From: Acetobacter sp.
GTDB lineage: Bacteria > Pseudomonadota > Alphaproteobacteria > Acetobacterales > Acetobacteraceae
Length of the DNA stretch: 64,000 bases
Direction: 5' to 3'
Assembly: GCA_017474285.1 (NCBI GenBank)
Contig: JAFVHT010000059.1
Location: forward strand, 1 to 64,000
Shown: positions 1 to 64,000 of the stretch, piece after piece
How positions within the stretch are numbered: the first letter of the stretch is position 1
Layout of the letters: each line of letters starts with the position of its first letter
Translations under genes and position numbers: made by a program
The notes under the pieces: model-generated
What the model saw: the letters and a program-made list of their open reading frames with translations, nothing else
Told to the model about the DNA's origin: nothing
Database searches by the model: none

Positions 1-111
1 GTTTGGAAAGAATTGGTTTCTTATTTCTGGACATCAAAAGACCGTGATATCCAACTCATAACACTACAAGCACAGTATCGTCTTCCGCTTTTGAATATGA
101 TCCCAAATTAA
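1..111 (+). CDS. 3' end of an unidentified gene (partial)
   Basis: An open frame runs in from the left edge and stops at TAA (109-111), giving 36 residues that begin VWKELVSYF and end LLNMIPN. The start lies outside the window. The composition, rich in aromatic residues and leucine, looks like real coding sequence, but I do not recognise a family. What follows on its right is a decayed accessory strip, so this may be part of a mobile or prophage-derived gene; that is inference only. Confidence 0.35.
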   Translation, partial: VWKELVSYFWTSKDRDIQLITLQAQYRLPLLNMIPN

Positions 112-189
112 GAAAAGACGGAAAGCATTATCACACGCTTCACTGCTCTTCTGAAAAAATGTGGGGCTAAATTTTTTAGTCCTTCCTAA

Positions 190-405
190 CTAATCGATAA
201 GTTTTCTTTGTTTTGGTTTTTCTGTTTTGCTTGGTGCTTGTTTAGTTTGTGTTTCGAGATCTGTAAACCTCTGCTTAACGGCTTCGAGTTCCTGCTCTAA
301 AGAGGCGAGTTTTTTCTCTGTTGCTTCCTGCTTGGTCGCCATATCTTTAACGATTTCTTCATCGATGATTTCGTAAACGAGGCGGATTTTTCTTTTCGCG
401 ATCAA
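190..405 (-). CDS. Hypothetical coiled-coil protein, possibly truncated
   Basis: This 71-residue frame starts at TTG (405) and is rich in Lys and Glu, with heptad spacing in the middle (ATEKKLASLEQELEAVKQR), so a short coiled coil is likely. The basic tail ends KQRKLID. The frame stays open upstream to about 486 without a better start codon, reading sensibly (for example PPILDTYLERL), so it may be the 3' half of a longer gene whose front is lost. It overlaps the remnant of a plus-strand toxin-like frame (369-503). At most one of the two can be the original gene in the overlap. The function is unknown. Confidence 0.35.
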   Translation of the reverse strand: MIAKRKIRLVYEIIDEEIVKDMATKQEATEKKLASLEQELEAVKQRFTDLETQTKQAPSKTEKPKQRKLID

Positions 406-503
406 ACGCTCAAGATAGGTATCAAGTATTGGGGGCGAATGTTGTTTTAAGGCAATTTGAAGACTACAAGCGCCGTAATGCTGCGCTCAAGAAAGTAAAG
501 TGA
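369..503 (+). pseudogene. Remnant of a toxin-like gene upstream of the antitoxin
   Basis: An open plus-strand frame without a start codon ends at TGA (501-503), three bases before the antitoxin-like gene. The last residues (RQFEDYKRRNAALKKVK) resemble the basic C-terminal helix of RelE/HigB-type toxins, and the toxin-then-antitoxin order with a tiny gap is usual for such operons. The N-terminal two thirds are missing or scrambled, so no active toxin can be made. The assignment rests mainly on position and is weak. Confidence 0.3.
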
Positions 504-506
504 GAC

Positions 507-797
507 ATGGTACTGCTGACCCGTGATTTTAGCGAGACTGTAGCGGAGCGTATAAAGAGCGATCCTGTATTTGCGCGGGCGCTTTTGGACGAAGCTATTA
601 CCTTGTTTATCAATGGGGAGGCTGATACGGCGCAGTCAATTTTGTGTGAGCTTGCGGACGCTATGATTGGTTTTGAGGTAGTTGGTGAGGAAATTCAGAG
701 AGCAAATCCGACCATGAGCAGCATTTCTGCGATCATTGCGGCGATTAAACGGGCGCTTAAAGTCGAGATACATACTCAAATCGTCAGTGTTGTTTGA
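507..797 (+). CDS. Antitoxin / addiction-module antidote-like protein lacking its recognition helix
   Basis: The product has 96 residues. The N-terminus (LLTRDFSETVAERIKSDP, then ALLDEAITLFINGE and MIGFEVVG) matches the family of small antidote proteins paired with RelE/HigB-type toxins, which usually begin 'MALTRDFKETV'. In the family, GFEEL is followed by a helix-turn-helix segment of the form KSLxRMLS(x)GNP. Here GFEVVGEEIQR runs straight into ANPTMSSISAIIAAIKRAL, so roughly a dozen residues covering the recognition helix appear to be deleted. The gene sits directly behind a toxin remnant. It is probably a non-functional relic, or a protein that can still dimerise but no longer bind DNA well. 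Confidence 0.6.
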   Translation: MVLLTRDFSETVAERIKSDPVFARALLDEAITLFINGEADTAQSILCELADAMIGFEVVGEEIQRANPTMSSISAIIAAIKRALKVEIHTQIVSVV

Positions 798-809
798 ACG
801 AGAAACTAA

Positions 810-837
810 AGCCCTGCACTGTTTTCAATGCAGGGCT
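810..837 (-). terminator. Hairpin, probable terminator
   Basis: There is a perfect 9-bp stem (agccctgca / tgcagggct) around a 10-base loop. On the minus strand it is followed by TTTAGTTTCTC, a T-rich tail, whereas the plus-strand side lacks one. It could end minus-strand transcripts coming from the decayed region at 862-938, or act as a weak stop behind the antitoxin gene. Confidence 0.5.
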
Positions 838-861
838 GAAGCCGACTATAACACTCATGCC

Positions 862-938
862 TTAAAATACCACAAAAAAAGCTCCTAGAGCAACGATAAG
901 ACCTTACCCCAATTATACCCAGACCCCATAAAAGCCAT
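862..938 (-). pseudogene. Remnant of a tiny hydrophobic peptide gene
   Basis: On the minus strand ATG at 938 (or 929) opens MAFMGSGYNWGKVL and soon stops. Shifting one base near 896 gives a continuous hydrophobic tail (LIVALGAFFVVF) ending at TAA 862-864. This looks like a short holin-like or small membrane peptide gene inactivated by one indel, with the hairpin at 810-837 as its terminator. The sequence is very short, so chance cannot be excluded. Confidence 0.22.
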
Positions 939-1028
939 TCCTGACACGTCTATATTGGTTTTAGAGGGGTATTAGTTTTTAATTCCGTTCTGTCTTTTGC
1001 TTTCAAGAGCAAAAAAAGGGGGGTATGA

Positions 1029-1059
1029 GGGGGATCCCCCCCCTGCACGCTAAGCGTGC
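1029..1059. repeat. GC-rich palindromes in an A+T-rich gap
   Basis: A perfect 12-bp palindrome (gggggatccccc, 1029-1040) is followed at once by a hairpin, gcacgc-taa-gcgtgc (1045-1059), and a T-rich run (tattttattt). Such GC blocks stand out from the surrounding sequence. They could be a terminator for a plus-strand transcript, or the end of a mobile element. No flanking target duplication could be recognised. Confidence 0.45.
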
Positions 1060-1060
1060 G

Positions 1061-1307
1061 CTATTTTATTTCTATTGCATATTCACAAACAGTTAGAGGA
1101 AATTCATTCCCTACGATACGCTTTAACGCCTGATCTACGTTTTTTCCCTCTTGGATACACTTTCTTCTTCGCTATTTTTTAAATATTCACAAAGATTATT
1201 TAAAACATCAACGAATATTTGGTTTTTGCTTTATAACACCTTTATAAGACTTAGTATTGGCTTCATATACTCTTTTGACTCTGTTGCTCTTCAGACGTTA
1301 GTGTCAT
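1061..1307 (-). pseudogene. Multiply frameshifted hypothetical gene
   Basis: Reading the minus strand from ATG 1307 gives MTLTSEEQQSQ. A shift then opens KRVYEANTKSYKGVIKQKP, another opens IFVDVLNNLCEYLKNSEEE, and a third opens NVDQALKRIVGNEFPLTVCEYAIEIK, which ends at TAG 1061-1063. The pieces are collinear and all protein-like, so this is one gene of roughly 80 codons broken by about three indels. I do not recognise the family. It lies within the same decayed strip as the damaged toxin-antitoxin remnants. Confidence 0.5.
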
Positions 1308-1419
1308 TGTACAAACTCCATTAACTTTAATTGTTTACTAAATTCTAATCCTCTTTATTATTTCAGTCAATCAAACCAAAAACCTTAACGACGACTGTTT
1401 TTTTAGAACCGATTTTTCA

Positions 1420-3603
1420 ATGGAAACACCACTCCCTCCTCAAGATTATCTAGCCTCTCTCAACCCGGAACAACGCTTAGCCGTTGAAACCACAGAAGGA
1501 CCTTTACTCATTCTTGCAGGAGCAGGCACAGGGAAAACCCGAGTCCTCACAACACGTTTTGCCCATATTCTTCTCACCAACCGCGCCAAACCGTGGCAAA
1601 TTCTCGCTGTGACTTTTACCAATAAAGCCGCGTACGAAATGCATAAGCGTGTTGAAAACTTGCTTGGTATGCAAGTTGGAAATTTATGGCTCGGTACGTT
1701 TCATACCCTGTGTGCCCGTATGCTGCGCCGTCATGCTGATTATGTCGGTCTTACAAAAAATTTTACAATCCTTGATACAGACGACCAAATACGCTTGCTT
1801 AAGCAAGTGATCGAACCTTGGCGCATTGATACCAAGCGTTGGTCCATCCAAGGGCTTTTAGGTGAAATCCAACGTTGGAAAGACCGTGGGCTCACCCCTC
1901 AACAAATAACGCCTACCGAAGATACAAACTTCGCTGATGGTCATGCACGCGCCATTTATGAAGCCTATCAAACCCGTTTATCTCAATTAAATGCCTGTGA
2001 TTTTGGCGATCTGATGCTCCATGTCACAGAAATATTGCGATTAAACCCTGATATTTTAGCACAATACCACCGCCTTTTTCGTTATATTTTGGTTGATGAA
2101 TATCAAGATACTAACACGATCCAATATCTTTGGCTACGCCTTCTTGCCCATCGCCAAAATGAACAAACCAATATTTGTTGTGTCGGTGATGATGACCAGT
2201 CTATTTATGCATGGCGCGGTGCCGAGGTTGAAAATATTCTTCGCTTTGAAAAAGATTTTCCTAATGCGAAAATTATCCGTCTAGAGCGTAATTATCGCTC
2301 AACCTCTCATATTCTCGGGGCGGCTGCGGAACTTATAGCTCATAATAGCGAACGTCTAGGCAAAACTTTACATTCTGGTCTGTCAGATGCTTCTGGTGAA
2401 AAACTCGCTATTGTCAATGTTTACGACTCAGACACAGAAGCCCAATTTATTGGCAATAAAATCACTCTTCTTCGTGAACAAGGCTTTTCTTTAGCAGAAA
2501 TGGCAATTCTCGTGCGAGCAGGTTTTCAAACGCGTAATTTTGAAGAACAACTTTTTCAAATAGGTCTTCCCTATCGAATTATTGGTGGCACTCGTTTTTA
2601 CGAACGGGCAGAAATTCGTGACGTTTTAGCCTATCTCCGTGTTTTGACACAACCTGCCGATGATCTCGCTTTTGAGCGTATTGTTAATGTCCCTAAACGA
2701 GGGATAGGAGCTTCAACATTGCAAAAAATACGTACAACAGCCCGTACTATGAATGTTCCGCTCACTATAGCTATTCCCCATATGCTTAATAACGGTACCC
2801 TAAAAGGACGAAGTGCTGAACAAATACGCGATTTGATGAAAGTCTTTTCCGATACACGCGATCTCTTACCCAACAAAAAGCATATCGCTGCGGTTGACTA
2901 TTTGTTAGAAACAAGTGGTTATCTTGAAATGTGGCGTCAGGATCGTTCTCTAGAAGCAGAGGGACGCCTTGATAATATTATGGAACTTCTCCATGCCATC
3001 AAAGACTTCACAGATATTGAAACATTTCTTGAGCATGTTGCCCTTGTTACAGAGAAAGATAACCCTAACAACCCCAACCAAGAAGAACATATATCTATTA
3101 TGACTCTTCATCGGGCTAAAGGATTAGAATTTGATATTGTTTTTTTACCTGGATGGGAAGAAGGAATTTTTCCTTCTCAACATGCACTTGATAGAAGCGA
3201 GACTAAAGCTTTAGAAGAAGAACGAAGACTTGCCTATGTTGGTATTACACGCGCACGTAAACAAGTAACAGTTTTGCATGCCAATCGTCGTCGTATTTAC
3301 AAAGAGTGGCAAAATTCTCTACCGAGTCAATTTCTTAGGGAATTACCAGAAGAACATATTACCTATTATACGCTCAACCATAGTTTTAACAATTTTAACG
3401 CTCCACAAAATCAACAAAACAGGATTTCTGATTACAATGTTACAACGCAAAGTTCGTCTCCTTTTCAATTAGGCGATTGTGTACATCACACCCGTTTTGG
3501 CGCAGGTATTGTAACTTCCGTTGAACGTGGACACCTTGAAGTCGCTTTTGAAACAGCGGGTACCAAACGCATTATGTCCTCTTATGTTGAGAAGATCTCA
3601 TGA
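1420..3603 (+). CDS. pcrA: ATP-dependent DNA helicase PcrA/UvrD
   Basis: This is a 727-residue superfamily 1A helicase that unwinds DNA 3' to 5' in nucleotide excision repair, mismatch repair and replication-fork rescue. Visible motifs are the Walker A GAGTGKTR (34-41), Walker B ILVDEYQD (223-230) and motif III GDDDQSIYAWRGA (256-268). Motifs IV-VI follow, including MTLHRAKGLEFD and VGITRARKQ. The last 45 residues (FQLGDCVHHTRFGAGIV) form the short Tudor-like RNA-polymerase-binding tail typical of PcrA/UvrD, so the protein is complete. The ATG start has no clear ribosome binding site. The stop overlaps the prmA start by four bases (ATGA), indicating translational coupling. Confidence 0.95.
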   Translation: METPLPPQDYLASLNPEQRLAVETTEGPLLILAGAGTGKTRVLTTRFAHILLTNRAKPWQILAVTFTNKAAYEMHKRVENLLGMQVGNLWLGTFHTLCARMLRRHADYVGLTKNFTILDTDDQIRLLKQVIEPWRIDTKRWSIQGLLGEIQRWKDRGLTPQQITPTEDTNFADGHARAIYEAYQTRLSQLNACDFGDLMLHVTEILRLNPDILAQYHRLFRYILVDEYQDTNTIQYLWLRLLAHRQNEQTNICCVGDDDQSIYAWRGAEVENILRFEKDFPNAKIIRLERNYRSTSHILGAAAELIAHNSERLGKTLHSGLSDASGEKLAIVNVYDSDTEAQFIGNKITLLREQGFSLAEMAILVRAGFQTRNFEEQLFQIGLPYRIIGGTRFYERAEIRDVLAYLRVLTQPADDLAFERIVNVPKRGIGASTLQKIRTTARTMNVPLTIAIPHMLNNGTLKGRSAEQIRDLMKVFSDTRDLLPNKKHIAAVDYLLETSGYLEMWRQDRSLEAEGRLDNIMELLHAIKDFTDIETFLEHVALVTEKDNPNNPNQEEHISIMTLHRAKGLEFDIVFLPGWEEGIFPSQHALDRSETKALEEERRLAYVGITRARKQVTVLHANRRRIYKEWQNSLPSQFLRELPEEHITYYTLNHSFNNFNAPQNQQNRISDYNVTTQSSSPFQLGDCVHHTRFGAGIVTSVERGHLEVAFETAGTKRIMSSYVEKIS

Positions 3604-4520
3604 CCACAAGCTCTCTTCGCCATGCGACACTTCTTGAAACAGTTTCCGTAACAGTTTCTGAACCGGCTGTAGAATTTTATGAAAATGCCCTTGGACGCGT
3701 CTGCACCACCATCGGTATTTTTGAAGCTAACCAGGAAGGAACATTATGGCGCGTTGAGGGAGTTAAAAATTGTGGTTATCAAGATGATGAACTCACTACT
3801 GCTTTATTGTTAGCCGCCATTGCAAGCGGTGAACACGCTCCTCTAGAACGTACCATCACAGAAGCTAACGGGTGGCTTGCTCGCACTTATGAAACATTTC
3901 CTGAACAAAAAATTGGACGACGTTTTATTATTCGCGGTACCCATTTACCCCCTATCGCTGATCCGACACATATTGTTCTCACCCTTGATGCGGGTGTTGC
4001 TTTTGGTTCTGGTGAACATGGCTCTACCCGTGGTTGTTTACGTGCCTTAGAATACGTTGCCTATCGACGTCCTTGTCGCATTTTAGATATAGGCTGCGGT
4101 ACGGGTATTTTAGCCATGGCTAGCGCGGCTTTATTACACAAACCTATTTTAGCCGTAGATATTGACCCTTGGTCTGTACTTACAACCCAACAAAACACAC
4201 GACGCAACAAATTACACCGTCATATCAGTTGTCATTTAGGTAATGGATGGCATACCCCTGCTCTTCGCCATAAAGCGCCTTTTGACCTCGTTTTTGCGAA
4301 TATTTTAGCCCGTCCTCTTTGTCTTATGGCCAAAAATCTTGCTTATGCCCTCGCTGATAATGGAACAGCAATCCTTTCAGGTCTCCTACAAACGCAAGTG
4401 CCTATGGTACTTTCTGCGCATCGTAAACACGGGCTTGTTTTAGAGCGTCTTTTAAAAGAGGGAGAATGGGCAACCCTTATTATACGCAAGTTCAACCGTA
4501 CCCCTAAAACCTCGCACTAA
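3600..4520 (+). CDS. prmA: Ribosomal protein L11 methyltransferase
   Basis: This 306-residue SAM-dependent methylase trimethylates ribosomal protein L11. Family landmarks are AFGSGEH (134-140), the SAM-binding loop DIGCGTG (163-169), an acidic VDIDP strand end, and FANIL (232-236), which takes the place of the NPP(Y) motif in PrmA enzymes. The length is normal. The start overlaps the pcrA stop (ATGA), so the two are co-translated. The aminopeptidase gene follows 19 bases downstream in the same direction. Confidence 0.93.
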   Translation: MTTSSLRHATLLETVSVTVSEPAVEFYENALGRVCTTIGIFEANQEGTLWRVEGVKNCGYQDDELTTALLLAAIASGEHAPLERTITEANGWLARTYETFPEQKIGRRFIIRGTHLPPIADPTHIVLTLDAGVAFGSGEHGSTRGCLRALEYVAYRRPCRILDIGCGTGILAMASAALLHKPILAVDIDPWSVLTTQQNTRRNKLHRHISCHLGNGWHTPALRHKAPFDLVFANILARPLCLMAKNLAYALADNGTAILSGLLQTQVPMVLSAHRKHGLVLERLLKEGEWATLIIRKFNRTPKTSH

Positions 4521-4539
4521 CATTCATTTTTTTAAATCA

Positions 4540-6333
4540 ATGATGACTTCTCTTTCTGATACGCGCCTGACCTCTCTCCGTGCTCTGTTAAAAGATGAAA
4601 ATCTCAATGGGCTTATTATTCCCCATAGTGACGAATATCAAAACGAATATCCGCCTGACTATACGCGTAGACTCGCGTGGCTAACGGGTTTTACTGGCAG
4701 TGCGGGCACAGCTATTGTCCTTACCGATCAAGCTGCTATTTTTTCTGATGGACGCTATACAACCCAACTCCAACAACAAGTGAACACTTCTTATTGGCAT
4801 TGTTTACATAATGGCAACACACCGCCCGCCACATGGTTGGCCCACAACGCTCCAACAAACAGTCTTATTGGTTATGACCCACGATTAACAAGTACAGCAG
4901 ATCTAGCTCCATACAAAGCCATTAACACAATAACACTTGTACCAACGCCTTATAATTTTATCGATAAACTTTGGACACAACGTCCAAAAGCCCCTATGAT
5001 GCCGGCTTTTATTCATCCATTAGATTATGCAGGAGAAAATTCTGAGAAGAAACGAAAACATCTTGCACAAAACCTTGTTCATCAAGGATTAGAGGCAACT
5101 ATCATTAGTGATAGCGCCTCTATTGCATGGCTTTTGAACATTCGGGGAAACGATATTCCTTGCACCCCTGTAGTGCTGGCTTTTGCGCTTTTATATGCCA
5201 ACGCTTCTGTCGATCTTTTTCTCCCTGTAGAAAAAATCTCCCCCGATGTACGCACATGGCTTGGAAACGATGTTCGTATTTTTTCACCAGGAACACTCGA
5301 AAGCAGGCTTGCACGTTTTGCCCATAAAAATATTGGCGTTGATCCGCACAATTCTGTTTGGTTTCATCAAACCCTCACACATTATGGGGCGCATGTAGTT
5401 GACTTCCCCGATCCCTGTCTTATCGCCAAAGCCCACAAAAATCCTATTGAACAAGAGGGAATGCGCCGCGCCCATCTCTATGACGGCATAGCCCTTTGCC
5501 GTTTTTTACATTGGTTAGAAACAAAAAATTATCACACAACTGAAATCGCTGCGACAGAGCAACTCATGGCGTTTCGTGCAGAACAAAGTGATTATGTGGA
5601 GGATTCTTTTCCTCCTATTTCAGGATCTGGTCCTAATGGGGCGATTATTCACTACCATGCAACCCCTCACCATTATCGCACTTTAGAACCCAACGAACTC
5701 TATCTTATTGATAGTGGTGGACAATATCGCCAAGGAACAACCGATGTCACACGCACTCTTTGGACAGGACCAGAAGCGCCTTCTGACACTCTTAAAAATA
5801 TTTTTACCCGTGTCCTTAAAGGTAATCTTACTTTAGCACGAACGCGTTTCCCTGTAGGCACTTCAGGCTCTGCTCTTGATGTTCTTGCTCGGGCTGCTCT
5901 TTGGGAAATAGGGTTAGATTATGATCATGGCACAGGTCACGGTGTAGGAAGTTTTCTGTCTGTCCATGAGGGACCCGCCCGAATTTCAAAAACACCTCAC
6001 ACCGCTATGTTAGAAGAAGGCATGGTTTTGTCTAATGAACCTGGTTTTTATCAACCCGATTCTTACGGCATTCGCCTTGAAACATTGATGCTTGTCAAAC
6101 CTGCTTCTTCGTCTGCTCTTTCACCGGAATCTCATCGTCAGTTTTTAGAGTTTGAAACGCTGACTCTTGTTCCATTCGATAGAAAACTCATCAACCCTAC
6201 CCTTCTTGGTGCAGACAACCTGCAAGCGCTTAATATATATCATGACCGTGTTATGGCATCGATCGGACCGCACTTACCCCCTGAGACAAAAAATTGGTTA
6301 CAGAACGCCTGTGCTCCTCTTACGCTTACGTAA
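4540..6333 (+). CDS. pepP: Xaa-Pro aminopeptidase (aminopeptidase P, long form)
   Basis: This 597-residue cytosolic metallopeptidase removes an N-terminal residue preceding proline. It has the three-domain, XPNPEP1-like length: two creatinase-like N-terminal domains followed by the pita-bread catalytic domain. The five dinuclear metal ligands are all visible: D391 and D402 (IDSGG, TTDVTRT), H467 (GTGHGVG), E500 (SNEPGF) and E514 (RLET). Two ATG codons stand in tandem at the start (4540 and 4543) and either could be used. It probably forms an operon with pcrA-prmA, a grouping of convenience with no functional link that I can see. Confidence 0.92.
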   Translation: MMTSLSDTRLTSLRALLKDENLNGLIIPHSDEYQNEYPPDYTRRLAWLTGFTGSAGTAIVLTDQAAIFSDGRYTTQLQQQVNTSYWHCLHNGNTPPATWLAHNAPTNSLIGYDPRLTSTADLAPYKAINTITLVPTPYNFIDKLWTQRPKAPMMPAFIHPLDYAGENSEKKRKHLAQNLVHQGLEATIISDSASIAWLLNIRGNDIPCTPVVLAFALLYANASVDLFLPVEKISPDVRTWLGNDVRIFSPGTLESRLARFAHKNIGVDPHNSVWFHQTLTHYGAHVVDFPDPCLIAKAHKNPIEQEGMRRAHLYDGIALCRFLHWLETKNYHTTEIAATEQLMAFRAEQSDYVEDSFPPISGSGPNGAIIHYHATPHHYRTLEPNELYLIDSGGQYRQGTTDVTRTLWTGPEAPSDTLKNIFTRVLKGNLTLARTRFPVGTSGSALDVLARAALWEIGLDYDHGTGHGVGSFLSVHEGPARISKTPHTAMLEEGMVLSNEPGFYQPDSYGIRLETLMLVKPASSSALSPESHRQFLEFETLTLVPFDRKLINPTLLGADNLQALNIYHDRVMASIGPHLPPETKNWLQNACAPLTLT

Positions 6334-6344
6334 AAATGTAAAAA

Positions 6345-6407
6345 TTGACATTATTTTTCACAATTATGCAATTATGAATCGCAACATGCAGTAAATAGGT
6401 GTAGAAT
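6345..6407 (+). promoter_or_regulatory. Possible promoter region of the isocitrate dehydrogenase gene
   Basis: A consensus -35 hexamer TTGACA lies at 6345-6350, but the -10 candidates are spaced poorly (for example AATTAT at 6370-6375, 19-base spacer). A TAGAAT at 6402-6407 lacks a good -35. Transcription must start in this gap, as the upstream gene ends at 6333, but I cannot fix the site. Confidence 0.3.
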
Positions 6408-6443
6408 ATATGCAAACTTTTTTTTGTAAAGGAGCTTTACAAC

Positions 6444-7472
6444 ATGACAGCACACAACAAAATTCCTGCCACATTGATTCCTGGTGATGGTATTGGTCCA
6501 GAAATTGTTGAGTCCGTAATAGCCATTCTTGATGCCGTCAAAGCCCCATTTGAATGGGATAAACAACTTGCTGGTATGGCAGGCGTAGACGCGGTTAAAG
6601 ATCCTCTTCCTCCAAAAACGATTGAGAGCATTCGTCGCACGGGTCTTGCTCTTAAAGGTCCGTTGACCACACCTGTTGGGGGTGGCTTTAAGTCTATTAA
6701 CGTTACTATGCGTCAGGAATTTGGTCTTTTTGCTAATGTCCGCCCCGTGAAAACCATTATTCATGGCCAGCGTTTTGATAATGTTGACCTCGTCCTTTTC
6801 CGTGAAAATCTCGAAGGTTATTACGCTGCGATGGAACATTACCTCCCTGTTGGGGATGATCGTCACGGTATCGCACTAGCTTCTGGCTTTACTTCACGTA
6901 CAGAATGTCGCCGTATTATCAAATATGCTTTTGATTATGCTGTCAAACATAACCGTAAAAAGGTTACAGTTGTTCACAAAGCCAATATTCTTAAATTGCT
7001 CACGGGTCTTTTCCTTGAGGAAGGTCGTAAAGTCGCTGAAGAATATAAAGGAAAGGTTGAATTTAACGATTGCATCGTTGACGCTTGTGCGATGAAACTT
7101 GTCATTAACCCGGCACAATTTGATGTTATTGTCACCACAAACCTTTTTGGTGATATTCTCTCTGATTTGACTTCTGGTCTTGTCGGTGGGCTTGGTATGG
7201 CACCGGGAGCTAATATCGGTGAACATGCCGCTATCTTTGAAGCCGTCCATGGCTCTGCACCCGATATTGCTGGACAAGGCGTTGCTAACCCACTCGCCCT
7301 CCTCCTTGCTGCGGTCATGATGTTGCGCCATGTAAAACGTGATGATCTTGCTAATCGTATAGAAACTGCTATTGATGACATTGTTGCATCGGGTAAAGTA
7401 CGCACGAAAGATCTCGGTGGTCATGCAACAACAAAAGATTTCACAGCTGCTATGACACAGGCATTAGCCTAA
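6444..7472 (+). CDS. icd: Isocitrate dehydrogenase, NAD type
   Basis: This 342-residue enzyme belongs to the isocitrate/isopropylmalate dehydrogenase family and converts isocitrate to 2-oxoglutarate and CO2 in the TCA cycle. It starts with IPGDGIGPE. The substrate serine/arginine region is GGGFKSINVTMRQEF, the catalytic region NLEGYYAAMEH, and the cofactor loop HGSAPDIAGQGVANP. An Asp-Ile follows GSAP where NADP enzymes carry Lys and Tyr, so NAD is the expected cofactor. The short, IDH3-like form is what acetic acid bacteria use. A good ribosome binding site (aaaggag) lies 12 bases before ATG, and a strong terminator follows, so it is probably a single-gene transcript. Confidence 0.9.
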   Translation: MTAHNKIPATLIPGDGIGPEIVESVIAILDAVKAPFEWDKQLAGMAGVDAVKDPLPPKTIESIRRTGLALKGPLTTPVGGGFKSINVTMRQEFGLFANVRPVKTIIHGQRFDNVDLVLFRENLEGYYAAMEHYLPVGDDRHGIALASGFTSRTECRRIIKYAFDYAVKHNRKKVTVVHKANILKLLTGLFLEEGRKVAEEYKGKVEFNDCIVDACAMKLVINPAQFDVIVTTNLFGDILSDLTSGLVGGLGMAPGANIGEHAAIFEAVHGSAPDIAGQGVANPLALLLAAVMMLRHVKRDDLANRIETAIDDIVASGKVRTKDLGGHATTKDFTAAMTQALA

Positions 7473-7503
7473 TACTTACGTAATAGCACATAAGAAAAAA
7501 AGG

Positions 7504-7535
7504 AAAGGGATAGTTTCAACTATCCCTTTTTCTGT
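7504..7535 (+). terminator. Rho-independent terminator after icd
   Basis: A perfect 12-bp stem (aaagggatagtt / aactatcccttt) with a 2-base loop spans 7504-7529 and is followed by tttctg. Confidence 0.85.
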
Positions 7536-7902
7536 GTTTTTTGTTTGTTGTCCTATAAATCAGCCTAACTTAGGGTCATTTTGAGAAAACGAAAATCTAC
7601 CTAAAAAACCTTTCTACCCCAAAAAAGAGGTTGCATTCTATCCCCCTCCACATTATTTTATAATCATCCAGTTCAAAAACAGAAAACTTACGTTAAACGT
7701 GCCCGTTCCGTTTATCACACGAAGATAATGTATAACTTCACGTTACACTTTAACTCAGCTTATCATGCTTTTAACAGGAATCTGTTTGTTAATAGCATGC
7801 ACTTTTTTTACTGCTTGCCTCGCGTACTCGTTTTCTTAAACCAACCCTATTCAATCAGTTCGTTGTTATATTATGTTAGTTTTTCACGATATTTTATTAC
7901 TA
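7536..7902. other. Gap without recognisable gene
   Basis: This A+T-rich stretch lies between the icd terminator and the 3' end of prfC (minus strand). A 61-codon plus frame at 7728-7913 has no ribosome binding site or protein-like composition. No repeat, RNA gene or clear terminator for prfC was seen. Confidence 0.5.
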
Positions 7903-9456
7903 CTATACAATAGTCGTCCCAATTTGCTTAATATCGTGAAAATGAACATCGGGGTTTTGCTCTTCTGTACGTTTCATCATAAAAGAAGACGTTGTTAAAA
8001 AAACAGGATCACCCACTAAATCATCAGCTATAGCACTACGATTAGCTAAGGTAAAAGCCTCAATTTTTTCCCGTGGACCTGTTATCCATCGTGCTAAAGA
8101 AAATGGCGTTGAATCAAATCCTATTGTCACACCATATTCTGTCTGTAAACGGACTTGAAGCACATCAAGCTGAAGACTACCCACAACGCCAACAATAGGC
8201 GATGATCCATCTTGTGGGTGAAAAAGTTGCACGATCCCCTCTTCTGCTAATTCCACTAAGGCCTGTCTTAATTTCTTTGCCTTCATAGCGTCATCTAAAC
8301 GCACACGCCGCAAAATTTCAGGGGCAAAATGCGGAACCCCTACAAAGCAAATATCTTCCCCCTCTGTCAAGGTGTCCCCTATCCGCAGTGTTCCATGATT
8401 AGGAATACCCACCACATCGCCAGCAAAGGCTTCCTCTGCTAAATGCCTATCCTGTGCAAAGAAAAATTGCGGCGTATGTACTGTAAAAGTCTTACCCGTG
8501 CGTGTTTGTTTGAGTTTCATTCCGCGACTCAGTTTCCCGGAACAAATACGCGCAAAAGCAATACGATCACGATGGTGCGGGTCCATATTTGCTTGAATTT
8601 TGAAAACAAGTGCCGTCATTGCTGGTTCATGGGCCTGAACGATCCGTGTTTCCGTCTCTAAAGCACGGGGAGAAGGTCCAAAAGCCACAAGAGCATCTAA
8701 TAATTCCGTCACACCGATTTCTTTCATAGCACTGCCAAAAAAAACAGGTGTGAGGTGCCCCGCATCAAAAGAAGCGCGATCAAAAGGCGGCAAAGCCATT
8801 TTAGCAAGCTCAAGCTCTTCTTCCATTTGTACAAGACGATTATCCTCTTTTGTAAGAGTGGTTACATTGTTTAACGTTAACATCTCCTGAAAAAGATTAT
8901 AAACTCCTATAAATGTACTCGCCCGTCCTACAGGCCACGTTGCAGGCGTTGTATCTAACGCTAATGAATCGGCAATTTCATCTAATAAAGCAAAAGGATC
9001 TTGTGCTTCACGATCCATTTTATTGATAAATGTTACAATAGGAATATCACGCAAACGACAAATTTCAAATAATTTACGTGTACGATCTTCAATCCCTTTT
9101 GCAGCGTCAATCACCATAACGGCAGAGTCAACCGCTGTTAAAGTGCGATATGTATCTTCAGAAAAGTCTTCGTGTCCGGGTGTATCTAACAAATTAAAAA
9201 CACACCCACGATACTCAAAAGTCATCATCGAACTGACCACAGAAATTCCACGATCGCGTTCTATTGTCATCCAATCTGACCGGGTGCGCCGGCGTTCTCC
9301 TTTAGCCCGTACACTCCCAGCCAATTGAATGGCTCCACCAACACGTAAAATGCGTTCCGTTAAAGTTGTTTTCCCCGCGTCAGGGTGAGAAATAATGGCA
9401 AAAGTACGCCGGCGCGTAATTTCTTTATCTAATTCCAAATCAGCCGTTTGTGTCAT
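7903..9456 (-). CDS. prfC: Peptide chain release factor 3
   Basis: This 517-residue translational GTPase recycles RF1 and RF2 from the ribosome after peptide release. G motifs are HPDAGKTT (24-31), the switch II DTPGHEDFSED (91-101) and NKMD (145-148). The ERDRGISV segment typical of RF3 precedes switch II. The full domain set (G, domain II, domain III) is present and the length is normal. The gene lies downstream of rpsD on the same strand but is separated from it by a terminator, so it likely has its own promoter. Confidence 0.95.
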   Translation of the reverse strand: MTQTADLELDKEITRRRTFAIISHPDAGKTTLTERILRVGGAIQLAGSVRAKGERRRTRSDWMTIERDRGISVVSSMMTFEYRGCVFNLLDTPGHEDFSEDTYRTLTAVDSAVMVIDAAKGIEDRTRKLFEICRLRDIPIVTFINKMDREAQDPFALLDEIADSLALDTTPATWPVGRASTFIGVYNLFQEMLTLNNVTTLTKEDNRLVQMEEELELAKMALPPFDRASFDAGHLTPVFFGSAMKEIGVTELLDALVAFGPSPRALETETRIVQAHEPAMTALVFKIQANMDPHHRDRIAFARICSGKLSRGMKLKQTRTGKTFTVHTPQFFFAQDRHLAEEAFAGDVVGIPNHGTLRIGDTLTEGEDICFVGVPHFAPEILRRVRLDDAMKAKKLRQALVELAEEGIVQLFHPQDGSSPIVGVVGSLQLDVLQVRLQTEYGVTIGFDSTPFSLARWITGPREKIEAFTLANRSAIADDLVGDPVFLTTSSFMMKRTEEQNPDVHFHDIKQIGTTIV

Positions 9457-9510
9457 CAGATGATTATTCCAAAATGATCAATTACAAATACTGCCGTTTT
9501 ATTAAAAACG

Positions 9511-9550
9511 GAAAAACGCCGAGTAGAGATCGTTCTCCCCACTCGGCGTT
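9511..9550 (-). terminator. Terminator after rpsD
   Basis: A 10-bp stem (aacgccgagt / actcggcgtt) with a 16-base loop occupies 9515-9550. On the minus strand it runs into TTTTTCC, just downstream of the rpsD stop at 9572. Confidence 0.8.
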
Positions 9551-9571
9551 ATACCTCATTGTATAAAACAA

Positions 9572-10189
9572 TTAACGTGAATAGAACTCAACCACCAAAT
9601 TTGGTTCCATTTGCACAGGATACGGCACATCGGCAAGCTGTGGTCCGCGTAAAAAAGTGCCTTTCATTTGACGATGATCGACTTCCATATAGTCTGGCAC
9701 ATCGCGCTCTGAAGATTGTGTTGCATCTAAAACAACGGCAAGTTGTTTAGATTTTTCACGCACTTCAACCACATCACCATCGCGCATAAGATAAGACGGA
9801 ATATTCATTTTCCGACCATTGACAAGCACATGACCATGGCTTACAAATTGACGCGCTGCAAAAGGTGTTACTGCAAATTTCATCCGATAAACCACAGCGT
9901 CTAAACGGCGCTCTAATAAATTGATGAGGTTTTCAGAAGCATCCCCTCTACGGCGCACAGCTTCCTGATAATAACGACGGAATTGCTTTTCTGTAATATT
10001 ACCGTAATAACCTTTTAATTTCTGCTTCGCCATTAACTGCACAGAATAATCGGAAGGTTTGCTTTTACGGCGTTGACCATGTTGCCCTGGTCCATATTCC
10101 CGACGATTAACAGGGGACTTTTCACGCCCCCAAAGATTAACACCTAAACGGCGATTGATTTTATATTTACTCGCAATGCGCTTACTCAT
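9572..10189 (-). CDS. rpsD: 30S ribosomal protein S4
   Basis: This is the primary 16S rRNA-binding protein of the small subunit body, and a translational repressor of its own operon in other bacteria. The usual alphaproteobacterial start [16 protein letters not shown] sets the ATG at 10189 (205 residues). The frame extends ten codons further but without support. The S4-type RNA-binding fold is clear: [26 protein letters not shown] and the C-terminal NLVVEFYSR. It stands alone, not in the alpha operon, with a promoter at 10341-10368 and a terminator at 9511-9550. Confidence 0.96.
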
Positions 10190-10340
10190 GATGCGCCTAA
10201 ATCTTTCATAAAACGGCATATTTTAGCCATAAAAACAACCGGTAGTCTCCATCCACCACGGATTGGAGCGGGCGCAAAGTGTATTACTGAACACATCAAG
10301 TATTCTAGCCACTTTGTCCACGTTCCCGGCAATGGTTTGT

Positions 10341-10368
10341 ATTGTCACAAAAATTTACAAAATGTCAA
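10341..10368 (-). promoter_or_regulatory. Promoter of rpsD
   Basis: On the minus strand there is a perfect -35 TTGACA (10363-10368), a 16-base spacer and the -10 GACAAT (10341-10346). The transcript would have a leader of about 145 bases before the S4 start, long enough for feedback control, although no structure was identified with certainty. Confidence 0.6.
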
Positions 10369-10423
10369 GAACAGGCATTGCTTTAATGCTTTTTTCTTTA
10401 TTGTTTAAGCCCTCCTAATACAT

Positions 10424-10453
10424 TAAAGAAAAAACAGGGTGTTAAGCCCTGCT
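10424..10453 (-). terminator. Terminator of the 28-codon gene
   Basis: On the minus strand the stem CAGGG / CCCTG has a 7-base loop (10435-10451), followed by TTTTTTCTTT. It lies 19 bases after the stop of the small gene at 10470-10556. Confidence 0.75.
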
Positions 10454-10469
10454 TTTTCTTTTTAAGGAG

Positions 10470-10556
10470 TTATTTTTCCTTCTTATTAGCAGATGCTTCA
10501 ATTAATGCTACTACAATAGGAGTAACAACAGCTATGAGCTTTAACAGACCATTCAT
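10470..10556 (-). CDS. Unlisted 28-residue membrane peptide gene
   Basis: ATG at 10556 opens a 28-codon frame: MNGLLKLIAVVTPIVV, then ALIEAS, ending in a charged tail ANKKEK. The first 19 residues are almost entirely hydrophobic, enough for one membrane helix. Support comes from the surroundings. There is a near-perfect ribosome binding site (taggaggt) 7 bases before ATG, a promoter at 10628-10656, a 5' hairpin at 10606-10623, and a rho-independent terminator right after the stop. This makes a complete, independent transcription unit of roughly 200 bases. The layout resembles type I toxin mRNAs or small membrane regulators. I do not recognise the peptide, and no antisense RNA promoter could be established. 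Confidence 0.7.
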   Translation of the reverse strand: MNGLLKLIAVVTPIVVALIEASANKKEK

Positions 10557-10605
10557 GGTATTTACCTCCTAAAACAATGCTTTTAACACATTACAAGACA
10601 AAACA

Positions 10606-10623
10606 AGAGACGTATATGCCTCT
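10606..10623 (-). promoter_or_regulatory. 5' hairpin of the small-gene transcript / possible antiporter terminator
   Basis: The stem AGAGGC / GTCTCT (one mismatch) with a 6-base loop starts at the predicted 5' end of the small-gene mRNA. It also lies just downstream of the antiporter stop (10674), with T-rich sequence after it on the minus strand (TCTTGTTTTGTCTT), so it could instead end the antiporter transcript. Confidence 0.45.
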
Positions 10624-10627
10624 TTTT

Positions 10628-10656
10628 TTTGTAACCACTTTTCTATTCTCAGTCAA
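10628..10656 (-). promoter_or_regulatory. Promoter of the 28-codon gene
   Basis: The minus strand has -35 TTGACT (10651-10656), a 17-base spacer and -10 TACAAA (10628-10633). The predicted start is near 10621, giving an mRNA that begins with the hairpin at 10606-10623. Confidence 0.5.
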
Positions 10657-10673
10657 TAAAAAATCTTTCTTTT

Positions 10674-13328
10674 TTAAGGATTTTTATTGTTAGAATCGTC
10701 GTGAATATCGTCTGTTGTGTCTTTATGGTGCGTAAGTAAGGCTGTATTTTTACCCTCCTCTACGAGTTTATTAGGCTTTTCATTGGGTTTTTCATCAGAT
10801 TTTTCATGTTGCAAAAAAAGCGTTGAAGAAGAGGTTTCTTCTGTTTCTGAAGTTTTAGGCGTTTCATCCTTTCGGGCGGCTTTAATATTTTCTATAACAA
10901 TCGGATAATCCTCAATAAGCCTTCGGAAACGTGACACCTTAATAGCCATAAAATGCCCAAACCGAACAGCGCGTATTGTTCCAGCACAGGGTTGATTATC
11001 AAGCACTTCGTGTACCCCTAAAAGATCACCCTCTTTATAGACACGATCAACCCCAGAAACGTGAACTTCTACCTCACCTGCACTAATAAAATAGACATAA
11101 CGCATCCGCTTGCCTTTACGGCTAATAATCTCTTGCGGGGCGGCAAAGCGTAATGTTGTTGTCATCGCTAAATCGTGTAATTCTGCTCTGGGAACCCCCT
11201 TAAAAACAGCAGCGGCGTTAATATGATCATCAATACCACTCCGCAAATCAAAACTTAAGCGCCTTTCTGCCCGTTGGCTACGACGATCTAAGTCCTTAAA
11301 GAGATCTCGGTTTAGTTCATCACTAATTAACGATTCAGCGAGAAGCGTATTATATTCCTCCCCCTCAAGGCGTAAAACAATTTGGTAAAAAATACGGCTT
11401 TCAAGCGCTTCAGCATATCCCCTATAATGAAATCGTAATGTGGCTAGTGCATCATCTAGGAGTTTCGATTGACGTAATAACACCTCTTCAACAATTTCAC
11501 CAACACGGCTACCTAATGTGGGTGAAAGCCGTTCATGCATAAAACGCATTAACGATGTTGAAACAAAACGGGCAACCATAAGCATTTCAAATCGTTCAGC
11601 CATACAGAGCATAAGCGGATGTTCTAAGTTCAAATAACTATGAAACCACTGAGCGACCTTAAAACGAAATGACGGACTTAATCGACGCCGCATAGCGCGA
11701 ACATATCCTAACCGTCCATTTAACCGCGCCCCGTCAATAGCGGATTCAGCAGAACGAAGCAAGACTTCTATCATACGACGAGAAAGACCTTGCATACGAA
11801 ACAAATCCATTAAAAGCGAACGTTCCTGACTTGCAATAGCAATCAGTGCTAAACTAATCCGCTGGGTATCGGTTATCGCTTTATCAAATTCGTTGACTTC
11901 CTTTTCTTCATTAGAACGTCGCTGCATTTGATCCAAAATAGGCTGTGTTACCTCTTGATGGAAATTTAATCGTTCTGCCACTTCTTGTGCACGATCGTGC
12001 ACATTACTCAAACCAATCCCCAAAATTTGGTGCCGCATTGCCTCATCAATAGAGGGAAGATGATCAAGTTTAAGAAATAATACTAAAGAACGTAACGTTG
12101 TACCATTAACAAGCAATGTAATCAGCACAAAACCCGTTGCAACAATCCCCACAAAATGGGCAACAGGTGTCGGAACATTGTCATTTTCTGTTACTGCAAG
12201 AGCAAGGGCAAGCGTAATAGCCCCTCGTAATCCGCCCCAAACCATCGTTATTTTGAATGGAACAGGTACAGAAGGAGAAAGACGAAATAGTGTTAAAAAA
12301 GGTAATAAACCAAAAACAACTACAGCGCGTGCCGCCATACCCGCAAGACTTGCTACAAAAATAAGCACACAGTCCCAAGCTGTAACTCCCATCAATAAAT
12401 GGGGAATCAGCATAGAAGTCAGAACGAACACGAGAGAACCTGCCCAAAAAACAATCTGTTGCCAAAGCTGTTGTAAAAATAACCATGTCTGTAATCGAAT
12501 TGTAGAAGGTCCGTAAAATGATAATGTCAAACCACTTGCTACAGTTGCCACAACACCTGATAAATCCAAAAATTCATCACAAATAATATACACAATATAA
12601 GGTAAAGCAACGGAAAGGGTAATTTCTGCCGCAGAGCTCCTAATGATTGACATAATCCATAAAGTGATCCGACCAACCACAATACCCACAATAAAAGCTC
12701 CGATAAAGGACACAAAAAACGAGATGATCGCTTCTCCTAAATGGAGGTGACGATGCGCTGTAATTGAGGGTAACAAAAGCGAGAAAATAGAAATCGCGGC
12801 GGCGTCATTCAGCAAAGATTCGCCTTCAATAAGGCGTGTTAAGCGACTTGCTGCTCCAATATCACGAAAAATACCCGCCACTGCAGAAGGGTCTGTTGTT
12901 GCCACAATGGCACCAAGCAACAAACAAACCACTAAAGACATTTGTGCAAAAGGAAATAGGGTAAAACCAATCATAGCCGTTGAAACCACGACGGCAACTA
13001 CTGCCATTAACAACACCGTTGCTATTTCGTGGATTAAACGCCGCACATCAATCGCTAAAGAACATTGGAAGACCAAAACGGGCAAAAAAATCAGCAAAAA
13101 TGCTTCACTATTAACAGGAAAATCTAATAAAGTTTCCGCAATGCCACCAAAAACGGAAACATAAGAGGTCCGTAACCCAAAATCGGCTAATGAACCGATA
13201 ATAATCCCAACAATAGCGAGTAATACTGTTTCTGAGAGCTCTAACATACGGGCAAGTGGCTGCACAGCGCTCACTACCACAAGGAGAAGCGCAATAACGA
13301 GCAATACAGCCGCTAGACCCGTGACCAC
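10674..13328 (-). CDS. CPA1-type Na+/H+ antiporter with a cyclic-nucleotide-binding-like domain
   Basis: The product has 884 residues. Residues 1-420 form about a dozen membrane segments with CPA1 signatures: TTDPSA (144-149) and EGESLLNDAAA (168-178), which contain the ion-binding Asp residues. A long helical cytosolic region follows, then a beta-roll resembling cyclic-nucleotide-binding domains (about 708-810), and a disordered acidic tail. The layout recalls plant SOS1 and sperm NHE exchangers. In the phosphate-binding cassette the expected Arg before Ala is replaced (NQPCAGT, Cys781), so nucleotide binding is doubtful. The start is GTG 13328, with ggag nine bases upstream. A role in pH and Na+ homeostasis is likely. 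Confidence 0.85.
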   Translation of the reverse strand: MVTGLAAVLLVIALLLVVVSAVQPLARMLELSETVLLAIVGIIIGSLADFGLRTSYVSVFGGIAETLLDFPVNSEAFLLIFLPVLVFQCSLAIDVRRLIHEIATVLLMAVVAVVVSTAMIGFTLFPFAQMSLVVCLLLGAIVATTDPSAVAGIFRDIGAASRLTRLIEGESLLNDAAAISIFSLLLPSITAHRHLHLGEAIISFFVSFIGAFIVGIVVGRITLWIMSIIRSSAAEITLSVALPYIVYIICDEFLDLSGVVATVASGLTLSFYGPSTIRLQTWLFLQQLWQQIVFWAGSLVFVLTSMLIPHLLMGVTAWDCVLIFVASLAGMAARAVVVFGLLPFLTLFRLSPSVPVPFKITMVWGGLRGAITLALALAVTENDNVPTPVAHFVGIVATGFVLITLLVNGTTLRSLVLFLKLDHLPSIDEAMRHQILGIGLSNVHDRAQEVAERLNFHQEVTQPILDQMQRRSNEEKEVNEFDKAITDTQRISLALIAIASQERSLLMDLFRMQGLSRRMIEVLLRSAESAIDGARLNGRLGYVRAMRRRLSPSFRFKVAQWFHSYLNLEHPLMLCMAERFEMLMVARFVSTSLMRFMHERLSPTLGSRVGEIVEEVLLRQSKLLDDALATLRFHYRGYAEALESRIFYQIVLRLEGEEYNTLLAESLISDELNRDLFKDLDRRSQRAERRLSFDLRSGIDDHINAAAVFKGVPRAELHDLAMTTTLRFAAPQEIISRKGKRMRYVYFISAGEVEVHVSGVDRVYKEGDLLGVHEVLDNQPCAGTIRAVRFGHFMAIKVSRFRRLIEDYPIVIENIKAARKDETPKTSETEETSSSTLFLQHEKSDEKPNEKPNKLVEEGKNTALLTHHKDTTDDIHDDSNNKNP

Positions 13329-13472
13329 AACACTATACTCCTTTTTATGCCCAATTTTATGTTAAGTGTTTTATGCTTCGTTCTTAATAAATTTGGTTTA
13401 TCCGATAAATGTAGCAAAAAGTGGCAATATCTCATTTTGTGTTTTTGAAGTAACCCTCAAAATCTTTTCACA

Positions 13473-15965
13473 TTATGACCGTAATTTTGCCCCTGTGGCT
13501 TTCTCAACAGCGACAACAATCCGATCTGAAACGGTTTCAAGATCTGCCTCTGTTAAACTCCGCTCCATAGGTTGAAGTGTTACTTCTATCGCAAGAGAAC
13601 AATGCCCATCAGGCACATGTGCCCCTGTATACACATCAAACAAACGTACAGCACTAATCAACTGCCGATCTGCCCCTTTTACAGCGCGTAAAAGATTTTC
13701 AGCGGGCACTTCTTGCGATACAATAAAAGCAAAATCCCGTCTGACAGGTTGAAAAGAAGACAATTTTAAGGCTATTTTTTTCTTGTTTTTGGAAACAGGT
13801 AAGAAATCACATAAAATTTCAAACGCGACAACAGGCTCTTCAATGTGTTCGTCTTGCAATAATGCAGGATGTAACTCTCCAAAACGGGCTAAAACGCTCC
13901 CTTTTTGCCCTTGTCTTAATACGCCAGACCGACCCGGGTGATACCAATTCGGCGCACCTGTTGACGTTATGACACCCTCAAGGTTAATCCCCCATTGCCG
14001 CAACACCTCTAACGTGTCAGCTTGAACCGCCCCTAATGAAACAGCAACACTTGATGCACCCGGGTAACGCGGCGTATAACCCGAACGAACCCCTGTAATG
14101 ATTGTCTGTTGTCCTTCGTCTGTAAAAGCAGGACCTATTTCAAATAAAGCAAGATCGCCCCACCCACGTGCACTATTATGACGCACCACTTCTATAAGAG
14201 AAACAAGCGGGGTTGGGCGCATTTGGTTAAGGTCTGACGCTATGGGGTTAAGAAGCCGCAAATGTTCTGACGTACCACCAAAATGCTCAGCTCTTTCAGA
14301 GGCAACAAAAGAAAAACTAACCGATTCCGTTAAACCGCGCGCCGTTAATAAGCGTCGAATAGAGGATAATTTTGCTTGATAAGGTGCAAGCGTTGTTACC
14401 TTTCCCCCTTGAAGCCCTCTATGATAAGAGGAGGAAGGCAAAGGCGGCAAGGAAATAACAGGGACGAACTCTATTCCTTTAATCCGTAAAATTTCCTCAA
14501 TAAGGTCATTTTCTGCCTCCATATACGCCACAGGCTCCGCCACGCAGGCAGCTTTTTCTACAGAAAGTCCCTCTGCTTGTGATAGAATGGGCTTTTGAGC
14601 AATATCATTACGCCATGATGGAACATGCACGTGCACGGTTTTATGATCACGTGCCGCGATTTCAAAACCGAGTTTTTCAAGCACGGTAACACTCTCATCA
14701 TCGGGTATATCTATCCCTCCGAAAGATTGAAGCCGTTCAAACCGAAGCGACGCCTCACGCTGCCAATGAGGTTGTGCCCCTGCAGAAACAACGTCACTTG
14801 TCTCACCACCACATAATTCCACAATCATACAGGTTGCAGCTTCTAATGCACTCATTGGAAGAGCCTGATCAACACCACGCTCAAAACGGTAGCTTGAGTC
14901 GGAGGAAACACCAAGTCTCCGCACCGTCATTGCAATAGAAACAGGATTAAATAATGCACACTCTATAAAAACTTCTGTGGTGTTTTCATCAACACTTGTT
15001 GCCTCACCCCCCATAACACCCGCAATAGATTGCACGCCTGCTTCATCAGAAATCACACAATCTTTATCAGAGGGAGCGTAATCTTTTCCATCAAGAGCGC
15101 GTAATGTTTGCCCGTTACCACGACCAATGGTTAAACACGTCCCCTTTATTTTCTGCGCATCAAACACGTGTAAAGGACGCCCAAGGTCAAAACAAAAATA
15201 ATTTGTTATGTCCACTAAAGCTGAAACAGGGCGCAAGCCGACACTTTCTAAACGATTGCGTAACCATTCAGGGCTAGGACCATTTTTCACCCCCCGTACA
15301 ACACGCCCTAAAACCCACGGGCATGCCTCATCATAAGTAATTGCCCATGTTAAAGGCGAAGTAAATTGATCTTCAACCGTTCTTTTAATCCATGGGCGTA
15401 ATGTGCCTAACCCCGCGGCAGCAAGATCGCGCGCAATACCTCGCACCCCTAAAGCATCACCTCGATTAGGGGTAATAGCGACTTCAATGACAACATCGTC
15501 TAACCCTGCAAAATCAGCGTAAGACTGACCAGGAAGCGTATCTTCTGGTAATTCTGCAATCCCTTGACTTTCTTCCCCTAAACCAAGTTCACACAAAGAG
15601 CAGAGCATACCTCCGCTTTCTACTCCTCGAATAACCCCTTTTTTAATGGTTATGTCTAAACCAGGTACATAAGTGCCCGGAGGGGCAAAAATAACCGCCA
15701 ACCCTGCCCGTGCATTAGGGGCGCCACAAACAACTTGCACAGGTGAAAAACCCGGTCCGGCGTCAACAGAACAAAGCTGTAACCGATCCGCATTTGGATG
15801 CGGGGCAGCTGTGAGAATACGTGCCGTTAAAAATGGCTCAAGCGCTGCCCCTCTATTTTCAACTTTTTCGACCTCAATCCCAATACGGTTTAATGTTGTA
15901 CAAATATCGTCAAGAGTTGCATGTGTTTCTAAATGTTCACGAAGCCACGAGAGTGTAAATTTCAT
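13473..15965 (-). CDS. pheT: Phenylalanine-tRNA ligase beta subunit
   Basis: This is the 830-residue beta chain of the (alpha-beta)2 synthetase that charges tRNA-Phe. In order it has the N-terminal tRNA-binding OB domain (CGAPNARAGLAVIFAPPG), the B3/B4 editing domain (around DITNYFCFDLGRPLHVFDA), the B5 domain, the inactive synthetase-like core, and the C-terminal anticodon-binding FDX-ACB domain (SSFQPVRRDFAFIV). About 30 extra residues near position 470 (IAQKPILSQAEGLSVEKAA) look like an insertion compared with typical family members. The ribosome binding site ggagaa precedes ATG. It follows pheS with a 17-base gap. Confidence 0.95.
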   Translation of the reverse strand: MKFTLSWLREHLETHATLDDICTTLNRIGIEVEKVENRGAALEPFLTARILTAAPHPNADRLQLCSVDAGPGFSPVQVVCGAPNARAGLAVIFAPPGTYVPGLDITIKKGVIRGVESGGMLCSLCELGLGEESQGIAELPEDTLPGQSYADFAGLDDVVIEVAITPNRGDALGVRGIARDLAAAGLGTLRPWIKRTVEDQFTSPLTWAITYDEACPWVLGRVVRGVKNGPSPEWLRNRLESVGLRPVSALVDITNYFCFDLGRPLHVFDAQKIKGTCLTIGRGNGQTLRALDGKDYAPSDKDCVISDEAGVQSIAGVMGGEATSVDENTTEVFIECALFNPVSIAMTVRRLGVSSDSSYRFERGVDQALPMSALEAATCMIVELCGGETSDVVSAGAQPHWQREASLRFERLQSFGGIDIPDDESVTVLEKLGFEIAARDHKTVHVHVPSWRNDIAQKPILSQAEGLSVEKAACVAEPVAYMEAENDLIEEILRIKGIEFVPVISLPPLPSSSYHRGLQGGKVTTLAPYQAKLSSIRRLLTARGLTESVSFSFVASERAEHFGGTSEHLRLLNPIASDLNQMRPTPLVSLIEVVRHNSARGWGDLALFEIGPAFTDEGQQTIITGVRSGYTPRYPGASSVAVSLGAVQADTLEVLRQWGINLEGVITSTGAPNWYHPGRSGVLRQGQKGSVLARFGELHPALLQDEHIEEPVVAFEILCDFLPVSKNKKKIALKLSSFQPVRRDFAFIVSQEVPAENLLRAVKGADRQLISAVRLFDVYTGAHVPDGHCSLAIEVTLQPMERSLTEADLETVSDRIVVAVEKATGAKLRS

Positions 15966-15982
15966 TGTTATTCTCCTACGGG

Positions 15983-17083
15983 CTATAAGACAGCCTCAAA
16001 CGGATTAGCCCCATAGTGCCGTAACCAACGAATATCATTCTCATAAAAAGAACGTACATCTGAAATACCATTTTTAAGCATCGTCAAACGTTCAATCCCC
16101 ATCCCAAAAGCAAAGCCTTGCCATACGCGCGGATCAAGCCCACAATTAGCAAGAACGCGCACATGCACCATTCCTGCCCCCAAAACTTCTAACCACCCCT
16201 CTCCTTTGCCAATTTCGCCTGTTTTGCGAGACCAGCCAATATCGACCTCAAGAGAGGGCTCTGTAAACGGAAAATAAGAAGATCGAAACCGTACAGGTAG
16301 ATTTGGTCTATCAAAAAACGCACGTAAAAAATCCGTTAAGCAACCTTTAAGATGGCTTAATGTTATCCCTTGTTCTATCACCAACCCCTCACATTGATGA
16401 AACATTGGGGAATGGGTCGCATCGTGATCGGCACGATAAACCCGCCCGGGCGCAATAATCCGTAACGGAGGCTCTTGCGATAAAAGAGTGCGAATTTGTA
16501 CGCCAGACGTTTGCGTCCGTAAAAGGCACATACCTAAAGAATGTGTGTTATTTTGCTCAGAAGTTGACCGTGCGGGTGTTTGTTGGGGTAAATAAAATGT
16601 ATCGTGATCCGTACGGGCAGGATGATGATCAGGCGTATTAAGTGCCGAAAAATTATGCCAGTCTGTTTCAATATCGGGACCTTCCGCCACAGAAAACCCC
16701 ATAGCTCCAAAAATAACGCTAATTTCTTCAGTCGTGCGGTTAATAGGATGAATAGTCCCGGACAATTCTCCCACCAAACATGGCGGAGGAGGTAAGCTCA
16801 CATCGACACGCTCGGCTTGCAAACGAGCTTCTATAGCCAATTTTTCTAAAACACGTTTCCGTGCTTCAAAACAGTGTGTCAATTCATCACGCAAAAGATT
16901 CAGGGCTTTACCCTGCTCTTTACGTACATCGGGAGCAAGCCCTCCCAAAGCCTTTAAGCGCGCCGTCAATTTCCCAGATTTACCAAGAATATTAATTCTT
17001 AACGTATCCCAAGCACGGATGTTTGTCACTTCTGCAAGAGCTGATAAAACTTCATGACGGAAAAATTCAAGATCGTTACTCAT
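15983..17083 (-). CDS. pheS: Phenylalanine-tRNA ligase alpha subunit
   Basis: This is the 366-residue catalytic subunit. It has an N-terminal coiled-coil tRNA-binding arm, then the class II core: the motif 2 region RVYRADHDATHSPMFHQCEG, the Phe-pocket segment FRSSYFPFTEPSLEVDI, and motif 3 GFAFGMGIERLTMLKNGI. A short low-similarity segment sits near residue 170-190 (ARSTSEQNNTHSLGMCLLRT), where family members usually run straight from FYLP to LLRTHTS; it looks like a small insertion. The gene is co-transcribed with pheT, and rplT lies upstream on the same strand. Confidence 0.95.
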   Translation of the reverse strand: MSNDLEFFRHEVLSALAEVTNIRAWDTLRINILGKSGKLTARLKALGGLAPDVRKEQGKALNLLRDELTHCFEARKRVLEKLAIEARLQAERVDVSLPPPPCLVGELSGTIHPINRTTEEISVIFGAMGFSVAEGPDIETDWHNFSALNTPDHHPARTDHDTFYLPQQTPARSTSEQNNTHSLGMCLLRTQTSGVQIRTLLSQEPPLRIIAPGRVYRADHDATHSPMFHQCEGLVIEQGITLSHLKGCLTDFLRAFFDRPNLPVRFRSSYFPFTEPSLEVDIGWSRKTGEIGKGEGWLEVLGAGMVHVRVLANCGLDPRVWQGFAFGMGIERLTMLKNGISDVRSFYENDIRWLRHYGANPFEAVL

Positions 17084-17226
17084 AAACCCTCACACGCGGA
17101 AATGACACATTCATTGATGCGTTTTATCATTGATTACTTATAATTTTAAGACTTTACTAAGTGTAGCGTAAAATAGTGCTTATAACACGTTATAAAATTT
17201 TAATAACACAATAACAAAAATAAATA

Positions 17227-17252
17227 ATAGAAAAGTCGCCTTATAGGCGACC
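17227..17252 (-). terminator. Terminator after rplT
   Basis: The stem GTCGCC / GGCGAC has a 5-base loop (17235-17251). On the minus strand it is followed by TTTTCTATT. It separates rpmI-rplT from pheS-pheT. Confidence 0.75.
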
Positions 17253-17293
17253 TTTCTCTTTACCTTTTACGCTCTTAAATCTTAAAGAGCTCT

Positions 17294-17650
17294 TTAACCA
17301 AGAGCCTCCTGCACTTGTTTGACAATACCGGAAAAAGTTGCCGCATCATCATAGGCAATAGCGGCTAAAACTTTACGATCAATCGCGATCCCTGCTTTAT
17401 TCAACCCGTCGATAAAACGGCTATAGGTTAAACCATGTTCACGCACAGCGGCATTAATACGCTGAATCCATAAAGAACGAAAATCACGCTTTTTATTGCG
17501 CCGATCCCGATAGGCATATTGTAACGCTTTTTCAACACGTTCTAACGCAATCCGATAATTCGTCGAAGAACGCCCACGATAGCCTTTTGCTAATTTCAAA
17601 ACTTTTTTATGACGGGCATGTGTTGTAACGCCCCGTTTCACTCGTGCCAT
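17294..17650 (-). CDS. rplT: 50S ribosomal protein L20
   Basis: This 118-residue protein is needed early in 50S assembly and, in other bacteria, represses its own operon. The sequence is full length, beginning [21 protein letters not shown], with the globular half around [20 protein letters not shown] clear aaggagt lies upstream of ATG. It follows rpmI by 12 bases, as usual. Confidence 0.96.
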
Positions 17651-17662
17651 AAGAGAGACTCC

Positions 17663-17866
17663 TTATACCAACCCGTAGGGGGCCCATTGTTTTACGGTGC
17701 GCCCATCTTGCGGTGTCAAAACCTGTGTGCCGCGCGCAGTACGCTTCATTTTTTGAGGGCGTTTAATCAAACCATGGCGTTTACCACACGGACCTGAAAG
17801 TACCTTACCCGTTGCTGTAATTTTGAATCTCTTTTTAACAGATGATTTTGTTTTCATCTTGGGCAT
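17663..17866 (-). CDS. rpmI: 50S ribosomal protein L35
   Basis: The standard L35 start [15 protein letters not shown] sets ATG at 17866, giving 67 residues. The frame is open for 28 more codons but these are not L35 sequence, and taaggagt is correctly placed before 17866. The infC gene, which often precedes rpmI-rplT, is absent. The upstream neighbour is sufE with about 270 non-coding bases between, so the pair must have its own promoter and leader there. Confidence 0.95.
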
Positions 17867-18136
17867 TTTTTTACTCCTTATTAAGAATATCAGACAAAAC
17901 AAAGCAACACCCAAAGAGTTTTGAGCATTCCTTTTTGTATGGCTAGGCATGCCCTATTCGCCTGAGCGCATACGAAACATTTTTCAATATTTATCACAAC
18001 TGGATAAAAACCAAAAAAAGGATAGAGATAAAATCTTAATCCTCATTGTTAACATGGTAAATTACCACCTATCAACAAAAAAGGCAAGTCTCAACACACT
18101 CTATTAAATAAACTCTTTAAGGCTTTCTCTCATACT

Positions 18137-18580
18137 CTAACCCAACGCTGTTTTTGCCATTTTTTGGATCACGCGCGCCATAGCTTGCACGCCGTTGCCT
18201 CGATTCGTAGAAAGCGCCTGTACTAATCCAAGCTGGCTTAAAAAAGAGGGATCTGTTTTTTCAATTTCTGCACACTCACGCCCTGAATAAACACGTAATA
18301 ATAAAGCCACAAGCCCACAAACAATAAGAGCGTCTGACGTACCTGCAAAATAGAGCTTTTCCCCTTCCTGTTGCGCATGTAACCACACTTGGCTTTGACA
18401 ACCGGGCACGCGATGCATATCATCACACCACGCAGCGGGAAATGGCGGTAATGTACGCCCTAATTCTATAATATAGCGATAACGCTCTTCCCAATCATCA
18501 AAAAGACCGAGTTCCTCGCTAATCGCCTCTATAGCTTCAGCCGCCGTTTCCTCACGCGGTTGAACAAAACTCCCCTCCAT
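18137..18580 (-). CDS. sufE: SufE family sulfur acceptor protein
   Basis: This 147-residue protein accepts persulfide sulfur from the cysteine desulfurase SufS and passes it to the SufBCD scaffold in iron-sulfur cluster assembly. Landmarks are the DWEERYRYIIELGR helix, the conserved H-R-V-P-G-C-Q-S-Q segment with the acceptor cysteine, and GLVALLLRVYSG. The length is typical. No other suf gene is adjacent, which is common in alphaproteobacteria, where a second SufE copy may sit away from the operon. Confidence 0.92.
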   Translation of the reverse strand: MEGSFVQPREETAAEAIEAISEELGLFDDWEERYRYIIELGRTLPPFPAAWCDDMHRVPGCQSQVWLHAQQEGEKLYFAGTSDALIVCGLVALLLRVYSGRECAEIEKTDPSFLSQLGLVQALSTNRGNGVQAMARVIQKMAKTALG

Positions 18581-18825
18581 ATCAAAACCCCAAAATAAAA
18601 CGCTTCATAAACCATAACAAACTTATTTTATAGCTTCTCTCTTATATAGGGATCTACGTCAAAATTCAAGTCTGATTACCCGCGACACGTGGTAAATAGT
18701 GCACTAAATACTGCATAAATATAGGGAACGTAAAAGGGTTTTAGATTGTCTTCTTGGGGTGTATATGCTAGTTTTAAGTTTTGGATTTTATTTTTATTGG
18801 CTTTTATTTCTTCATACAACGGATC

Positions 18826-19428
18826 ATGACTACCTCTCGTCCCCCGCACGAACCTTCTGAACCTTATGGGCAAGATTCTTACGAGCAAGAGTGTTTAGCC
18901 CCTTTTGAGGCAGCCTCTGCTTCTCGAGAAACCGAACAAGAACTTTTAGCTGAGCAAGATTTTTTCTCCAATCAAAATAGCGTCAATCGTGATGCCCGTC
19001 CCCAATTGGATCGTGATCGTGCTGATGGACATTTATCTCGACGGATTGCTGATCGCAGGGCTGAACGTGTCTCTGATTATGTCGTAGAAAAGAGTTCTGA
19101 TTTTTGGGGTACGTTGATTTGGATTATAGGGCATTTTCTTTTTTGCTTTATCCAACAAATCACGGAACTCTTTGCCCCTGTGTTGTTGATTGTAGGGGTT
19201 TTATGGGCAGCCCTTCCCTTTATTGTCACGCACTTAACGCATTCTGTTCTCTCTACAGACGTACAAGCGCAAGAAATGCTTGCCACTGCACAAAACTCCC
19301 TCCCCTCATCGTTTCAAATAGCGGGCTATGTTTTTTCTGGCATGGGTCTCATTGAGGGAGGGCTTTTTTTAATGGCGCTCACCGCAGCATCAGCAACCTG
19401 TGTTGCGTATTGTGAACGTCGTCTTTAA
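18826..19428 (+). CDS. Hypothetical membrane protein
   Basis: ATG 18826 gives about 200 residues. A TTG at 18781 would add 15 hydrophobic residues and is less likely. The N-terminal 90 residues are hydrophilic and rich in Glu, Arg and Ser. Next comes a hydrophobic stretch with two probable membrane segments (FWGTLIWIIGHFLFCFIQQ; LFAPVLLIVGVLWAALPFI). A third segment lies near the C-terminus (SGMGLIEGGLFLMALTAAS) and the protein ends CERRL. I do not recognise a family. It lies 55 bases before the Type III methylase gene, but the two look unrelated. Confidence 0.6.
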   Translation: MTTSRPPHEPSEPYGQDSYEQECLAPFEAASASRETEQELLAEQDFFSNQNSVNRDARPQLDRDRADGHLSRRIADRRAERVSDYVVEKSSDFWGTLIWIIGHFLFCFIQQITELFAPVLLIVGVLWAALPFIVTHLTHSVLSTDVQAQEMLATAQNSLPSSFQIAGYVFSGMGLIEGGLFLMALTAASATCVAYCERRL

Positions 19429-19483
19429 TTTTTTAATTTCTCGTATTTTTTGGTGTGATTTTTTAACGTGAAAGAACCCGTTT

Positions 19484-20785
19484 ATGGAAAATATCTCTGA
19501 TTTTTCTTCCTCTGACTCTGGTTTACAAGCTATTCGCCGTGACATAAACACGATGACCGTTGAAAACCCCGATTGGGAAGAAATACAAGACGGCTATCAA
19601 TTAAGATTTATCGGTAAAGATTACGCCAAACTTCAAGCAAGTCTTCCAACAGAAACGCTACTCGTGCCCGACGTTGAGCATAACGCATACTCCCACAATC
19701 AAAAGAGCGAAAACATTTTTATTACAGGTGATAACCTTGACACCCTCAAACATTTAGAAAAAGCCTATACAAAGGCGATCAAAATGATCTATATCGACCC
19801 GCCCTATAATACAGGAAGTGACGGGTTTGTTTATAAAGACAATTTTCAATTTACTGATGACGAATTACAGCAAAAATTAAGTTTAACGGAAAAAGAAGTT
19901 AAAAAAATTCGTTTACTAAACGGCAAATGTAGCCATAGCGCATGGCTTACATTTATGCTTCCCCGTTTAATATTAGCGCGCAGGTTATTAAAAGACGACG
20001 GCGTTATTTTTATTTCTATAGATGATAATGAGCAGGCAAATTTAAAGCTCTTATGTGATGAGATCTTTGGTGAGGGGAATTTTGTCGGAGATTTTATCCG
20101 TAAGACAAAAAGCAAAACAAATGACGCTAAAACAGGTGTGAATTATCAACACGAATTTTTGTTATGCTATGCTAAAAATAGTGAGAACGTGAATCTTTTA
20201 GGCGGTGAAAAAGACTTATCGAAGTATACAAATCCTGATAATGATCCCAATGGACTATGGATAAGCTCTGACCCAAGCGCTAAACGTATAACAAAAAATG
20301 GAAATTTTCCAATTATTAACCCTTATACAGGGAAAACAGATTATCCACCAAAAGGGAGGGATTGGTGTTTTTCGCAAAACACCTTACAAGACCATATTAA
20401 CGCAGGGCGGATTTGTTTCAAAAAAGAGCATAAAGATGATGAAAGGGGTTTTATTTATAAACGTTATTTAAAAGATTTAGCGACAACGCAAAAAATGTTT
20501 GATAGCCTTGCTTTCGTTGATAATGCCTATATGAATCAAGCGGCTACAACAGAGCTTAAAGAATTAGGTCTAGTAGAAAGTTTTCCTTATCCAAAAGGGG
20601 TAGAGTTTATCAAAAAGATTATTGAACATATTGCACAAAAATCTACACAAGAAAATGATATTATCCTCGATTTTTTCGCGGGTTCTGGCACCACAGCTCA
20701 CGCTGTGATGCAGTACAACGCCGAAAATCGGGGGGGGGGGGGAAGCCCCTACACTACATTGTCGTCCAGCTTGACGAGCCTGTAA
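19484..20785 (+). CDS. mod: Type III DNA modification methylase Mod, N-terminal part (out of frame at poly-G)
   Basis: This is an N6-adenine methyltransferase of the beta class, which also carries target recognition for a Type III system. DPPYNT (105-110) is the catalytic motif and FAGSG (398-402) the SAM-binding motif. As sequenced, the frame ends shortly after a run of 13 G (20730-20742) with an irrelevant tail (SPYTTLSSS), giving 433 residues. Beyond the run, another frame continues the family sequence without a gap (YIVVQLDEPVKED, then AGYKTIDEIARERIKRA). A run of 11 or 14 G would restore the frame. This is the classic layout of a phase-variable mod gene and is read here as the OFF state. 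Confidence 0.88.
   Translation: MENISDFSSSDSGLQAIRRDINTMTVENPDWEEIQDGYQLRFIGKDYAKLQASLPTETLLVPDVEHNAYSHNQKSENIFITGDNLDTLKHLEKAYTKAIKMIYIDPPYNTGSDGFVYKDNFQFTDDELQQKLSLTEKEVKKIRLLNGKCSHSAWLTFMLPRLILARRLLKDDGVIFISIDDNEQANLKLLCDEIFGEGNFVGDFIRKTKSKTNDAKTGVNYQHEFLLCYAKNSENVNLLGGEKDLSKYTNPDNDPNGLWISSDPSAKRITKNGNFPIINPYTGKTDYPPKGRDWCFSQNTLQDHINAGRICFKKEHKDDERGFIYKRYLKDLATTQKMFDSLAFVDNAYMNQAATTELKELGLVESFPYPKGVEFIKKIIEHIAQKSTQENDIILDFFAGSGTTAHAVMQYNAENRGGGGSPYTTLSSSLTSL
20730..20742. repeat. Poly-G tract of 13 in mod
   Basis: There are thirteen consecutive G within the coding sequence of an A+T-rich genome. Frame arithmetic shows that 14 (or 11) would join the two halves of mod. Such tracts mutate by slipped-strand mispairing. 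The exact length in an assembly can also be a consensus of a mixed population or a sequencing error. Confidence 0.9.
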
Positions 20786-21350
20786 AAGAGGATAGCGAAG
20801 CCTCTAAAGCCGGTTATAAAACCATAGATGAAATCGCGCGCGAAAGAATCAAACGCGCTAGCGACATGTTGGGCGACACGTCAGGATTTAAACATTACAA
20901 ACTTGCGCACATTGACGACGCCTATGTGTTAGATAGAATTGATCATTTTGACCCGACACAAGAAATTTTACTCCCCGAAGATATGCTTGCGCCTTTTTCT
21001 GGTCAAGCCTTACACACCAATCTCGCGGCAAGTGGATTAGAAACGCTTCTTTGTACATGGCTTATTGATGATGGCTTTCCTCTCACAACGCCTGTTGAAC
21101 CCCTTACATTAGGGACATATATTGCCTACACACCGCAAAATTCTCACCGGATTTATTGCCTTAATAAGGGGTGGGATTCAGAAGCAACCAAAAACCTCCT
21201 CAACAAAATTGGAAAAAACACCCTTAAAGCATGGGAAATTGTTGTTTACAACCACCTTTTAGCTTTACGGCGTTGTTGGAATTAAAAAATAACCTCAAAA
21301 GCCTGTTTACCCATAGCGATAAACGCGTTCGCCTTATCGAGCGCTTTTAA
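20743..21350 (+). pseudogene. mod: Type III methylase Mod, C-terminal part with a second frameshift
   Basis: From 20743 the family sequence continues (EPVKEDSEASKAGYKTIDEIAR) to the stop at 21285. At about 21256-21261 (cctttta) a second shift occurs. The frame that stops at 21285 reads LLALRRCWN, while a neighbouring frame reads FSFTALLELKNNLKSLFTH and ends at TAA 21348-21350. That alternative tail is what Mod proteins normally end with, as in IVVY followed by SF and ELKNNL. One base appears to be missing from a four-T run. Full-length Mod would therefore need both the poly-G setting and this base. The downstream res gene begins 101 bases later. Confidence 0.7.
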
Positions 21351-21451
21351 TCAACGCCTCTTACTACTAAAAGCGTTTTAGGTGTTTTAAACCCCTTTTA
21401 GATTTTTCACGATTTTCCCTATTCCCGCGTGTATCAAAAGAAAGCTGCCCT

Positions 21452-22363
21452 ATGCGTTTGTGTTTAGAAGAACTCCCTCACCAAGAAGAAGCTGTTGCTG
21501 CCCTTGTCAACGCGCTTTCTGAAGTGTTGTCTGATTACAAACAAGACAACACGTCTCACAATTTTTTATCACACCATTCTCAAGAGAATGGTCACAACGC
21601 CCCCATGGCAAACCCAACTCTAGTTTTTCCTCCCTCGTGTACTACGCCTTATGGACTTGATGTCAAAATGGAAACGGGAACGGGCAAAACCTACGTCTAT
21701 ACGCGCACTCTTTTTGAACTTTTTTCCCGATTTGGACTGCATAAATTTATTATTTTTGTTCCTTCTTTAGCGATTAAAGAGGGCGTTAAAAAATTTATGA
21801 CCTCACAAGAGGCAAGAGACCATTTTCATGCCCTCTATCACGGCACCCGTCTTGATTTAACCTGTATCAATGCCGGCGATTTTAACACCAAAAAAGGACG
21901 AAAAACGATTCCTCCTGCTTTAAGCCTATTTTTAGAGGGCTCTCGCAACGAACGTAGTATTAAAGGCTTATTACTCAATGATGCCATGCTCATGAGTAAA
22001 TCCATGACGCGTGATGATTACGATCAAACATTGTTAGACGGTGGGTCTTGCCCTATTGAGTCGTTAAAAGCTATTCGCCCTGTTGTGATTATTGATGAGC
22101 CGCATCGTTTTTCTAAAAACGGCAAGGCTTGGGCAGCTATTCAACACTTAAACCCTCAACTCATTCTTCGTTTTGGAGCGACTTTTCCACTTCAAGAAAA
22201 AACACACCGCCCTGATTATGCCCGTTTAGTATATGACTTAAATGCCCCACAAGCATTTAACCGCCAACTCATTAAATGGGTACATATTGATTACCCGCAA
22301 ACCGATACAGATAAAACCGCTCTCACCAAATACACCGTTAAGCCGTTAGTAACAAAAATTTAG
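21452..22363 (+). CDS. res: Type III restriction endonuclease Res, N-terminal helicase part
   Basis: This 303-residue frame is the first third of a Res subunit, the ATP-dependent translocase/nuclease partner of Mod. It shows Walker A METGTGKTY (73-81), the DEAD-like motif IIDEPHRF (213-220) and motif III FGATFP. It ends LVTKI just where the family continues with a lysine-asparagine and LVLVDHAKKEYDIGLGD, which is found in the next frame. A one-base deletion in a run of A (five, where six restore the frame) explains the break. A short Asn- and His-rich segment near residues 32-55 looks like a local insertion. Confidence 0.85.
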   Translation: MRLCLEELPHQEEAVAALVNALSEVLSDYKQDNTSHNFLSHHSQENGHNAPMANPTLVFPPSCTTPYGLDVKMETGTGKTYVYTRTLFELFSRFGLHKFIIFVPSLAIKEGVKKFMTSQEARDHFHALYHGTRLDLTCINAGDFNTKKGRKTIPPALSLFLEGSRNERSIKGLLLNDAMLMSKSMTRDDYDQTLLDGGSCPIESLKAIRPVVIIDEPHRFSKNGKAWAAIQHLNPQLILRFGATFPLQEKTHRPDYARLVYDLNAPQAFNRQLIKWVHIDYPQTDTDKTALTKYTVKPLVTKI

Positions 22364-24369
22364 TGTTAGTCGATCACGCTAAAAAAGAATACGACATTGG
22401 TCTTGGTGACGCTCTTCCTCAAGATTTTGAAGGGCACCTCACCTATGAAGGAGAAAAACGGCTCTCTAACGATATGGCACTTGAAAAAGGGTTGACGCTT
22501 ATCCCGTCTATTTTTTCATGTTCTTATCAAGAACGGATTCTCGCCCAAGCCTTAAACAGCCATTTTCAAACAGAACGTGAAAATTGGGTACGGGCACAAT
22601 GTGGCGAAAACCCCGCTAAAATTAAAACTTTAGCCCTTTTTTTTATTGATGATATTCACTCTTACCGCTCACCTGATGGGTGGTTAAAACAAACCTTTGA
22701 ACGCCTCTTATGCGAAAAAATAAAACAATGCCTTGAGCAGGAAACAAACCCTGATTATCGTGATTTTTTAGCGACAAGCCTCACACATCTTTCAGAAACT
22801 CACGGAGGCTATTTTGCAGAGGATAACAACAAAAAAGGCGATGAGGCGATACAGGCAGAGGTTGACGATATTTTACGCGAAAAAAACAAGTTATTAAGTT
22901 TTCGCGATGACAAAGGACAATGGATTTTACGCCGCTTTTTATTTTCTAAATGGACTTTGCGCGAAGGATGGGATAACCCCAACGTGTTTACTATTGCGAA
23001 ATTACGCTCTAGCGGCAGTGATATTAGCAAAAGACAAGAAGTAGGCAGAGGGTTACGCTTACCCATTGATGAAAATGGTAGACGTTTAAGCCATCAAGAA
23101 TTTTTTTTGACTTTTATTACAGATTGGTCTGAACAAAATTTTGCAGCAGAATTACAACAAGAAGTTAAAGACGACGGGCCCACTATACCCGAAAAAATAA
23201 CCCCTGCTCTTTTAACAGAACTCGTCAAAAACGGGTACGCAGAAGATGAAACAAACGCCGAAATAAAACTCTTACAAACAGGTGTTATTGATACAAAAGA
23301 CACGATTAACCGAGAAAAATGGGAACTCTTAACAAAAGACTTCCTCCCCGATTACTCTCTCAATCCGAACTCTATCAAAAATAAAGGTCAAAAAGAGGCT
23401 GATATTGTCAAACTCCGTAAAGAAAAATGGGAACCTTTAAAAGCTGTATGGCAACAACTCACCAAACGATACATGGTTAAATTTTTACCTTTGGAGAACA
23501 CTCTCTTAAAAGAGATCTTACAGCACGCTTTTAAGAATCAAGACCAAGACGCGCTTACGATAGCAAAAGCCAAAATTCACCGCGACACGCTTACAGGGTA
23601 TAATATAGGGGAAGCTGATTCTAACGCCCTTACTCAACGTCAACAAATTTTGGAAAGTGATTTAACTTTAAAGGCATTGCCTTATGGCACATTTCTCAAA
23701 GAACTTTCCCGTAGAACGTTAATTCCCATCAATATGTGGCATCGTGCTTTTTGTGACCACTTCAAAAACGGCATAGAGACACAAAAATTTAACTATGTGA
23801 GTGTGCAAACGCTCGCAGAAAATTTCAAACACGTAGTAAGGAGCCATTTTTCCCAATATTTTGAGTATGATTCTCTCGATTTTAGTGCCGATACCACGTT
23901 AATGGAAAATGGAGATTTTGTTGATTCAATCAAACAAACTATTTTAGGCACAGAAATAGCCACAGACCTCGCTGTTGAGGAGTGTTATCTTTACGATAAG
24001 AAAGTTTACGATAGCACATTAGAAAAAAGTATTTTAGCCGTACATCCTAATAAAGAAGTCTCTATTTTTGGAAAGTTACCCAAACAATGTATTCAAGTAC
24101 CCAATTTTACAGGAGGAACAACCTCACCTGATTTTATTTATGCCATACACACTGATAAAGAAACAAAATTACACCTTTTTATTGAGGCAAAATCGACCAA
24201 TAAACGAGAAAGTGATACCCTCGCAACCAATGCTCAAAAGAAATTTTTTCAGATTTTCAAAGAAATAAATATTATATGGCGCGAAATGACAGACGATAAG
24301 CTATGTGAAGTCATTACACAACTTATCGAGGAAAATCATAAAGAAGAAAAAAGCCTCTCTTCCTCATAA
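22363..24369 (+). CDS. res: Type III restriction endonuclease Res, C-terminal helicase and nuclease part
   Basis: This 668-residue frame is formally opened by GTG 22363, but it simply continues Res in the -1 frame. It contains the second RecA-like domain, with the motif V/VI region WDNPNVFTIAKL and RQEVGRGLRLP, and the C-terminal PD-(D/E)xK nuclease core (TTSPDFIYA, then IEAKST). The joined protein would be about 970 residues, normal for Res. With the frame broken no full Res is expected unless ribosomes shift. The site is not a canonical -1 slippery heptamer. lpxB converges from the right. Confidence 0.85.
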   Translation: MLVDHAKKEYDIGLGDALPQDFEGHLTYEGEKRLSNDMALEKGLTLIPSIFSCSYQERILAQALNSHFQTERENWVRAQCGENPAKIKTLALFFIDDIHSYRSPDGWLKQTFERLLCEKIKQCLEQETNPDYRDFLATSLTHLSETHGGYFAEDNNKKGDEAIQAEVDDILREKNKLLSFRDDKGQWILRRFLFSKWTLREGWDNPNVFTIAKLRSSGSDISKRQEVGRGLRLPIDENGRRLSHQEFFLTFITDWSEQNFAAELQQEVKDDGPTIPEKITPALLTELVKNGYAEDETNAEIKLLQTGVIDTKDTINREKWELLTKDFLPDYSLNPNSIKNKGQKEADIVKLRKEKWEPLKAVWQQLTKRYMVKFLPLENTLLKEILQHAFKNQDQDALTIAKAKIHRDTLTGYNIGEADSNALTQRQQILESDLTLKALPYGTFLKELSRRTLIPINMWHRAFCDHFKNGIETQKFNYVSVQTLAENFKHVVRSHFSQYFEYDSLDFSADTTLMENGDFVDSIKQTILGTEIATDLAVEECYLYDKKVYDSTLEKSILAVHPNKEVSIFGKLPKQCIQVPNFTGGTTSPDFIYAIHTDKETKLHLFIEAKSTNKRESDTLATNAQKKFFQIFKEINIIWREMTDDKLCEVITQLIEENHKEEKSLSSS

Positions 24370-24399
24370 ACCCTTATTTTTTAGAGGTTAAGAATAGGA

Positions 24400-25629
24400 T
24401 TACGTCTTGCTTTCTGCTGTATGTTGTAACAACACCTCAACCAACGCTAACGCAGCGGCTTGGGCAGGTTTTTGCCCTTGTGGGGCTTCTAAACTGTGTA
24501 AAATCATTTTAAACGCCTCTTTTTGGTGTTGGGCAGGTTCAGGATTCCTCAAAAGTGTTTCTAAAGCATGAGCGAGTTTATTGGGATTGCAATTCTCTTG
24601 CAGTAATTCCGGCACCACCGCTTTACCTGCTAGCACGTTGACCATCGCTACATAGGGCACGCAAATCAATCGTCGCGCAAAAAATGCTGTTAGTGGGTTC
24701 ACGCGGTACGTGACAACCATCGGCACACCGGCAAGAGCAAGCTCTAATGTTGAGGTGCCTGATTTCGTTAAAGCCAATTGGGCAGCCGCAAAAGCATCGT
24801 ATTTTTCTTGTTGGTCTGTGATCAATAAAGGACGGACGGACCATGTTTTTGTGGCGTGCTCAACATGAACCGCCATGTTCGCCGAAACAGGTAAAACAGG
24901 TACAATGTCGGGAATTTTTGCCCGTAGAAGAGGCAAAGTTTGCCCAAAAATAGGCAATAAACGCGCTGTTTCTGAACGGCGACTCCCTGCCATAAGCACC
25001 ACAATGGGAGCTTTTTCCTCTAAATGATAAGATTGGCGGAAACGTTGGGCGTTGCCTTTATCGGCACCAGAATAGAGCACAGGGTGCCCTACAAAACGGC
25101 TATGCAATCCATGACGACGAAAAAACTCCTCTTCAAACGGTAAAAGACATAATAACGACTCCCACAAATTAGAAAACTGCCGCACACGTTTTTGACGCCA
25201 TGCCCATACTTGCGGGGCGACATAATGCACGCGCGGAATCCCCGTTTTTTGAATTTTGCATAAGAGACGCAAGGCAAATCCCGGGCTATCTATGGTCACT
25301 ACCAAATCAGGTTGGCACGTTTTGACATGGTCAACCGCCATGGCTAACCGCTGCGATAAAAGCCGTAAACGGGGTAAAACTTCTAACAGCCCCATAACGG
25401 CGAGATCTTGTATCGGGAAAAGACTTGAAAGACCTTGTGCCGCCATGTGAGGTCCTCCAACCCCGACAAAACGCACCGAAGGCATAAAAGCACGCAACGC
25501 TTCCATTAAACGCGCACCTAAAACGTCACCACTTGCTTCACCCGCCAAAATCCAAATAAGGGGTGAAAAATCAGGAGGGAGTTCTTTTAATTGTGTTTTG
25601 AGTGCTGTGTTTTTTTCTAAATTTATCAT
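24400..25629 (-). CDS. lpxB: Lipid-A-disaccharide synthase
   Basis: This is a 409-residue GT19 glycosyltransferase of the inner membrane that joins UDP-2,3-diacylglucosamine to lipid X to make the lipid A disaccharide. Landmarks are the N-terminal LAGEASGDVLG, VGVGGPHM, VAPQVWAWRQKR, MAGSRRSE and the C-terminal nucleotide-binding KSGTSTLELALAGVPMVV. The start is ATG 25629 with aggaga upstream. The gene follows a phytoene-synthase-like gene by nine bases and is probably co-transcribed with it. The rest of the lpx cluster is not in the window. Confidence 0.95.
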   Translation of the reverse strand: MINLEKNTALKTQLKELPPDFSPLIWILAGEASGDVLGARLMEALRAFMPSVRFVGVGGPHMAAQGLSSLFPIQDLAVMGLLEVLPRLRLLSQRLAMAVDHVKTCQPDLVVTIDSPGFALRLLCKIQKTGIPRVHYVAPQVWAWRQKRVRQFSNLWESLLCLLPFEEEFFRRHGLHSRFVGHPVLYSGADKGNAQRFRQSYHLEEKAPIVVLMAGSRRSETARLLPIFGQTLPLLRAKIPDIVPVLPVSANMAVHVEHATKTWSVRPLLITDQQEKYDAFAAAQLALTKSGTSTLELALAGVPMVVTYRVNPLTAFFARRLICVPYVAMVNVLAGKAVVPELLQENCNPNKLAHALETLLRNPEPAQHQKEAFKMILHSLEAPQGQKPAQAAALALVEVLLQHTAESKT

Positions 25630-25638
25630 ATCCCTCTC

Positions 25639-26526
25639 CTAACGCTCTTTTGTTTCGCCAAAAGAGCGGTTTTTCAACCCAATGAGGGAGCGTGTGATTT
25701 GGTTGATTACTTGGTTGTGTACACCCGCATAAATAACCGCCCATTGATCACCTATGCCGCGTGAATTTCTTGTTAGGTTTCGAGTTTGTTCTTCTCCTTG
25801 TTGGGTGCCTCTTGCTAAATCTTTACGCGCCAAAACAGCTGGCAACGTGGCAGCCCGTAAATAACGGGGTAACGTTGAAATGTCGGATTCTTTAAGCCAT
25901 TGCTGGGCTTCTTGGCGTAATTCCTCTAATGAACCCGGATAGAGATAACGCCCCTGTTCTTTTAGGTGCGCGTTATGGCGTATCAAAGAACCCGCGGCGT
26001 AAGCCATGCCGACCCATTCAAGCCGTTGCAAAAAAGGGGTGTGCGCTGTATTGTTAGGATTTAAGCCCAATAACTCGCCCATACTGCGTTGAAACGCCCC
26101 TGCCCCACTACGGAGCATCGCGCGCCAATGCGCTTTATTACTATCCTTATCGTTATTATTATCACTACCCTCAATTTCGGATTCAATAGAGGTTATTTGT
26201 TGTAATAAGGCTTCTCGTGACAAACACCCTTGCTCTATGGCTTCAACCAAAAAAGGGGCTAAGGTATGTTCAGGTAAACGCGTGCCTTCAAGCACTTCGC
26301 GCCACCATTGTAAGCGCACATAAGCCGCCATAGCCCCCGCAATATTTTCAGACCGACGCGGTGCTAAAGCGCGCAATAGCTCACACCGGAAAGCTAACAC
26401 GCAGCACGCTAAAAAACGCACGGATTTCGGCATAAAATACACACATAACAGGCGATCTGGGTCATGGGCAGCAATTTGTATCACGCTCTGTTCTGCGTGG
26501 TCTGTCTGTTTTACGGGTTTTGTCAT
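25639..26526 (-). CDS. Squalene/phytoene synthase-like protein (NDUFAF6 type)
   Basis: The 295-residue product has the all-helical squalene/phytoene synthase fold signature (HDPDRLLCVYF, YVRLQWWREVLEG, IRHNAHLKEQGRYLYP). However, it lacks the two Asp-rich motifs that bind Mg-diphosphate in true synthases: the first position reads AFRCELLRALAP. This matches the NDUFAF6-like branch, which in mitochondria helps complex I assembly and is probably not a prenyl condensing enzyme. A low-complexity acidic Asn-Asp stretch (SDNNNDKDSN) near residue 135 is unusual. It lies directly upstream of lpxB. A true hopanoid or carotenoid enzyme is unlikely. Confidence 0.75.
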   Translation of the reverse strand: MTKPVKQTDHAEQSVIQIAAHDPDRLLCVYFMPKSVRFLACCVLAFRCELLRALAPRRSENIAGAMAAYVRLQWWREVLEGTRLPEHTLAPFLVEAIEQGCLSREALLQQITSIESEIEGSDNNNDKDSNKAHWRAMLRSGAGAFQRSMGELLGLNPNNTAHTPFLQRLEWVGMAYAAGSLIRHNAHLKEQGRYLYPGSLEELRQEAQQWLKESDISTLPRYLRAATLPAVLARKDLARGTQQGEEQTRNLTRNSRGIGDQWAVIYAGVHNQVINQITRSLIGLKNRSFGETKER

Positions 26527-26554
26527 GTGAGGCGTTTTAAAGGATTTTTCGATG

Positions 26555-26579
26555 AAAAGGGTTTATGAATAACCCTTTT
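26555..26579. terminator. Hairpin between divergent genes
   Basis: The stem aaaagggtt / aaccctttt has a 7-base loop, followed on the plus strand by a T run. No plus-strand gene lies upstream to be terminated. On the minus strand it would sit in the leader of the phytoene-synthase-like gene. The role is unclear. Confidence 0.4.
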
Positions 26580-26738
26580 TTAACCTGTTTTCTTCTTTTC
26601 TTTAAGGCAATTATTTCTTTTATTTTTCACTCTTAAGAAACACGATTATTTTATACTTATAAAAAAAGTTTCATATAAAGTGTCTTTTGACTATAATAGT
26701 AAGTATCGTCAACTTTAACCGTAAAGAGAACCAACACA

Positions 26739-26933
26739 ATGGCAGAAAAATGCCCTAAATGCGGATCGTATAATAAAAAGGTAAGAACAGCTGCTATCGA
26801 CTCAGTGGCAGGAAGTGCTGTTTCTGGTATCGGCACTCTTGTTGGTGGGCTTGCAGGACTAGTTGGAGGGTTTCTCTTAAGTCTAGTAAACACAAATCAT
26901 CACTGTAAAAACTGCGGTCATACGTGGTTGTAA
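26739..26933 (+). CDS. Small zinc-ribbon protein with a glycine-zipper membrane segment
   Basis: The product has 64 residues. CPKCG (5-9) and the C-terminal CKNCGH form a split four-cysteine zinc ribbon. Between them lies a Gly/Ala/Val-rich stretch (SAVSGIGTLVGGLAGLVGG) that could insert in a membrane as one or two helices or pack as a glycine zipper. The ATG start is preceded by aaagaga. I know no defined function; similar short ribbon-plus-hydrophobic proteins are annotated as hypothetical. It is transcribed alone, with a possible terminator at 26980-27012. Confidence 0.7.
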   Translation: MAEKCPKCGSYNKKVRTAAIDSVAGSAVSGIGTLVGGLAGLVGGFLLSLVNTNHHCKNCGHTWL

Positions 26934-27262
26934 GTTTTAGCCTTCTTTTCCTCACATTTTTTAGCTTTCAAAGTTTTTAGAAGGGTTTGTTTTATCGCGC
27001 CCTTCCTTTTTTATTTGTTCTAGCCTCAAGTTTATATATTGTTACTTGCCCACAAAAAGACCTTTTTTGTCTTTATTCTCTTTTCATTGTCTTGACGTTT
27101 TTTGTCATTTTCTATACCCTCGCATCATTATTGACCCGTTTTATCGCGGTGGTTTGATCTCGTTTAAGGCTATGCTTAAAGAAAGGTTTTTATGTCTTTT
27201 TTTAACGTGTCTTAACCACCTATTTATCATAACTCTAACAATAACACAATGAGGAGTGACTC
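26934..27262. other. Gap before sodB
   Basis: It contains a likely plus-strand terminator at 26980-27012: the stem gaaggg / cccttc with a 14-base loop, followed by ctttttt. The rest is the sodB upstream region. A 68-codon frame at 27046-27252 has no ribosome binding site and is not convincing. No Fur or other operator was recognised. Confidence 0.45.
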
Positions 27263-27874
27263 ATGGCGTTTGAATTACCCGCCCTTCCCTATACCGCCAA
27301 TACCCTTGGAACACGTGGTATGTGCCAAGAAACGCTTGAATATCATCATGGCAAGCACCATCAAGCGTATGTTACCGCGCTGAACACATTGCTTGAAAGC
27401 AAACCGGAATTTCATGGGCATTCTTTAGACGATATTATTAAAGCAAGCCACAATAAACCGGATCTTGTTGGGCTTTTCAACAATGCGGGGCAACATTGGA
27501 ATCACTCTTTTTTCTGGAATAGCCTTTCTGCTAAAGGCGGAGAAATCCCTAAAACGCTCGCGGCTAAAATTACGCAAGATTTCGGCAGTGTTGACACGTT
27601 CAAAGAGGAATTTCGTAAAGCAGCAACCACGCAATTTGGTTCAGGTTGGGCATGGTTAGTGCTCGGTAAAGATGGCAAGCTCGCCATTACAAAAACAGCC
27701 AACGCGAGCAGCCCTCTTGCCGAAGGACACGGTACAGCCCTCCTCACTGCCGATGTGTGGGAACACGCCTATTATATTGATTTCCGCAACCGTCGCCCTG
27801 ATTATATCACGAACTTTTTGGATAAATTAGCCAATTATGAGTTCGCAGAGGCACGGCTTAAAGAGGCTTCTTAA
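27263..27874 (+). CDS. sodB: Superoxide dismutase, iron type
   Basis: This 203-residue cytosolic enzyme dismutates superoxide to H2O2 and O2. Metal ligands are visible as H28 (EYHHGKHH), H81 (HWNHSFFW), D164 and H168 (DVWEHAY). The outer-sphere glutamine (NNAGQHWNH, Q77) sits at the position characteristic of Fe rather than Mn enzymes, so iron is expected, though cambialistic use is possible. A strong gaggagt precedes ATG, and a terminator follows at 27908-27940. It is transcribed alone. Confidence 0.95.
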   Translation: MAFELPALPYTANTLGTRGMCQETLEYHHGKHHQAYVTALNTLLESKPEFHGHSLDDIIKASHNKPDLVGLFNNAGQHWNHSFFWNSLSAKGGEIPKTLAAKITQDFGSVDTFKEEFRKAATTQFGSGWAWLVLGKDGKLAITKTANASSPLAEGHGTALLTADVWEHAYYIDFRNRRPDYITNFLDKLANYEFAEARLKEAS

Positions 27875-27907
27875 GTTTCCCTCTTTCGTTTTTATGATTT
27901 ACACTTA

Positions 27908-27940
27908 AAAACTATGCCCCTTAACAGGCATAGTTTTTTT
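27908..27940 (+). terminator. Terminator after sodB
   Basis: A perfect 11-bp stem (aaaactatgcc / ggcatagtttt) with an 8-base loop is followed by a run of T. Confidence 0.85.
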
Positions 27941-28375
27941 GTTGTTTGCTTCTTTTATCATATGAGCATTTTTTTGTGTGACTATCATATAGCATTAGGA
28001 TAGTGTTGGAGTGTGGTAAAGATAGTAGTAGGTTATTTTTCTTTGTGTTGTGTCTATTTTTGAGGTGTTTTTTTTATAAGTAAGGTTCCTCTATTTTTCT
28101 TTATAGCCTGTATCCTGTATCAAGAATGAAAGAGCGTAGGACGTATTTATCATAAACAACTTTCCAACTGCGTTTAAGTATGGATATTCAAGTCAGTTTA
28201 TTAGATAAAAGGATAGGTGGTATTTTGGTGAAGGGCAGACTTTAAGGTTGTCTTTTTTTGTTATATGTCCAAAAGAGGTAAAAATGTGACCTCCCTCCCC
28301 CCTCTTTAAGGCATTCTTTTTTCGTGTTACACTTTTTTCGCTTATTTTGATCGTATACCTCTCATTGTGCATTTT
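27941..28375. other. A+T-rich gap before mlaE
   Basis: No gene or RNA was recognised. The segment is rich in T on the plus strand and ends in the mlaE upstream region. A weak stem (agac / gtct, around 28237-28254) before a run of seven T could be a terminator for an unseen transcript. A minus-strand 96-codon frame (28193-28483) mostly overlaps mlaE and looks spurious. Confidence 0.4.
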
Positions 28376-29164
28376 ATGATAAATAGTGTAACAAACCTCA
28401 TAACAAACCTCGGGCGTGCTACCCTTGCCCTTATCCATGAAACAGGAGCTATTGCACTTTTTGCGTTTGTAGGGTTTTCCCACATTGTACGACCGCCTTT
28501 TTATCCCCGTATTTTTTTGAGTAGTTTTCTTGAAACAGGTTTTTTTTCCCTGCCTGTGGTTGCCCTTACAGCTTTATTTTCAGGCGGAGTTATTGCGTTA
28601 CAATCTTATACAGGCTTTTCTCAATATCACGCTCAAAGTGCTATTGCGGGAATTGTCACCCTTACTGTAACACGAGAACTTGGACCCGTTCTTGCGGGGC
28701 TTATGGTAACGGGGCGTGTTGGTGCCTCTATTGCCGCACAAATTGGCACGATGCGCGTGACCGACCAAATTGATGCTTTAAGCACACTTTCCACGAACCC
28801 GATGAAATATCTTGTAGCACCGCGGCTTTTAGCGGCTATTATTGCGCTTCCGTTACTCGTAATTATTGCCGATATTTTAGGTGTTGCAGGCGGGTTTATG
28901 GTGGCTGTGTTCAAACTTGGGTTTTCCCCTACCGCTTATATTACAGCAACACTCAACAGTCTCACCCAAAAAGATGTCACCATAGGCTTAGTTAAAGCCG
29001 CCGTTTTTGGGTTTCTTATTGCCCTTATGGGGTGTTATCAAGGCTATACCAGTAAAAATGGTGCTGAAGGCGTAGGGTCTGCCACAACGGCGGCGGTGGT
29101 TACAGCCTCTATTTTACTGCTTACACTGGATTATCTGATTACGGATTTGTTTTTCTCTTATTGA
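28376..29164 (+). CDS. mlaE: MlaE-type ABC transporter permease
   Basis: This inner-membrane permease of about 262 residues belongs to a Mla-type phospholipid transport system that keeps the outer membrane asymmetric. The MlaE signature is clear: GGVIALQSYTGFSQY, then VTRELGPVLAGLMVTGRVG, IGTMRVTDQIDAL and GCYQGYTSKNGAEGVG. Several membrane spans follow the N-terminal amphipathic helix. ATG 28376 is preferred; a GTG three codons earlier is possible. mlaF follows within 16 bases. The substrate-binding MlaD gene normally found next is absent here. Confidence 0.92.
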   Translation: MINSVTNLITNLGRATLALIHETGAIALFAFVGFSHIVRPPFYPRIFLSSFLETGFFSLPVVALTALFSGGVIALQSYTGFSQYHAQSAIAGIVTLTVTRELGPVLAGLMVTGRVGASIAAQIGTMRVTDQIDALSTLSTNPMKYLVAPRLLAAIIALPLLVIIADILGVAGGFMVAVFKLGFSPTAYITATLNSLTQKDVTIGLVKAAVFGFLIALMGCYQGYTSKNGAEGVGSATTAAVVTASILLLTLDYLITDLFFSY

Positions 29165-29180
29165 TTTGATTTCTGTTTTC

Positions 29181-29975
29181 ATGACCTCCTCCCCCACCAT
29201 ACCGCCTAAAATCCGTATTCGTGATTTATGTAAATCCTTTGGCGCTAAAACAGTGTTAGACGATGTTTCTCTTGATATTCCTGCAGGAACGTCGTTTGTG
29301 ATTATTGGCAGTTCGGGCAGTGGTAAATCAGTTTTATTACGGTGTTTATTAGGACTGATGACTCCTGATTCAGGGTTGATTGAATTTGATGGAGAAAATA
29401 TTTTAAACGTTTCCGCCAAACGACAAAAAGACGTGCAACACCGTATTGGTATGTTGTTTCAAAATGCAGCTCTCTTTGATAGCCTCCCCGTATGGGAAAA
29501 TGTGACTTTTGGCTTATTAGCACGCAAATTGATCCCCTATCGTCAGGCGCGCGCTCATGCCTGCACATTATTAGCTCAAGTGGGATTAGACTCTGCGGTA
29601 GCTGATTTATATCCTGCAGAATTATCGGGCGGTATGCAAAAACGCGTAGGCTTAGCGCGGGCTATTGCCACGAAGCCTGATATTCTCTTTTTCGATGAAC
29701 CCACCACAGGATTAGACCCTTTGACAGGTGCTGTGATTGATGATTTGATTGTTGATTGTGTCAAAAAAAACGGATCTACTGCCCTTGCTATTACGCATGA
29801 CATGGCGTCCGCCCAACGAATTGGTGATGAAGCAGCGATGCTTTATCAAGGGCGGTTGATTTGGCAAGGTCCTGCTGCTTCGCTTATGGAAAGCGGGAAT
29901 GCCTACGTTGATCAGTTTACCCATGGCCGTAGTCAAGGTCCTATCCCGATTGAAGGGTGCCACTCACAAGCTTAA
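29181..29975 (+). CDS. mlaF: MlaF-type ABC transporter ATP-binding protein
   Basis: This is the ATPase of about 264 residues that partners MlaE. Walker A GSSGSGKS, the Q-loop MLFQNAALFD, the signature LSGGMQKR, Walker B ILFFDEPT and the switch His (ITHD) are all present. ATG 29181 begins MTSSPTIPPKIR; an upstream TTG (29166) would add five residues. The protein ends about 40 residues beyond the core fold, as MlaF proteins do. It is co-transcribed with mlaE, and a small lipoprotein gene follows 31 bases later. Confidence 0.92.
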   Translation: MTSSPTIPPKIRIRDLCKSFGAKTVLDDVSLDIPAGTSFVIIGSSGSGKSVLLRCLLGLMTPDSGLIEFDGENILNVSAKRQKDVQHRIGMLFQNAALFDSLPVWENVTFGLLARKLIPYRQARAHACTLLAQVGLDSAVADLYPAELSGGMQKRVGLARAIATKPDILFFDEPTTGLDPLTGAVIDDLIVDCVKKNGSTALAITHDMASAQRIGDEAAMLYQGRLIWQGPAASLMESGNAYVDQFTHGRSQGPIPIEGCHSQA

Positions 29976-30006
29976 CCTTTAACGTATTTTTCAGAAAGAT
30001 TTTTCT

Positions 30007-30201
30007 ATGACCTCTTTTCTTCCATCTCTTTTTAATTCTGTTTCTCATCGGGCTTTTATCCGCATTTTCTTGTGTATTGGCTTTTTGGTAAGCCTAAGCC
30101 TAACAGCCTGCAGTAACGAACTCACCCATATGACAAAACCCTCTCAATGGGAAAAATATGGCTACCGTACCCATTTACAAAATAGTAGTGATGATGACTA
30201 A
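30007..30201 (+). CDS. Small lipoprotein of unknown function
   Basis: The 64-residue product has a long, typical signal peptide (IRIFLCIGFLVSLSL) and the lipobox LTAC, giving a mature lipoprotein of about 30 residues beginning CSNELTHM and ending in acidic SSDDD. It follows mlaE-mlaF on the same strand. That position could mean a role with the lipid transporter, but the mature part is too short to assign. No match to a known family is evident. Confidence 0.65.
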   Translation: MTSFLPSLFNSVSHRAFIRIFLCIGFLVSLSLTACSNELTHMTKPSQWEKYGYRTHLQNSSDDD

Positions 30202-30261
30202 CGTCTCTGCTTAACACCTCTTTCCTTACCCTATAAGAAAATACTGTTTTAGAACATAGAG

Positions 30262-31749
30262 TTAAAATACGTTTTCATGAAATGTGTCAAGATCGGCAAA
30301 ACGAGTAAAGGTACTATCAAAGAAGAGATCAATTTTCCCAGTCGGACCGTGACGTTGTTTTTCAAGAATGAGTTCAGCTTTATTGTGAACTTTCTCCATT
30401 TTCCTTTGAAAATCCTCCGTAGCGGCAATATATTTTTCTTGTGAGTCAAAACTTGTTTCTTGTGGTTCCCTTTGTTGGAGATAATATTCTTCACGGTAAA
30501 TAAACATCACAATATCGGCATCTTGCTCAATAGAACCAGACTCTCTTAAATCTGAGAGCATGGGGCGTTTATTTTCTCGGTTTTCCACTTGGCGCGATAA
30601 TTGTGATAACGCTAAAACAGGTACTTCAAACTCTTTCGCAAGATTTTTTAACCCTTGTGTAATCATCGAAATTTCTAAAACACGGCTTTCTGCCCGTGAG
30701 CCTACCGCAGGGCGCATCAGCTGTAAATAATCCACAACAATGAAATTAAGCCCGCGCATACGTTTTAATCGCCGACAACGTGCCCGCATGGCTGATAACG
30801 TAATTGCTGGAGTATCATCAATCAATAAAGGAAGCGATTCAAGTTCGTGGCTGACTTTTACAAAACGATCAAAATCTTTTTGATCAATATCGCCTCGACG
30901 AATTTTCTCTACAGAAACTTCGGCTTGTTCAGAAAGAATACGCGTTGCTAATTGTTCAGCTGACATTTCTAATGAAAAAACAGCAACGCATCCTTTGGGA
31001 CACCCTCTCTTTTCTTGTGCCTCGCGCATAATCGCTTGCGCAGCAGAACATGCCATTTTTGTGGCAAGAGCAGTTTTACCCATACCCGGACGACCAGCAA
31101 GAATAAGCAAATCAGACGGATGAAGCCCGCCCGTTTTTTTATCCAGATCACGCAAGCCAGACGTAAGCCCCGTTACATGCCCAGAATTATGAAAAGCCCG
31201 TTCTGCACTTTGAATGGCTTGTGTTAATGCTGAACGAAAAGGAACAAAATCCTCACTACCTTTTTTGCTTGTAAGCTTAAAAAGTTCTTCTTCCCCTATT
31301 TCAATCTGATCTTCCCCTGTGCGCCCATCAGCAACATCAAAAGCCCCATTAACAATATTTTCCCCAATGTCAATAAGTTGCCGCCGAATCCAACAATCGT
31401 AAATGGCACGCCCGTAATCTACCACATTGATAATACTAATCATGGAAGTGACTAAGCGCGCGACGTAGGAAAAGCCCCCCACCTCCTCAAGGGCTTTAGA
31501 ATATTCTAATTCTTGTTTCAGCATATTCGGGTCAGCCAGCTGTCCGCTATCAATGCGCCGCGCAATAACTGTATAAATATACCCGTTTACACGGTGAGAA
31601 AAATGTTCCCCCAACAAAAAATCCGCCACACGATCATAGGCTTTATTATTGGTAAGCAACGCTCCAAGAAGGGCTTGTTCTGCCTCAATATTCGCGGGAG
31701 GGTGTCGCATAGCAAGGGTTAAAGGAGATTCTTTTTTCGTATCCATCAT
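30262..31749 (-). CDS. dnaB: Replicative DNA helicase DnaB
   Basis: This 495-residue hexameric helicase unwinds the parental strands at the replication fork and recruits primase. The N-terminal DnaB domain (PPANIEAEQALLGALL) leads to the RecA-like core with Walker A GRPGMGKT, Walker B FIVVDYLQLM, ALSQLSRQVE and the arginine-finger region KQRHGPTG. No intein is present. The ribosome binding site aaaggggt precedes ATG. The upstream epimerase gene on the same strand is only 44 bases away. Confidence 0.95.
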   Translation of the reverse strand: MMDTKKESPLTLAMRHPPANIEAEQALLGALLTNNKAYDRVADFLLGEHFSHRVNGYIYTVIARRIDSGQLADPNMLKQELEYSKALEEVGGFSYVARLVTSMISIINVVDYGRAIYDCWIRRQLIDIGENIVNGAFDVADGRTGEDQIEIGEEELFKLTSKKGSEDFVPFRSALTQAIQSAERAFHNSGHVTGLTSGLRDLDKKTGGLHPSDLLILAGRPGMGKTALATKMACSAAQAIMREAQEKRGCPKGCVAVFSLEMSAEQLATRILSEQAEVSVEKIRRGDIDQKDFDRFVKVSHELESLPLLIDDTPAITLSAMRARCRRLKRMRGLNFIVVDYLQLMRPAVGSRAESRVLEISMITQGLKNLAKEFEVPVLALSQLSRQVENRENKRPMLSDLRESGSIEQDADIVMFIYREEYYLQQREPQETSFDSQEKYIAATEDFQRKMEKVHNKAELILEKQRHGPTGKIDLFFDSTFTRFADLDTFHENVF

Positions 31750-31793
31750 ACCCCTTTCTGACTATAATCTAACTATAAAGGGTGTTCCAAATT

Positions 31794-33029
31794 TTAAACA
31801 AACCCCTCAACCGCCTTATTAAGGCTATCATACGCTGTTACAATATGGTACATCGAACTCGTTGGAATACGATCGGCAATAATATTACCTTGATGATCAT
31901 ATTCCTCAATCCATCTACCTAAAGGAGCGGGGGCAAAATACCGATTCAAAATATTATTCCCTACGATTACTGCAAACGCTAAATCTGACTCAGGGTTATC
32001 GGCATAAGAAGCATGCGTCAGCACACCACGGAGTGTTTCAGTTTGCACCCAAAGGCGAAACGTCTCTTTTAACACAGATCCTTGTCGACTCACCGCATAA
32101 CGCACAAGCCCAACCTGAGAAGCTATTTGAGAGTCATCACTTTGAGATTCGGTTGGAGACACTACACCATAACGCCGCGCAAAATGATATAATGCTTCTG
32201 CCTGCGGGCGAGTATAAATCCCTGTTGCTTGCTGATATGCCTGTAATAACCACACCCATTCAAAATGGTGCCCAGGCTCAACCCTTTGCCCCGCTTGCCC
32301 TGCAGCGGGTTGCCAATGAGGTGTAAAATACTCTCCCAAAGTACCCGTTTGTTTATCATAAAAACGTGTATTAAACAAATCATAAAGCGCATGAGCGCGG
32401 TCAAGATCTTTTTTTTCACCTGTGGTTTGATAGAGAGCTAAAACGGCTTCTAATAAGTGCATATGGGGATTTTGTTGCCCCTCTTCATTTTCTTTTGGCA
32501 AAGAATTAAAAAAACCACCCTCAGGGCGAGACATTTCTTGATCAATCCATGCCAGTGTTTTACGTGCGTAAAACACAGATTCCCTCACAGAAGAATCGTT
32601 TTGAAGCCTGCCATACCATGCTAATGCAAACACAACAAAAGCAAGATCATATAAATCAGCCGTCGGGTCTAACATTTCTCCCGCGCGAGATAATTGTCGC
32701 CCCCAAGCGCCATGCCACGCCCCGTGATCCTCACGGCGTGCACGTAATAAAAAACGAAAAATGCTTTCGGCACGTTGAGCAGCCTCTGTGTACCCTTGCA
32801 AAGCTGCCCATGAAAACACAAAAAGCTGGCGCGCTTGTACGCGTACACGCTTAAACGGCGGCAATGCTGGCACGCCAGAACGGGTTAAATGTTCCTGCGC
32901 GCCTAAACGAGCGGGATCAGTCTGATCGCCATCACAGCCTGTTGTTGCCCAAAAAGGAAAAGCCTGCTCAAATAACCACTGCTGAAAACGATCTCTTACA
33001 GCAATTAGTTCCTCTAATGAGGTTGTCAT
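31794..33029 (-). CDS. AGE-family sugar epimerase/isomerase
   Basis: The 411-residue protein has the (alpha/alpha)6 barrel of N-acylglucosamine 2-epimerase and mannose-6-phosphate isomerase-like enzymes. Family signs are FVFSWAALQGY, LYDLAFVVFALAWYGR, NPHMHLLEAVLALYQ, the active-site EPGHHFEWVWLLQ with its His pair, and a C-terminal YHIVTAYDSL. The substrate cannot be fixed from sequence; mannose-6-phosphate, N-acetylglucosamine or a related sugar is possible. Its start overlaps the hldE stop by four bases, so it is translated with the ADP-heptose enzyme and may supply or edit a sugar for surface polysaccharide. Confidence 0.8.
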   Translation of the reverse strand: MTTSLEELIAVRDRFQQWLFEQAFPFWATTGCDGDQTDPARLGAQEHLTRSGVPALPPFKRVRVQARQLFVFSWAALQGYTEAAQRAESIFRFLLRARREDHGAWHGAWGRQLSRAGEMLDPTADLYDLAFVVFALAWYGRLQNDSSVRESVFYARKTLAWIDQEMSRPEGGFFNSLPKENEEGQQNPHMHLLEAVLALYQTTGEKKDLDRAHALYDLFNTRFYDKQTGTLGEYFTPHWQPAAGQAGQRVEPGHHFEWVWLLQAYQQATGIYTRPQAEALYHFARRYGVVSPTESQSDDSQIASQVGLVRYAVSRQGSVLKETFRLWVQTETLRGVLTHASYADNPESDLAFAVIVGNNILNRYFAPAPLGRWIEEYDHQGNIIADRIPTSSMYHIVTAYDSLNKAVEGFV

Positions 33030-34468
33030 ACGCCACGCACCCGCCCTATAATAGCTGTGGTCGAATGCCCTTCCCTTAAAGTCACCAGCAAAAGCTGCCC
33101 CCCTGTTGCCTGCACAATATCTGCCCCAACAACCTCTTCTGGTTTATAATCTGCCCCTTTAATTAAGACATCAGGGGTTAACACACGGATAACCTCAAGG
33201 GGAGTATCTTCATCAAACGCAACAACAGCATCAACATAGCGCAGAGCCGCAATAACGGTTGCCCGTGCCTCTAAGGTGTTCACGGGACGATCTTCCCCTT
33301 TTAGACGGCGAATACTCGCATCGGTGTTAAGTGCCACCACAAGCCTGTCACATGCGGCACGCGCTTGAGCTAAAAGATCCACATGACCCGGGTGAAGAAT
33401 ATCAAAACAGCCATTTGTAAAGCCTACTTTTAACCCACGCGCCTGCCAACGTATCACTTGGGCTTGAGCCGCAGCAAGGGGTAATACACGCGCAACCACA
33501 GCTTTAGCCCCTTGATCGTCTAATTCGTTGAGGACTTCTTGGATATTGGCGGTTGCTGTCCCCAATTTCCCCACCACAACGCCGGCAGCAGCGTTGGCAA
33601 TATGCACCCCCTCCTCTAACGGCATACCCGCCCCAGCAGTCAAAGCAAGAGAGGCAATAACCGTATCCCCTGCCCCTGAAACATCAAATACTTCACGCGC
33701 ATGGGCAGGAACCGATAAAACACTCCCATGATCTCGTACCAACATCATACCTTTTTCAGAACGCGTAACCAACATGGCTTGCGCTTGCGCCTGCTCCATG
33801 ACTTGCCGCGCGGCTGCTTCAATGTGTTTCTCAGTGTCTAAAGCCATACCCCCAGAGGCTTGAGCAAGTTCACGTAAATTAGGCGTAATACAGGTTGCAC
33901 CCTGATAACGGGCATAATCTGCGCCTTTAGGGTCAACAAAAAAAGGAATATTTTTCGCTTTTGCCTGTTGGGCTAAGCATTTTAAAACAGCAGGGTGACA
34001 CACCCCTTTACCGTAATCTGACACCACCACCACTTGAACAGAGGACATATGTGCCGTAATAGCAGCACAAATATCCTCAATACCCTGCGCATGAAGGGGA
34101 ACATGGCTTTCTTCATCAACACGAACAACTTGTTGATGAGCTGCAATAAAACGTGTTTTACAAATCGTAGGGCGATCGGCGCTCATAGATAACACAGCCA
34201 AAAGCCCTTCATGACGGGCTAATTCAGCACGGAGGGCTTCGCCCGCTTCGTCTTGCCCAACTACCCCTATAAGAATTACTTGCCCGCCAAGAGAGAGAAT
34301 ATTGTTCGCTACGTTGCCAGCACCACCAGGCATTTCTCGCTTCGCGTTAGGCTCCAATAACAAAACAGGGACAGGCGCTTCAGGAGAAATACGTTCCATA
34401 CGACCGTATAAAAAACGATCAAGCATAATATCGCCCACGCACAATACAGTAACATGAGAAAAATCCAT
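33026..34468 (-). CDS. hldE: Bifunctional heptose-7-phosphate kinase / heptose-1-phosphate adenylyltransferase
   Basis: This two-domain enzyme of 480 residues makes ADP-heptose for the LPS inner core. The N-terminal PfkB kinase has GDIMLDRFLYGRMERISPEA, PGGAGNVANNI and the catalytic DVSGAGDTV. The C-terminal nucleotidyltransferase has GFTNGCFDILHPGHV and later IKGADYKPEE. ATG 34468 gives the usual N-terminus MDFSHVTVLCVGD; the longer frame to 34513 overlaps gmk. It sits between gmk (4-base gap) and an AGE-family epimerase (4-base overlap), so the three form an operon. Confidence 0.94.
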   Translation of the reverse strand: MDFSHVTVLCVGDIMLDRFLYGRMERISPEAPVPVLLLEPNAKREMPGGAGNVANNILSLGGQVILIGVVGQDEAGEALRAELARHEGLLAVLSMSADRPTICKTRFIAAHQQVVRVDEESHVPLHAQGIEDICAAITAHMSSVQVVVVSDYGKGVCHPAVLKCLAQQAKAKNIPFFVDPKGADYARYQGATCITPNLRELAQASGGMALDTEKHIEAAARQVMEQAQAQAMLVTRSEKGMMLVRDHGSVLSVPAHAREVFDVSGAGDTVIASLALTAGAGMPLEEGVHIANAAAGVVVGKLGTATANIQEVLNELDDQGAKAVVARVLPLAAAQAQVIRWQARGLKVGFTNGCFDILHPGHVDLLAQARAACDRLVVALNTDASIRRLKGEDRPVNTLEARATVIAALRYVDAVVAFDEDTPLEVIRVLTPDVLIKGADYKPEEVVGADIVQATGGQLLLVTLREGHSTTAIIGRVRGV

Positions 34469-34472
34469 AATC

Positions 34473-35123
34473 TTAGCCCCCCAACGTTGAGACAAACTGC
34501 CCAAGCCCCTCAATTTGGCGCGCCTTTGTTAAACGAGCAGCGTGGAGAATAGCACGCGTTTCAGCAATCGCATGTTCTAATTCTGAATTGATAATGACGT
34601 AATCAAACTCTTTCCAATGGGAAATTTCATCACGGGCTTCTGTCATTCTATGATCTATTTCCTCATGATGATCTGACTTGCGCCCTCGTAAACGGCGTTC
34701 AAGTTCTTCTAAAGACGGCGGGAGAATAAAAATACTCACGACATCATTAGGCAACGCATGACGCATTTGCCGATGCCCTTGCCAATCAATATCAAAAATC
34801 ACATCATACCCGGCTTGAAGTGCTGCTTCCACAGGAGCGCGAGGCGTTCCATAACTCCCCTTAAACACAGTAGCCCATTCTAACAGGGCTCCCTCTTTCA
34901 CCATAGCTCGAAATTGTTCAACACTACGAAAATGGTAATGCACACCATCTTGTTCACCCGGACGTGGAGGGCGCGTTGTAACGGAAATAGATGTTTGCAC
35001 ATAGGCTTCTGATTGTTGTAAAGCCTGTGTAATGGTTGATTTACCTGCCCCCGATGGGGCTGAAATCACCAAACACACCCCTCGCCTCGGTTTTATGGCT
35101 AACGGCTGCTTTTTTTTAATCAT
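34473..35123 (-). CDS. gmk: Guanylate kinase
   Basis: This 216-residue enzyme phosphorylates GMP to GDP. It has the P-loop SAPSGAGKST, the GMP-binding segment TTRPPRPGEQDGVHYHF, YGTPRAPVE, and the lid region LRGRKSD with MTEARDEISHW. It is slightly longer than E. coli Gmk through short extensions at both ends. It is the first gene of the gmk-hldE-epimerase operon. Confidence 0.95.
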   Translation of the reverse strand: MIKKKQPLAIKPRRGVCLVISAPSGAGKSTITQALQQSEAYVQTSISVTTRPPRPGEQDGVHYHFRSVEQFRAMVKEGALLEWATVFKGSYGTPRAPVEAALQAGYDVIFDIDWQGHRQMRHALPNDVVSIFILPPSLEELERRLRGRKSDHHEEIDHRMTEARDEISHWKEFDYVIINSELEHAIAETRAILHAARLTKARQIEGLGQFVSTLGG

Positions 35124-35413
35124 GGTGCAAAATCCCGTTCCTTATAATCCTCATGACACAGAATGCATTCTCAAAAGACTTTAACACGAAACGAGGCAAA
35201 AAGCCCCCTCAAATATGTTTAACCGAGCAACGTAAGATTAAGTCTTGATAAGTCAGTAGACAACGGTACAACACACAGATATTACGATTAGAGCGTGACA
35301 CCATGTTTTTAGTTTTTGTTATTTAGTATATATAAGCACAGATTAAAATAAATACAGATTAAAGCCTAAAAGTTTTGATATGAGTTTTGATCTACTAACG
35401 AAAGACGAACCCT

Positions 35414-36229
35414 ATGCGCCTTGTCACATGGAATATTAACTCCCTCCGTTTACGCCTCCCTTTACTAAAACAACTTGTTACAAAAACAAAACCCGATATT
35501 CTCTGCCTACAAGAAACGAAAGTGCCAGACTCTCTTTTCCCACATGCAGACCTCCGCGCCCTTGGTTTTGAATATCAATTTTACCGAGGTATGAAAGGAT
35601 ATAATGGCGTTGCACTCCTCTCCCGTTACCCGTTAAGCCCCTTACCCCTTTCATATCCACCCTTGCCATCCTGTTGCGCACCTGAAGAATGCCGTCATCA
35701 TGCTGCAACCGTAACAAGCCCCTTTGGACCAATTGAACTGCATACATTTTACGTGCCCGCAGGAGGTGACATACCAGACTCACACACAAACCCAAAATTT
35801 GCACATAAATTAACTTTTGTTGAGGCGGTAACCCAATGGTTCCAACAACGTGCTCACACATCTCCTTTAACGTCCATGATTCTCACAGGGGATTTGAATA
35901 TTGCCCCTCTTGAACACGATGTTTGGAGCCATAAACAACTCCTTAACGTGGTCAGCCATACGCCTCCTGAAACAGAACGACTTAATTGCTGGCTCAATAC
36001 AGGTTTTGTTGATACTATGCGCCATTTTGTACCTCCATCTGAAAAACTCTACACATGGTGGTCCTATCGTAATAAAGACTGGAAAAAATCCAACAGAGGA
36101 CGCAGGCTTGATCATATTTGGGTCACACCAGACCTTGTTAAAAATCTCTCATCACTTAATGTTCTTACCCCTGCACGAGATTGGTCTCCTCCTTCTGATC
36201 ATGTGCCTGTTGTGCTTGATTTTGCCTGA
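35414..36229 (+). CDS. xthA: Exodeoxyribonuclease III / AP endonuclease
   Basis: The 271-residue enzyme belongs to the exonuclease-endonuclease-phosphatase fold and cleaves at abasic sites in base excision repair. Key segments are TWNINSLRLRLP, LCLQETK (metal-binding Glu), the central GDLNIAPLEHDVW, LDHIWVT and the terminal SDHVPVVLDF (catalytic Asp-His). The length is normal. It is divergent from gmk across 290 non-coding bases and appears monocistronic. Confidence 0.94.
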   Translation: MRLVTWNINSLRLRLPLLKQLVTKTKPDILCLQETKVPDSLFPHADLRALGFEYQFYRGMKGYNGVALLSRYPLSPLPLSYPPLPSCCAPEECRHHAATVTSPFGPIELHTFYVPAGGDIPDSHTNPKFAHKLTFVEAVTQWFQQRAHTSPLTSMILTGDLNIAPLEHDVWSHKQLLNVVSHTPPETERLNCWLNTGFVDTMRHFVPPSEKLYTWWSYRNKDWKKSNRGRRLDHIWVTPDLVKNLSSLNVLTPARDWSPPSDHVPVVLDFA

Positions 36230-36492
36230 TTTGTTTCACCCAATTTTGACTCATCTCTCTTACATAAGGGATACGAAATAAAAAAGTATTAGGCTTAAGG
36301 GAGTATAAGACTATTTTTATATTAAGGCTTTACGTGTTATAATTGTGTGTTTTACGTATTTTGATCGTGCATGGGAAAACCACACAAAAAGATGAAATCT
36401 CTTATCGTTGATCTCTCTCATCCAATTCTATCGTCTATTTCTGTTCATTACTGTTATAGATTACTCATATTGCTTCATATTGCTAAAAACTC

Positions 36493-37611
36493 ATGATTAA
36501 CACACTCTCTCACCGCCTTAAGCGATACCTCATTTCAGAGACAGAGGGTACAGATATAAATCACACTATAGAAAACGAAATACCTTTATTTCATACTCCA
36601 CCCTCTGTCTCTATGTGTCGTTATGCCCAACTCCGCGCTGTTACGCGTTTATGTGCGCTAACCGTTTGGGTGCCCTTATCAGTTGGTTTTGAAGCGTGTT
36701 TGCTCCCCATTCCCGGAATCGCTAAAATTTGCTGGACACGAGTTGTTTGGGGCGTTCTTTGCCGTATCATTGGGTTACGGATCCGCGTTGTTGGAGAACG
36801 CGTCGGAACGATTGGAGGGTATAGAGCACGCAAGCGTGGTGAACGTCCCGTTATTTATGTTTCAAACCATACATCATGGCTTGATGTACCTGTATTAGGT
36901 ACTATTCTCCCCTCTGTTTTTGTGGCGAAAGAAGATATTGAACATTGGCCCATTATGGGACTTGTTTCTAAAATCGGGCGTACTATTTTTGTGAGTCGCC
37001 AACGCAGCACTACAGGACATGAACGTGATGTTATGATCCAACGCATGGCACATGGTGATAATCTCGTTCTTTTTCCTGAAGGCACATCTTCTGACGGGTC
37101 TCGCGTCTTGCCCTTTTTGTCAGCGTTTTTTTCTATTGCGAAACACTCTCTTTCCAAAGCAAGACTTTCTGATCACCCCACTCTCTCACAGACTTCTACA
37201 ATAACTCCCCTTATTCAACCCGTTTCTGTTGTTTATGATTCGCTAGATGGTTTACCCATTGGCCGGTTACGGAGACCTGTTTTTTCTTGGTATGGTGAAA
37301 TGGATCTTGGTCCCCATGTCTGGCAACTTCTACAAAAGCGAGAAGGGCGTGCAACGGTTATTTTACATGAACCCCTTGATCCGGATTTATTTCCAAGCCG
37401 TAAAGCCCTTGCCCAAGCAACATGGAAATCCGTTGTTCATGGAGCAGCAGATTTACGACAAAATCACACACCTCGTATTCAACCAGGACGATTTCATGCT
37501 GCAACATTGCCGTTCGCTTTTATCCCTACTTGTTGGCGACTCTTTGATACTTGCCTTGAAAAAATTTTTACTTTTCTTTTTGTGTCCTCTCGCAATCCGC
37601 ATGATGACTAA
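36493..37611 (+). CDS. plsC: 1-acyl-sn-glycerol-3-phosphate acyltransferase (PlsC family)
   Basis: The 372-residue membrane-associated acyltransferase makes phosphatidic acid by acylating lysophosphatidate. NHTSWLD is the catalytic NHx4D motif and FPEGTSSDG the substrate-binding motif. VFVAKEDIEHWPIMG and GRTIFVSR fall between them as expected. A hydrophobic segment near residues 55-80 anchors it. The protein is longer than minimal PlsC, with about 60 extra N-terminal and 60 C-terminal residues. It could alternatively act on ornithine lipid (OlsA-like); the sequence does not separate these. miaB follows 58 bases downstream. Confidence 0.85.
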   Translation: MINTLSHRLKRYLISETEGTDINHTIENEIPLFHTPPSVSMCRYAQLRAVTRLCALTVWVPLSVGFEACLLPIPGIAKICWTRVVWGVLCRIIGLRIRVVGERVGTIGGYRARKRGERPVIYVSNHTSWLDVPVLGTILPSVFVAKEDIEHWPIMGLVSKIGRTIFVSRQRSTTGHERDVMIQRMAHGDNLVLFPEGTSSDGSRVLPFLSAFFSIAKHSLSKARLSDHPTLSQTSTITPLIQPVSVVYDSLDGLPIGRLRRPVFSWYGEMDLGPHVWQLLQKREGRATVILHEPLDPDLFPSRKALAQATWKSVVHGAADLRQNHTPRIQPGRFHAATLPFAFIPTCWRLFDTCLEKIFTFLFVSSRNPHDD

Positions 37612-37669
37612 CAACTCAAATAAGCTTTTTACGTATCGTTTTCCTCTATAAAACAATAAGATAACTCCT

Positions 37670-39058
37670 ATGACGACTCTCTCCCCACAAACAGCAACAC
37701 CCCCCTCCCCCACACGCGGAGTGCATGTTATCACGTGGGGTTGTCAAATGAACGTCTATGATAGTGCGCGTATGCAAGATGTTTTACGCCCTTTAGGATT
37801 TACACCTGTTGACACACCTGAAACGGCAGAAATTATTATCCTCAATACGTGCCATATCCGTGATAAGGCTGCGGAAAAAGTTTTTTCTGAACTCGGTCGG
37901 TTACGCCTTATTAAGGAAGCACGTAAAATACGTGGACAACAAACCCTTATTGCTGTTGCTGGCTGCGTCGCACAAGCTGAAGGAGAAGAACTTTTAACAC
38001 GAGCACCTTATGTTGATATTGTTCTCGGTCCGCAAACTTATCACCGTTTACCCGACATGCTTGCCAACGCTGCCCGTACAGGTAAAGCTGTGATTGATAT
38101 TGATTTCCCTACTGAGCAAAAATTTGATTTTCTCCCGCAAAATGAAACGCCTCAAAGCCCAAACTATCCGACCGCTTTTCTAACGATTCAAGAGGGCTGT
38201 GATAAATTTTGTTCTTTTTGCGTGGTTCCTTATACACGTGGGGCAGAAAATAGCAGACCCGTTAGCACTATTTTAGAGGAAGCCAAAAGGTTGGTTGACT
38301 TAGGTGTACGCGATATTAGCTTGTTGGGGCAAAATGTTAATGCCTATCATGGTGTAGGTCCTGATGGGAATTTATGGTCTTTAGCGCGTTTAGCTTACGA
38401 GCTCGCCAAAATTCCAGCGCTGTTACGCATTCGTTATACGACCTCGCACCCCCGTGATATGGACGATACTCTCATTGCCGCTCATCGGGATTTACCCCAA
38501 CTCATGCCTTTTTTACATCTACCTGTACAATCAGGATCAGATCGAATTTTACGGGCTATGAACCGAGGACACACCGCGAGTAACTATATCGATATTGTCC
38601 ACCGCCTACGCGAGGCACGTCCCGATATTGCCCTATCTTCTGATTTTATTGTTGGTTACCCGGGAGAAACAGATGAGGATTTTAACGCCACGATGCGACT
38701 TGTGCAAAAAGTTGGTTTTGCCCTTGCCTATTCGTTTAAATACTCACCAAGACCGGGCACACCTGCTGCCGAAGCGCCTTTACAAATACCAGAAGATATT
38801 AAAAATACTCGTCTTCAAATTTTGCAAAAAATTCTGCATGAGCAACAAGATACATTTAATGATCAACTTGTTGGGCACTCCATTCCTGTTCTCTTTACCT
38901 CCCGTGGACGAAAACAAGGACAAATCGTGGGGCGCTCCCCCTGGCTGCAACCTGTACATATTAACGGACCTGAACATCTCATTGGACAAGAACGCCTAGT
39001 ACGAATTACAGCGCGGTTAAGCCATTCTCTAGATGGCATTCTAGAGGGAAATATTTAA
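37670..39058 (+). CDS. miaB: tRNA-2-methylthio-N6-dimethylallyladenosine synthase
   Basis: This 462-residue radical-SAM methylthiotransferase modifies A37 of tRNAs reading UNN codons. The first iron-sulfur cluster is held by cysteines in GCQMN, NTCHIRD and AGCVAQ. The radical-SAM cluster is in [15 protein letters not shown]. The C-terminal TRAM domain reads [19 protein letters not shown]. The length is normal. miaB-ybeY-corC is a widespread order; phoH, which often stands after miaB, is missing here. Confidence 0.95.
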
Positions 39059-39175
39059 AAATTTCTAAGAATTTTGAGAAAAATGATATTTCTCATTACG
39101 CTTATGTTCATTTTTGTTATTATTATTAATAACATTTTACTTAATAAAACGCCGTAAAGGTATTGCGGAAAAATT

Positions 39176-39694
39176 ATGACACCGCTCCGTTCTATCAACT
39201 CTCTTTCCGCTCAAGAGACGTTGTTTTTAAGAAGTTTTTCACCAGATATTGTTATTCAAGATAGGCGTTGGCACTGTTATGTGCCCTCCCTTGAGAAATT
39301 TATTCAGCGTGTTTTAAGAGTATGTCATGAATATGGTACATTACCGCAGACTCTTATCCTTTCAACTGATCGGGCTGTACGTATTTTAAATGGACGGTAT
39401 CGAAGATCTTACAAGCCCACGAATGTTCTTACTTTTACCCTTGCCCCTCACGCTTCCCAAAGTGATTATCACGTTTTGGGCGATATTTTTTTAGCCTTTG
39501 AAACAATTCGTCGTGAAGCCTATAAAACCCATCGCCCGTTTGCGCATCATTTAGCACATTTAATTATTCATGGGAGTTTACACCTCGCAGGATATGATCA
39601 CCATCATCCGGGCGAGGCACAGCGTATGGAAATGTTAGAATCTTTTCTTTTGTCACGATTACACATCCCTAACCCATGGAAACCTCGTTCATGA
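39176..39694 (+). CDS. ybeY: Endoribonuclease YbeY (rRNA maturation)
   Basis: This 172-residue metallo-RNase takes part in 16S rRNA 3' processing and ribosome quality control. The zinc motif HGSLHLAGYDH near residue 125, followed by EAQRME, is decisive. TNVLTFTL and LGDIFLAFETI are family segments. Its stop overlaps the start of the CBS-domain gene (ATGA at 39691), so the two are coupled. Confidence 0.94.
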   Translation: MTPLRSINSLSAQETLFLRSFSPDIVIQDRRWHCYVPSLEKFIQRVLRVCHEYGTLPQTLILSTDRAVRILNGRYRRSYKPTNVLTFTLAPHASQSDYHVLGDIFLAFETIRREAYKTHRPFAHHLAHLIIHGSLHLAGYDHHHPGEAQRMEMLESFLLSRLHIPNPWKPRS

Positions 39695-40665
39695 GCCAGA
39701 ATATGAACCAGAAAAAAACTTTTTTACGTCGGGTTAATCAAAAAATTTCCTCTCTTTTTCATCGACAAAAACACCCAATAAACCTGCGCCATTCTATCAC
39801 AGCATTAGTACAACAAGCAGCAAAAGAATCCCATATTATTAACGGAGAAACCCAAGAGCTCGACAGACAAGAACAAGCTCTAATCGCCAATGTATTACGA
39901 TTACGTCATATCTCGGCGCATGATGTTATGATCCCAAGAGCAGATATTGTGGCTATTCCTGTTTCTACAAGTCTCAACGAAGCCCTTGCTATGATCCGAC
40001 AGGAAAATTACTCTCGTATGCCTGTTTATCGTGATCAGCTCGACAATGTGATAGGCATGATTCACATTAAAGATTTAATGGCTTATGTGGGTACTGATGA
40101 AGCCTTTAACCTTGAAAATTTATTACGACAACCCTTACTCATTGCCCCATATCTCCCTATTTTAGACCTTATGCTCCAAATGCGGCAACGGCAAACCCAT
40201 CTCGCTTTAGTTATTGATGAATATGGTGGTATTGACGGACTCGTAACAATTGAAGACCTTATTGAAACCATTGTAGGGGGTATTTCAGACGAACATGATG
40301 ACCCTCCTATAACCATGATCACACCACGACAAGATGGCTCTTTTGATGTTGACGCACGTTGCCCTGTTGAAGAATTTGAACAACATATTGGACCTATTTT
40401 GACTCAAGAGGAAAATGCGACAGAAATCGAAACTATTGGGGGGCTTGTTTTCCGTGTGGCAGGCTATATTCCAACCCGAGGAGAAGTCATCAGTCACCCT
40501 AATGGTTTTCTTTTTCGTATTTTAGATGCTGATGTGCGACACATTCGCCGTTTACGCGTACGCCCTTATCATCCCCCCTATGTCCCTCATACATCGCAAG
40601 ACGTAGCTCAAACGAATTACCCCTCCCTACAAGAAAAGCTAAAAAATCCTTCAGAACAAATTTAA
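39691..40665 (+). CDS. corC: CBS-domain protein of the CorC/HlyC family
   Basis: ATG 39691 overlaps the ybeY stop and gives 324 residues; an ATG five codons earlier is also open. Two CBS domains are visible (HDVMIPRADIVAIPV; MRQRQTHLALVIDEYGG, then LVTIEDLIETIVG), followed by the CorC_HlyC domain (DVDARCPVEEFEQHI, then ETIGGLVFRVAGYIPTRGE). There is no membrane domain, as in classic CorC. Proposed roles include Mg/Co efflux and divalent cation balance. The apolipoprotein N-acyltransferase gene often found next is not here. Confidence 0.9.
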   Translation: MSQNMNQKKTFLRRVNQKISSLFHRQKHPINLRHSITALVQQAAKESHIINGETQELDRQEQALIANVLRLRHISAHDVMIPRADIVAIPVSTSLNEALAMIRQENYSRMPVYRDQLDNVIGMIHIKDLMAYVGTDEAFNLENLLRQPLLIAPYLPILDLMLQMRQRQTHLALVIDEYGGIDGLVTIEDLIETIVGGISDEHDDPPITMITPRQDGSFDVDARCPVEEFEQHIGPILTQEENATEIETIGGLVFRVAGYIPTRGEVISHPNGFLFRILDADVRHIRRLRVRPYHPPYVPHTSQDVAQTNYPSLQEKLKNPSEQI

Positions 40666-40738
40666 TTGACGTCTATAATTTTTTATCACAGAATTGTTTT
40701 CTGTTTTATATTTTCCATTTTTTGAAATGTTGTTCTCT

Positions 40739-41365
40739 ATGCGTTTTATATCTTTTTCACGTCGTTTATTTCTCGCTGGTATTGGAGGCTCTCTCACGGC
40801 AAGCCTTATCCCTCTAGCCAATGCAACAGAAATAACCAACACAGATTTAACGCCACGTGCTCTTGGGAACCCCAAAGCTCCAATGGTCGTGGAAGAGTGG
40901 TTCTCTCTTACTTGTATCCATTGTGCAGAATTTGCTAAAAATACTTTCCCATCTGTTAAGAAAAACCTTATCGATACTGGTAAAATTTATTACGTGTTTC
41001 ATGATTTCCCAACAGATAAACTTGCTATTACAGCAGCGATGGTTGCCCGGACATTGCCGCCAGATCGGTATTTAGCATTTTGTAAGGCACTCCTCTCTAA
41101 CCTTGATCGGTGGGCTTATCGTCAAGATGGGAAACAATTAGAAGAGCTAAAAAAAATGTCTGCCTTTGCGGGTATGCCTGCCGATATTTTTGATAAAGCT
41201 ATTGCTGATCAAAAATTGATGAAATTTATTCTCGACACTCAAAGTGCAGCTGAAAGTAAATATCACATCGATTCTACACCAACATTTCGCTTTAATCATA
41301 AAGAACAAGCAACTGGTTCACTGAGTTATGAGGCCTTTCTTGCTAATATGAAAAAAGCAACTTGA
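40739..41365 (+). CDS. DsbA-family thiol:disulfide oxidoreductase with Tat-type signal
   Basis: ATG 40739 gives about 208 residues: MRFISFSRRLFLAGIGG, where SRRLFLA is a twin-arginine motif, then a hydrophobic stretch and a cleavage site near ANATE. The thioredoxin-like domain has the active site CIHC in a SLTCIHCAEF context, with a cis-Pro loop near STPTFRF. It belongs to the DsbA/BdbD-like group and should oxidise or isomerise thiols in the periplasm. A Tat signal on a DsbA-like protein is seen in other alphaproteobacteria. An upstream TTG frame (40694) is unlikely. Confidence 0.85.
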   Translation: MRFISFSRRLFLAGIGGSLTASLIPLANATEITNTDLTPRALGNPKAPMVVEEWFSLTCIHCAEFAKNTFPSVKKNLIDTGKIYYVFHDFPTDKLAITAAMVARTLPPDRYLAFCKALLSNLDRWAYRQDGKQLEELKKMSAFAGMPADIFDKAIADQKLMKFILDTQSAAESKYHIDSTPTFRFNHKEQATGSLSYEAFLANMKKAT

Positions 41366-41798
41366 TATTAAAGTTATAGAATCGGTAAACATTTAAAACG
41401 TTTCAAGTAACAAGTAAAGATTAAAGATACATTTTAGATAATGGGATAAACGTTTATTATCACTTTCCGTTTAACCACAGTACGTACAACAAGAAACAAG
41501 ATCGTGTAAAGTTTTTTTAGTTTTGTAAAAGCTACTATCAATTTACCGACACAAATAATAAAAAGATAATTTTTTACACCAAAACTCTATACCCATCAAT
41601 ATTTTTCTCTTTATAAAATCATAGAATCCCTATTCCCTGTAACATCACAATAGTGATTATTCTGTTCTTGGTAGTTAATACGTCTATCTTCAACGACTTT
41701 TATCGGAGAGGTCTTCAAGTGCTACCCCTTAGCGTGTTACAGGCTACGGCTACACACACGGAGCCGTTAGATTAGCAACCAGAGCAGAACAGGAATCT
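41366..41798. other. A+T-rich gap with no clear gene
   Basis: The left part (to about 41690) shows nothing but A+T-rich sequence. From about 41700 the composition changes to more balanced sequence that runs into the doubtful frame at 41733-41999 and its hairpins. I tested for tmRNA, SRP RNA, RNase P RNA and 6S RNA landmarks and found none. Confidence 0.4.
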
Positions 41799-41999
41799 AT
41801 GACTGACGCTTTTGAAAAGAAACCAGTTATTGAAGCCTATAGGTATCTGATTAAAGGTATTTGCAAAAAAAAGAACCTGTGGAGTATAGTACCAAAGGTG
41901 ATGGAGAGACGTCGGTTAAAACACCTAGCCTTTGCGGTTATTTCTTTAATGAGTGCTTCAGTACAGTCCCCATTGACTGAAGCACTTTCTGCACTTTAA
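41733..41999 (+). other. Doubtful short frame or structured RNA
   Basis: A frame open from 41733, with ATG at 41799, gives 66 residues from that ATG, beginning MTDAFEKKPVIEAYRYL and ending TEALSAL. There is no clear ribosome binding site. The 3' end of the frame coincides with a perfect 11-bp stem (agtgcttcagt / actgaagcact, 41952-41986). Two more hairpins follow, at 41991-42003 (gcact / agtgc) and 42009-42033 (agttgttg / caacaact). The run of stems right after a more GC-balanced stretch suggests either a small gene with attenuator-like structures or a non-coding RNA. No known family was recognised. Confidence 0.3.
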
Positions 42000-42077
42000 G
42001 TGCAAACGAGTTGTTGCCTATTTCACAACAACTGGTTGAACATAATGGGATTCTTTATTGTTTTTTTTGGTGATACT

Positions 42078-42368
42078 ATGAAAAAATTTACCATTTTTAC
42101 GGTATGTCCTATGGCTTTATCCCTTTCTGCGTGCGGTAAAAAAAGTGTAGAAATTCCAAAGCCAACTAAAGAAACATGTTCCGATAATTATTTAGGAAAT
42201 CACCCTAAACTCCTAAAACTTGTTCAAGCAGCTGCTAACGAAGCTATTGGTATTAACATGGGAGGTCAAACCACACCAGAAGCCAGACGTTTTAGGGAGG
42301 CTTGCTTGGAAATTATCAAATCTCAAAATAAAGTTGTGCCACCTGGTCCTCCTCGTCCCTTAGATTAG
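42078..42368 (+). CDS. Small putative lipoprotein
   Basis: ATG 42078 begins MKKFTIFTVCPMALSLSAC, a lipoprotein signal peptide with lipobox LSAC. The mature part is about 78 residues (CGKKSVEIPKP, then HPKLLKLVQAAANEAIG) and ends in a proline-rich tail (VVPPGPPRPLD). Two further cysteines (TCSD, EACLEI) could form a disulfide in the periplasm. The longer frame back to 42000 adds an unrelated hydrophobic stretch and is not preferred. The function is unknown. A strong bidirectional terminator lies downstream. Confidence 0.6.
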   Translation: MKKFTIFTVCPMALSLSACGKKSVEIPKPTKETCSDNYLGNHPKLLKLVQAAANEAIGINMGGQTTPEARRFREACLEIIKSQNKVVPPGPPRPLD

Positions 42369-42456
42369 TTTAAGTTTGTTGTTGGTGTTAAAAATCAGTT
42401 GTTGCCTTTTCTGCAATAGCAGCACCACCTACGCGACACCAGTAAATATTTTCATG

Positions 42457-42493
42457 AAAAGACCTCGCTTCCCGATAGAAAGCGAGGTCTTTT
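42457..42493. terminator. Bidirectional terminator between the lipoprotein gene and aarC
   Basis: A perfect 14-bp stem (aaaagacctcgctt / aagcgaggtctttt) with a 9-base loop, A-rich on one side and T-rich on the other, serves both converging genes. Confidence 0.9.
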
Positions 42494-42518
42494 CTAAACC
42501 ACGTTAAACGTTTTGGCT

Positions 42519-44513
<1,995 letters not shown>

Positions 44514-44822
44514 GTGACAACTACCGCTGCGCCGGCAGAAATTCTTAAAAAATTGCGCCATAGTATCGACAACATAGACGCTGCTCTTGTAGCTATGCTT
44601 GCGGAACGTTTTCGTTGTACTCGGGCTGTTGGTGAATTGAAATCTCTCCACAAAATGCCACCTGCTGATCCTACGCGAGAAGCACAACAAATTGCCCGTT
44701 TACGTCGTCTTGCTACAGAAGCAGATCTTGACCCAGATTTTGCAGAAAAATTTCTCAATTTTATTATTCATGAAGTCATTCGTCATCACGAAGTGATTGC
44801 CCGTTCATCAGAGTCGAAATAG
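44514..44822 (+). CDS. Chorismate mutase, AroQ class
   Basis: This 102-residue all-helical enzyme converts chorismate to prephenate for Phe and Tyr synthesis. Typical pieces are the N-terminal LRHSIDNIDAALVAMLAERF, the Arg/Lys pair in RCTRAVGELK, and DPTREAQQIARLR. The C-terminal helix reads FIIHEVIRHHEVI. The start is GTG 44514 with agaaaggt upstream. It is a stand-alone mutase, not fused to prephenate dehydratase. Confidence 0.9.
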   Translation: MTTTAAPAEILKKLRHSIDNIDAALVAMLAERFRCTRAVGELKSLHKMPPADPTREAQQIARLRRLATEADLDPDFAEKFLNFIIHEVIRHHEVIARSSESK

Positions 44823-45159
44823 TACAAAAACTACACAACACGACCAACACAATAGAACGTTAATGGCTTATTCTACGAGTCTTTAATCTTATAGGAATTA
44901 CCTTAATTAAGATGTGAAAATATTTTATTCTCGACTCTCTTTCCTCTTTTAAGGGTTTATTTTGATTGGCTTTCTTTTTTTTAGAGATATTTTACCGACG
45001 TTTTATAGGGATTAACACTTCCTATTTCCTATTAAAGGAAAATCGTGTTATTAAGTTTCTTAAACAGTGTGCTATTAAGAGGCAAGTTGTTTTTCGTATC
45101 GCGAGGTAATCGCGCTTTAGTTTTTGTTTTTTTGTTTGTATCACATAATGAGGGAAGCC
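44823..45159. other. Upstream region of gltA
   Basis: About 340 A+T-rich bases. A TTGATT at 44962-44967 with GATATT at 44986-44991 is a weak promoter candidate. A small hairpin (cgcg / cgcg near 45100-45115) precedes the gltA start. There is no gene. Confidence 0.35.
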
Positions 45160-46446
45160 ATGCAGAAAACTGCTACCATTAAAATTGGTGACAAAACCGC
45201 AGAAATGCCCGTCCTTCCAGGGACATTAGGGCCAGATGTTATTGATATCCGGAAACTTCCAGCAGAGCTCAATGTTTTTTCTTTTGATCCCGGTTATGGA
45301 GAAACCGCGTCTTGCACCAGCAAGATCACTTTTATTGATGGGGAAAAAGGTGTTCTCTTACATCGTGGTTATCCGATTGCCCAACTTGCTGAACAAGCCT
45401 CTTTTGAAGAAGTTATCTACCTTCTCCTCCATGGTGAACTTCCTACAGAGAAAGAGTATAAATCTTTTAAGCATTCACTCGTAAAACACACTCTTCTTCA
45501 CGAACAAATTCGTAATTTCTTCAATGGTTTTCGGCGCGATGCACATCCTATGGCGATTTTGTGTGGTAATGTAGGAGCTCTCTCCGCGTTCTACCCTGAT
45601 GCAAGCGATATTACTATCCCCGCCAACCGTGAATTAGCGGCTATTTGCCTCATTGCTAAAATTCCTACCATTACGGCCTGGGCATATAAATACACACAAG
45701 GTGAACCCTTTATTTACCCGCGCAATGACTTAAACTATGCGGAAAATTTCTTATCCATGATGTTTGGGTTAAGATCTGAAGAATATCGCGTTAACCCCAT
45801 TCTTTCCCGTGCAATCAATCGGCTTCTTATCCTCCATGCGGATCATGAACAAAACGCCTCTACCTCTACTGTCCGTTTAGCGGGTTCTACGGGCGCTAAT
45901 CCTTTTGCCTGTATTGCTGCGGGTATTGCTGCATTGTGGGGACCTGCTCATGGTGGTGCTAATGAAGCTGTTTTAAAAATGCTTGCGCATATTGGTAAAA
46001 AAGAAAATATCCCGAGTTTCCTTGCGCAAGTGAAAGATAAAAACAGCGGCGTTAAGCTTATGGGCTTTGGACATCGTGTTTATAAGAATTTTGATCCTCG
46101 TGCGAAAATCATGCAAAAAACATGCCATGAAGTTCTTGCAGAACTCGGCATTAAAGATGATCCTCTCCTTGATCTCGCTATGGAACTTGAAAATGTTGCC
46201 CTAAGCGATGATTATTTTGTCCAACGTAAACTCTATCCGAATGTTGATTTCTATTCTGGTATTGTTCTTAAAGCAATGGGCATTCCAACAAGTATGTTTA
46301 CGCCTCTCTTTGCTTTAGCCCGTACAACAGGTTGGATCAGCCAGTGGAAAGAAATGATTGAGGAACCTGGTCAGCGTATTTCTCGCCCGCGTCAGTTGTA
46401 CACTGGTCATACAGAACGTCAGTTCGTACCACTTGAAAAACGCTAA
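45160..46446 (+). CDS. gltA: Citrate synthase
   Basis: ATG 45160 (ribosome binding site aggga) gives 428 residues of the hexameric type II enzyme that condenses oxaloacetate and acetyl-CoA. Active-site segments are HADHEQNAS (first His), [11 protein letters not shown] (second His) and [14 protein letters not shown], and the catalytic Asp lies in YPNVDFYSG. The length and N-terminal beta domain fit the family. Nearness to aarC recalls the acetate-resistance genes (aarA, aarC) of Acetobacter. A strong terminator follows. Confidence 0.95.
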
Positions 46447-46471
46447 ACCTCACAGGGTGTACCTATAATAT

Positions 46472-46511
46472 ATAAGAGCACTTCGTTGTAACGAAGTGCT
46501 CTTATGAGTTT
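46472..46511 (+). terminator. Terminator after gltA
   Basis: A perfect 16-bp stem (ataagagcacttcgtt and its complement) with a 2-base loop spans 46472-46505, then gagttttt. Confidence 0.9.
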
Positions 46512-46592
46512 TTGTGTGATAGCGTCTTACACGTTTTTTTCCTCTTCCCCTATTTTGTTTGTAAACATTAAGCTTTTTTTAAGGATTATTTT

Positions 46593-47366
46593 ATGATGTC
46601 ATTTGTAGAAAACACATTGCCTCCATCAACATCATCCACAAAAAACATAAAAAAAACGTCATGGGATCACCAAGCGGCTTTAGAAACAGCCCGTATACTC
46701 ATGGAAATTAAAGCGATCAATTTCCGTCCAGAGGAACCTTATACCCTCACATCGGGTTGGAAATCTCCTGTTTATATTGATTGCCGCCGTATTATCTCTT
46801 TCCCTCGTGCACGCTCTCGGCTTATGGACCTTGCATCCCAAAAAATTGGTTTTCATATCGGATATGAAAGCCTTGATGTTATTGCCGGTGGAGAAACAGC
46901 AGGCATCCCTTTTGCCGCGTGGATTGCGGAACGGTTATCTTTGCCTATGGTCTATGTTCGTAAAAAACCAAAAGGATTTGGACGTAACGCTCAAATTGAG
47001 GGTGATATTCTTACGCATAAGCGAACTTTACTTGTAGAAGATCTTGCTACCGATGGCGGATCTAAAGTACATTTTGTCAATGCTTTACGCCATGCAGAAG
47101 CCGTTGTTGACCATAGTTTTGTTCTTTTTTATTACGATGTTTTTCCAGGATCACGTGAAACATTAGCAGAAGCAAGCATTACTCTCCATACTTTATGTAC
47201 TTGGCATGATGTATTAGAAGTATGTTTAACCTCTTCTTGTTTTTCAAAAGACACTTTAACTGAAATACATAACTTCCTTGAACAGCCATGCGAATGGTCT
47301 GCGCGGCATGGCGGTGTAGCTTCCCTTGAGGAAGCTCTTGCTTTTAAGAAAAACAAGGATCGATAA
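46593..47366 (+). CDS. pyrE: Orotate phosphoribosyltransferase
   Basis: The 257-residue protein makes orotidine-5'-phosphate in pyrimidine synthesis. The PRPP motif reads TLLVEDLATDGGSK, and the substrate loop region VRKKPKGFGRNAQIEG carries the catalytic lysines. It is about 40 residues longer than E. coli PyrE, with an N-terminal Ser/Thr/Lys-rich extension of about 25 residues and a C-terminal tail. The taagga ribosome binding site precedes ATGATG. murI follows after two bases, so they form an operon. Confidence 0.92.
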   Translation: MMSFVENTLPPSTSSTKNIKKTSWDHQAALETARILMEIKAINFRPEEPYTLTSGWKSPVYIDCRRIISFPRARSRLMDLASQKIGFHIGYESLDVIAGGETAGIPFAAWIAERLSLPMVYVRKKPKGFGRNAQIEGDILTHKRTLLVEDLATDGGSKVHFVNALRHAEAVVDHSFVLFYYDVFPGSRETLAEASITLHTLCTWHDVLEVCLTSSCFSKDTLTEIHNFLEQPCEWSARHGGVASLEEALAFKKNKDR

Positions 47367-47368
47367 TT

Positions 47369-48235
47369 TTGCGGGTCCTCCCTGACCCTCTCACCACTCC
47401 TTTTCCCTCTTTTCCTTATCGCGTTCTTGCTTTTGATTCGGGAATCGGGGGGTTAGGGATTGTTGGTGCATTGCACGTTATAGCCCCTCATTTATGTATA
47501 GATTATTTAGCTGATACTGCCGTTTTTCCCTATGGTGAACAAGACGATACACAACTGATACAACGTATTGTTACACTTCTTTCTAATGTTATTGACCGAT
47601 TACACCCCCATGCTGTTGTTGTAGCATGTAATACAGCAAGCACCCTTGCCCTAGAGGCGCTCCGATCCACTTGTCCGAAAACTCCTTTTATCGGCTGCGT
47701 CCCTCCTATACGGTGGGCATCCCGTTTAACACATACACGCGTTATTGGTTTACTCGCAACAAAAGCAACTTCTCGCCGCCCTTACCTTAACACCTTACAA
47801 ACACTTTACGCCCCAGAGTGCACACTTATTACCCACGCAGCCCCTGGACTTGCCAAATTAGCCGAACATGTTTTTCGTGGTCTACCAGTTACAGATACTG
47901 ACTTTGAAAATGAACTTGAAGGTTTACTGAAACACCCACAAATCTCCCAAATAGATACTATTGGTATTGGATGCACCCATTACACTTTTGTGCTTGATCG
48001 TTTACGCGCCCTCTTACCTTCAAACATATGTTGGCTTGACCCCGCAAAGGCTGTTGCGCGACAGACATGTGCTGTTTTATCAACCCAACCACCACATCCA
48101 ACACCCCTTCCTCACATGTCCCAAATGCCTCAAGCATGGTTTACAGCGTTACCAAAGGATATGCTCGTTCTTTTAGAGAAATTTGCCCTTTACGGGTTTA
48201 AAAATATTTCTCTATGGGATGATAATACCAACTAA
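47369..48235 (+). CDS. murI: Glutamate racemase
   Basis: This 288-residue enzyme supplies D-glutamate for peptidoglycan. Both catalytic cysteines are visible in VACNTAST and GIGCTHYTF, with the N-terminal FDSGIGGLGI and FPYGEQDD. The start TTG 47369 has aagga ten bases before it. The next in-frame alternative would cut into the fold. It is co-transcribed with pyrE. Confidence 0.92.
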   Translation: MRVLPDPLTTPFPSFPYRVLAFDSGIGGLGIVGALHVIAPHLCIDYLADTAVFPYGEQDDTQLIQRIVTLLSNVIDRLHPHAVVVACNTASTLALEALRSTCPKTPFIGCVPPIRWASRLTHTRVIGLLATKATSRRPYLNTLQTLYAPECTLITHAAPGLAKLAEHVFRGLPVTDTDFENELEGLLKHPQISQIDTIGIGCTHYTFVLDRLRALLPSNICWLDPAKAVARQTCAVLSTQPPHPTPLPHMSQMPQAWFTALPKDMLVLLEKFALYGFKNISLWDDNTN

Positions 48236-48306
48236 AAATCCTTACCGCCATTTCGGTTTTTAGTTCTCTTTTGACTCAAACAGTAACTTTTCAGGAATAA
48301 ATAAAA

Positions 48307-48329
48307 ATAGAGAGAAAAACACTCTCTAT
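48307..48329 (-). terminator. Probable terminator after the polyprenyl synthase gene
   Basis: A perfect 8-bp stem (atagagag / ctctctat) with a 7-base loop is followed on the minus strand by TTTTTATTTATT. It lies between converging murI and the polyprenyl synthase gene. Confidence 0.6.
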
Positions 48330-48369
48330 AAAAGACTATATGAGAAAAGGCTAAAACTTATTCGTTTTC

Positions 48370-49374
48370 TTAGTTTTGCCGTTTCACAGAATAATCAACA
48401 GCCTTATATAATAAATCTTTTAAGACGCTATAAGGAAAAATCTGCAGGGCTTTACGAGCTTTCTCGGCATAATCTTCTGCTCTGGCTAAAGTAACCTCAA
48501 TCGCTTTTGTTGCCAGCATACGCTGAAGGGCGTTAGCAAAATCCCCTTCCTCTTGTTGCCCGTTCTCAATAGCCTTACGCCAAAAAAGACGATCTTCGTT
48601 ATTACCACGTTCGTAGGCAATTAAAACGGGTAAAGTCACTTTTCCTTCACGAAAATCATCTCCAATCTCTTTACCCAGTACATCCTGCTCAGCAACATAA
48701 TCAAGCGCATCATCTACAAGCTGAAACGCCATACCAAGGTTATTTCCATAAGCACGTAAGGCTGCACGTTGTTCTGCGCTTGCGTCACCTACAACAGCAC
48801 CTGCCTCACAAGCAGCAGCAAACAAAACCGCTGTTTTCCCCTGAATGACCTGTAAATACTGATCTATCGAGGTTGACAAATCATTCTGCGTTGTCATTTG
48901 CATGACCTCACCTTCTGCCAAAGCAGCAGAAGCGTCAGAGAGAATCATCATGACATCAAGTGACCCGTCTATCGTTAACATCTGGAACAAACGCGCAAAT
49001 AAAAAATCACCCACCAAAATAGAGGCTTTATTCCCAAATACCGCGTTTGCACTTGCCAACCCACGCCTGACCCGACTCTCATCAACAACATCATCATGTA
49101 ATAAGGTCGCAGTATGGATAAACTCCACACAAGCAGCAATTTCTGCACGGCGTAACTGCCCTTCAGACAAAGCATGCCCACACAAACGCGCTGCCGCTAA
49201 AGTCAGCATAGGACGAAGCCTTTTCCCTCCTGCAGTCACAAGATGTGTTACAAGCTGCGAAATAAGCGGTACAGAGCTTCGCATACGATCAATGATGACA
49301 CGATTGCATACTTGCATATCAGATGCGAGATAATCGGCCAGTTCCCAGAGACCTGTTTCCCCTAGTTTACTCAC
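48370..49374 (-). CDS. ispB: Polyprenyl diphosphate synthase (octaprenyl or longer)
   Basis: The 334-residue trans-prenyltransferase builds the ubiquinone side chain. The two Asp-rich motifs are DDVVDES (after ATLLHD) and DDALDY, with GGKRLRPML and GKTAVLFAA. Small residues before the first motif (FIHTAT) fit a long-chain product; the chain length cannot be read further. The start is GTG 49374 with ggag six bases upstream. It is divergent from the TrmN6-like gene. Confidence 0.9.
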   Translation of the reverse strand: MSKLGETGLWELADYLASDMQVCNRVIIDRMRSSVPLISQLVTHLVTAGGKRLRPMLTLAAARLCGHALSEGQLRRAEIAACVEFIHTATLLHDDVVDESRVRRGLASANAVFGNKASILVGDFLFARLFQMLTIDGSLDVMMILSDASAALAEGEVMQMTTQNDLSTSIDQYLQVIQGKTAVLFAAACEAGAVVGDASAEQRAALRAYGNNLGMAFQLVDDALDYVAEQDVLGKEIGDDFREGKVTLPVLIAYERGNNEDRLFWRKAIENGQQEEGDFANALQRMLATKAIEVTLARAEDYAEKARKALQIFPYSVLKDLLYKAVDYSVKRQN

Positions 49375-49549
49375 TAAAACTCCAGATCTATCTTATCTGT
49401 GGTTCTGCCTGATTTTATCTGTATCTCACAACAACAACAGAATAAAATACAAGATGTGTTTACTTATTTTTGTACATCAAACAAGAAAAACAGTCAAGCA
49501 GAAAGCCACATAAATCAAACCTAAATCTCTCAATATAGATAGATTCTTC

Positions 49550-50356
49550 ATGCTTACACATAGACACGCCCCGATAGCACCTTCAACAACACACATCGTA
49601 GATTCTCTTTTGGAAACAACTTATGGCACCCTTTTGCGTGGGCAAATTCATTATACCCAATTTACCCATGGTTACCGCACCAGCTTAGAACCAATTCTTA
49701 TGGCAGCAGCAATTCCTGCTAAAAAAGGTCAAAATGTTTTAGAAATCGGCTGTGGCGCTGGTGCGGGGCTTCTTTGCTTGCTTAAACGCATTCCAGAGGT
49801 CTACGCTACCGGTATTGAGCAAGATGCTGCCACAGCAGAGCTCGCACGACATAACCTTAAAGCCAATGGTTGGGAAAATACCCCGATATTTACAGAATCG
49901 TTTCCAGAAGCGTGTACACAACTTAAAAATTTTGATCACTGTATGGCAAATCCCCCATGGCACCCCAATAACAGCACATCTTCTCCAACACCAAGACGTG
50001 ATCTAGCCCGCCGTTTAGGCACAGATACGTTGACTTTATGGATACAAGGCAGTGCTGCACGACTACGCCACAAAGGTAGTTTAACCCTGATACTCCCCGC
50101 TGATTTAGTGGCACAAGCCATAACAGCCCTACAGGCAGCACGATTTGGCGATATTACTCTTTACCCCTTTTGGCCAAAAATAGGTAAAAAAGCGCGTATT
50201 ACACTCATACAAGCACGGCTTGGTTTGCGCAGTCCATCACGGATTATGGCAGGTATGGTACTCCACGAAGCCGATGGTTCCTTCACAGAATCCGCACGTA
50301 ACGTCTTCGAGAACGCGATTCCTCTCCCCGGATTCCATGATAAGCTAACACTCTGA
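49550..50356 (+). CDS. tRNA1(Val) A37 N6-methyltransferase-like protein
   Basis: The 268-residue Rossmann-fold methylase has the SAM loop EIGCGAGAG, an acidic GIEQD at the second strand, and the N6-adenine catalytic motif NPPW. The N-terminal RGQIHYTQFTHGYRTSLEPILMA is typical of the TrmN6/YfiC group. A related alternative is a ribosomal-protein glutamine methylase, but the NPPW and N-terminus favour tRNA. It converges with nrdB 19 bases away. Confidence 0.82.
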   Translation: MLTHRHAPIAPSTTHIVDSLLETTYGTLLRGQIHYTQFTHGYRTSLEPILMAAAIPAKKGQNVLEIGCGAGAGLLCLLKRIPEVYATGIEQDAATAELARHNLKANGWENTPIFTESFPEACTQLKNFDHCMANPPWHPNNSTSSPTPRRDLARRLGTDTLTLWIQGSAARLRHKGSLTLILPADLVAQAITALQAARFGDITLYPFWPKIGKKARITLIQARLGLRSPSRIMAGMVLHEADGSFTESARNVFENAIPLPGFHDKLTL

Positions 50357-50375
50357 CGATAATGTTAGTTTCTAC

Positions 50376-51338
50376 TTAATTATAAGCTTCTTCCCATGTC
50401 CCTTGTGTGGCAGCACGAGCATATTCAGTAGCACGAGCTTCAAAAAAATTCGCATGTTCGACAGCGTTTAACATATCATCCATCCACAGAAGCGGATTTT
50501 CTATATGCTCTTTATACAAAGGCTTTAAGTGTAACTGTTCAAGCCGTCTGTTCGCGATATATCTAATATAATCCTTTACTTCTTGAGGCGTTAAACCTTC
50601 TACTTCCCCAAGCTCAAAAGCAAGGTCGATAAAAGCATCTTCATGTTTGACGATTTCTTCACAAATTGCCTTAAGATCTTGTTTAAGTTCTTTTGTATTG
50701 ATCTCTGGGTTTTCATGTAAAAACGTGTGATAGAGCTTTATGATATTTTGACAATGGAGTGTTTCATCGCGCACAGACCATGTAATAATTTGCCCCATAC
50801 CTTTAAGTTTATTAAAACGTGGGAAGTTTAAAGGAATAGCAAAAGAAGCAAAAAGTTGTAGTCCCTCCGTAAAAGCACCAAAAGCTGCAAGAGTTTTAGC
50901 AATTTCATGTTTATTATCGACGCTAAAACTATTCATATAATCGTATTTATCTTTCATCGCTTTATAATCAAGAAAGGCCGCGTATTCCGTTTCTGGCATA
51001 CCTAGCGTATCAAGTAAATAACTATAGGCAGCTATATGAATAGTTTCTATATTAGAGAAAGCCGCGAGCATCATACACACTTCGGTAGGCTTAAAAACGC
51101 GCGTGTAATGCCGCATGTAACAATTATTGACTTCCACATCGGCTTGCGTAAAAAAGCGAAAAATTTGGGTAATCAGGTGTTTTTCTGCCTCTGTTAACTT
51201 AATCGACCAATCGCGCACATCATCTGCCATAGGCACTTCTTCGGGCAGCCAATGCATGCTTTGTTGGGCTTTCCACGCCTCATACGCCCACGGATAACGA
51301 AAAGGCTTATATGTCGCTTTTCCTGTTAAAAGGTTCAT
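50376..51338 (-). CDS. nrdB: Ribonucleoside-diphosphate reductase beta subunit, class Ia
   Basis: The 320-residue R2 protein carries the diiron centre and tyrosyl radical that start reduction by NrdA. Iron ligands lie in QADVEVNNCYMRHY, FSNIETIHIAAYSYL and WSVRDETLHCQN, with helix FIDLAFELGEVEGL. The C-terminal tail that docks on NrdA is present. nrdA is not adjacent in the window. The upstream region holds an inverted repeat (51459-51474), but no NrdR box was recognised. Confidence 0.93.
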   Translation of the reverse strand: MNLLTGKATYKPFRYPWAYEAWKAQQSMHWLPEEVPMADDVRDWSIKLTEAEKHLITQIFRFFTQADVEVNNCYMRHYTRVFKPTEVCMMLAAFSNIETIHIAAYSYLLDTLGMPETEYAAFLDYKAMKDKYDYMNSFSVDNKHEIAKTLAAFGAFTEGLQLFASFAIPLNFPRFNKLKGMGQIITWSVRDETLHCQNIIKLYHTFLHENPEINTKELKQDLKAICEEIVKHEDAFIDLAFELGEVEGLTPQEVKDYIRYIANRRLEQLHLKPLYKEHIENPLLWMDDMLNAVEHANFFEARATEYARAATQGTWEEAYN

Positions 51339-51458
51339 TGTGTGTTCATTCCTTACAGCCTACAAAAATAGTAAAATACAGCATCATTAAAAATTCTCAA
51401 TCCATATCATCCACACCAATACAACTTTTTCTCTTCCCCTTAAAATAAGCTCCCCCGT

Positions 51459-51474
51459 ATCAAAAACATTTGAT
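51459..51474. repeat. Inverted repeat upstream of nrdB
   Basis: ATCAAA-N4-TTTGAT lies about 120 bases before the nrdB start. It could be an operator; the arms point opposite to an FNR box, and no NrdR consensus is present. Confidence 0.35.
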
Positions 51475-51550
51475 GCTTATAAAGCTCTAAACCTCCCAAA
51501 AAAAATAAGACTTATTTTCCCCTCTTTTTATGCTTATATGGAAAAAAGTG

Positions 51551-51574
51551 TTTTTATTATTGCAATAATAAAAA
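51551..51574. repeat. Perfect 24-bp A+T palindrome
   Basis: tttttattattg and its exact reverse complement meet without a loop. It may be a protein-binding site or weak bidirectional terminator in the long gap between nrdB and the lipid locus. Confidence 0.5.
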
Positions 51575-51649
51575 ATGAACTAAGAAAACACATCTAATTT
51601 TAATGGATCATTCTATAACCGAGTGATAAAATTTATTTAGTCGCTACCC

Positions 51650-51886
51650 TCACTTTCGAATATCTTTTATTATCGCTAAATATGTTACAAGATCAAACTC
51701 TTGCCCTATAGCAAAAATCTCCTCTAATGGATAGTAATCTACTAGAGCAGTTTTCAACACACTCTTAAGTGTGTCCACTAAAGATTGGATAATTGAAAAC
51801 GCTTTCTCTTTATAGCAGAGTAAATCTATCTTGATACGATTATCATATCGTCTAAAATAAGAGTAATAATAAACAGTTATAACTAT
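51650..51886 (-). pseudogene. Startless open frame, probable gene remnant
   Basis: On the minus strand 78 codons are open from just after a TAG (51887-51889) to TGA (51650-51652), with no early start codon. The translation looks genuine (YSYFRRYDNRIKIDLLCYK, FSIIQSLVDTLKSVL, DYYPLEEIFAIGQEFDLV). Upstream, other frames give short protein-like pieces (SFFEEAITLI; KKLDSYN), suggesting a longer gene broken by indels. A GTG inside could make about 42 residues. The family was not recognised. Confidence 0.4.
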
Positions 51887-51983
51887 CTAATTTCTTACTT
51901 CAACTTATTAAAGTAATAGCTTCCTCAAAAAAGCTAACTTAAAAATTTGTTAAATATTGCCAACAATTCCTTTCATTTATCGA

Positions 51984-51989
51984 TATAAT
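51984..51989 (+). promoter_or_regulatory. -10-like TATAAT before the lipid locus
   Basis: A perfect TATAAT lies about 138 bases before the first lipid-locus gene. The only -35-like match (TTGCCA, 51957-51962) is 21 bases away, so the promoter is tentative. The heptamer array would lie in its transcribed leader. Confidence 0.35.
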
Positions 51990-52066
51990 ACCCTATAGTC
52001 ACGTTTAGTCTTTTACCGAATACCTCTATTCTCCAACTTAACTCATACCAATGAAATCCGCTTTAT

Positions 52067-52127
52067 ATAAGGTATAAGGTATAAGGTATAAGGTATAAGG
52101 TATAAGGTATAAGGTATAAGGTATAAG
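52067..52127 (+). repeat. Eight tandem copies of ATAAGGT abutting a start codon
   Basis: There are eight full heptamers (52067-52122) plus a partial unit (ataag), then ATG at 52128. Every unit contains AAGG, so the last full one also serves as the ribosome binding site. Reading the array on the plus strand always meets TAA within 21 bases, so it is not coding. Copy number changes would alter the leader length by 7 bases and the number of AAGG sites. Confidence 0.95.
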
Positions 52128-53264
52128 ATGCGTATTGTTTTTTCCTATATTGCGCAAGTTCATCAAACTCTTCACTCTCTCCCAATCGCTATGGAAATTG
52201 CACAGCGATATCCAGAGATTGAAGTTCATCTTGTGTGTATGACAGAAACACATCTTACTTTTATTAAATCTCTTGCTTCCTATTATCCAAAAGCACGTGT
52301 TCATTTTCATCTCTTATACCTTCCTAAACTTTTACGTACGTGTATTGAACGTTACGGACAAACCCCCTTATCACGCCTTATATGCCTATTTTTGAATAGA
52401 CATTACTTTTCTTCTTTTAAATGTATTGTTGTTACAGAAGAAACCTCTCTTTACCTTCGTTGGTTTGGTGTATGCTCTCCCGCCCTTATTTGGACGATGC
52501 ATGGTGCTGGAGATCGTAATATTGGTTTTTCGCGTGAAGTAAGAGGTTTTGATTATGTTCTTATGGCAGGCCATAAACAAGAGCAACGCTTTTTAGCTAA
52601 TCAAGCTATTCGTCCCGGACATTACTGTACAGGTGTTTATGCGAAATTTGATATTGTCAGCCGTATACACCAAAAGAAAGCCTCCAAAAAATTTTTTGCT
52701 AATAACCGCCCTACTATTCTTTATAACCCCCATTTTGTTACAAGATTTTCCTCATGGCATCGATTTGGTTTTTCTATTCTTCATTATTTTGCGCATCAAA
52801 ATCGTTATAACTTTATTTTTGCCCCACATTACCGTCTTTTTGATCGGCATAAAGACAAAGCACGCCACCTAATTAAAGCTTTTGGCCATTATAGCCACAT
52901 GCTTATTGACCCTGGAAGTTTATATAGCGTTGATATGACATATACCTCTGCTGCCGATCTTTATATAGGTGATGTAAGTTCACAAGTCACAGAGTTTCTA
53001 GTAATACCGAGGCCTTGTCTCTTTCTTAATGCCCATAACGCCCAATGGAAAGGTAATGAAAATTACCTTTTTTGGACTTTAGGCCTTGTACGTGATAGTA
53101 TAGAGTCTCTACAAAACGACATTGAGGAGGCATTTCTTACGCATGATACTTTTGCAAAACATCAAAAACAGTATATACAAGAGACGTTTAGCTTAACAAT
53201 GGGCAAACCCACAGCCTCTATCGGAGCTGATGCTATTGTTCATTTTCTTAATACAGGTCCTTAA
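52128..53264 (+). CDS. CDP-glycerol glycerophosphotransferase-like / surface glycan transferase
   Basis: The 378-residue product has a GT-B-like fold. The second half carries the pattern seen in the CDP-glycerol:glycerophosphotransferase (TagB/TagF) family: ILYNPHF, FAPHYRLF, LIDPGSLYSVDMTYTSAAD, and GDVSSQVTEFLV with the conserved Asp and Ser-Ser. The N-terminal half (IAQVHQTLHSLPIAMEIAQR, IWTMHGAGDR) fits the acceptor domain. No signal peptide is present. As first gene of a sphingolipid locus it may attach a phosphate-linked or sugar head group. Its start directly follows a heptamer array, so expression may vary by repeat number. Confidence 0.6.
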   Translation: MRIVFSYIAQVHQTLHSLPIAMEIAQRYPEIEVHLVCMTETHLTFIKSLASYYPKARVHFHLLYLPKLLRTCIERYGQTPLSRLICLFLNRHYFSSFKCIVVTEETSLYLRWFGVCSPALIWTMHGAGDRNIGFSREVRGFDYVLMAGHKQEQRFLANQAIRPGHYCTGVYAKFDIVSRIHQKKASKKFFANNRPTILYNPHFVTRFSSWHRFGFSILHYFAHQNRYNFIFAPHYRLFDRHKDKARHLIKAFGHYSHMLIDPGSLYSVDMTYTSAADLYIGDVSSQVTEFLVIPRPCLFLNAHNAQWKGNENYLFWTLGLVRDSIESLQNDIEEAFLTHDTFAKHQKQYIQETFSLTMGKPTASIGADAIVHFLNTGP

Positions 53265-53279
53265 ACGAATATTACGCGT

Positions 53280-55025
53280 ATGAATACTACTTTGACATCT
53301 TCAACAGAAACATTATTACAGCCTGTTCCTTCTAATTCCGGGCAACCACGCCGTTATGGCGATTTTACAACTTTTATTGAAGCCCTTGATTATGCTGCCC
53401 AAGGGGCAGCAGGATTTAATATTTATTCTGGTAAAGGCTTACTTCTTGAAAGCCTGCCTTATGGCACTTTACGCACTCAAGCCCTAGAAACAGCACGGCG
53501 TTTGCTTGGTACTGGACTACAGCCCGGGGACCGCATTACTCTTATTGCTGAAAACGACGGTGATTTTGCCCGTATTTTCTTTGCTTGCCAATATGCCGGT
53601 TTGATTGTAGCGCCTCTCCCTTTGCCTATGGCTTTTGGGAGTAAAAATGCTTATCTCGCTATTGTACGGGGTATGATCGAAACGGCACAAGCACGCGCAG
53701 TAATTATTCCTGCTGTTATTGAAGGCTGGACAGAAGAGATTGTAAACGGGTTAGATCTCGCTTTTTTTGGCTCCCCTAAAGAATTGTTGGACCTCCCTAC
53801 GCCTGATATCACTCTGCCAACAATTCAGACGGAGTCTCTCTCTTATATCCAATTTTCTTCTGGTAGTACACGTTTCCCTATGGGAGTTTGTGTGACTCAC
53901 CGTTCTGGTATGGCTAATGTTGCTGCCATTGCACGTGATGGCTTACGCGTTAAAGAAACAGGAGATCGGTGTGTTTCATGGCTACCATTTTACCATGACA
54001 TGGGACTTGTTGGCTTTTTTCTTACTCCTATGACATGCCAACTTACCGTAGACCTTATGCCCACGCGTGAGTTTGCTCGTCGTCCCCATGTTTGGCTTGA
54101 ATTGATTAGCCGAAACCGTGGAACATTAGCTTACGCTCCACCTTTTGGCTATGAATTGTGTACACGTCGCCCTGCATCTCCCGATCTTGATTTGTCTTGT
54201 TGGCGCGTTGCTGGTATTGGCGGTGATATGATTCGCCCGCGTATTTTAACAGATTTTGCGCAGCATTTTCGTGACGTTGGATTTAATCCAAAGGCTTTTG
54301 TTGCCAGTTACGGTATGGCAGAAGCAACATTAGCGATTAGTTTTGCTCCCCTTAATTGCGGTATTGAGACAGATATTGTTGATCTCCCTTATATGGGGCA
54401 ACATGATATTGCACGTGCGCCACAAACACCTGATACGGCACATCGTACTTTTGCCCTTTGTGGTGCTGTACTCCCTCATCATGAGTTAGAAGTACGTGCT
54501 CCTGATGGTACGCGTTTACAAGATTATCACATTGGTACGATCCACGTTCGTGGTCCTAGTTTAATGAGCGGTTATTTTCACCGTGAAGAAGAAACCCGTC
54601 GCGTGCTTGACCATGATGGATGGCTTAATACAGGTGATTTAGGTTATACGCGCGATAATCAAATTGTCGTTACAGGACGCGCCAAAGACCTTATTATTAT
54701 TAACGGGCGCAATATTTGGCCTCAAGATTTAGAGTGGTCTCTTGAAGCCCATATTCCTGGATTGCGAAGCCATGATGTAGCTGTTTTTTCAGTTGAAACA
54801 GAAGAAAACGAAACGATTGTAGCTCTTATTCAATGTCGCTTATCGGAGCAAGCCGCACGAGAAAAATTGCGTGCAGAAGCAGTTGGTCTTTTTCACCGAT
54901 TACACGGTGTTGATGTTTCTGTTGTTCTTGCCCCACCGCATACGTTACCAAGAACGTCTTCTGGAAAACTTATTCGGAGTAAGGCACGTTCTCTTTATCT
55001 TGAGGGTATATTTTCACAAGAATGA
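53280..55025 (+). CDS. Fatty acyl-AMP ligase / acyl-ACP synthetase
   Basis: The 581-residue adenylate-forming enzyme activates a fatty acid as acyl-AMP for loading on a carrier protein. The P-loop is SSGST (193-197), and LPFYHDMGLVG (235-245) is typical of fatty acyl-AMP ligases. LNTGDLGY and GRAKDLIIINGRNIWP lie in the C-terminal part. The next genes are an acyl carrier protein and serine palmitoyltransferase, so the product is probably the acyl-ACP used for sphingoid base synthesis, as in Caulobacter and other alphaproteobacteria. It starts 15 bases after the preceding gene. Confidence 0.85.
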   Translation: MNTTLTSSTETLLQPVPSNSGQPRRYGDFTTFIEALDYAAQGAAGFNIYSGKGLLLESLPYGTLRTQALETARRLLGTGLQPGDRITLIAENDGDFARIFFACQYAGLIVAPLPLPMAFGSKNAYLAIVRGMIETAQARAVIIPAVIEGWTEEIVNGLDLAFFGSPKELLDLPTPDITLPTIQTESLSYIQFSSGSTRFPMGVCVTHRSGMANVAAIARDGLRVKETGDRCVSWLPFYHDMGLVGFFLTPMTCQLTVDLMPTREFARRPHVWLELISRNRGTLAYAPPFGYELCTRRPASPDLDLSCWRVAGIGGDMIRPRILTDFAQHFRDVGFNPKAFVASYGMAEATLAISFAPLNCGIETDIVDLPYMGQHDIARAPQTPDTAHRTFALCGAVLPHHELEVRAPDGTRLQDYHIGTIHVRGPSLMSGYFHREEETRRVLDHDGWLNTGDLGYTRDNQIVVTGRAKDLIIINGRNIWPQDLEWSLEAHIPGLRSHDVAVFSVETEENETIVALIQCRLSEQAAREKLRAEAVGLFHRLHGVDVSVVLAPPHTLPRTSSGKLIRSKARSLYLEGIFSQE

Positions 55026-55152
55026 GTTTGAGAAATTACCTTAGACCTAAAAGCTAGCCAAAGCGTTTTTTATTTCATAAAGTTACTATGCAATAAGCAA
55101 GTCATAAGTAGCTATGTTTTCTTTGATGTTACACAAGAACAAGAGGCTTATC

Positions 55153-55404
55153 ATGAATGAAACTATTGCAGATGTGTCTGCTCTTATTATTCAAAAACTT
55201 TTAGAAAACCCTAAAGTACCACGCGATATTGATGGGAGTTGTAAAATTATGGAGGATCTTGCCTTTGATTCTCTTGCTATTATGAATTTCTTGATGGAAG
55301 TAGAAGATAGTTTAGATGTCTCTGTTCCTTTAGATAAATTAGCAGATATCCGCACTATCAATGATCTTGCAACGTGTATTGTTGCACTTAAAAACCGAAA
55401 GTAA
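55153..55404 (+). CDS. Acyl carrier protein of the sphingolipid locus
   Basis: ATG 55153, with agagg seven bases before, gives 82 residues. The phosphopantetheine serine is in DLAFDSLAIM (S40), which differs from the DSLDTVE motif of fatty acid ACP and marks a specialised carrier. The acidic helix II/III face (EVEDSLDV) is normal. It lies between the acyl-AMP ligase and serine palmitoyltransferase (5-base gap), so it most likely ferries the acyl chain between them. A longer frame from 55114 lacks a ribosome binding site. Confidence 0.9.
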   Translation: MNETIADVSALIIQKLLENPKVPRDIDGSCKIMEDLAFDSLAIMNFLMEVEDSLDVSVPLDKLADIRTINDLATCIVALKNRK

Positions 55405-55409
55405 AAGAA

Positions 55410-56609
55410 ATGGCCTCGCTCTTTTCCAAATATGAGAGTATGGCAAGTGCCCTTGATTCGGTTATTGCTGTTGGTGGACGAAACCCTTTTGCTGTTACGA
55501 TTGAAAAAATACTTTCCTCAACTGTTGGCATTATTGAAGGACGACAAACCCTCCTTTTCGGAACCAACAATTACCTTGGATTAAGCCAATCGCCATGTGC
55601 TATTCAAGCCGCACAAAATGCTGTTTCTACCTACGGCATTGGTACAACAGGTTCACGCATTGCCAATGGCACTTTTTCTTTACACCAGCAACTCGAGCAT
55701 CATATTGCAAATTTTTTTGGTCGACGGGGAGCTATTGTTTTTTCCACAGGATATCAAGCAAATCTTGGCATGATTTCCGCTCTTGCGGGTAAAAATGACT
55801 ATCTTTTCCTTGATGCGGATAGTCATGCAAGCATTTATGATGGTAGCCGCCTAAGTACTGCACAAGTTATTCGTTTTCGCCATAATGACCCTGATGATTT
55901 ATATAAAAGGCTCCGTCGGCTTGATGCCCCAGAACACGCAAAACTCATTGTTGTTGAGGGTATTTACTCTATGACAGGGAATATCGCCCCTGTTCGTGAA
56001 TTTGTTGCCGTTAAAAAAGAAACAGGCGCTGCCCTTCTTGTTGATGAAGCTCATTCCTTTGGTGTGTTAGGCAAGCACGGCCGGGGTGTTGCTGAAGCCG
56101 ATGGTGTTGAACAAGACGTTGATTTTATTGTTGGTACTTTTTCAAAAAGTCTTGGCACAGTTGGGGGATATTGTGTCTCTGATCATCCAGAGCTAGACTT
56201 ACTCAGGCTTAATAGTCGCCCCTATATGTTTACAGCTTCCCTACCGCCTGAAATTATTGCCGCAACGATCGCTACACTCCATGAAATGCAAGCTCACCCA
56301 GAATTGCGTACGCGCCTCATGGATAATGCAGCTCAATTACGCACGGGATTTATAGATCTTGGACTTAATACAAGTAAGCAGGTAAGCCCTATTATTGCCG
56401 TAACCCTCGAAACAACAGAACAGGCTATTCCTATGTGGAATCAGTTGCTAAATCTTGGAGTCTATGTCAATCTTAGTCTCCCACCCGCAACACCTGATTC
56501 CCGCCCGTTATTACGCTGTTCTGTTATGGCAACCCATACAGCAGAACAAATTGATCAAGCAATTGGTATTTTCCGTCAGGCCGCAATAAAAGTTGGCGTT
56601 ATTAGTTAG
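55410..56609 (+). CDS. spt: Serine palmitoyltransferase
   Basis: This 399-residue soluble PLP enzyme of the alpha-oxoamine synthase family condenses serine with an acyl thioester to 3-ketosphinganine, the first step of sphingolipid synthesis. Landmarks are NNYLGLS, H139 (DADSHA), DEAHSFG (212-218) and the PLP lysine K246 in GTFSKSLG. Aminolevulinate synthase and KBL (2-amino-3-ketobutyrate ligase) share the fold, but the neighbouring ACP and acyl-AMP ligase favour SPT. Its stop overlaps the stop of the opposing gene by eight bases. Confidence 0.88.
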   Translation: MASLFSKYESMASALDSVIAVGGRNPFAVTIEKILSSTVGIIEGRQTLLFGTNNYLGLSQSPCAIQAAQNAVSTYGIGTTGSRIANGTFSLHQQLEHHIANFFGRRGAIVFSTGYQANLGMISALAGKNDYLFLDADSHASIYDGSRLSTAQVIRFRHNDPDDLYKRLRRLDAPEHAKLIVVEGIYSMTGNIAPVREFVAVKKETGAALLVDEAHSFGVLGKHGRGVAEADGVEQDVDFIVGTFSKSLGTVGGYCVSDHPELDLLRLNSRPYMFTASLPPEIIAATIATLHEMQAHPELRTRLMDNAAQLRTGFIDLGLNTSKQVSPIIAVTLETTEQAIPMWNQLLNLGVYVNLSLPPATPDSRPLLRCSVMATHTAEQIDQAIGIFRQAAIKVGVIS

Positions 56610-57606
56610 ATTTATTGTTGTAAAAAAGACCACGTTGCCAAAGTGTCCACAAAACGGGAATTGCTGCCAATAGCGGGTGTTTTTCAGCAAAAGGTGTAAC
56701 AACAATTTCTATACCGCTATGCCTGCGTATTTTCCAAGCGGCATAGCGGGCTCCACCTGTAAAAGTATAGGCTGCCTTTAGTAATCTCATGATATTGAGT
56801 GGACGGCCCATTGCTCTCCGTAAACGCCATTGTTGCATGCCTCTTTGCCTTTGAACATCGCTTAAAAGAGGGCTTATAATTCCGTTATGTTGGGTTTGCC
56901 ATGATATTTTTGCTATTTGCCAACAAGGAAGAAGTAAGTTTTCATAACGGTGTTTCTGCCTTTCAACAAGACTACGCGAACGATCGCACTGTTCTACCCG
57001 CAATTCTGCGCCATAAGTTTGCTGGTACAATGCCTCCCAAAAATCGCAAGCATAAGCACCCATTTTTGGACCAAGAAGTGCTCCCCACCCTGCCGCGGTA
57101 ATACACGCCCGAACGATGCAGGCGCCTATATGTTGTAGAGCCTTATCATCTCTTACCCAAACTAATCGACAAGGCTGAGAAAACCGCGCCCATATTGTGG
57201 TATCGTAAGTTTTATGCCCTGTTAACGCCCTTAATTGTGTTAAAGAGAGAATCGCCACTTTTGCACGCAGTGCTTGACCCTGCACTTTATGCTCATGGTA
57301 TTCAACATTAGGTGGAAGAAGCGCATTGCCTAACGCAGAAATCCACGACCGTGGCCAATCGCGTTGCTTAGAAACAATAATATAAAAATCTAAAAGCGTA
57401 TCTGGCTCAACGCCGCCTCGTAAAGCCGACCCATAAAAAAGCACCCCTAAAGGACGCATTGTCCCTAAAATTTGTTGCACAAAAGTTAAAATAAGGGGAG
57501 AAACAGGTGTTGTAAGCTCTTCAAATACACAATACGCTATTTTTTTACAAGCCTGTTGTTTCAAATCACGCTCCAAACCACAAGAAGAAAATAGAGATTT
57601 TTTCAT
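56602..57606 (-). CDS. Nucleotidyltransferase-fold protein, Tam41-like (putative lipid-phosphate cytidylyltransferase)
   Basis: The product has 334 residues. The N-terminal third shows a polymerase-beta-type nucleotidyltransferase pattern: FYGSALRGG (58-65) followed by LLDFYIIV with D73 and then QRDW. This is the order seen in Tam41/Mmp37, the mitochondrial-type CDP-diacylglycerol synthase. The remainder is helical and basic, with a C-terminal hydrophobic segment, so a peripheral membrane protein is likely. It overlaps the lipid kinase gene by four bases (ATGA) and is co-translated. I infer that it could activate the kinase product with CTP; the family assignment is from motif only. Confidence 0.5.
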   Translation of the reverse strand: MKKSLFSSCGLERDLKQQACKKIAYCVFEELTTPVSPLILTFVQQILGTMRPLGVLFYGSALRGGVEPDTLLDFYIIVSKQRDWPRSWISALGNALLPPNVEYHEHKVQGQALRAKVAILSLTQLRALTGHKTYDTTIWARFSQPCRLVWVRDDKALQHIGACIVRACITAAGWGALLGPKMGAYACDFWEALYQQTYGAELRVEQCDRSRSLVERQKHRYENLLLPCWQIAKISWQTQHNGIISPLLSDVQRQRGMQQWRLRRAMGRPLNIMRLLKAAYTFTGGARYAAWKIRRHSGIEIVVTPFAEKHPLLAAIPVLWTLWQRGLFYNNKSN

Positions 57607-58586
57607 ACGCGTAAAAAAGATACTTCAGGCCCAGCACTGATAGTTAAACTTTCCTCCTCTGACAAAGAGATAACCTCACCATCAAGTACAAAAGCATGGT
57701 TGGTATGGATCGTCACTTTGTCAGCGTGTCCGCTTTTATAGGTTGGGGAACGCATAATCCACTCAGGCACATGACCACGTAATAAATGCCAACAAGCCTT
57801 AAGAACTTTTTCTGGTTTTGCACCAACATCTAAATAGCTTAACCCGTCTGTAGAGAGTCCATTTTCACACCAAAACGGCCATACCCCATGAGGTAATTTC
57901 CGTAAAGCTGTACATAAAAATATAAAATGTTCCTGCCCAAGACTAGCCTTACCCTCTATAGCAATACGCGCCCGAATACCATTAAGCCAACTCTGCCGTT
58001 GTTTAGGACTTACAATTTGGCTAATTGTTATCAAAATCGTTACTAAAACCGCCATATCATGCGAATAATGCTTCAAAATAGTTGGACGATGGGCAATATC
58101 CATACTTCGCGTAAAAGCCCCTAAACCACCAAAAAAACCTAATAAATCACGCTCTCTATGTTGCTGACACGATACAAGCAAAGGCCTACGTACACTAATT
58201 TTTGCTTTTCCTAACTCCCACTCTGTAAGGCATTTTTGTAAAAGGTGAATAGCTTTAACGCCACGACTTTTAAAACCAACATCAGCAGCAATTAAATTTG
58301 TGTTCCCAGAAGGTAAAACAGCAATAAGGGGCCAAGAATTTTGTGGCCAAGCAGACGCATAAAGGGCACTTAATACACGGCATACCGTACCATCACCCCC
58401 ATCAATGACAAGACACGGTACAGGGTTACGAGCAAGCATATCAATAAGCCGTTGCAAATCTTCATTTGTTTTCGGAATATATAAAGCACTACCCGGCACA
58501 GTAGCCAGCATGTTCATATAATGCGTATCAGCTTTTAGATTACAAAGACTACGCGGGTTATGAATAACAACAAAACGACCTAACAC
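57603..58586 (-). CDS. Diacylglycerol-kinase-type lipid kinase, candidate ceramide/sphingoid kinase
   Basis: The 327-residue protein has the DAGK catalytic fold: IHNPRS near the start, the nucleotide-binding GGDGTV (63-68), and PSGNTNLIA (92-100), followed by a beta-sandwich domain with FVLDGEVI. A bacterial ceramide kinase of this broad fold is known from the Caulobacter sphingolipid locus. Here the gene sits between serine palmitoyltransferase and a fatty acid hydroxylase, so phosphorylation of a sphingoid base or ceramide is the likely job. The start is GTG 58586, without a strong ribosome binding site. It is translationally coupled to the nucleotidyltransferase gene. Confidence 0.75.
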   Translation of the reverse strand: MLGRFVVIHNPRSLCNLKADTHYMNMLATVPGSALYIPKTNEDLQRLIDMLARNPVPCLVIDGGDGTVCRVLSALYASAWPQNSWPLIAVLPSGNTNLIAADVGFKSRGVKAIHLLQKCLTEWELGKAKISVRRPLLVSCQQHRERDLLGFFGGLGAFTRSMDIAHRPTILKHYSHDMAVLVTILITISQIVSPKQRQSWLNGIRARIAIEGKASLGQEHFIFLCTALRKLPHGVWPFWCENGLSTDGLSYLDVGAKPEKVLKACWHLLRGHVPEWIMRSPTYKSGHADKVTIHTNHAFVLDGEVISLSEEESLTISAGPEVSFLRV

Positions 58587-58619
58587 AAAATGACCCTAAA
58601 TGATAAAAGCTGACACGAT

Positions 58620-58682
58620 CGACAATACGTCTTATATACCTAATACTCTTTCTATATATACCGAAATTTTATAGAATTGTCG
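58620..58682. promoter_or_regulatory. Divergent promoter region with inverted repeat
   Basis: CGACAAT (58620-58626) and ATTGTCG (58676-58682) face each other across 49 A+T-rich bases between the lipid kinase and phosphoesterase starts. They may be paired operator half-sites controlling both directions. Confidence 0.35.
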
Positions 58683-58732
58683 TATAGTGTCATCTATTAC
58701 CCGTTGTTTTTTACTATAAGGAAAATACGTCT

Positions 58733-59626
58733 TTGTCTTTTATTCGAATTGCCCATTTGTCAGATCTTCATCTTCCTTTACCAAAACTCCCTCATTTGCG
58801 AGAGATTCGTTTTAAACGTATCCTTAGTTTGTTATCATGGACATTAAGCAGACGCCATATTCACCAACAGGAACCTCTCCGTGCTATTATGCAAGATATT
58901 CACACAGCACAACCTGATCTTACTGCTATTACAGGAGACTTAACAAATCTTGGCTTATTTTCTGAGTTTTTTCAAGCACGTCAATGGCTAGAAAATCAAG
59001 ATCTTCCACCCACTTTACTTGTTTTAGGCAATCATGATGTTATTATCCGTGAAAATGACACCAACAAAAGAGAACTCTTAAAATCATGGTTACGACACAA
59101 CCCCCAAAACACCCTTATTCCCCTCCTTATTGATAAAGGTATTGCCCTTATCGGAGTTAATACCGCTGTACCTTCTCTCCCATTTTTAGCGACAGGATAT
59201 ATAGGCAAAAATCAACTCGCCCTTTTAGAAACCTGCCTTCAAGAAGCACGTTCTGCTGGTCTTTGCCGTATTGTTTTATTACATCATCCGCCTGTATATC
59301 ACCTTGTTGGTAACAGAAAAGCCCTTACAGATCTTAAAGCCTTACAAGATGTTCTTTGTAAAAACGGTGCAGAACTCGTGCTCCATGGTCATTCTCACCG
59401 CGCAACAATAACCTCCATCCCTAGAACAGACATTCCTGTTATCGGCACCTCATCGGCATCTCATATCCCTAGCTCTTCTCAAAAATCTGCTGGTTGGAAC
59501 TGTATTGATATTCAGAATAATGATAACTCTTGGCGTATAACGATACAAAGACGCGTTTTAATAAACACAAATCATATACAAGACGATGGACAACCTTACA
59601 CCGTTTTTAGACCTCGTCCCTTATAG
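58733..59626 (+). CDS. Calcineurin-like metallophosphoesterase
   Basis: The 297-residue protein has all dimetal motifs: HLSDLHLP near the N-terminus, TGDLTNLG, LGNHDV, LLHHPP and GHSHRA. No signal peptide is evident, so it acts in the cytoplasm or on the inner membrane face. It is not clearly LpxH (length and ends differ). In this locus it may hydrolyse a phosphorylated or nucleotide-linked lipid intermediate. The start is TTG 58733, with aagga about ten bases before. It leads the plus-strand run of locus genes. Confidence 0.75.
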   Translation: MSFIRIAHLSDLHLPLPKLPHLREIRFKRILSLLSWTLSRRHIHQQEPLRAIMQDIHTAQPDLTAITGDLTNLGLFSEFFQARQWLENQDLPPTLLVLGNHDVIIRENDTNKRELLKSWLRHNPQNTLIPLLIDKGIALIGVNTAVPSLPFLATGYIGKNQLALLETCLQEARSAGLCRIVLLHHPPVYHLVGNRKALTDLKALQDVLCKNGAELVLHGHSHRATITSIPRTDIPVIGTSSASHIPSSSQKSAGWNCIDIQNNDNSWRITIQRRVLINTNHIQDDGQPYTVFRPRPL

Positions 59627-59647
59627 ACATTTATATAAACACCTATT

Positions 59648-60874
59648 ATGCCTAAAATATCTTTTTCTATCTCTCTTTTTACAGCATATTTTACCAAGCT
59701 TATACAATTAACAACACTTGATCGTTATCTATTAGTACAACTTGCTTTCCCTTTTTTTGTTTCTCTTTCTGTTGTTATTATTGCTCTTCTTCTTGAACGT
59801 CTCCTCCGCCTGTTTGACATGCTTGTTGCAGGTGGTAATCATTTCACAACTTTTATTAGTTTATTAGCAAGCCTCCTTCCCCATTACCTTGGATTAGCAC
59901 TCCCTGCTTCTTTGTGTATTGCTGTTTTTTCTGTTATCAACCGTATGGGTCACGATGAAGAAATTGATACGATCTACAGCAGTGGTCTTTCACTCTTGCG
60001 TATCACAAAATCTTACATTAGATTAGGTATTGTTTTAGCCTTTGCCACATTTTTACTTTCTGGATTTATACAACCCTACGCACGTTATGATTTTCGTGCT
60101 TTGCTCTATTTTGCACAACACGCGGGTTGGGCACCGAAACTACAATCCCATATGTTTATTAGTGCCCCTTCTGGTCAAAGCATTCTAGCTGATAAAGTAA
60201 CGGAAAATGGTTCCGAACTCTATCATGTTTTTATTCATGATACGCATCATAATCATGATCAAACTATCACCGCACAACGCGGACACATCCGTGTAACAAA
60301 AGATCATGATACAATTCAAGTTGACTTAGATAACGGTGTCATTCTGACCATTCCTGAAAAAGGCTCTCCGTCATTAGCAACATTTAACCACCTTACCCAT
60401 TTTTTAAAACACGCAGCGCGTATAGCCCCTTTCCGCAACCGTGGTCAAGATGAGCGCGAACTGACATTTATTGAACTTGTCACACATAGTCAAACAGGTA
60501 CACCTTTTGTTTCTCATGCTCATGTGCGTTCAGAGATCCATTTCAGACTCGCCCGTAGTTTCATGATGCCTTTTATTCCTATACTTGCAACAGCATTCGC
60601 CATAACCCGCAAACGTCATCGCAACCTTCTTGGTCTTCCCATTGCTTTTATCATCATGATTGCTTCTGACCATCTCCTTCAACTCGGGCACAGCTTCGTC
60701 GCAACAGAACGCGCATCTCCTATTGTCATATGGATCCCGCCTTTTATCTTTGCTTTTATTTCACTTGCTTTATTTCTCAAACGTGCTGAAGTTTTCCTAT
60801 TATTCCGTGCATGGAGACAACAAAAATTGAAGCAAAAACAGAGTTTCTCCTCTCATCATATTTCCTCCCTTTAA
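59648..60874 (+). CDS. lptF: LptF/LptG-type permease (LptF-like)
   Basis: The 408-residue YjgP/YjgQ-family protein has two pairs of membrane segments around a periplasmic beta-jellyroll. The N-terminal LDRYLLVQLAFPFFVSLSVV and ALPASLCIAVFSVINRM, then DEEIDTIYSSGLS, match LptF. The C-terminal membrane pair starts near FMMPFIPILATAF. With LptG it moves LPS from the inner membrane to the periplasmic bridge. This could be the canonical LptF or a paralogue dedicated to the sphingolipid made here; the sequence cannot decide. Confidence 0.82.
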   Translation: MPKISFSISLFTAYFTKLIQLTTLDRYLLVQLAFPFFVSLSVVIIALLLERLLRLFDMLVAGGNHFTTFISLLASLLPHYLGLALPASLCIAVFSVINRMGHDEEIDTIYSSGLSLLRITKSYIRLGIVLAFATFLLSGFIQPYARYDFRALLYFAQHAGWAPKLQSHMFISAPSGQSILADKVTENGSELYHVFIHDTHHNHDQTITAQRGHIRVTKDHDTIQVDLDNGVILTIPEKGSPSLATFNHLTHFLKHAARIAPFRNRGQDERELTFIELVTHSQTGTPFVSHAHVRSEIHFRLARSFMMPFIPILATAFAITRKRHRNLLGLPIAFIIMIASDHLLQLGHSFVATERASPIVIWIPPFIFAFISLALFLKRAEVFLLFRAWRQQKLKQKQSFSSHHISSL

Positions 60875-60892
60875 GCGCTGGCTTTTTTAGCG

Positions 60893-61972
60893 ATGTCACG
60901 CCACGTTGTATTACATTATCTCTCTACCATTCTTGTTACCCGTGTTTTACTTTGTTCTGCCGCTATTACAGGGTTGTTAGAACTTCTCACTTTATTAGAG
61001 CAGACAACACCCATTTTACAGCGACATTTAGGGATTTTGGGTATTGTTTATTATGCGACACTTACGCTCCCTTCCCTTATCTCTAATGCCTTACCCGCAG
61101 GCATGTTGATTGGTAGTTTGTTTATGCTCACACAAATGACCTCTAGCAACGAAATTCCAACTCTACGGGCAGCGGGTATGTCTCCCCTTACTCTTTACAA
61201 ATATCTTATTCCAGCCACGCTTATGATCGGATTTTTTGGAATACTTCTTGAAGATCAAATTGTTCCACGTTCAGAACTTGCCTATCATACATGGTGGAAC
61301 AAAACAGACCCTTTTTCCGAGAAAAACAGCCACGCTTTTTGGATACAAAATGGGACACAAATTATCCATATTGGTTCCCTCTCTGATGGCGGTCAAACGC
61401 TCTCTAACCTTGATATTTACGATCGCGACCTTCTCACGGGACTCCTTATTCGAACGATTCATGCCAATACAGCCCATTATTCCGATACCCATAGCTGGGA
61501 ACTGCAAAAGACTTACCGCATTCAAATCGAAAAACAACTTCTGATCCATACTCTCTTACAAGACAAAACACGGTGGTTCATACGACTTACACCACATGAT
61601 TTTATTTGCCTTTCTACAGAGAACCCATCCCTTTCAACATGGACTATTTTAACCATGTTGTACGGTCATTTTCCCTCAACATCTCCCCCTGCTTTTTTAG
61701 AAACAAGCGTTTTAGAACGATTCTTTCTACCAATATTCCTTTGTGTCCTTGTTTTACTCACAATACCTGTTATTTATATCCCACCGCGCGCTGGTTTTCA
61801 AAATTGGACACCTATACGCTGCCTTGCTATAGGATTAGCCCTTATTGTCTCTCAAGGATTACTCCGCGCCTTAGGCAATGCAGGAATTCTTCCACCACTA
61901 GTTGCAACTCTTTCAGGATTAGTTATTTTTATGTTATGGGTGTTAAATACGCTTTTAAGGAATGAACTATGA
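60893..61972 (+). CDS. lptG: LptF/LptG-type permease (LptG-like)
   Basis: The 359-residue partner of the preceding gene starts 19 bases after it. The same architecture is visible: MSRHVVLHYLSTILVTRVLL, ALPAGMLIGSLFMLTQM, then SSNEIPTLRAAGMS, a periplasmic domain, and three C-terminal membrane segments (LPIFLCVLVLLTIPVIY onward). Its stop overlaps the hydroxylase start (ATGA), so permease and lipid-modifying genes are co-translated. That is unusual for a housekeeping lptFG pair and suggests a link with the sphingolipid product. Confidence 0.82.
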   Translation: MSRHVVLHYLSTILVTRVLLCSAAITGLLELLTLLEQTTPILQRHLGILGIVYYATLTLPSLISNALPAGMLIGSLFMLTQMTSSNEIPTLRAAGMSPLTLYKYLIPATLMIGFFGILLEDQIVPRSELAYHTWWNKTDPFSEKNSHAFWIQNGTQIIHIGSLSDGGQTLSNLDIYDRDLLTGLLIRTIHANTAHYSDTHSWELQKTYRIQIEKQLLIHTLLQDKTRWFIRLTPHDFICLSTENPSLSTWTILTMLYGHFPSTSPPAFLETSVLERFFLPIFLCVLVLLTIPVIYIPPRAGFQNWTPIRCLAIGLALIVSQGLLRALGNAGILPPLVATLSGLVIFMLWVLNTLLRNEL

Positions 61973-62754
61973 TAGGTCACACGCTTCAAAACCATTCATT
62001 AAAAACAGGTCGCAGTTTCGACCTTGGAAAGATGAATCTCTCACAACTTTGGGTGGCTTATCTTACCCATTCCACGATTTTACTTTATTTCGCCCTTATC
62101 GTTGCGAGCTTTACAGGCGTTTTTCTTTATTTTTCAGGATGGCTTGCAACACTCTTTGCTATAGCATCGGTTATGTTCGTTTATCCGTTAGCTTGGTACC
62201 TCCTCCACCGTTATGTGCTCCATGGTCATTTACTCTATAAAAACCCATGGACCGCCGCTTTATGGAAGCGCATTCACTTCGATCATCATCAAGACCCTCA
62301 TCTTCTTGATGTGCTTTTTGGTTCACCTGTTACAACAATACCAACCATTATCGTGATTACTGCCCCTATTGGTTACCTTATTGGGAGTTTTGGGGGAGCC
62401 TGTGCTAGCATTGGTACAGGACTGGTTATCACTTGTATTTATGAATTTTTCCATTGTATCCAACACCTTAACTATAAACCACGTTCGCGCTGGATCCAGC
62501 GAATGAAAGCCCTTCATCTTTTACACCATTTTCATAATGAAGATGTTAATCATGGTATTACAAGCTTTATCATAGACCGATTTTTTGGCACCTATTGTGT
62601 CGATGCTAAAGCGTGTCCACGTAGTCCAACTGTTTTTAATCTTGGATATGATCTTAAAGCCGCAGAACGTTACCCATGGGTTATGAAACTCACAGGTTCT
62701 CCCCCACGTGATCGCCCTGATGGCGCACGTTCAGATACATCGCGGTCAGTATGA
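61969..62754 (+). CDS. Fatty acid hydroxylase / sterol desaturase family membrane protein
   Basis: The 261-residue protein has membrane segments near 35-75 and 120-160, and the histidine clusters of the diiron hydroxylase superfamily: HRYVLH (80-85), HFDHH (103-107), FHCIQH (161-166), LHLLHHFH (182-189) and NHG (194-196). In a sphingolipid locus it probably adds a hydroxyl to the fatty acyl chain (2-position) or the sphingoid base. Both types are known in the family. It overlaps lptG and the next gene by four bases each. Confidence 0.85.
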   Translation: MIGHTLQNHSLKTGRSFDLGKMNLSQLWVAYLTHSTILLYFALIVASFTGVFLYFSGWLATLFAIASVMFVYPLAWYLLHRYVLHGHLLYKNPWTAALWKRIHFDHHQDPHLLDVLFGSPVTTIPTIIVITAPIGYLIGSFGGACASIGTGLVITCIYEFFHCIQHLNYKPRSRWIQRMKALHLLHHFHNEDVNHGITSFIIDRFFGTYCVDAKACPRSPTVFNLGYDLKAAERYPWVMKLTGSPPRDRPDGARSDTSRSV

Positions 62755-63551
62755 ACGCCCCATTACCACAACATCATTCCTTAAAGACTCTTACAGCTTT
62801 TATCTTGGCAGGCGAACGCCCTAACGTGATTGACCCTGTTGCTGCTGCAGGAGGTGTTGCGCTTAAAGCGCTTCTCCCGATTGGTGGAGTTCCTATGCTA
62901 TTACGCGTTATTACAAGCCTTCGCGCAGTACCTGCTATTGGTCAGATTGTTGTTTGTGCTTCACGCCTAGAATTTTTAGCAAAAATTATTCCTGAAGACG
63001 TTCTCCTTATTCCAGCACAAGACGATGGCCCTAGTGCGAGTGTTTTAGCTGGACTTGAACGTTTTGGAACCCCTTTGCTTGTGACAACAGCCGATAATGC
63101 TTTACTCCAGCCAGAATGGATTACAGAGTTTTTAGAGGCTCTTACCTCTAATAGTGATGTCGCCGCTGCTGTTGCCTTAGAAGCAGACATTCTTAGAGAT
63201 GTCCCTCATACAAAACGTACCTACATTCGCCTTACAGATATGGTTTTTTCAGGCTGTAACCTTTTCTTGTTTAGAACGCCTGTTTCTACCCAAGTTGTCG
63301 ATTTATGGCGGCATGTCGAAAAAAATCGCAAACACCCGTTTCGTATAGCGTGGACGCTCGGTCCCATGGTAATTTTACGTGCTTTATTAGGTTTGTTAAG
63401 TTCCCAAGCACTTTATAAACATCTTTTTGCACGAACAGGCGCAAGAGCTGAACTTATCCCCCTTTCTGACGGTCGTGCGGCTGTTGATATTGATAAACCT
63501 GCTGATATTATGTTAGCAGAACAAATTATAACCACTCAATCTCAAAAATAA
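62751..63551 (+). CDS. MobA-like nucleotidyltransferase
   Basis: The 266-residue GT-A-like NTP transferase has the N-terminal signature ILAGERPN, then DPVA, KALLPIGGVPML and the metal-binding TADNALL. True MobA begins LAGGxSxRMG, so the substrate differs. Proteins of this subgroup occur next to sphingolipid genes in other alphaproteobacteria and may activate a head-group precursor. It overlaps the hydroxylase gene and is followed by a glycosyltransferase. Confidence 0.75.
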   Translation: MNAPLPQHHSLKTLTAFILAGERPNVIDPVAAAGGVALKALLPIGGVPMLLRVITSLRAVPAIGQIVVCASRLEFLAKIIPEDVLLIPAQDDGPSASVLAGLERFGTPLLVTTADNALLQPEWITEFLEALTSNSDVAAAVALEADILRDVPHTKRTYIRLTDMVFSGCNLFLFRTPVSTQVVDLWRHVEKNRKHPFRIAWTLGPMVILRALLGLLSSQALYKHLFARTGARAELIPLSDGRAAVDIDKPADIMLAEQIITTQSQK

Positions 63552-63569
63552 AATAATAGACAAAAATTT

Positions 63570-64000
63570 ATGCGGATCGCTTATATTATTAACTCTGCAG
63601 GTTTCGGAGGTGCTGAGCTTCCTACTCCTGCTATCTGCCGTGTTTTACAAGAAGCAGGGCATGAGGTTATCGTTTTCGTCCTCTGTAAAGGAGACGGTCT
63701 TTCACTACCCTTATGGAAAAAATCTAAACTTAACGTTTTCATACGACACGGAAATCGCAAAGATCATCTTGCCGCTCTCTTCTGGCTCTTCCAACATTTC
63801 CAAACATGGAAGCCAGATATTATTTGGACATCCCTCGTACGAAGTACCTTACTAGGGCAAATCATCGGACAAAAACTCAACATCCCCGTTGTCAGCTGGC
63901 GAAATACTGTTAAACCTAAACTTATCAACCATATACTTCTCCGCTTATGTCATTCTGCCTCATGTTTATGGATTGGGGATTCACAGGCGACAACAAAATA
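63570..64000 (+). CDS. Glycosyltransferase (GT4-like), N-terminal part, cut by window edge
   Basis: ATG 63570 opens a frame that runs off the right edge (143 codons seen). The N-terminus MRIAYIINSAGFGGAE and the following GHEVIVFVL, PDIIWTSLVRS and IPVVSWRNT fit the acceptor domain of GT4-family transferases, where GGAE is common. In this locus the likely acceptor is a sphingolipid, or a sugar-lipid head group. The donor domain lies outside the window. Confidence 0.75.
   Translation, partial: MRIAYIINSAGFGGAELPTPAICRVLQEAGHEVIVFVLCKGDGLSLPLWKKSKLNVFIRHGNRKDHLAALFWLFQHFQTWKPDIIWTSLVRSTLLGQIIGQKLNIPVVSWRNTVKPKLINHILLRLCHSASCLWIGDSQATTK

Follow-up and report, generated by a model that had tools for sequence, protein, structure and literature searches.

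In Caulobacter crescentus, the acidic phosphosphingolipids ceramide phosphoglycerate (CPG) and ceramide diphosphoglycerate (CPG2) depend for synthesis and export on a locus, CC_1168–CC_1152, that carries cpgA–cpgD (PMC11324152). CpgA, a CDP-alcohol transferase, and CpgD, a CDP-glycerate synthase, attach the second phosphoglycerate and are required for CPG2 (PMC11324152); loss of cpgD removes CPG2, while CPG stays (PMC12275187). Loss of CC_1153 also abolishes CPG2, and CC_1158 takes part in its formation (PMC11324152). The mechanism of the CpgC step, from ceramide-1-phosphate (C1P) to CPG, has been called unidentified (PMC12275187, PMC13228409). CerR of Caulobacter appears to be periplasmic, in a compartment where free NADH is absent (PMC11087976). 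Elsewhere, Zymomonas mobilis has genes for CPG, not CPG2, spread over ten regions (PMC11324152), and the 3-ketosphinganine reductase of Bacteroides is BT_0972 (PMC9278070). Acetobacter is a ceramide producer on record (PMC8268314, PMC10626005).

Gene content and order of the Acetobacter locus

The stretch analysed here (the window) comprises the first 64,000 nt of a contig from a reduced Acetobacter genome (1.73 Mb, 99.84% complete). Twelve genes lie between 52128 and 64000, the last of them ending at contig base 64661 (Table 1). A first-pass annotation had read this segment as a locus of sphingolipid synthesis, decoration and export. The genes that it named are all present as long, tightly packed ORFs, with gaps of −8 to +146 nt, and the reading is borne out by gene families and synteny; family matches confirm the lipid kinase, the phosphoesterase, the two LptF/LptG permeases, the fatty acid hydroxylase, the MobA-like enzyme and the GT4 glycosyltransferase.

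Table 1. Genes of the sphingolipid locus, with positions in the window.
Product	Position	Strand	Evidence and remarks
TagF/CDP-glycerol-glycerophosphotransferase-like GT-B protein, 378 aa (P0001)	52128..53264	+	weak Pfam Glyphos_transf, Cps3D profile, fold; accessory
AasR, fatty acyl-AMP ligase/acyl-ACP synthetase, CC_1165 type	53280..55025	+	NF006624, synteny
AcpR, dedicated acyl carrier protein	55114..55404, likely start 55153	+	PP-binding, DSL motif, synteny
Spt, serine palmitoyltransferase	55410..56609	+	NF047599 equivalog, PDB SPTs, TFSKS lysine motif
CpgC, CC_1161 type, predicted Tam41-fold nucleotidyltransferase	56602..57606	-	synteny, AlphaFold, Foldseek
CpgB, CC_1160 type, ceramide kinase of DAGK family	57603..58586	-	DAGK_cat, GGDG, synteny
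Calcineurin-like phosphoesterase, CC_1158 type by position	58733..59626	+	Metallophos, synteny
LptF2, second LptF-type permease	59648..60874	+	PF03739
LptG2, second LptG-type permease	60893..61972	+	PF03739
Di-iron fatty acid hydroxylase, SCS7-like	61969..62754	+	FA_hydroxylase; PDB SCS7
MobA-like NTP transferase, CC_1153 type (P0011)	62751..63551	+	NTP_transf_3, synteny
GT4 glycosyltransferase	63570..64000, on to contig position 64661	+	Glycos_transf_1; accessory

The genes fall into three units: a plus-strand unit (52128-56609) running from the TagF-like gene to spt; a minus-strand unit (58586-56602) of cpgB and cpgC, which converges on spt with an 8-nt overlap; and a second plus-strand unit, from 58733, that starts with the phosphoesterase gene and ends with the GT4 gene. 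Since junctions within units mostly overlap or span ~20 nt or less, this layout suggests that the three units are operons. Downstream of the GT4 gene lie the housekeeping genes glmU and then glmS; the locus stops at GT4, which rules out missing genes just past position 64000.

Comparison with Caulobacter ran through Caulobacteraceae loci, above all one from Phenylobacterium (L049), with codon-usage-weighted gene calls in GC-rich loci. The Phenylobacterium order, namely flippase, aasR, cerR, acpR, spt, cpgC(−), cpgB(−), cpgA(−), phosphoesterase, HIT, lptF2, lptG2, cerS, MobA-like and cpgD(−), is that of the published CC_1166–CC_1152 region, one gene at a time (PMC11324152). Nine genes of the Acetobacter locus (aasR, acpR, spt, cpgC, cpgB, the phosphoesterase gene, lptF2, lptG2 and the CC_1153 type) match CC_1165–CC_1153, with order and orientation both conserved. 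They include the aasR-acpR-spt ceramide core of the Caulobacter-type CPG locus and, by homology and Caulobacteraceae synteny, both cpgB and cpgC, which are needed for CPG. With CC numbers assigned from gene order plus homology with the Caulobacteraceae loci, the kinase corresponds to CC_1160, the Tam41-like protein to CC_1161, the phosphoesterase to CC_1158, LptF2 to CC_1156, LptG2 to CC_1155 and the MobA-like enzyme to CC_1153. The proposal in the first-pass annotation that the head-group and transport genes form an undescribed set was therefore mostly wrong, since these six match published genes; what survives of it is that the version in acetic acid bacteria (AAB) may be undescribed.

That version differs from the Caulobacter locus in having no cerR, cpgA, HIT gene or cpgD, in the relocation of cerS, and in the addition of the hydroxylase gene, in the slot held by cerS in Caulobacteraceae, and, in the strain studied, of a TagF-like gene at one end and a GT4 gene at the other. 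A block of cpgC and cpgB (minus strand), phosphoesterase, LptF2 and LptG2 recurs in 20 AAB loci and in most of 32 other loci. Among the 20 AAB loci with cpgB and cpgC, cerR, cpgA, HIT, cerS and cpgD are each absent from the cluster (0/20) and the hydroxylase is always there (20/20). The 32 non-AAB loci have cerR in at least 28, cpgA in at least 26, HIT in at least 21, cerS in at least 26, cpgD in at least 15 and the hydroxylase in at least 8, these counts being lower limits because some flanks end early. The synteny that the first-pass annotation proposed to look for in relatives is thus real: the locus is kept across the genus and far beyond, which argues that it is not a chance assembly. Judged by gene content and order, it is an AAB variant of a known CPG-type locus, most of which has already been described; the version without CerR, CpgA and CpgD and with the hydroxylase, together with TagF-like and GT4 genes in the strain studied, may be new.

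Identity of the ceramide core could be established from family models. Spt scores 622.8 bits against the cut-off of 500 of the NCBIfam serine palmitoyltransferase equivalog NF047599, the PDB entries nearest to it are likewise SPTs (2x8u, E 4e-132), and its PLP lysine lies in a TFSKS motif; it is an SPT, as first annotated, and not another alpha-oxoamine synthase. Spt is present in each of the 18 same-genus genomes searched; the nearest named relative (87% identity) is from an Acetobacter MAG from goat abomasum. AasR scores 848.8 bits against the cut-off of 600 of the fatty acyl-AMP ligase subfamily model NF006624. Translation of AcpR probably begins at 55153 rather than 55114, because the resulting 83 aa equals the length of its relatives.

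The hydroxylase has its PDB sequence relatives in yeast SCS7 (E 2.7e-5), a ceramide fatty acid hydroxylase. Caulobacter has instead a DesA-type hydroxylase, encoded elsewhere in the genome (CC_0202; PMC11324152).

CpgC has the predicted fold of Tam41

CpgB has a DAGK_cat match and a GGDG motif from residue 63. Sequence searches were uninformative for its neighbour CpgC: Pfam gave no Tam41 match for any of 42 members at E ≤ 1 (0/42), and a PDB sequence search returned nothing useful, so structure was used. An AlphaFold model built on the 42-sequence alignment (pLDDT 92.2, pTM 0.90) had as its top Foldseek match in the PDB Tam41 with CTP-Mg (7ecd; E 6.8e-8, probability 1.00, 282 columns), on which it superposes moderately (TMt 0.59, rmsd 5.0). 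The Tam41-like enzyme of the first-pass annotation hence gains nothing from Pfam, but holds at the level of fold. Invariant among the 42 members are Y58-G59, D73, K116, R141, Q144 and P145, which we take to fit the Tam41 pattern, as a lead and not as a test.

Tam41, a mitochondrial and bacterial CDP-DAG synthase, uses CTP to convert phosphatidic acid into CDP-DAG. By analogy, the model suggests that CpgC is a CTP:ceramide-1-phosphate cytidylyltransferase giving CDP-ceramide; CpgC would share the overall fold of Tam41, with no detectable Pfam similarity to it, and its expected substrate would be C1P, not phosphatidic acid. Alternatively, CpgC might be some other nucleotidyl or phosphoglycerate transferase for which the fold is all that is shared with Tam41, a reading favoured by the failure of Pfam to find Tam41 similarity and by the weak matches to other nucleotidyltransferases that come next in Foldseek (aminoglycoside enzymes, TM ~0.26-0.33). 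The E-value for Tam41 is nevertheless four orders of magnitude better than for the next matches, the fold agrees over the full length with a TMt of 0.59 against about 0.33 for those matches, and cpgC always adjoins the ceramide kinase gene in the loci examined; we regard the fold-only reading as possible but, on balance, improbable. The cytidylyltransferase reading turns the C1P to CPG step into a concrete, assayable reaction and, if true, would make a CDP-ceramide route the sphingolipid parallel of the CDP-diacylglycerol pathway. No enzyme placing glycerate or another alcohol on CDP-ceramide was identified.

Accessory genes at the ends of the locus

A CDP-glycerol-transferase-like gene, as first annotated, is present, with a weak Pfam match to Glyphos_transf (16 bits, under the gathering score of 22.1). 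Profile searches of its product find the TagF-like capsule polymerase Cps3D (E 4.5e-4), and its AlphaFold model (pLDDT 91) has a GT-B fold with invariant histidines at H125 and H234. Foldseek lists UDP-GlcNAc 2-epimerases first; TagF (3l7l) follows at E 4.9e-10 and TM ~0.6, and the epimerases score equally. This gene and the GT4 gene co-occur in some AAB and Nevskia-type loci (L011-L013, L023, L030, L031, L065, L068 and L070). Many Acetobacter loci keep the core without either, and this patchy distribution marks them as accessory.

The position of the two genes, one at each end of the locus, their co-occurrence in several loci and the TagF-like fold and histidines could mean that, in line with the first-pass annotation, the pathway ends in a new sphingolipid carrying a sugar or a polyol-phosphate, with a CPG-like lipid only as an intermediate. 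Given the many Acetobacter loci that have the core without both genes, and an acceptor that could equally be LPS or capsule, we consider this unlikely.

A candidate ketoreductase in place of CerR

The N-acyltransferase, which the first-pass annotation had proposed to seek beyond position 64000, proved to be on another contig (C26), with a candidate ketoreductase adjoining it. CerS was found there at 210-1334 (318 bits), and it is present in 13/13 Acetobacter and in six other AAB genomes. AAB CerS proteins group as a single clade (support 100/100) whose branch is long (0.93). Divergent from cerS, at C26:1473-2273, is a gene for a short-chain dehydrogenase (SDR) with invariant catalytic residues S148, Y161 and K165. 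The same divergent pair occurs in 19/19 AAB genomes, with gaps of 73-572 nt, while the remaining neighbours differ between genomes; Gluconacetobacter has a second CerS copy (L116) with no SDR alongside. As the pairing is probably one ancestral event, the 19 genomes are not independent.

True CerR was found in none of the 19 AAB genomes, where the best matches (85-141 bits) resemble NDUFA9-type paralogs; among ten non-AAB genomes, nine have CerR at 385-487 bits and the tenth is truncated by the end of a contig. On phylogenetic profile and position, the best candidate ketoreductase is the SDR next to CerS, which would be a non-orthologous replacement of CerR. It could instead be unrelated to the pathway, ketoreduction being left to an NDUFA9-like or FabG-type enzyme elsewhere: the studied genome encodes an NDUFA9-like best CerR match of 86 bits at C26:14816, relatives have many SDRs, and the profile of this SDR also resembles steroid and FabG-type reductases. 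The 86-bit protein, however, scores like the NDUFA9-type paralogs that non-AAB genomes carry beside true CerR, and adjacency of SDR and CerS persists in 19 genomes while the surroundings change, which makes an unrelated SDR doubtful. BT_0972 of Bacteroides is likewise a separate, non-CerR ketoreductase of a sphingolipid-making bacterium, although lineage and pathway differ from those of Acetobacter. A clade with an apparent exchange of CerR for an SDR would offer a natural comparison for the periplasmic CerR of Caulobacter. Our literature search, in which subscription papers were thinly covered, turned up no description of an SDR-CerS pair from AAB, and this is accordingly weak evidence of novelty.

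CPG2 is not expected

No CpgA ortholog was found in the studied genome (best match 25 bits), in 12 further Acetobacter or in six other AAB genomes; with the same profile, five of ten non-AAB genomes have one at 545-605 bits. The absence of CpgA is not unique to AAB, because it is likewise missing from three Acidisoma genomes, an Azospirillum and a fragmentary genome. Nor was CpgD found in the studied genome (best match 35 bits over 55 residues), and among the other 12 Acetobacter only one (G002) has a relative, at 159 bits. The MobA-like protein is not CpgD, which in Caulobacteraceae has its own NTP_transferase gene, downstream in gene order of the MobA-like one. Because both CpgA and CpgD are missing, CPG2 is not expected in the Acetobacter studied; since loss of cpgD spares CPG in Caulobacter, a mono-phosphoglycerate product could still be made. 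Z. mobilis is likewise without cpgA and predicted to make a mono-phosphoglycerate lipid, with dispersed genes in place of the one compact locus seen here. That the locus is a plain Caulobacter pathway ending in CPG2, as its nine syntenic genes with CC_1153 and CC_1158 among them might imply, is very improbable when CpgA and CpgD orthologs are absent from this genome and CpgA from 18 further AAB genomes. The CC_1153 type is retained in AAB, Acidisoma and an Azospirillum without CpgA, a point against the route proposed below, in which no CPG2 is formed; on this distribution, it must do more than serve the formation of CPG2.

Proposed route and relation to LPS

We think it probable that this AAB variant of the CPG-type phosphosphingolipid locus works as follows. 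By homology, AasR would charge AcpR with a fatty acid, which Spt would condense with serine to 3-ketosphinganine. CerS, from its separate contig, would N-acylate, and keto-reduction would fall to the adjoining SDR, in place of CerR, as phylogenetic profile and adjacency suggest. The SCS7-like di-iron enzyme may 2-hydroxylate the N-acyl chain. CpgB, an ortholog of a tested enzyme, would phosphorylate the ceramide, and CpgC may convert C1P and CTP to CDP-ceramide, the precursor of a lipid with one head group, be it mono-phosphoglycerate or another; CPG2 would not be formed, for want of CpgA and CpgD. In strains carrying them, the studied one included, the TagF-like and GT4 proteins might, more speculatively, add polyol-phosphate and sugar. 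Transport of the completed lipid towards the outer membrane would be the task of LptF2 and LptG2, in parallel with the usual Lpt pathway for LPS.

More tentatively, and at a little below even, we propose the combination in which CpgC is a Tam41-like C1P cytidylyltransferase, bacterial phosphosphingolipids arise via CDP-ceramide and AAB pair this with a cytoplasmic SDR that replaces periplasmic CerR. The scheme yields two concrete, testable predictions in enzymology, the CpgC reaction and the SDR ketoreductase, and predicts which sphingolipids food-associated AAB should and should not make.

The genome has four LptF/LptG genes in two pairs, the canonical, higher-scoring pair being on contig C34, and Caulobacter likewise has a second LptF/LptG set besides its canonical pair. 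Replacement of LPS by the sphingolipid is unsupported, because LpxC (on contig C49) and a separate LptF/LptG pair are present; for the same reason, the lipid probably supplements LPS.

Retention and relatives of the sphingolipid locus

The genome carrying the window is one of two same-genus genomes of 1.5–1.7 Mb, about half the usual size; the full 12-gene locus is retained in at least this one, at 1.73 Mb, and its retention in a genome so reduced hints at selective value in the organism's niche. The CC_1153-type MobA-like protein of the window has LAGERPNVIDPVAAAGGVALKALLP at the position of the GGxGxR loop usual for NTP transferases, which is not present. Proteins of this type are retained where CpgA and CpgD are absent.

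In a second type of acpR–spt locus (L044, L047, L054, L067 and similar), glycosyltransferases accompany an LptF/G-like pair, a CpgD-like gene and a distant CpgA-like gene, and a flippase is often present as well; CpgB and CpgC were not found within the flanks of these loci, which perhaps constitute a separate glycosphingolipid branch. In one Acetobacter, a CpgD-like cytidylyltransferase (159 bits) is directly adjoined by a short CDP-alcohol-transferase match (27 bits), a pair that possibly belongs to an unrelated polyol-phosphate pathway.

Upstream of the sphingolipid locus, both Gluconacetobacter diazotrophicus and Commensalibacter have a divergently oriented rRNA operon; nrdB holds this position in the window. 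Contigs end at the same position in many draft Acetobacter assemblies, and the upstream flank is missing from these loci probably because contigs break there. G. diazotrophicus also carries an additional CerS of the acetic acid bacterial type, lacking an SDR neighbour.

Coordinates of the features discussed
Feature	Source	Position	Strand
MobA-like protein	Window	62751-63551	+
CpgD-like cytidylyltransferase	G002:C9	17828-18906	
rRNA operon	L022	602-2405	-
rRNA operon	L024	1475-3181	-
Additional CerS (L116)	G033:C1	2261222-2262364
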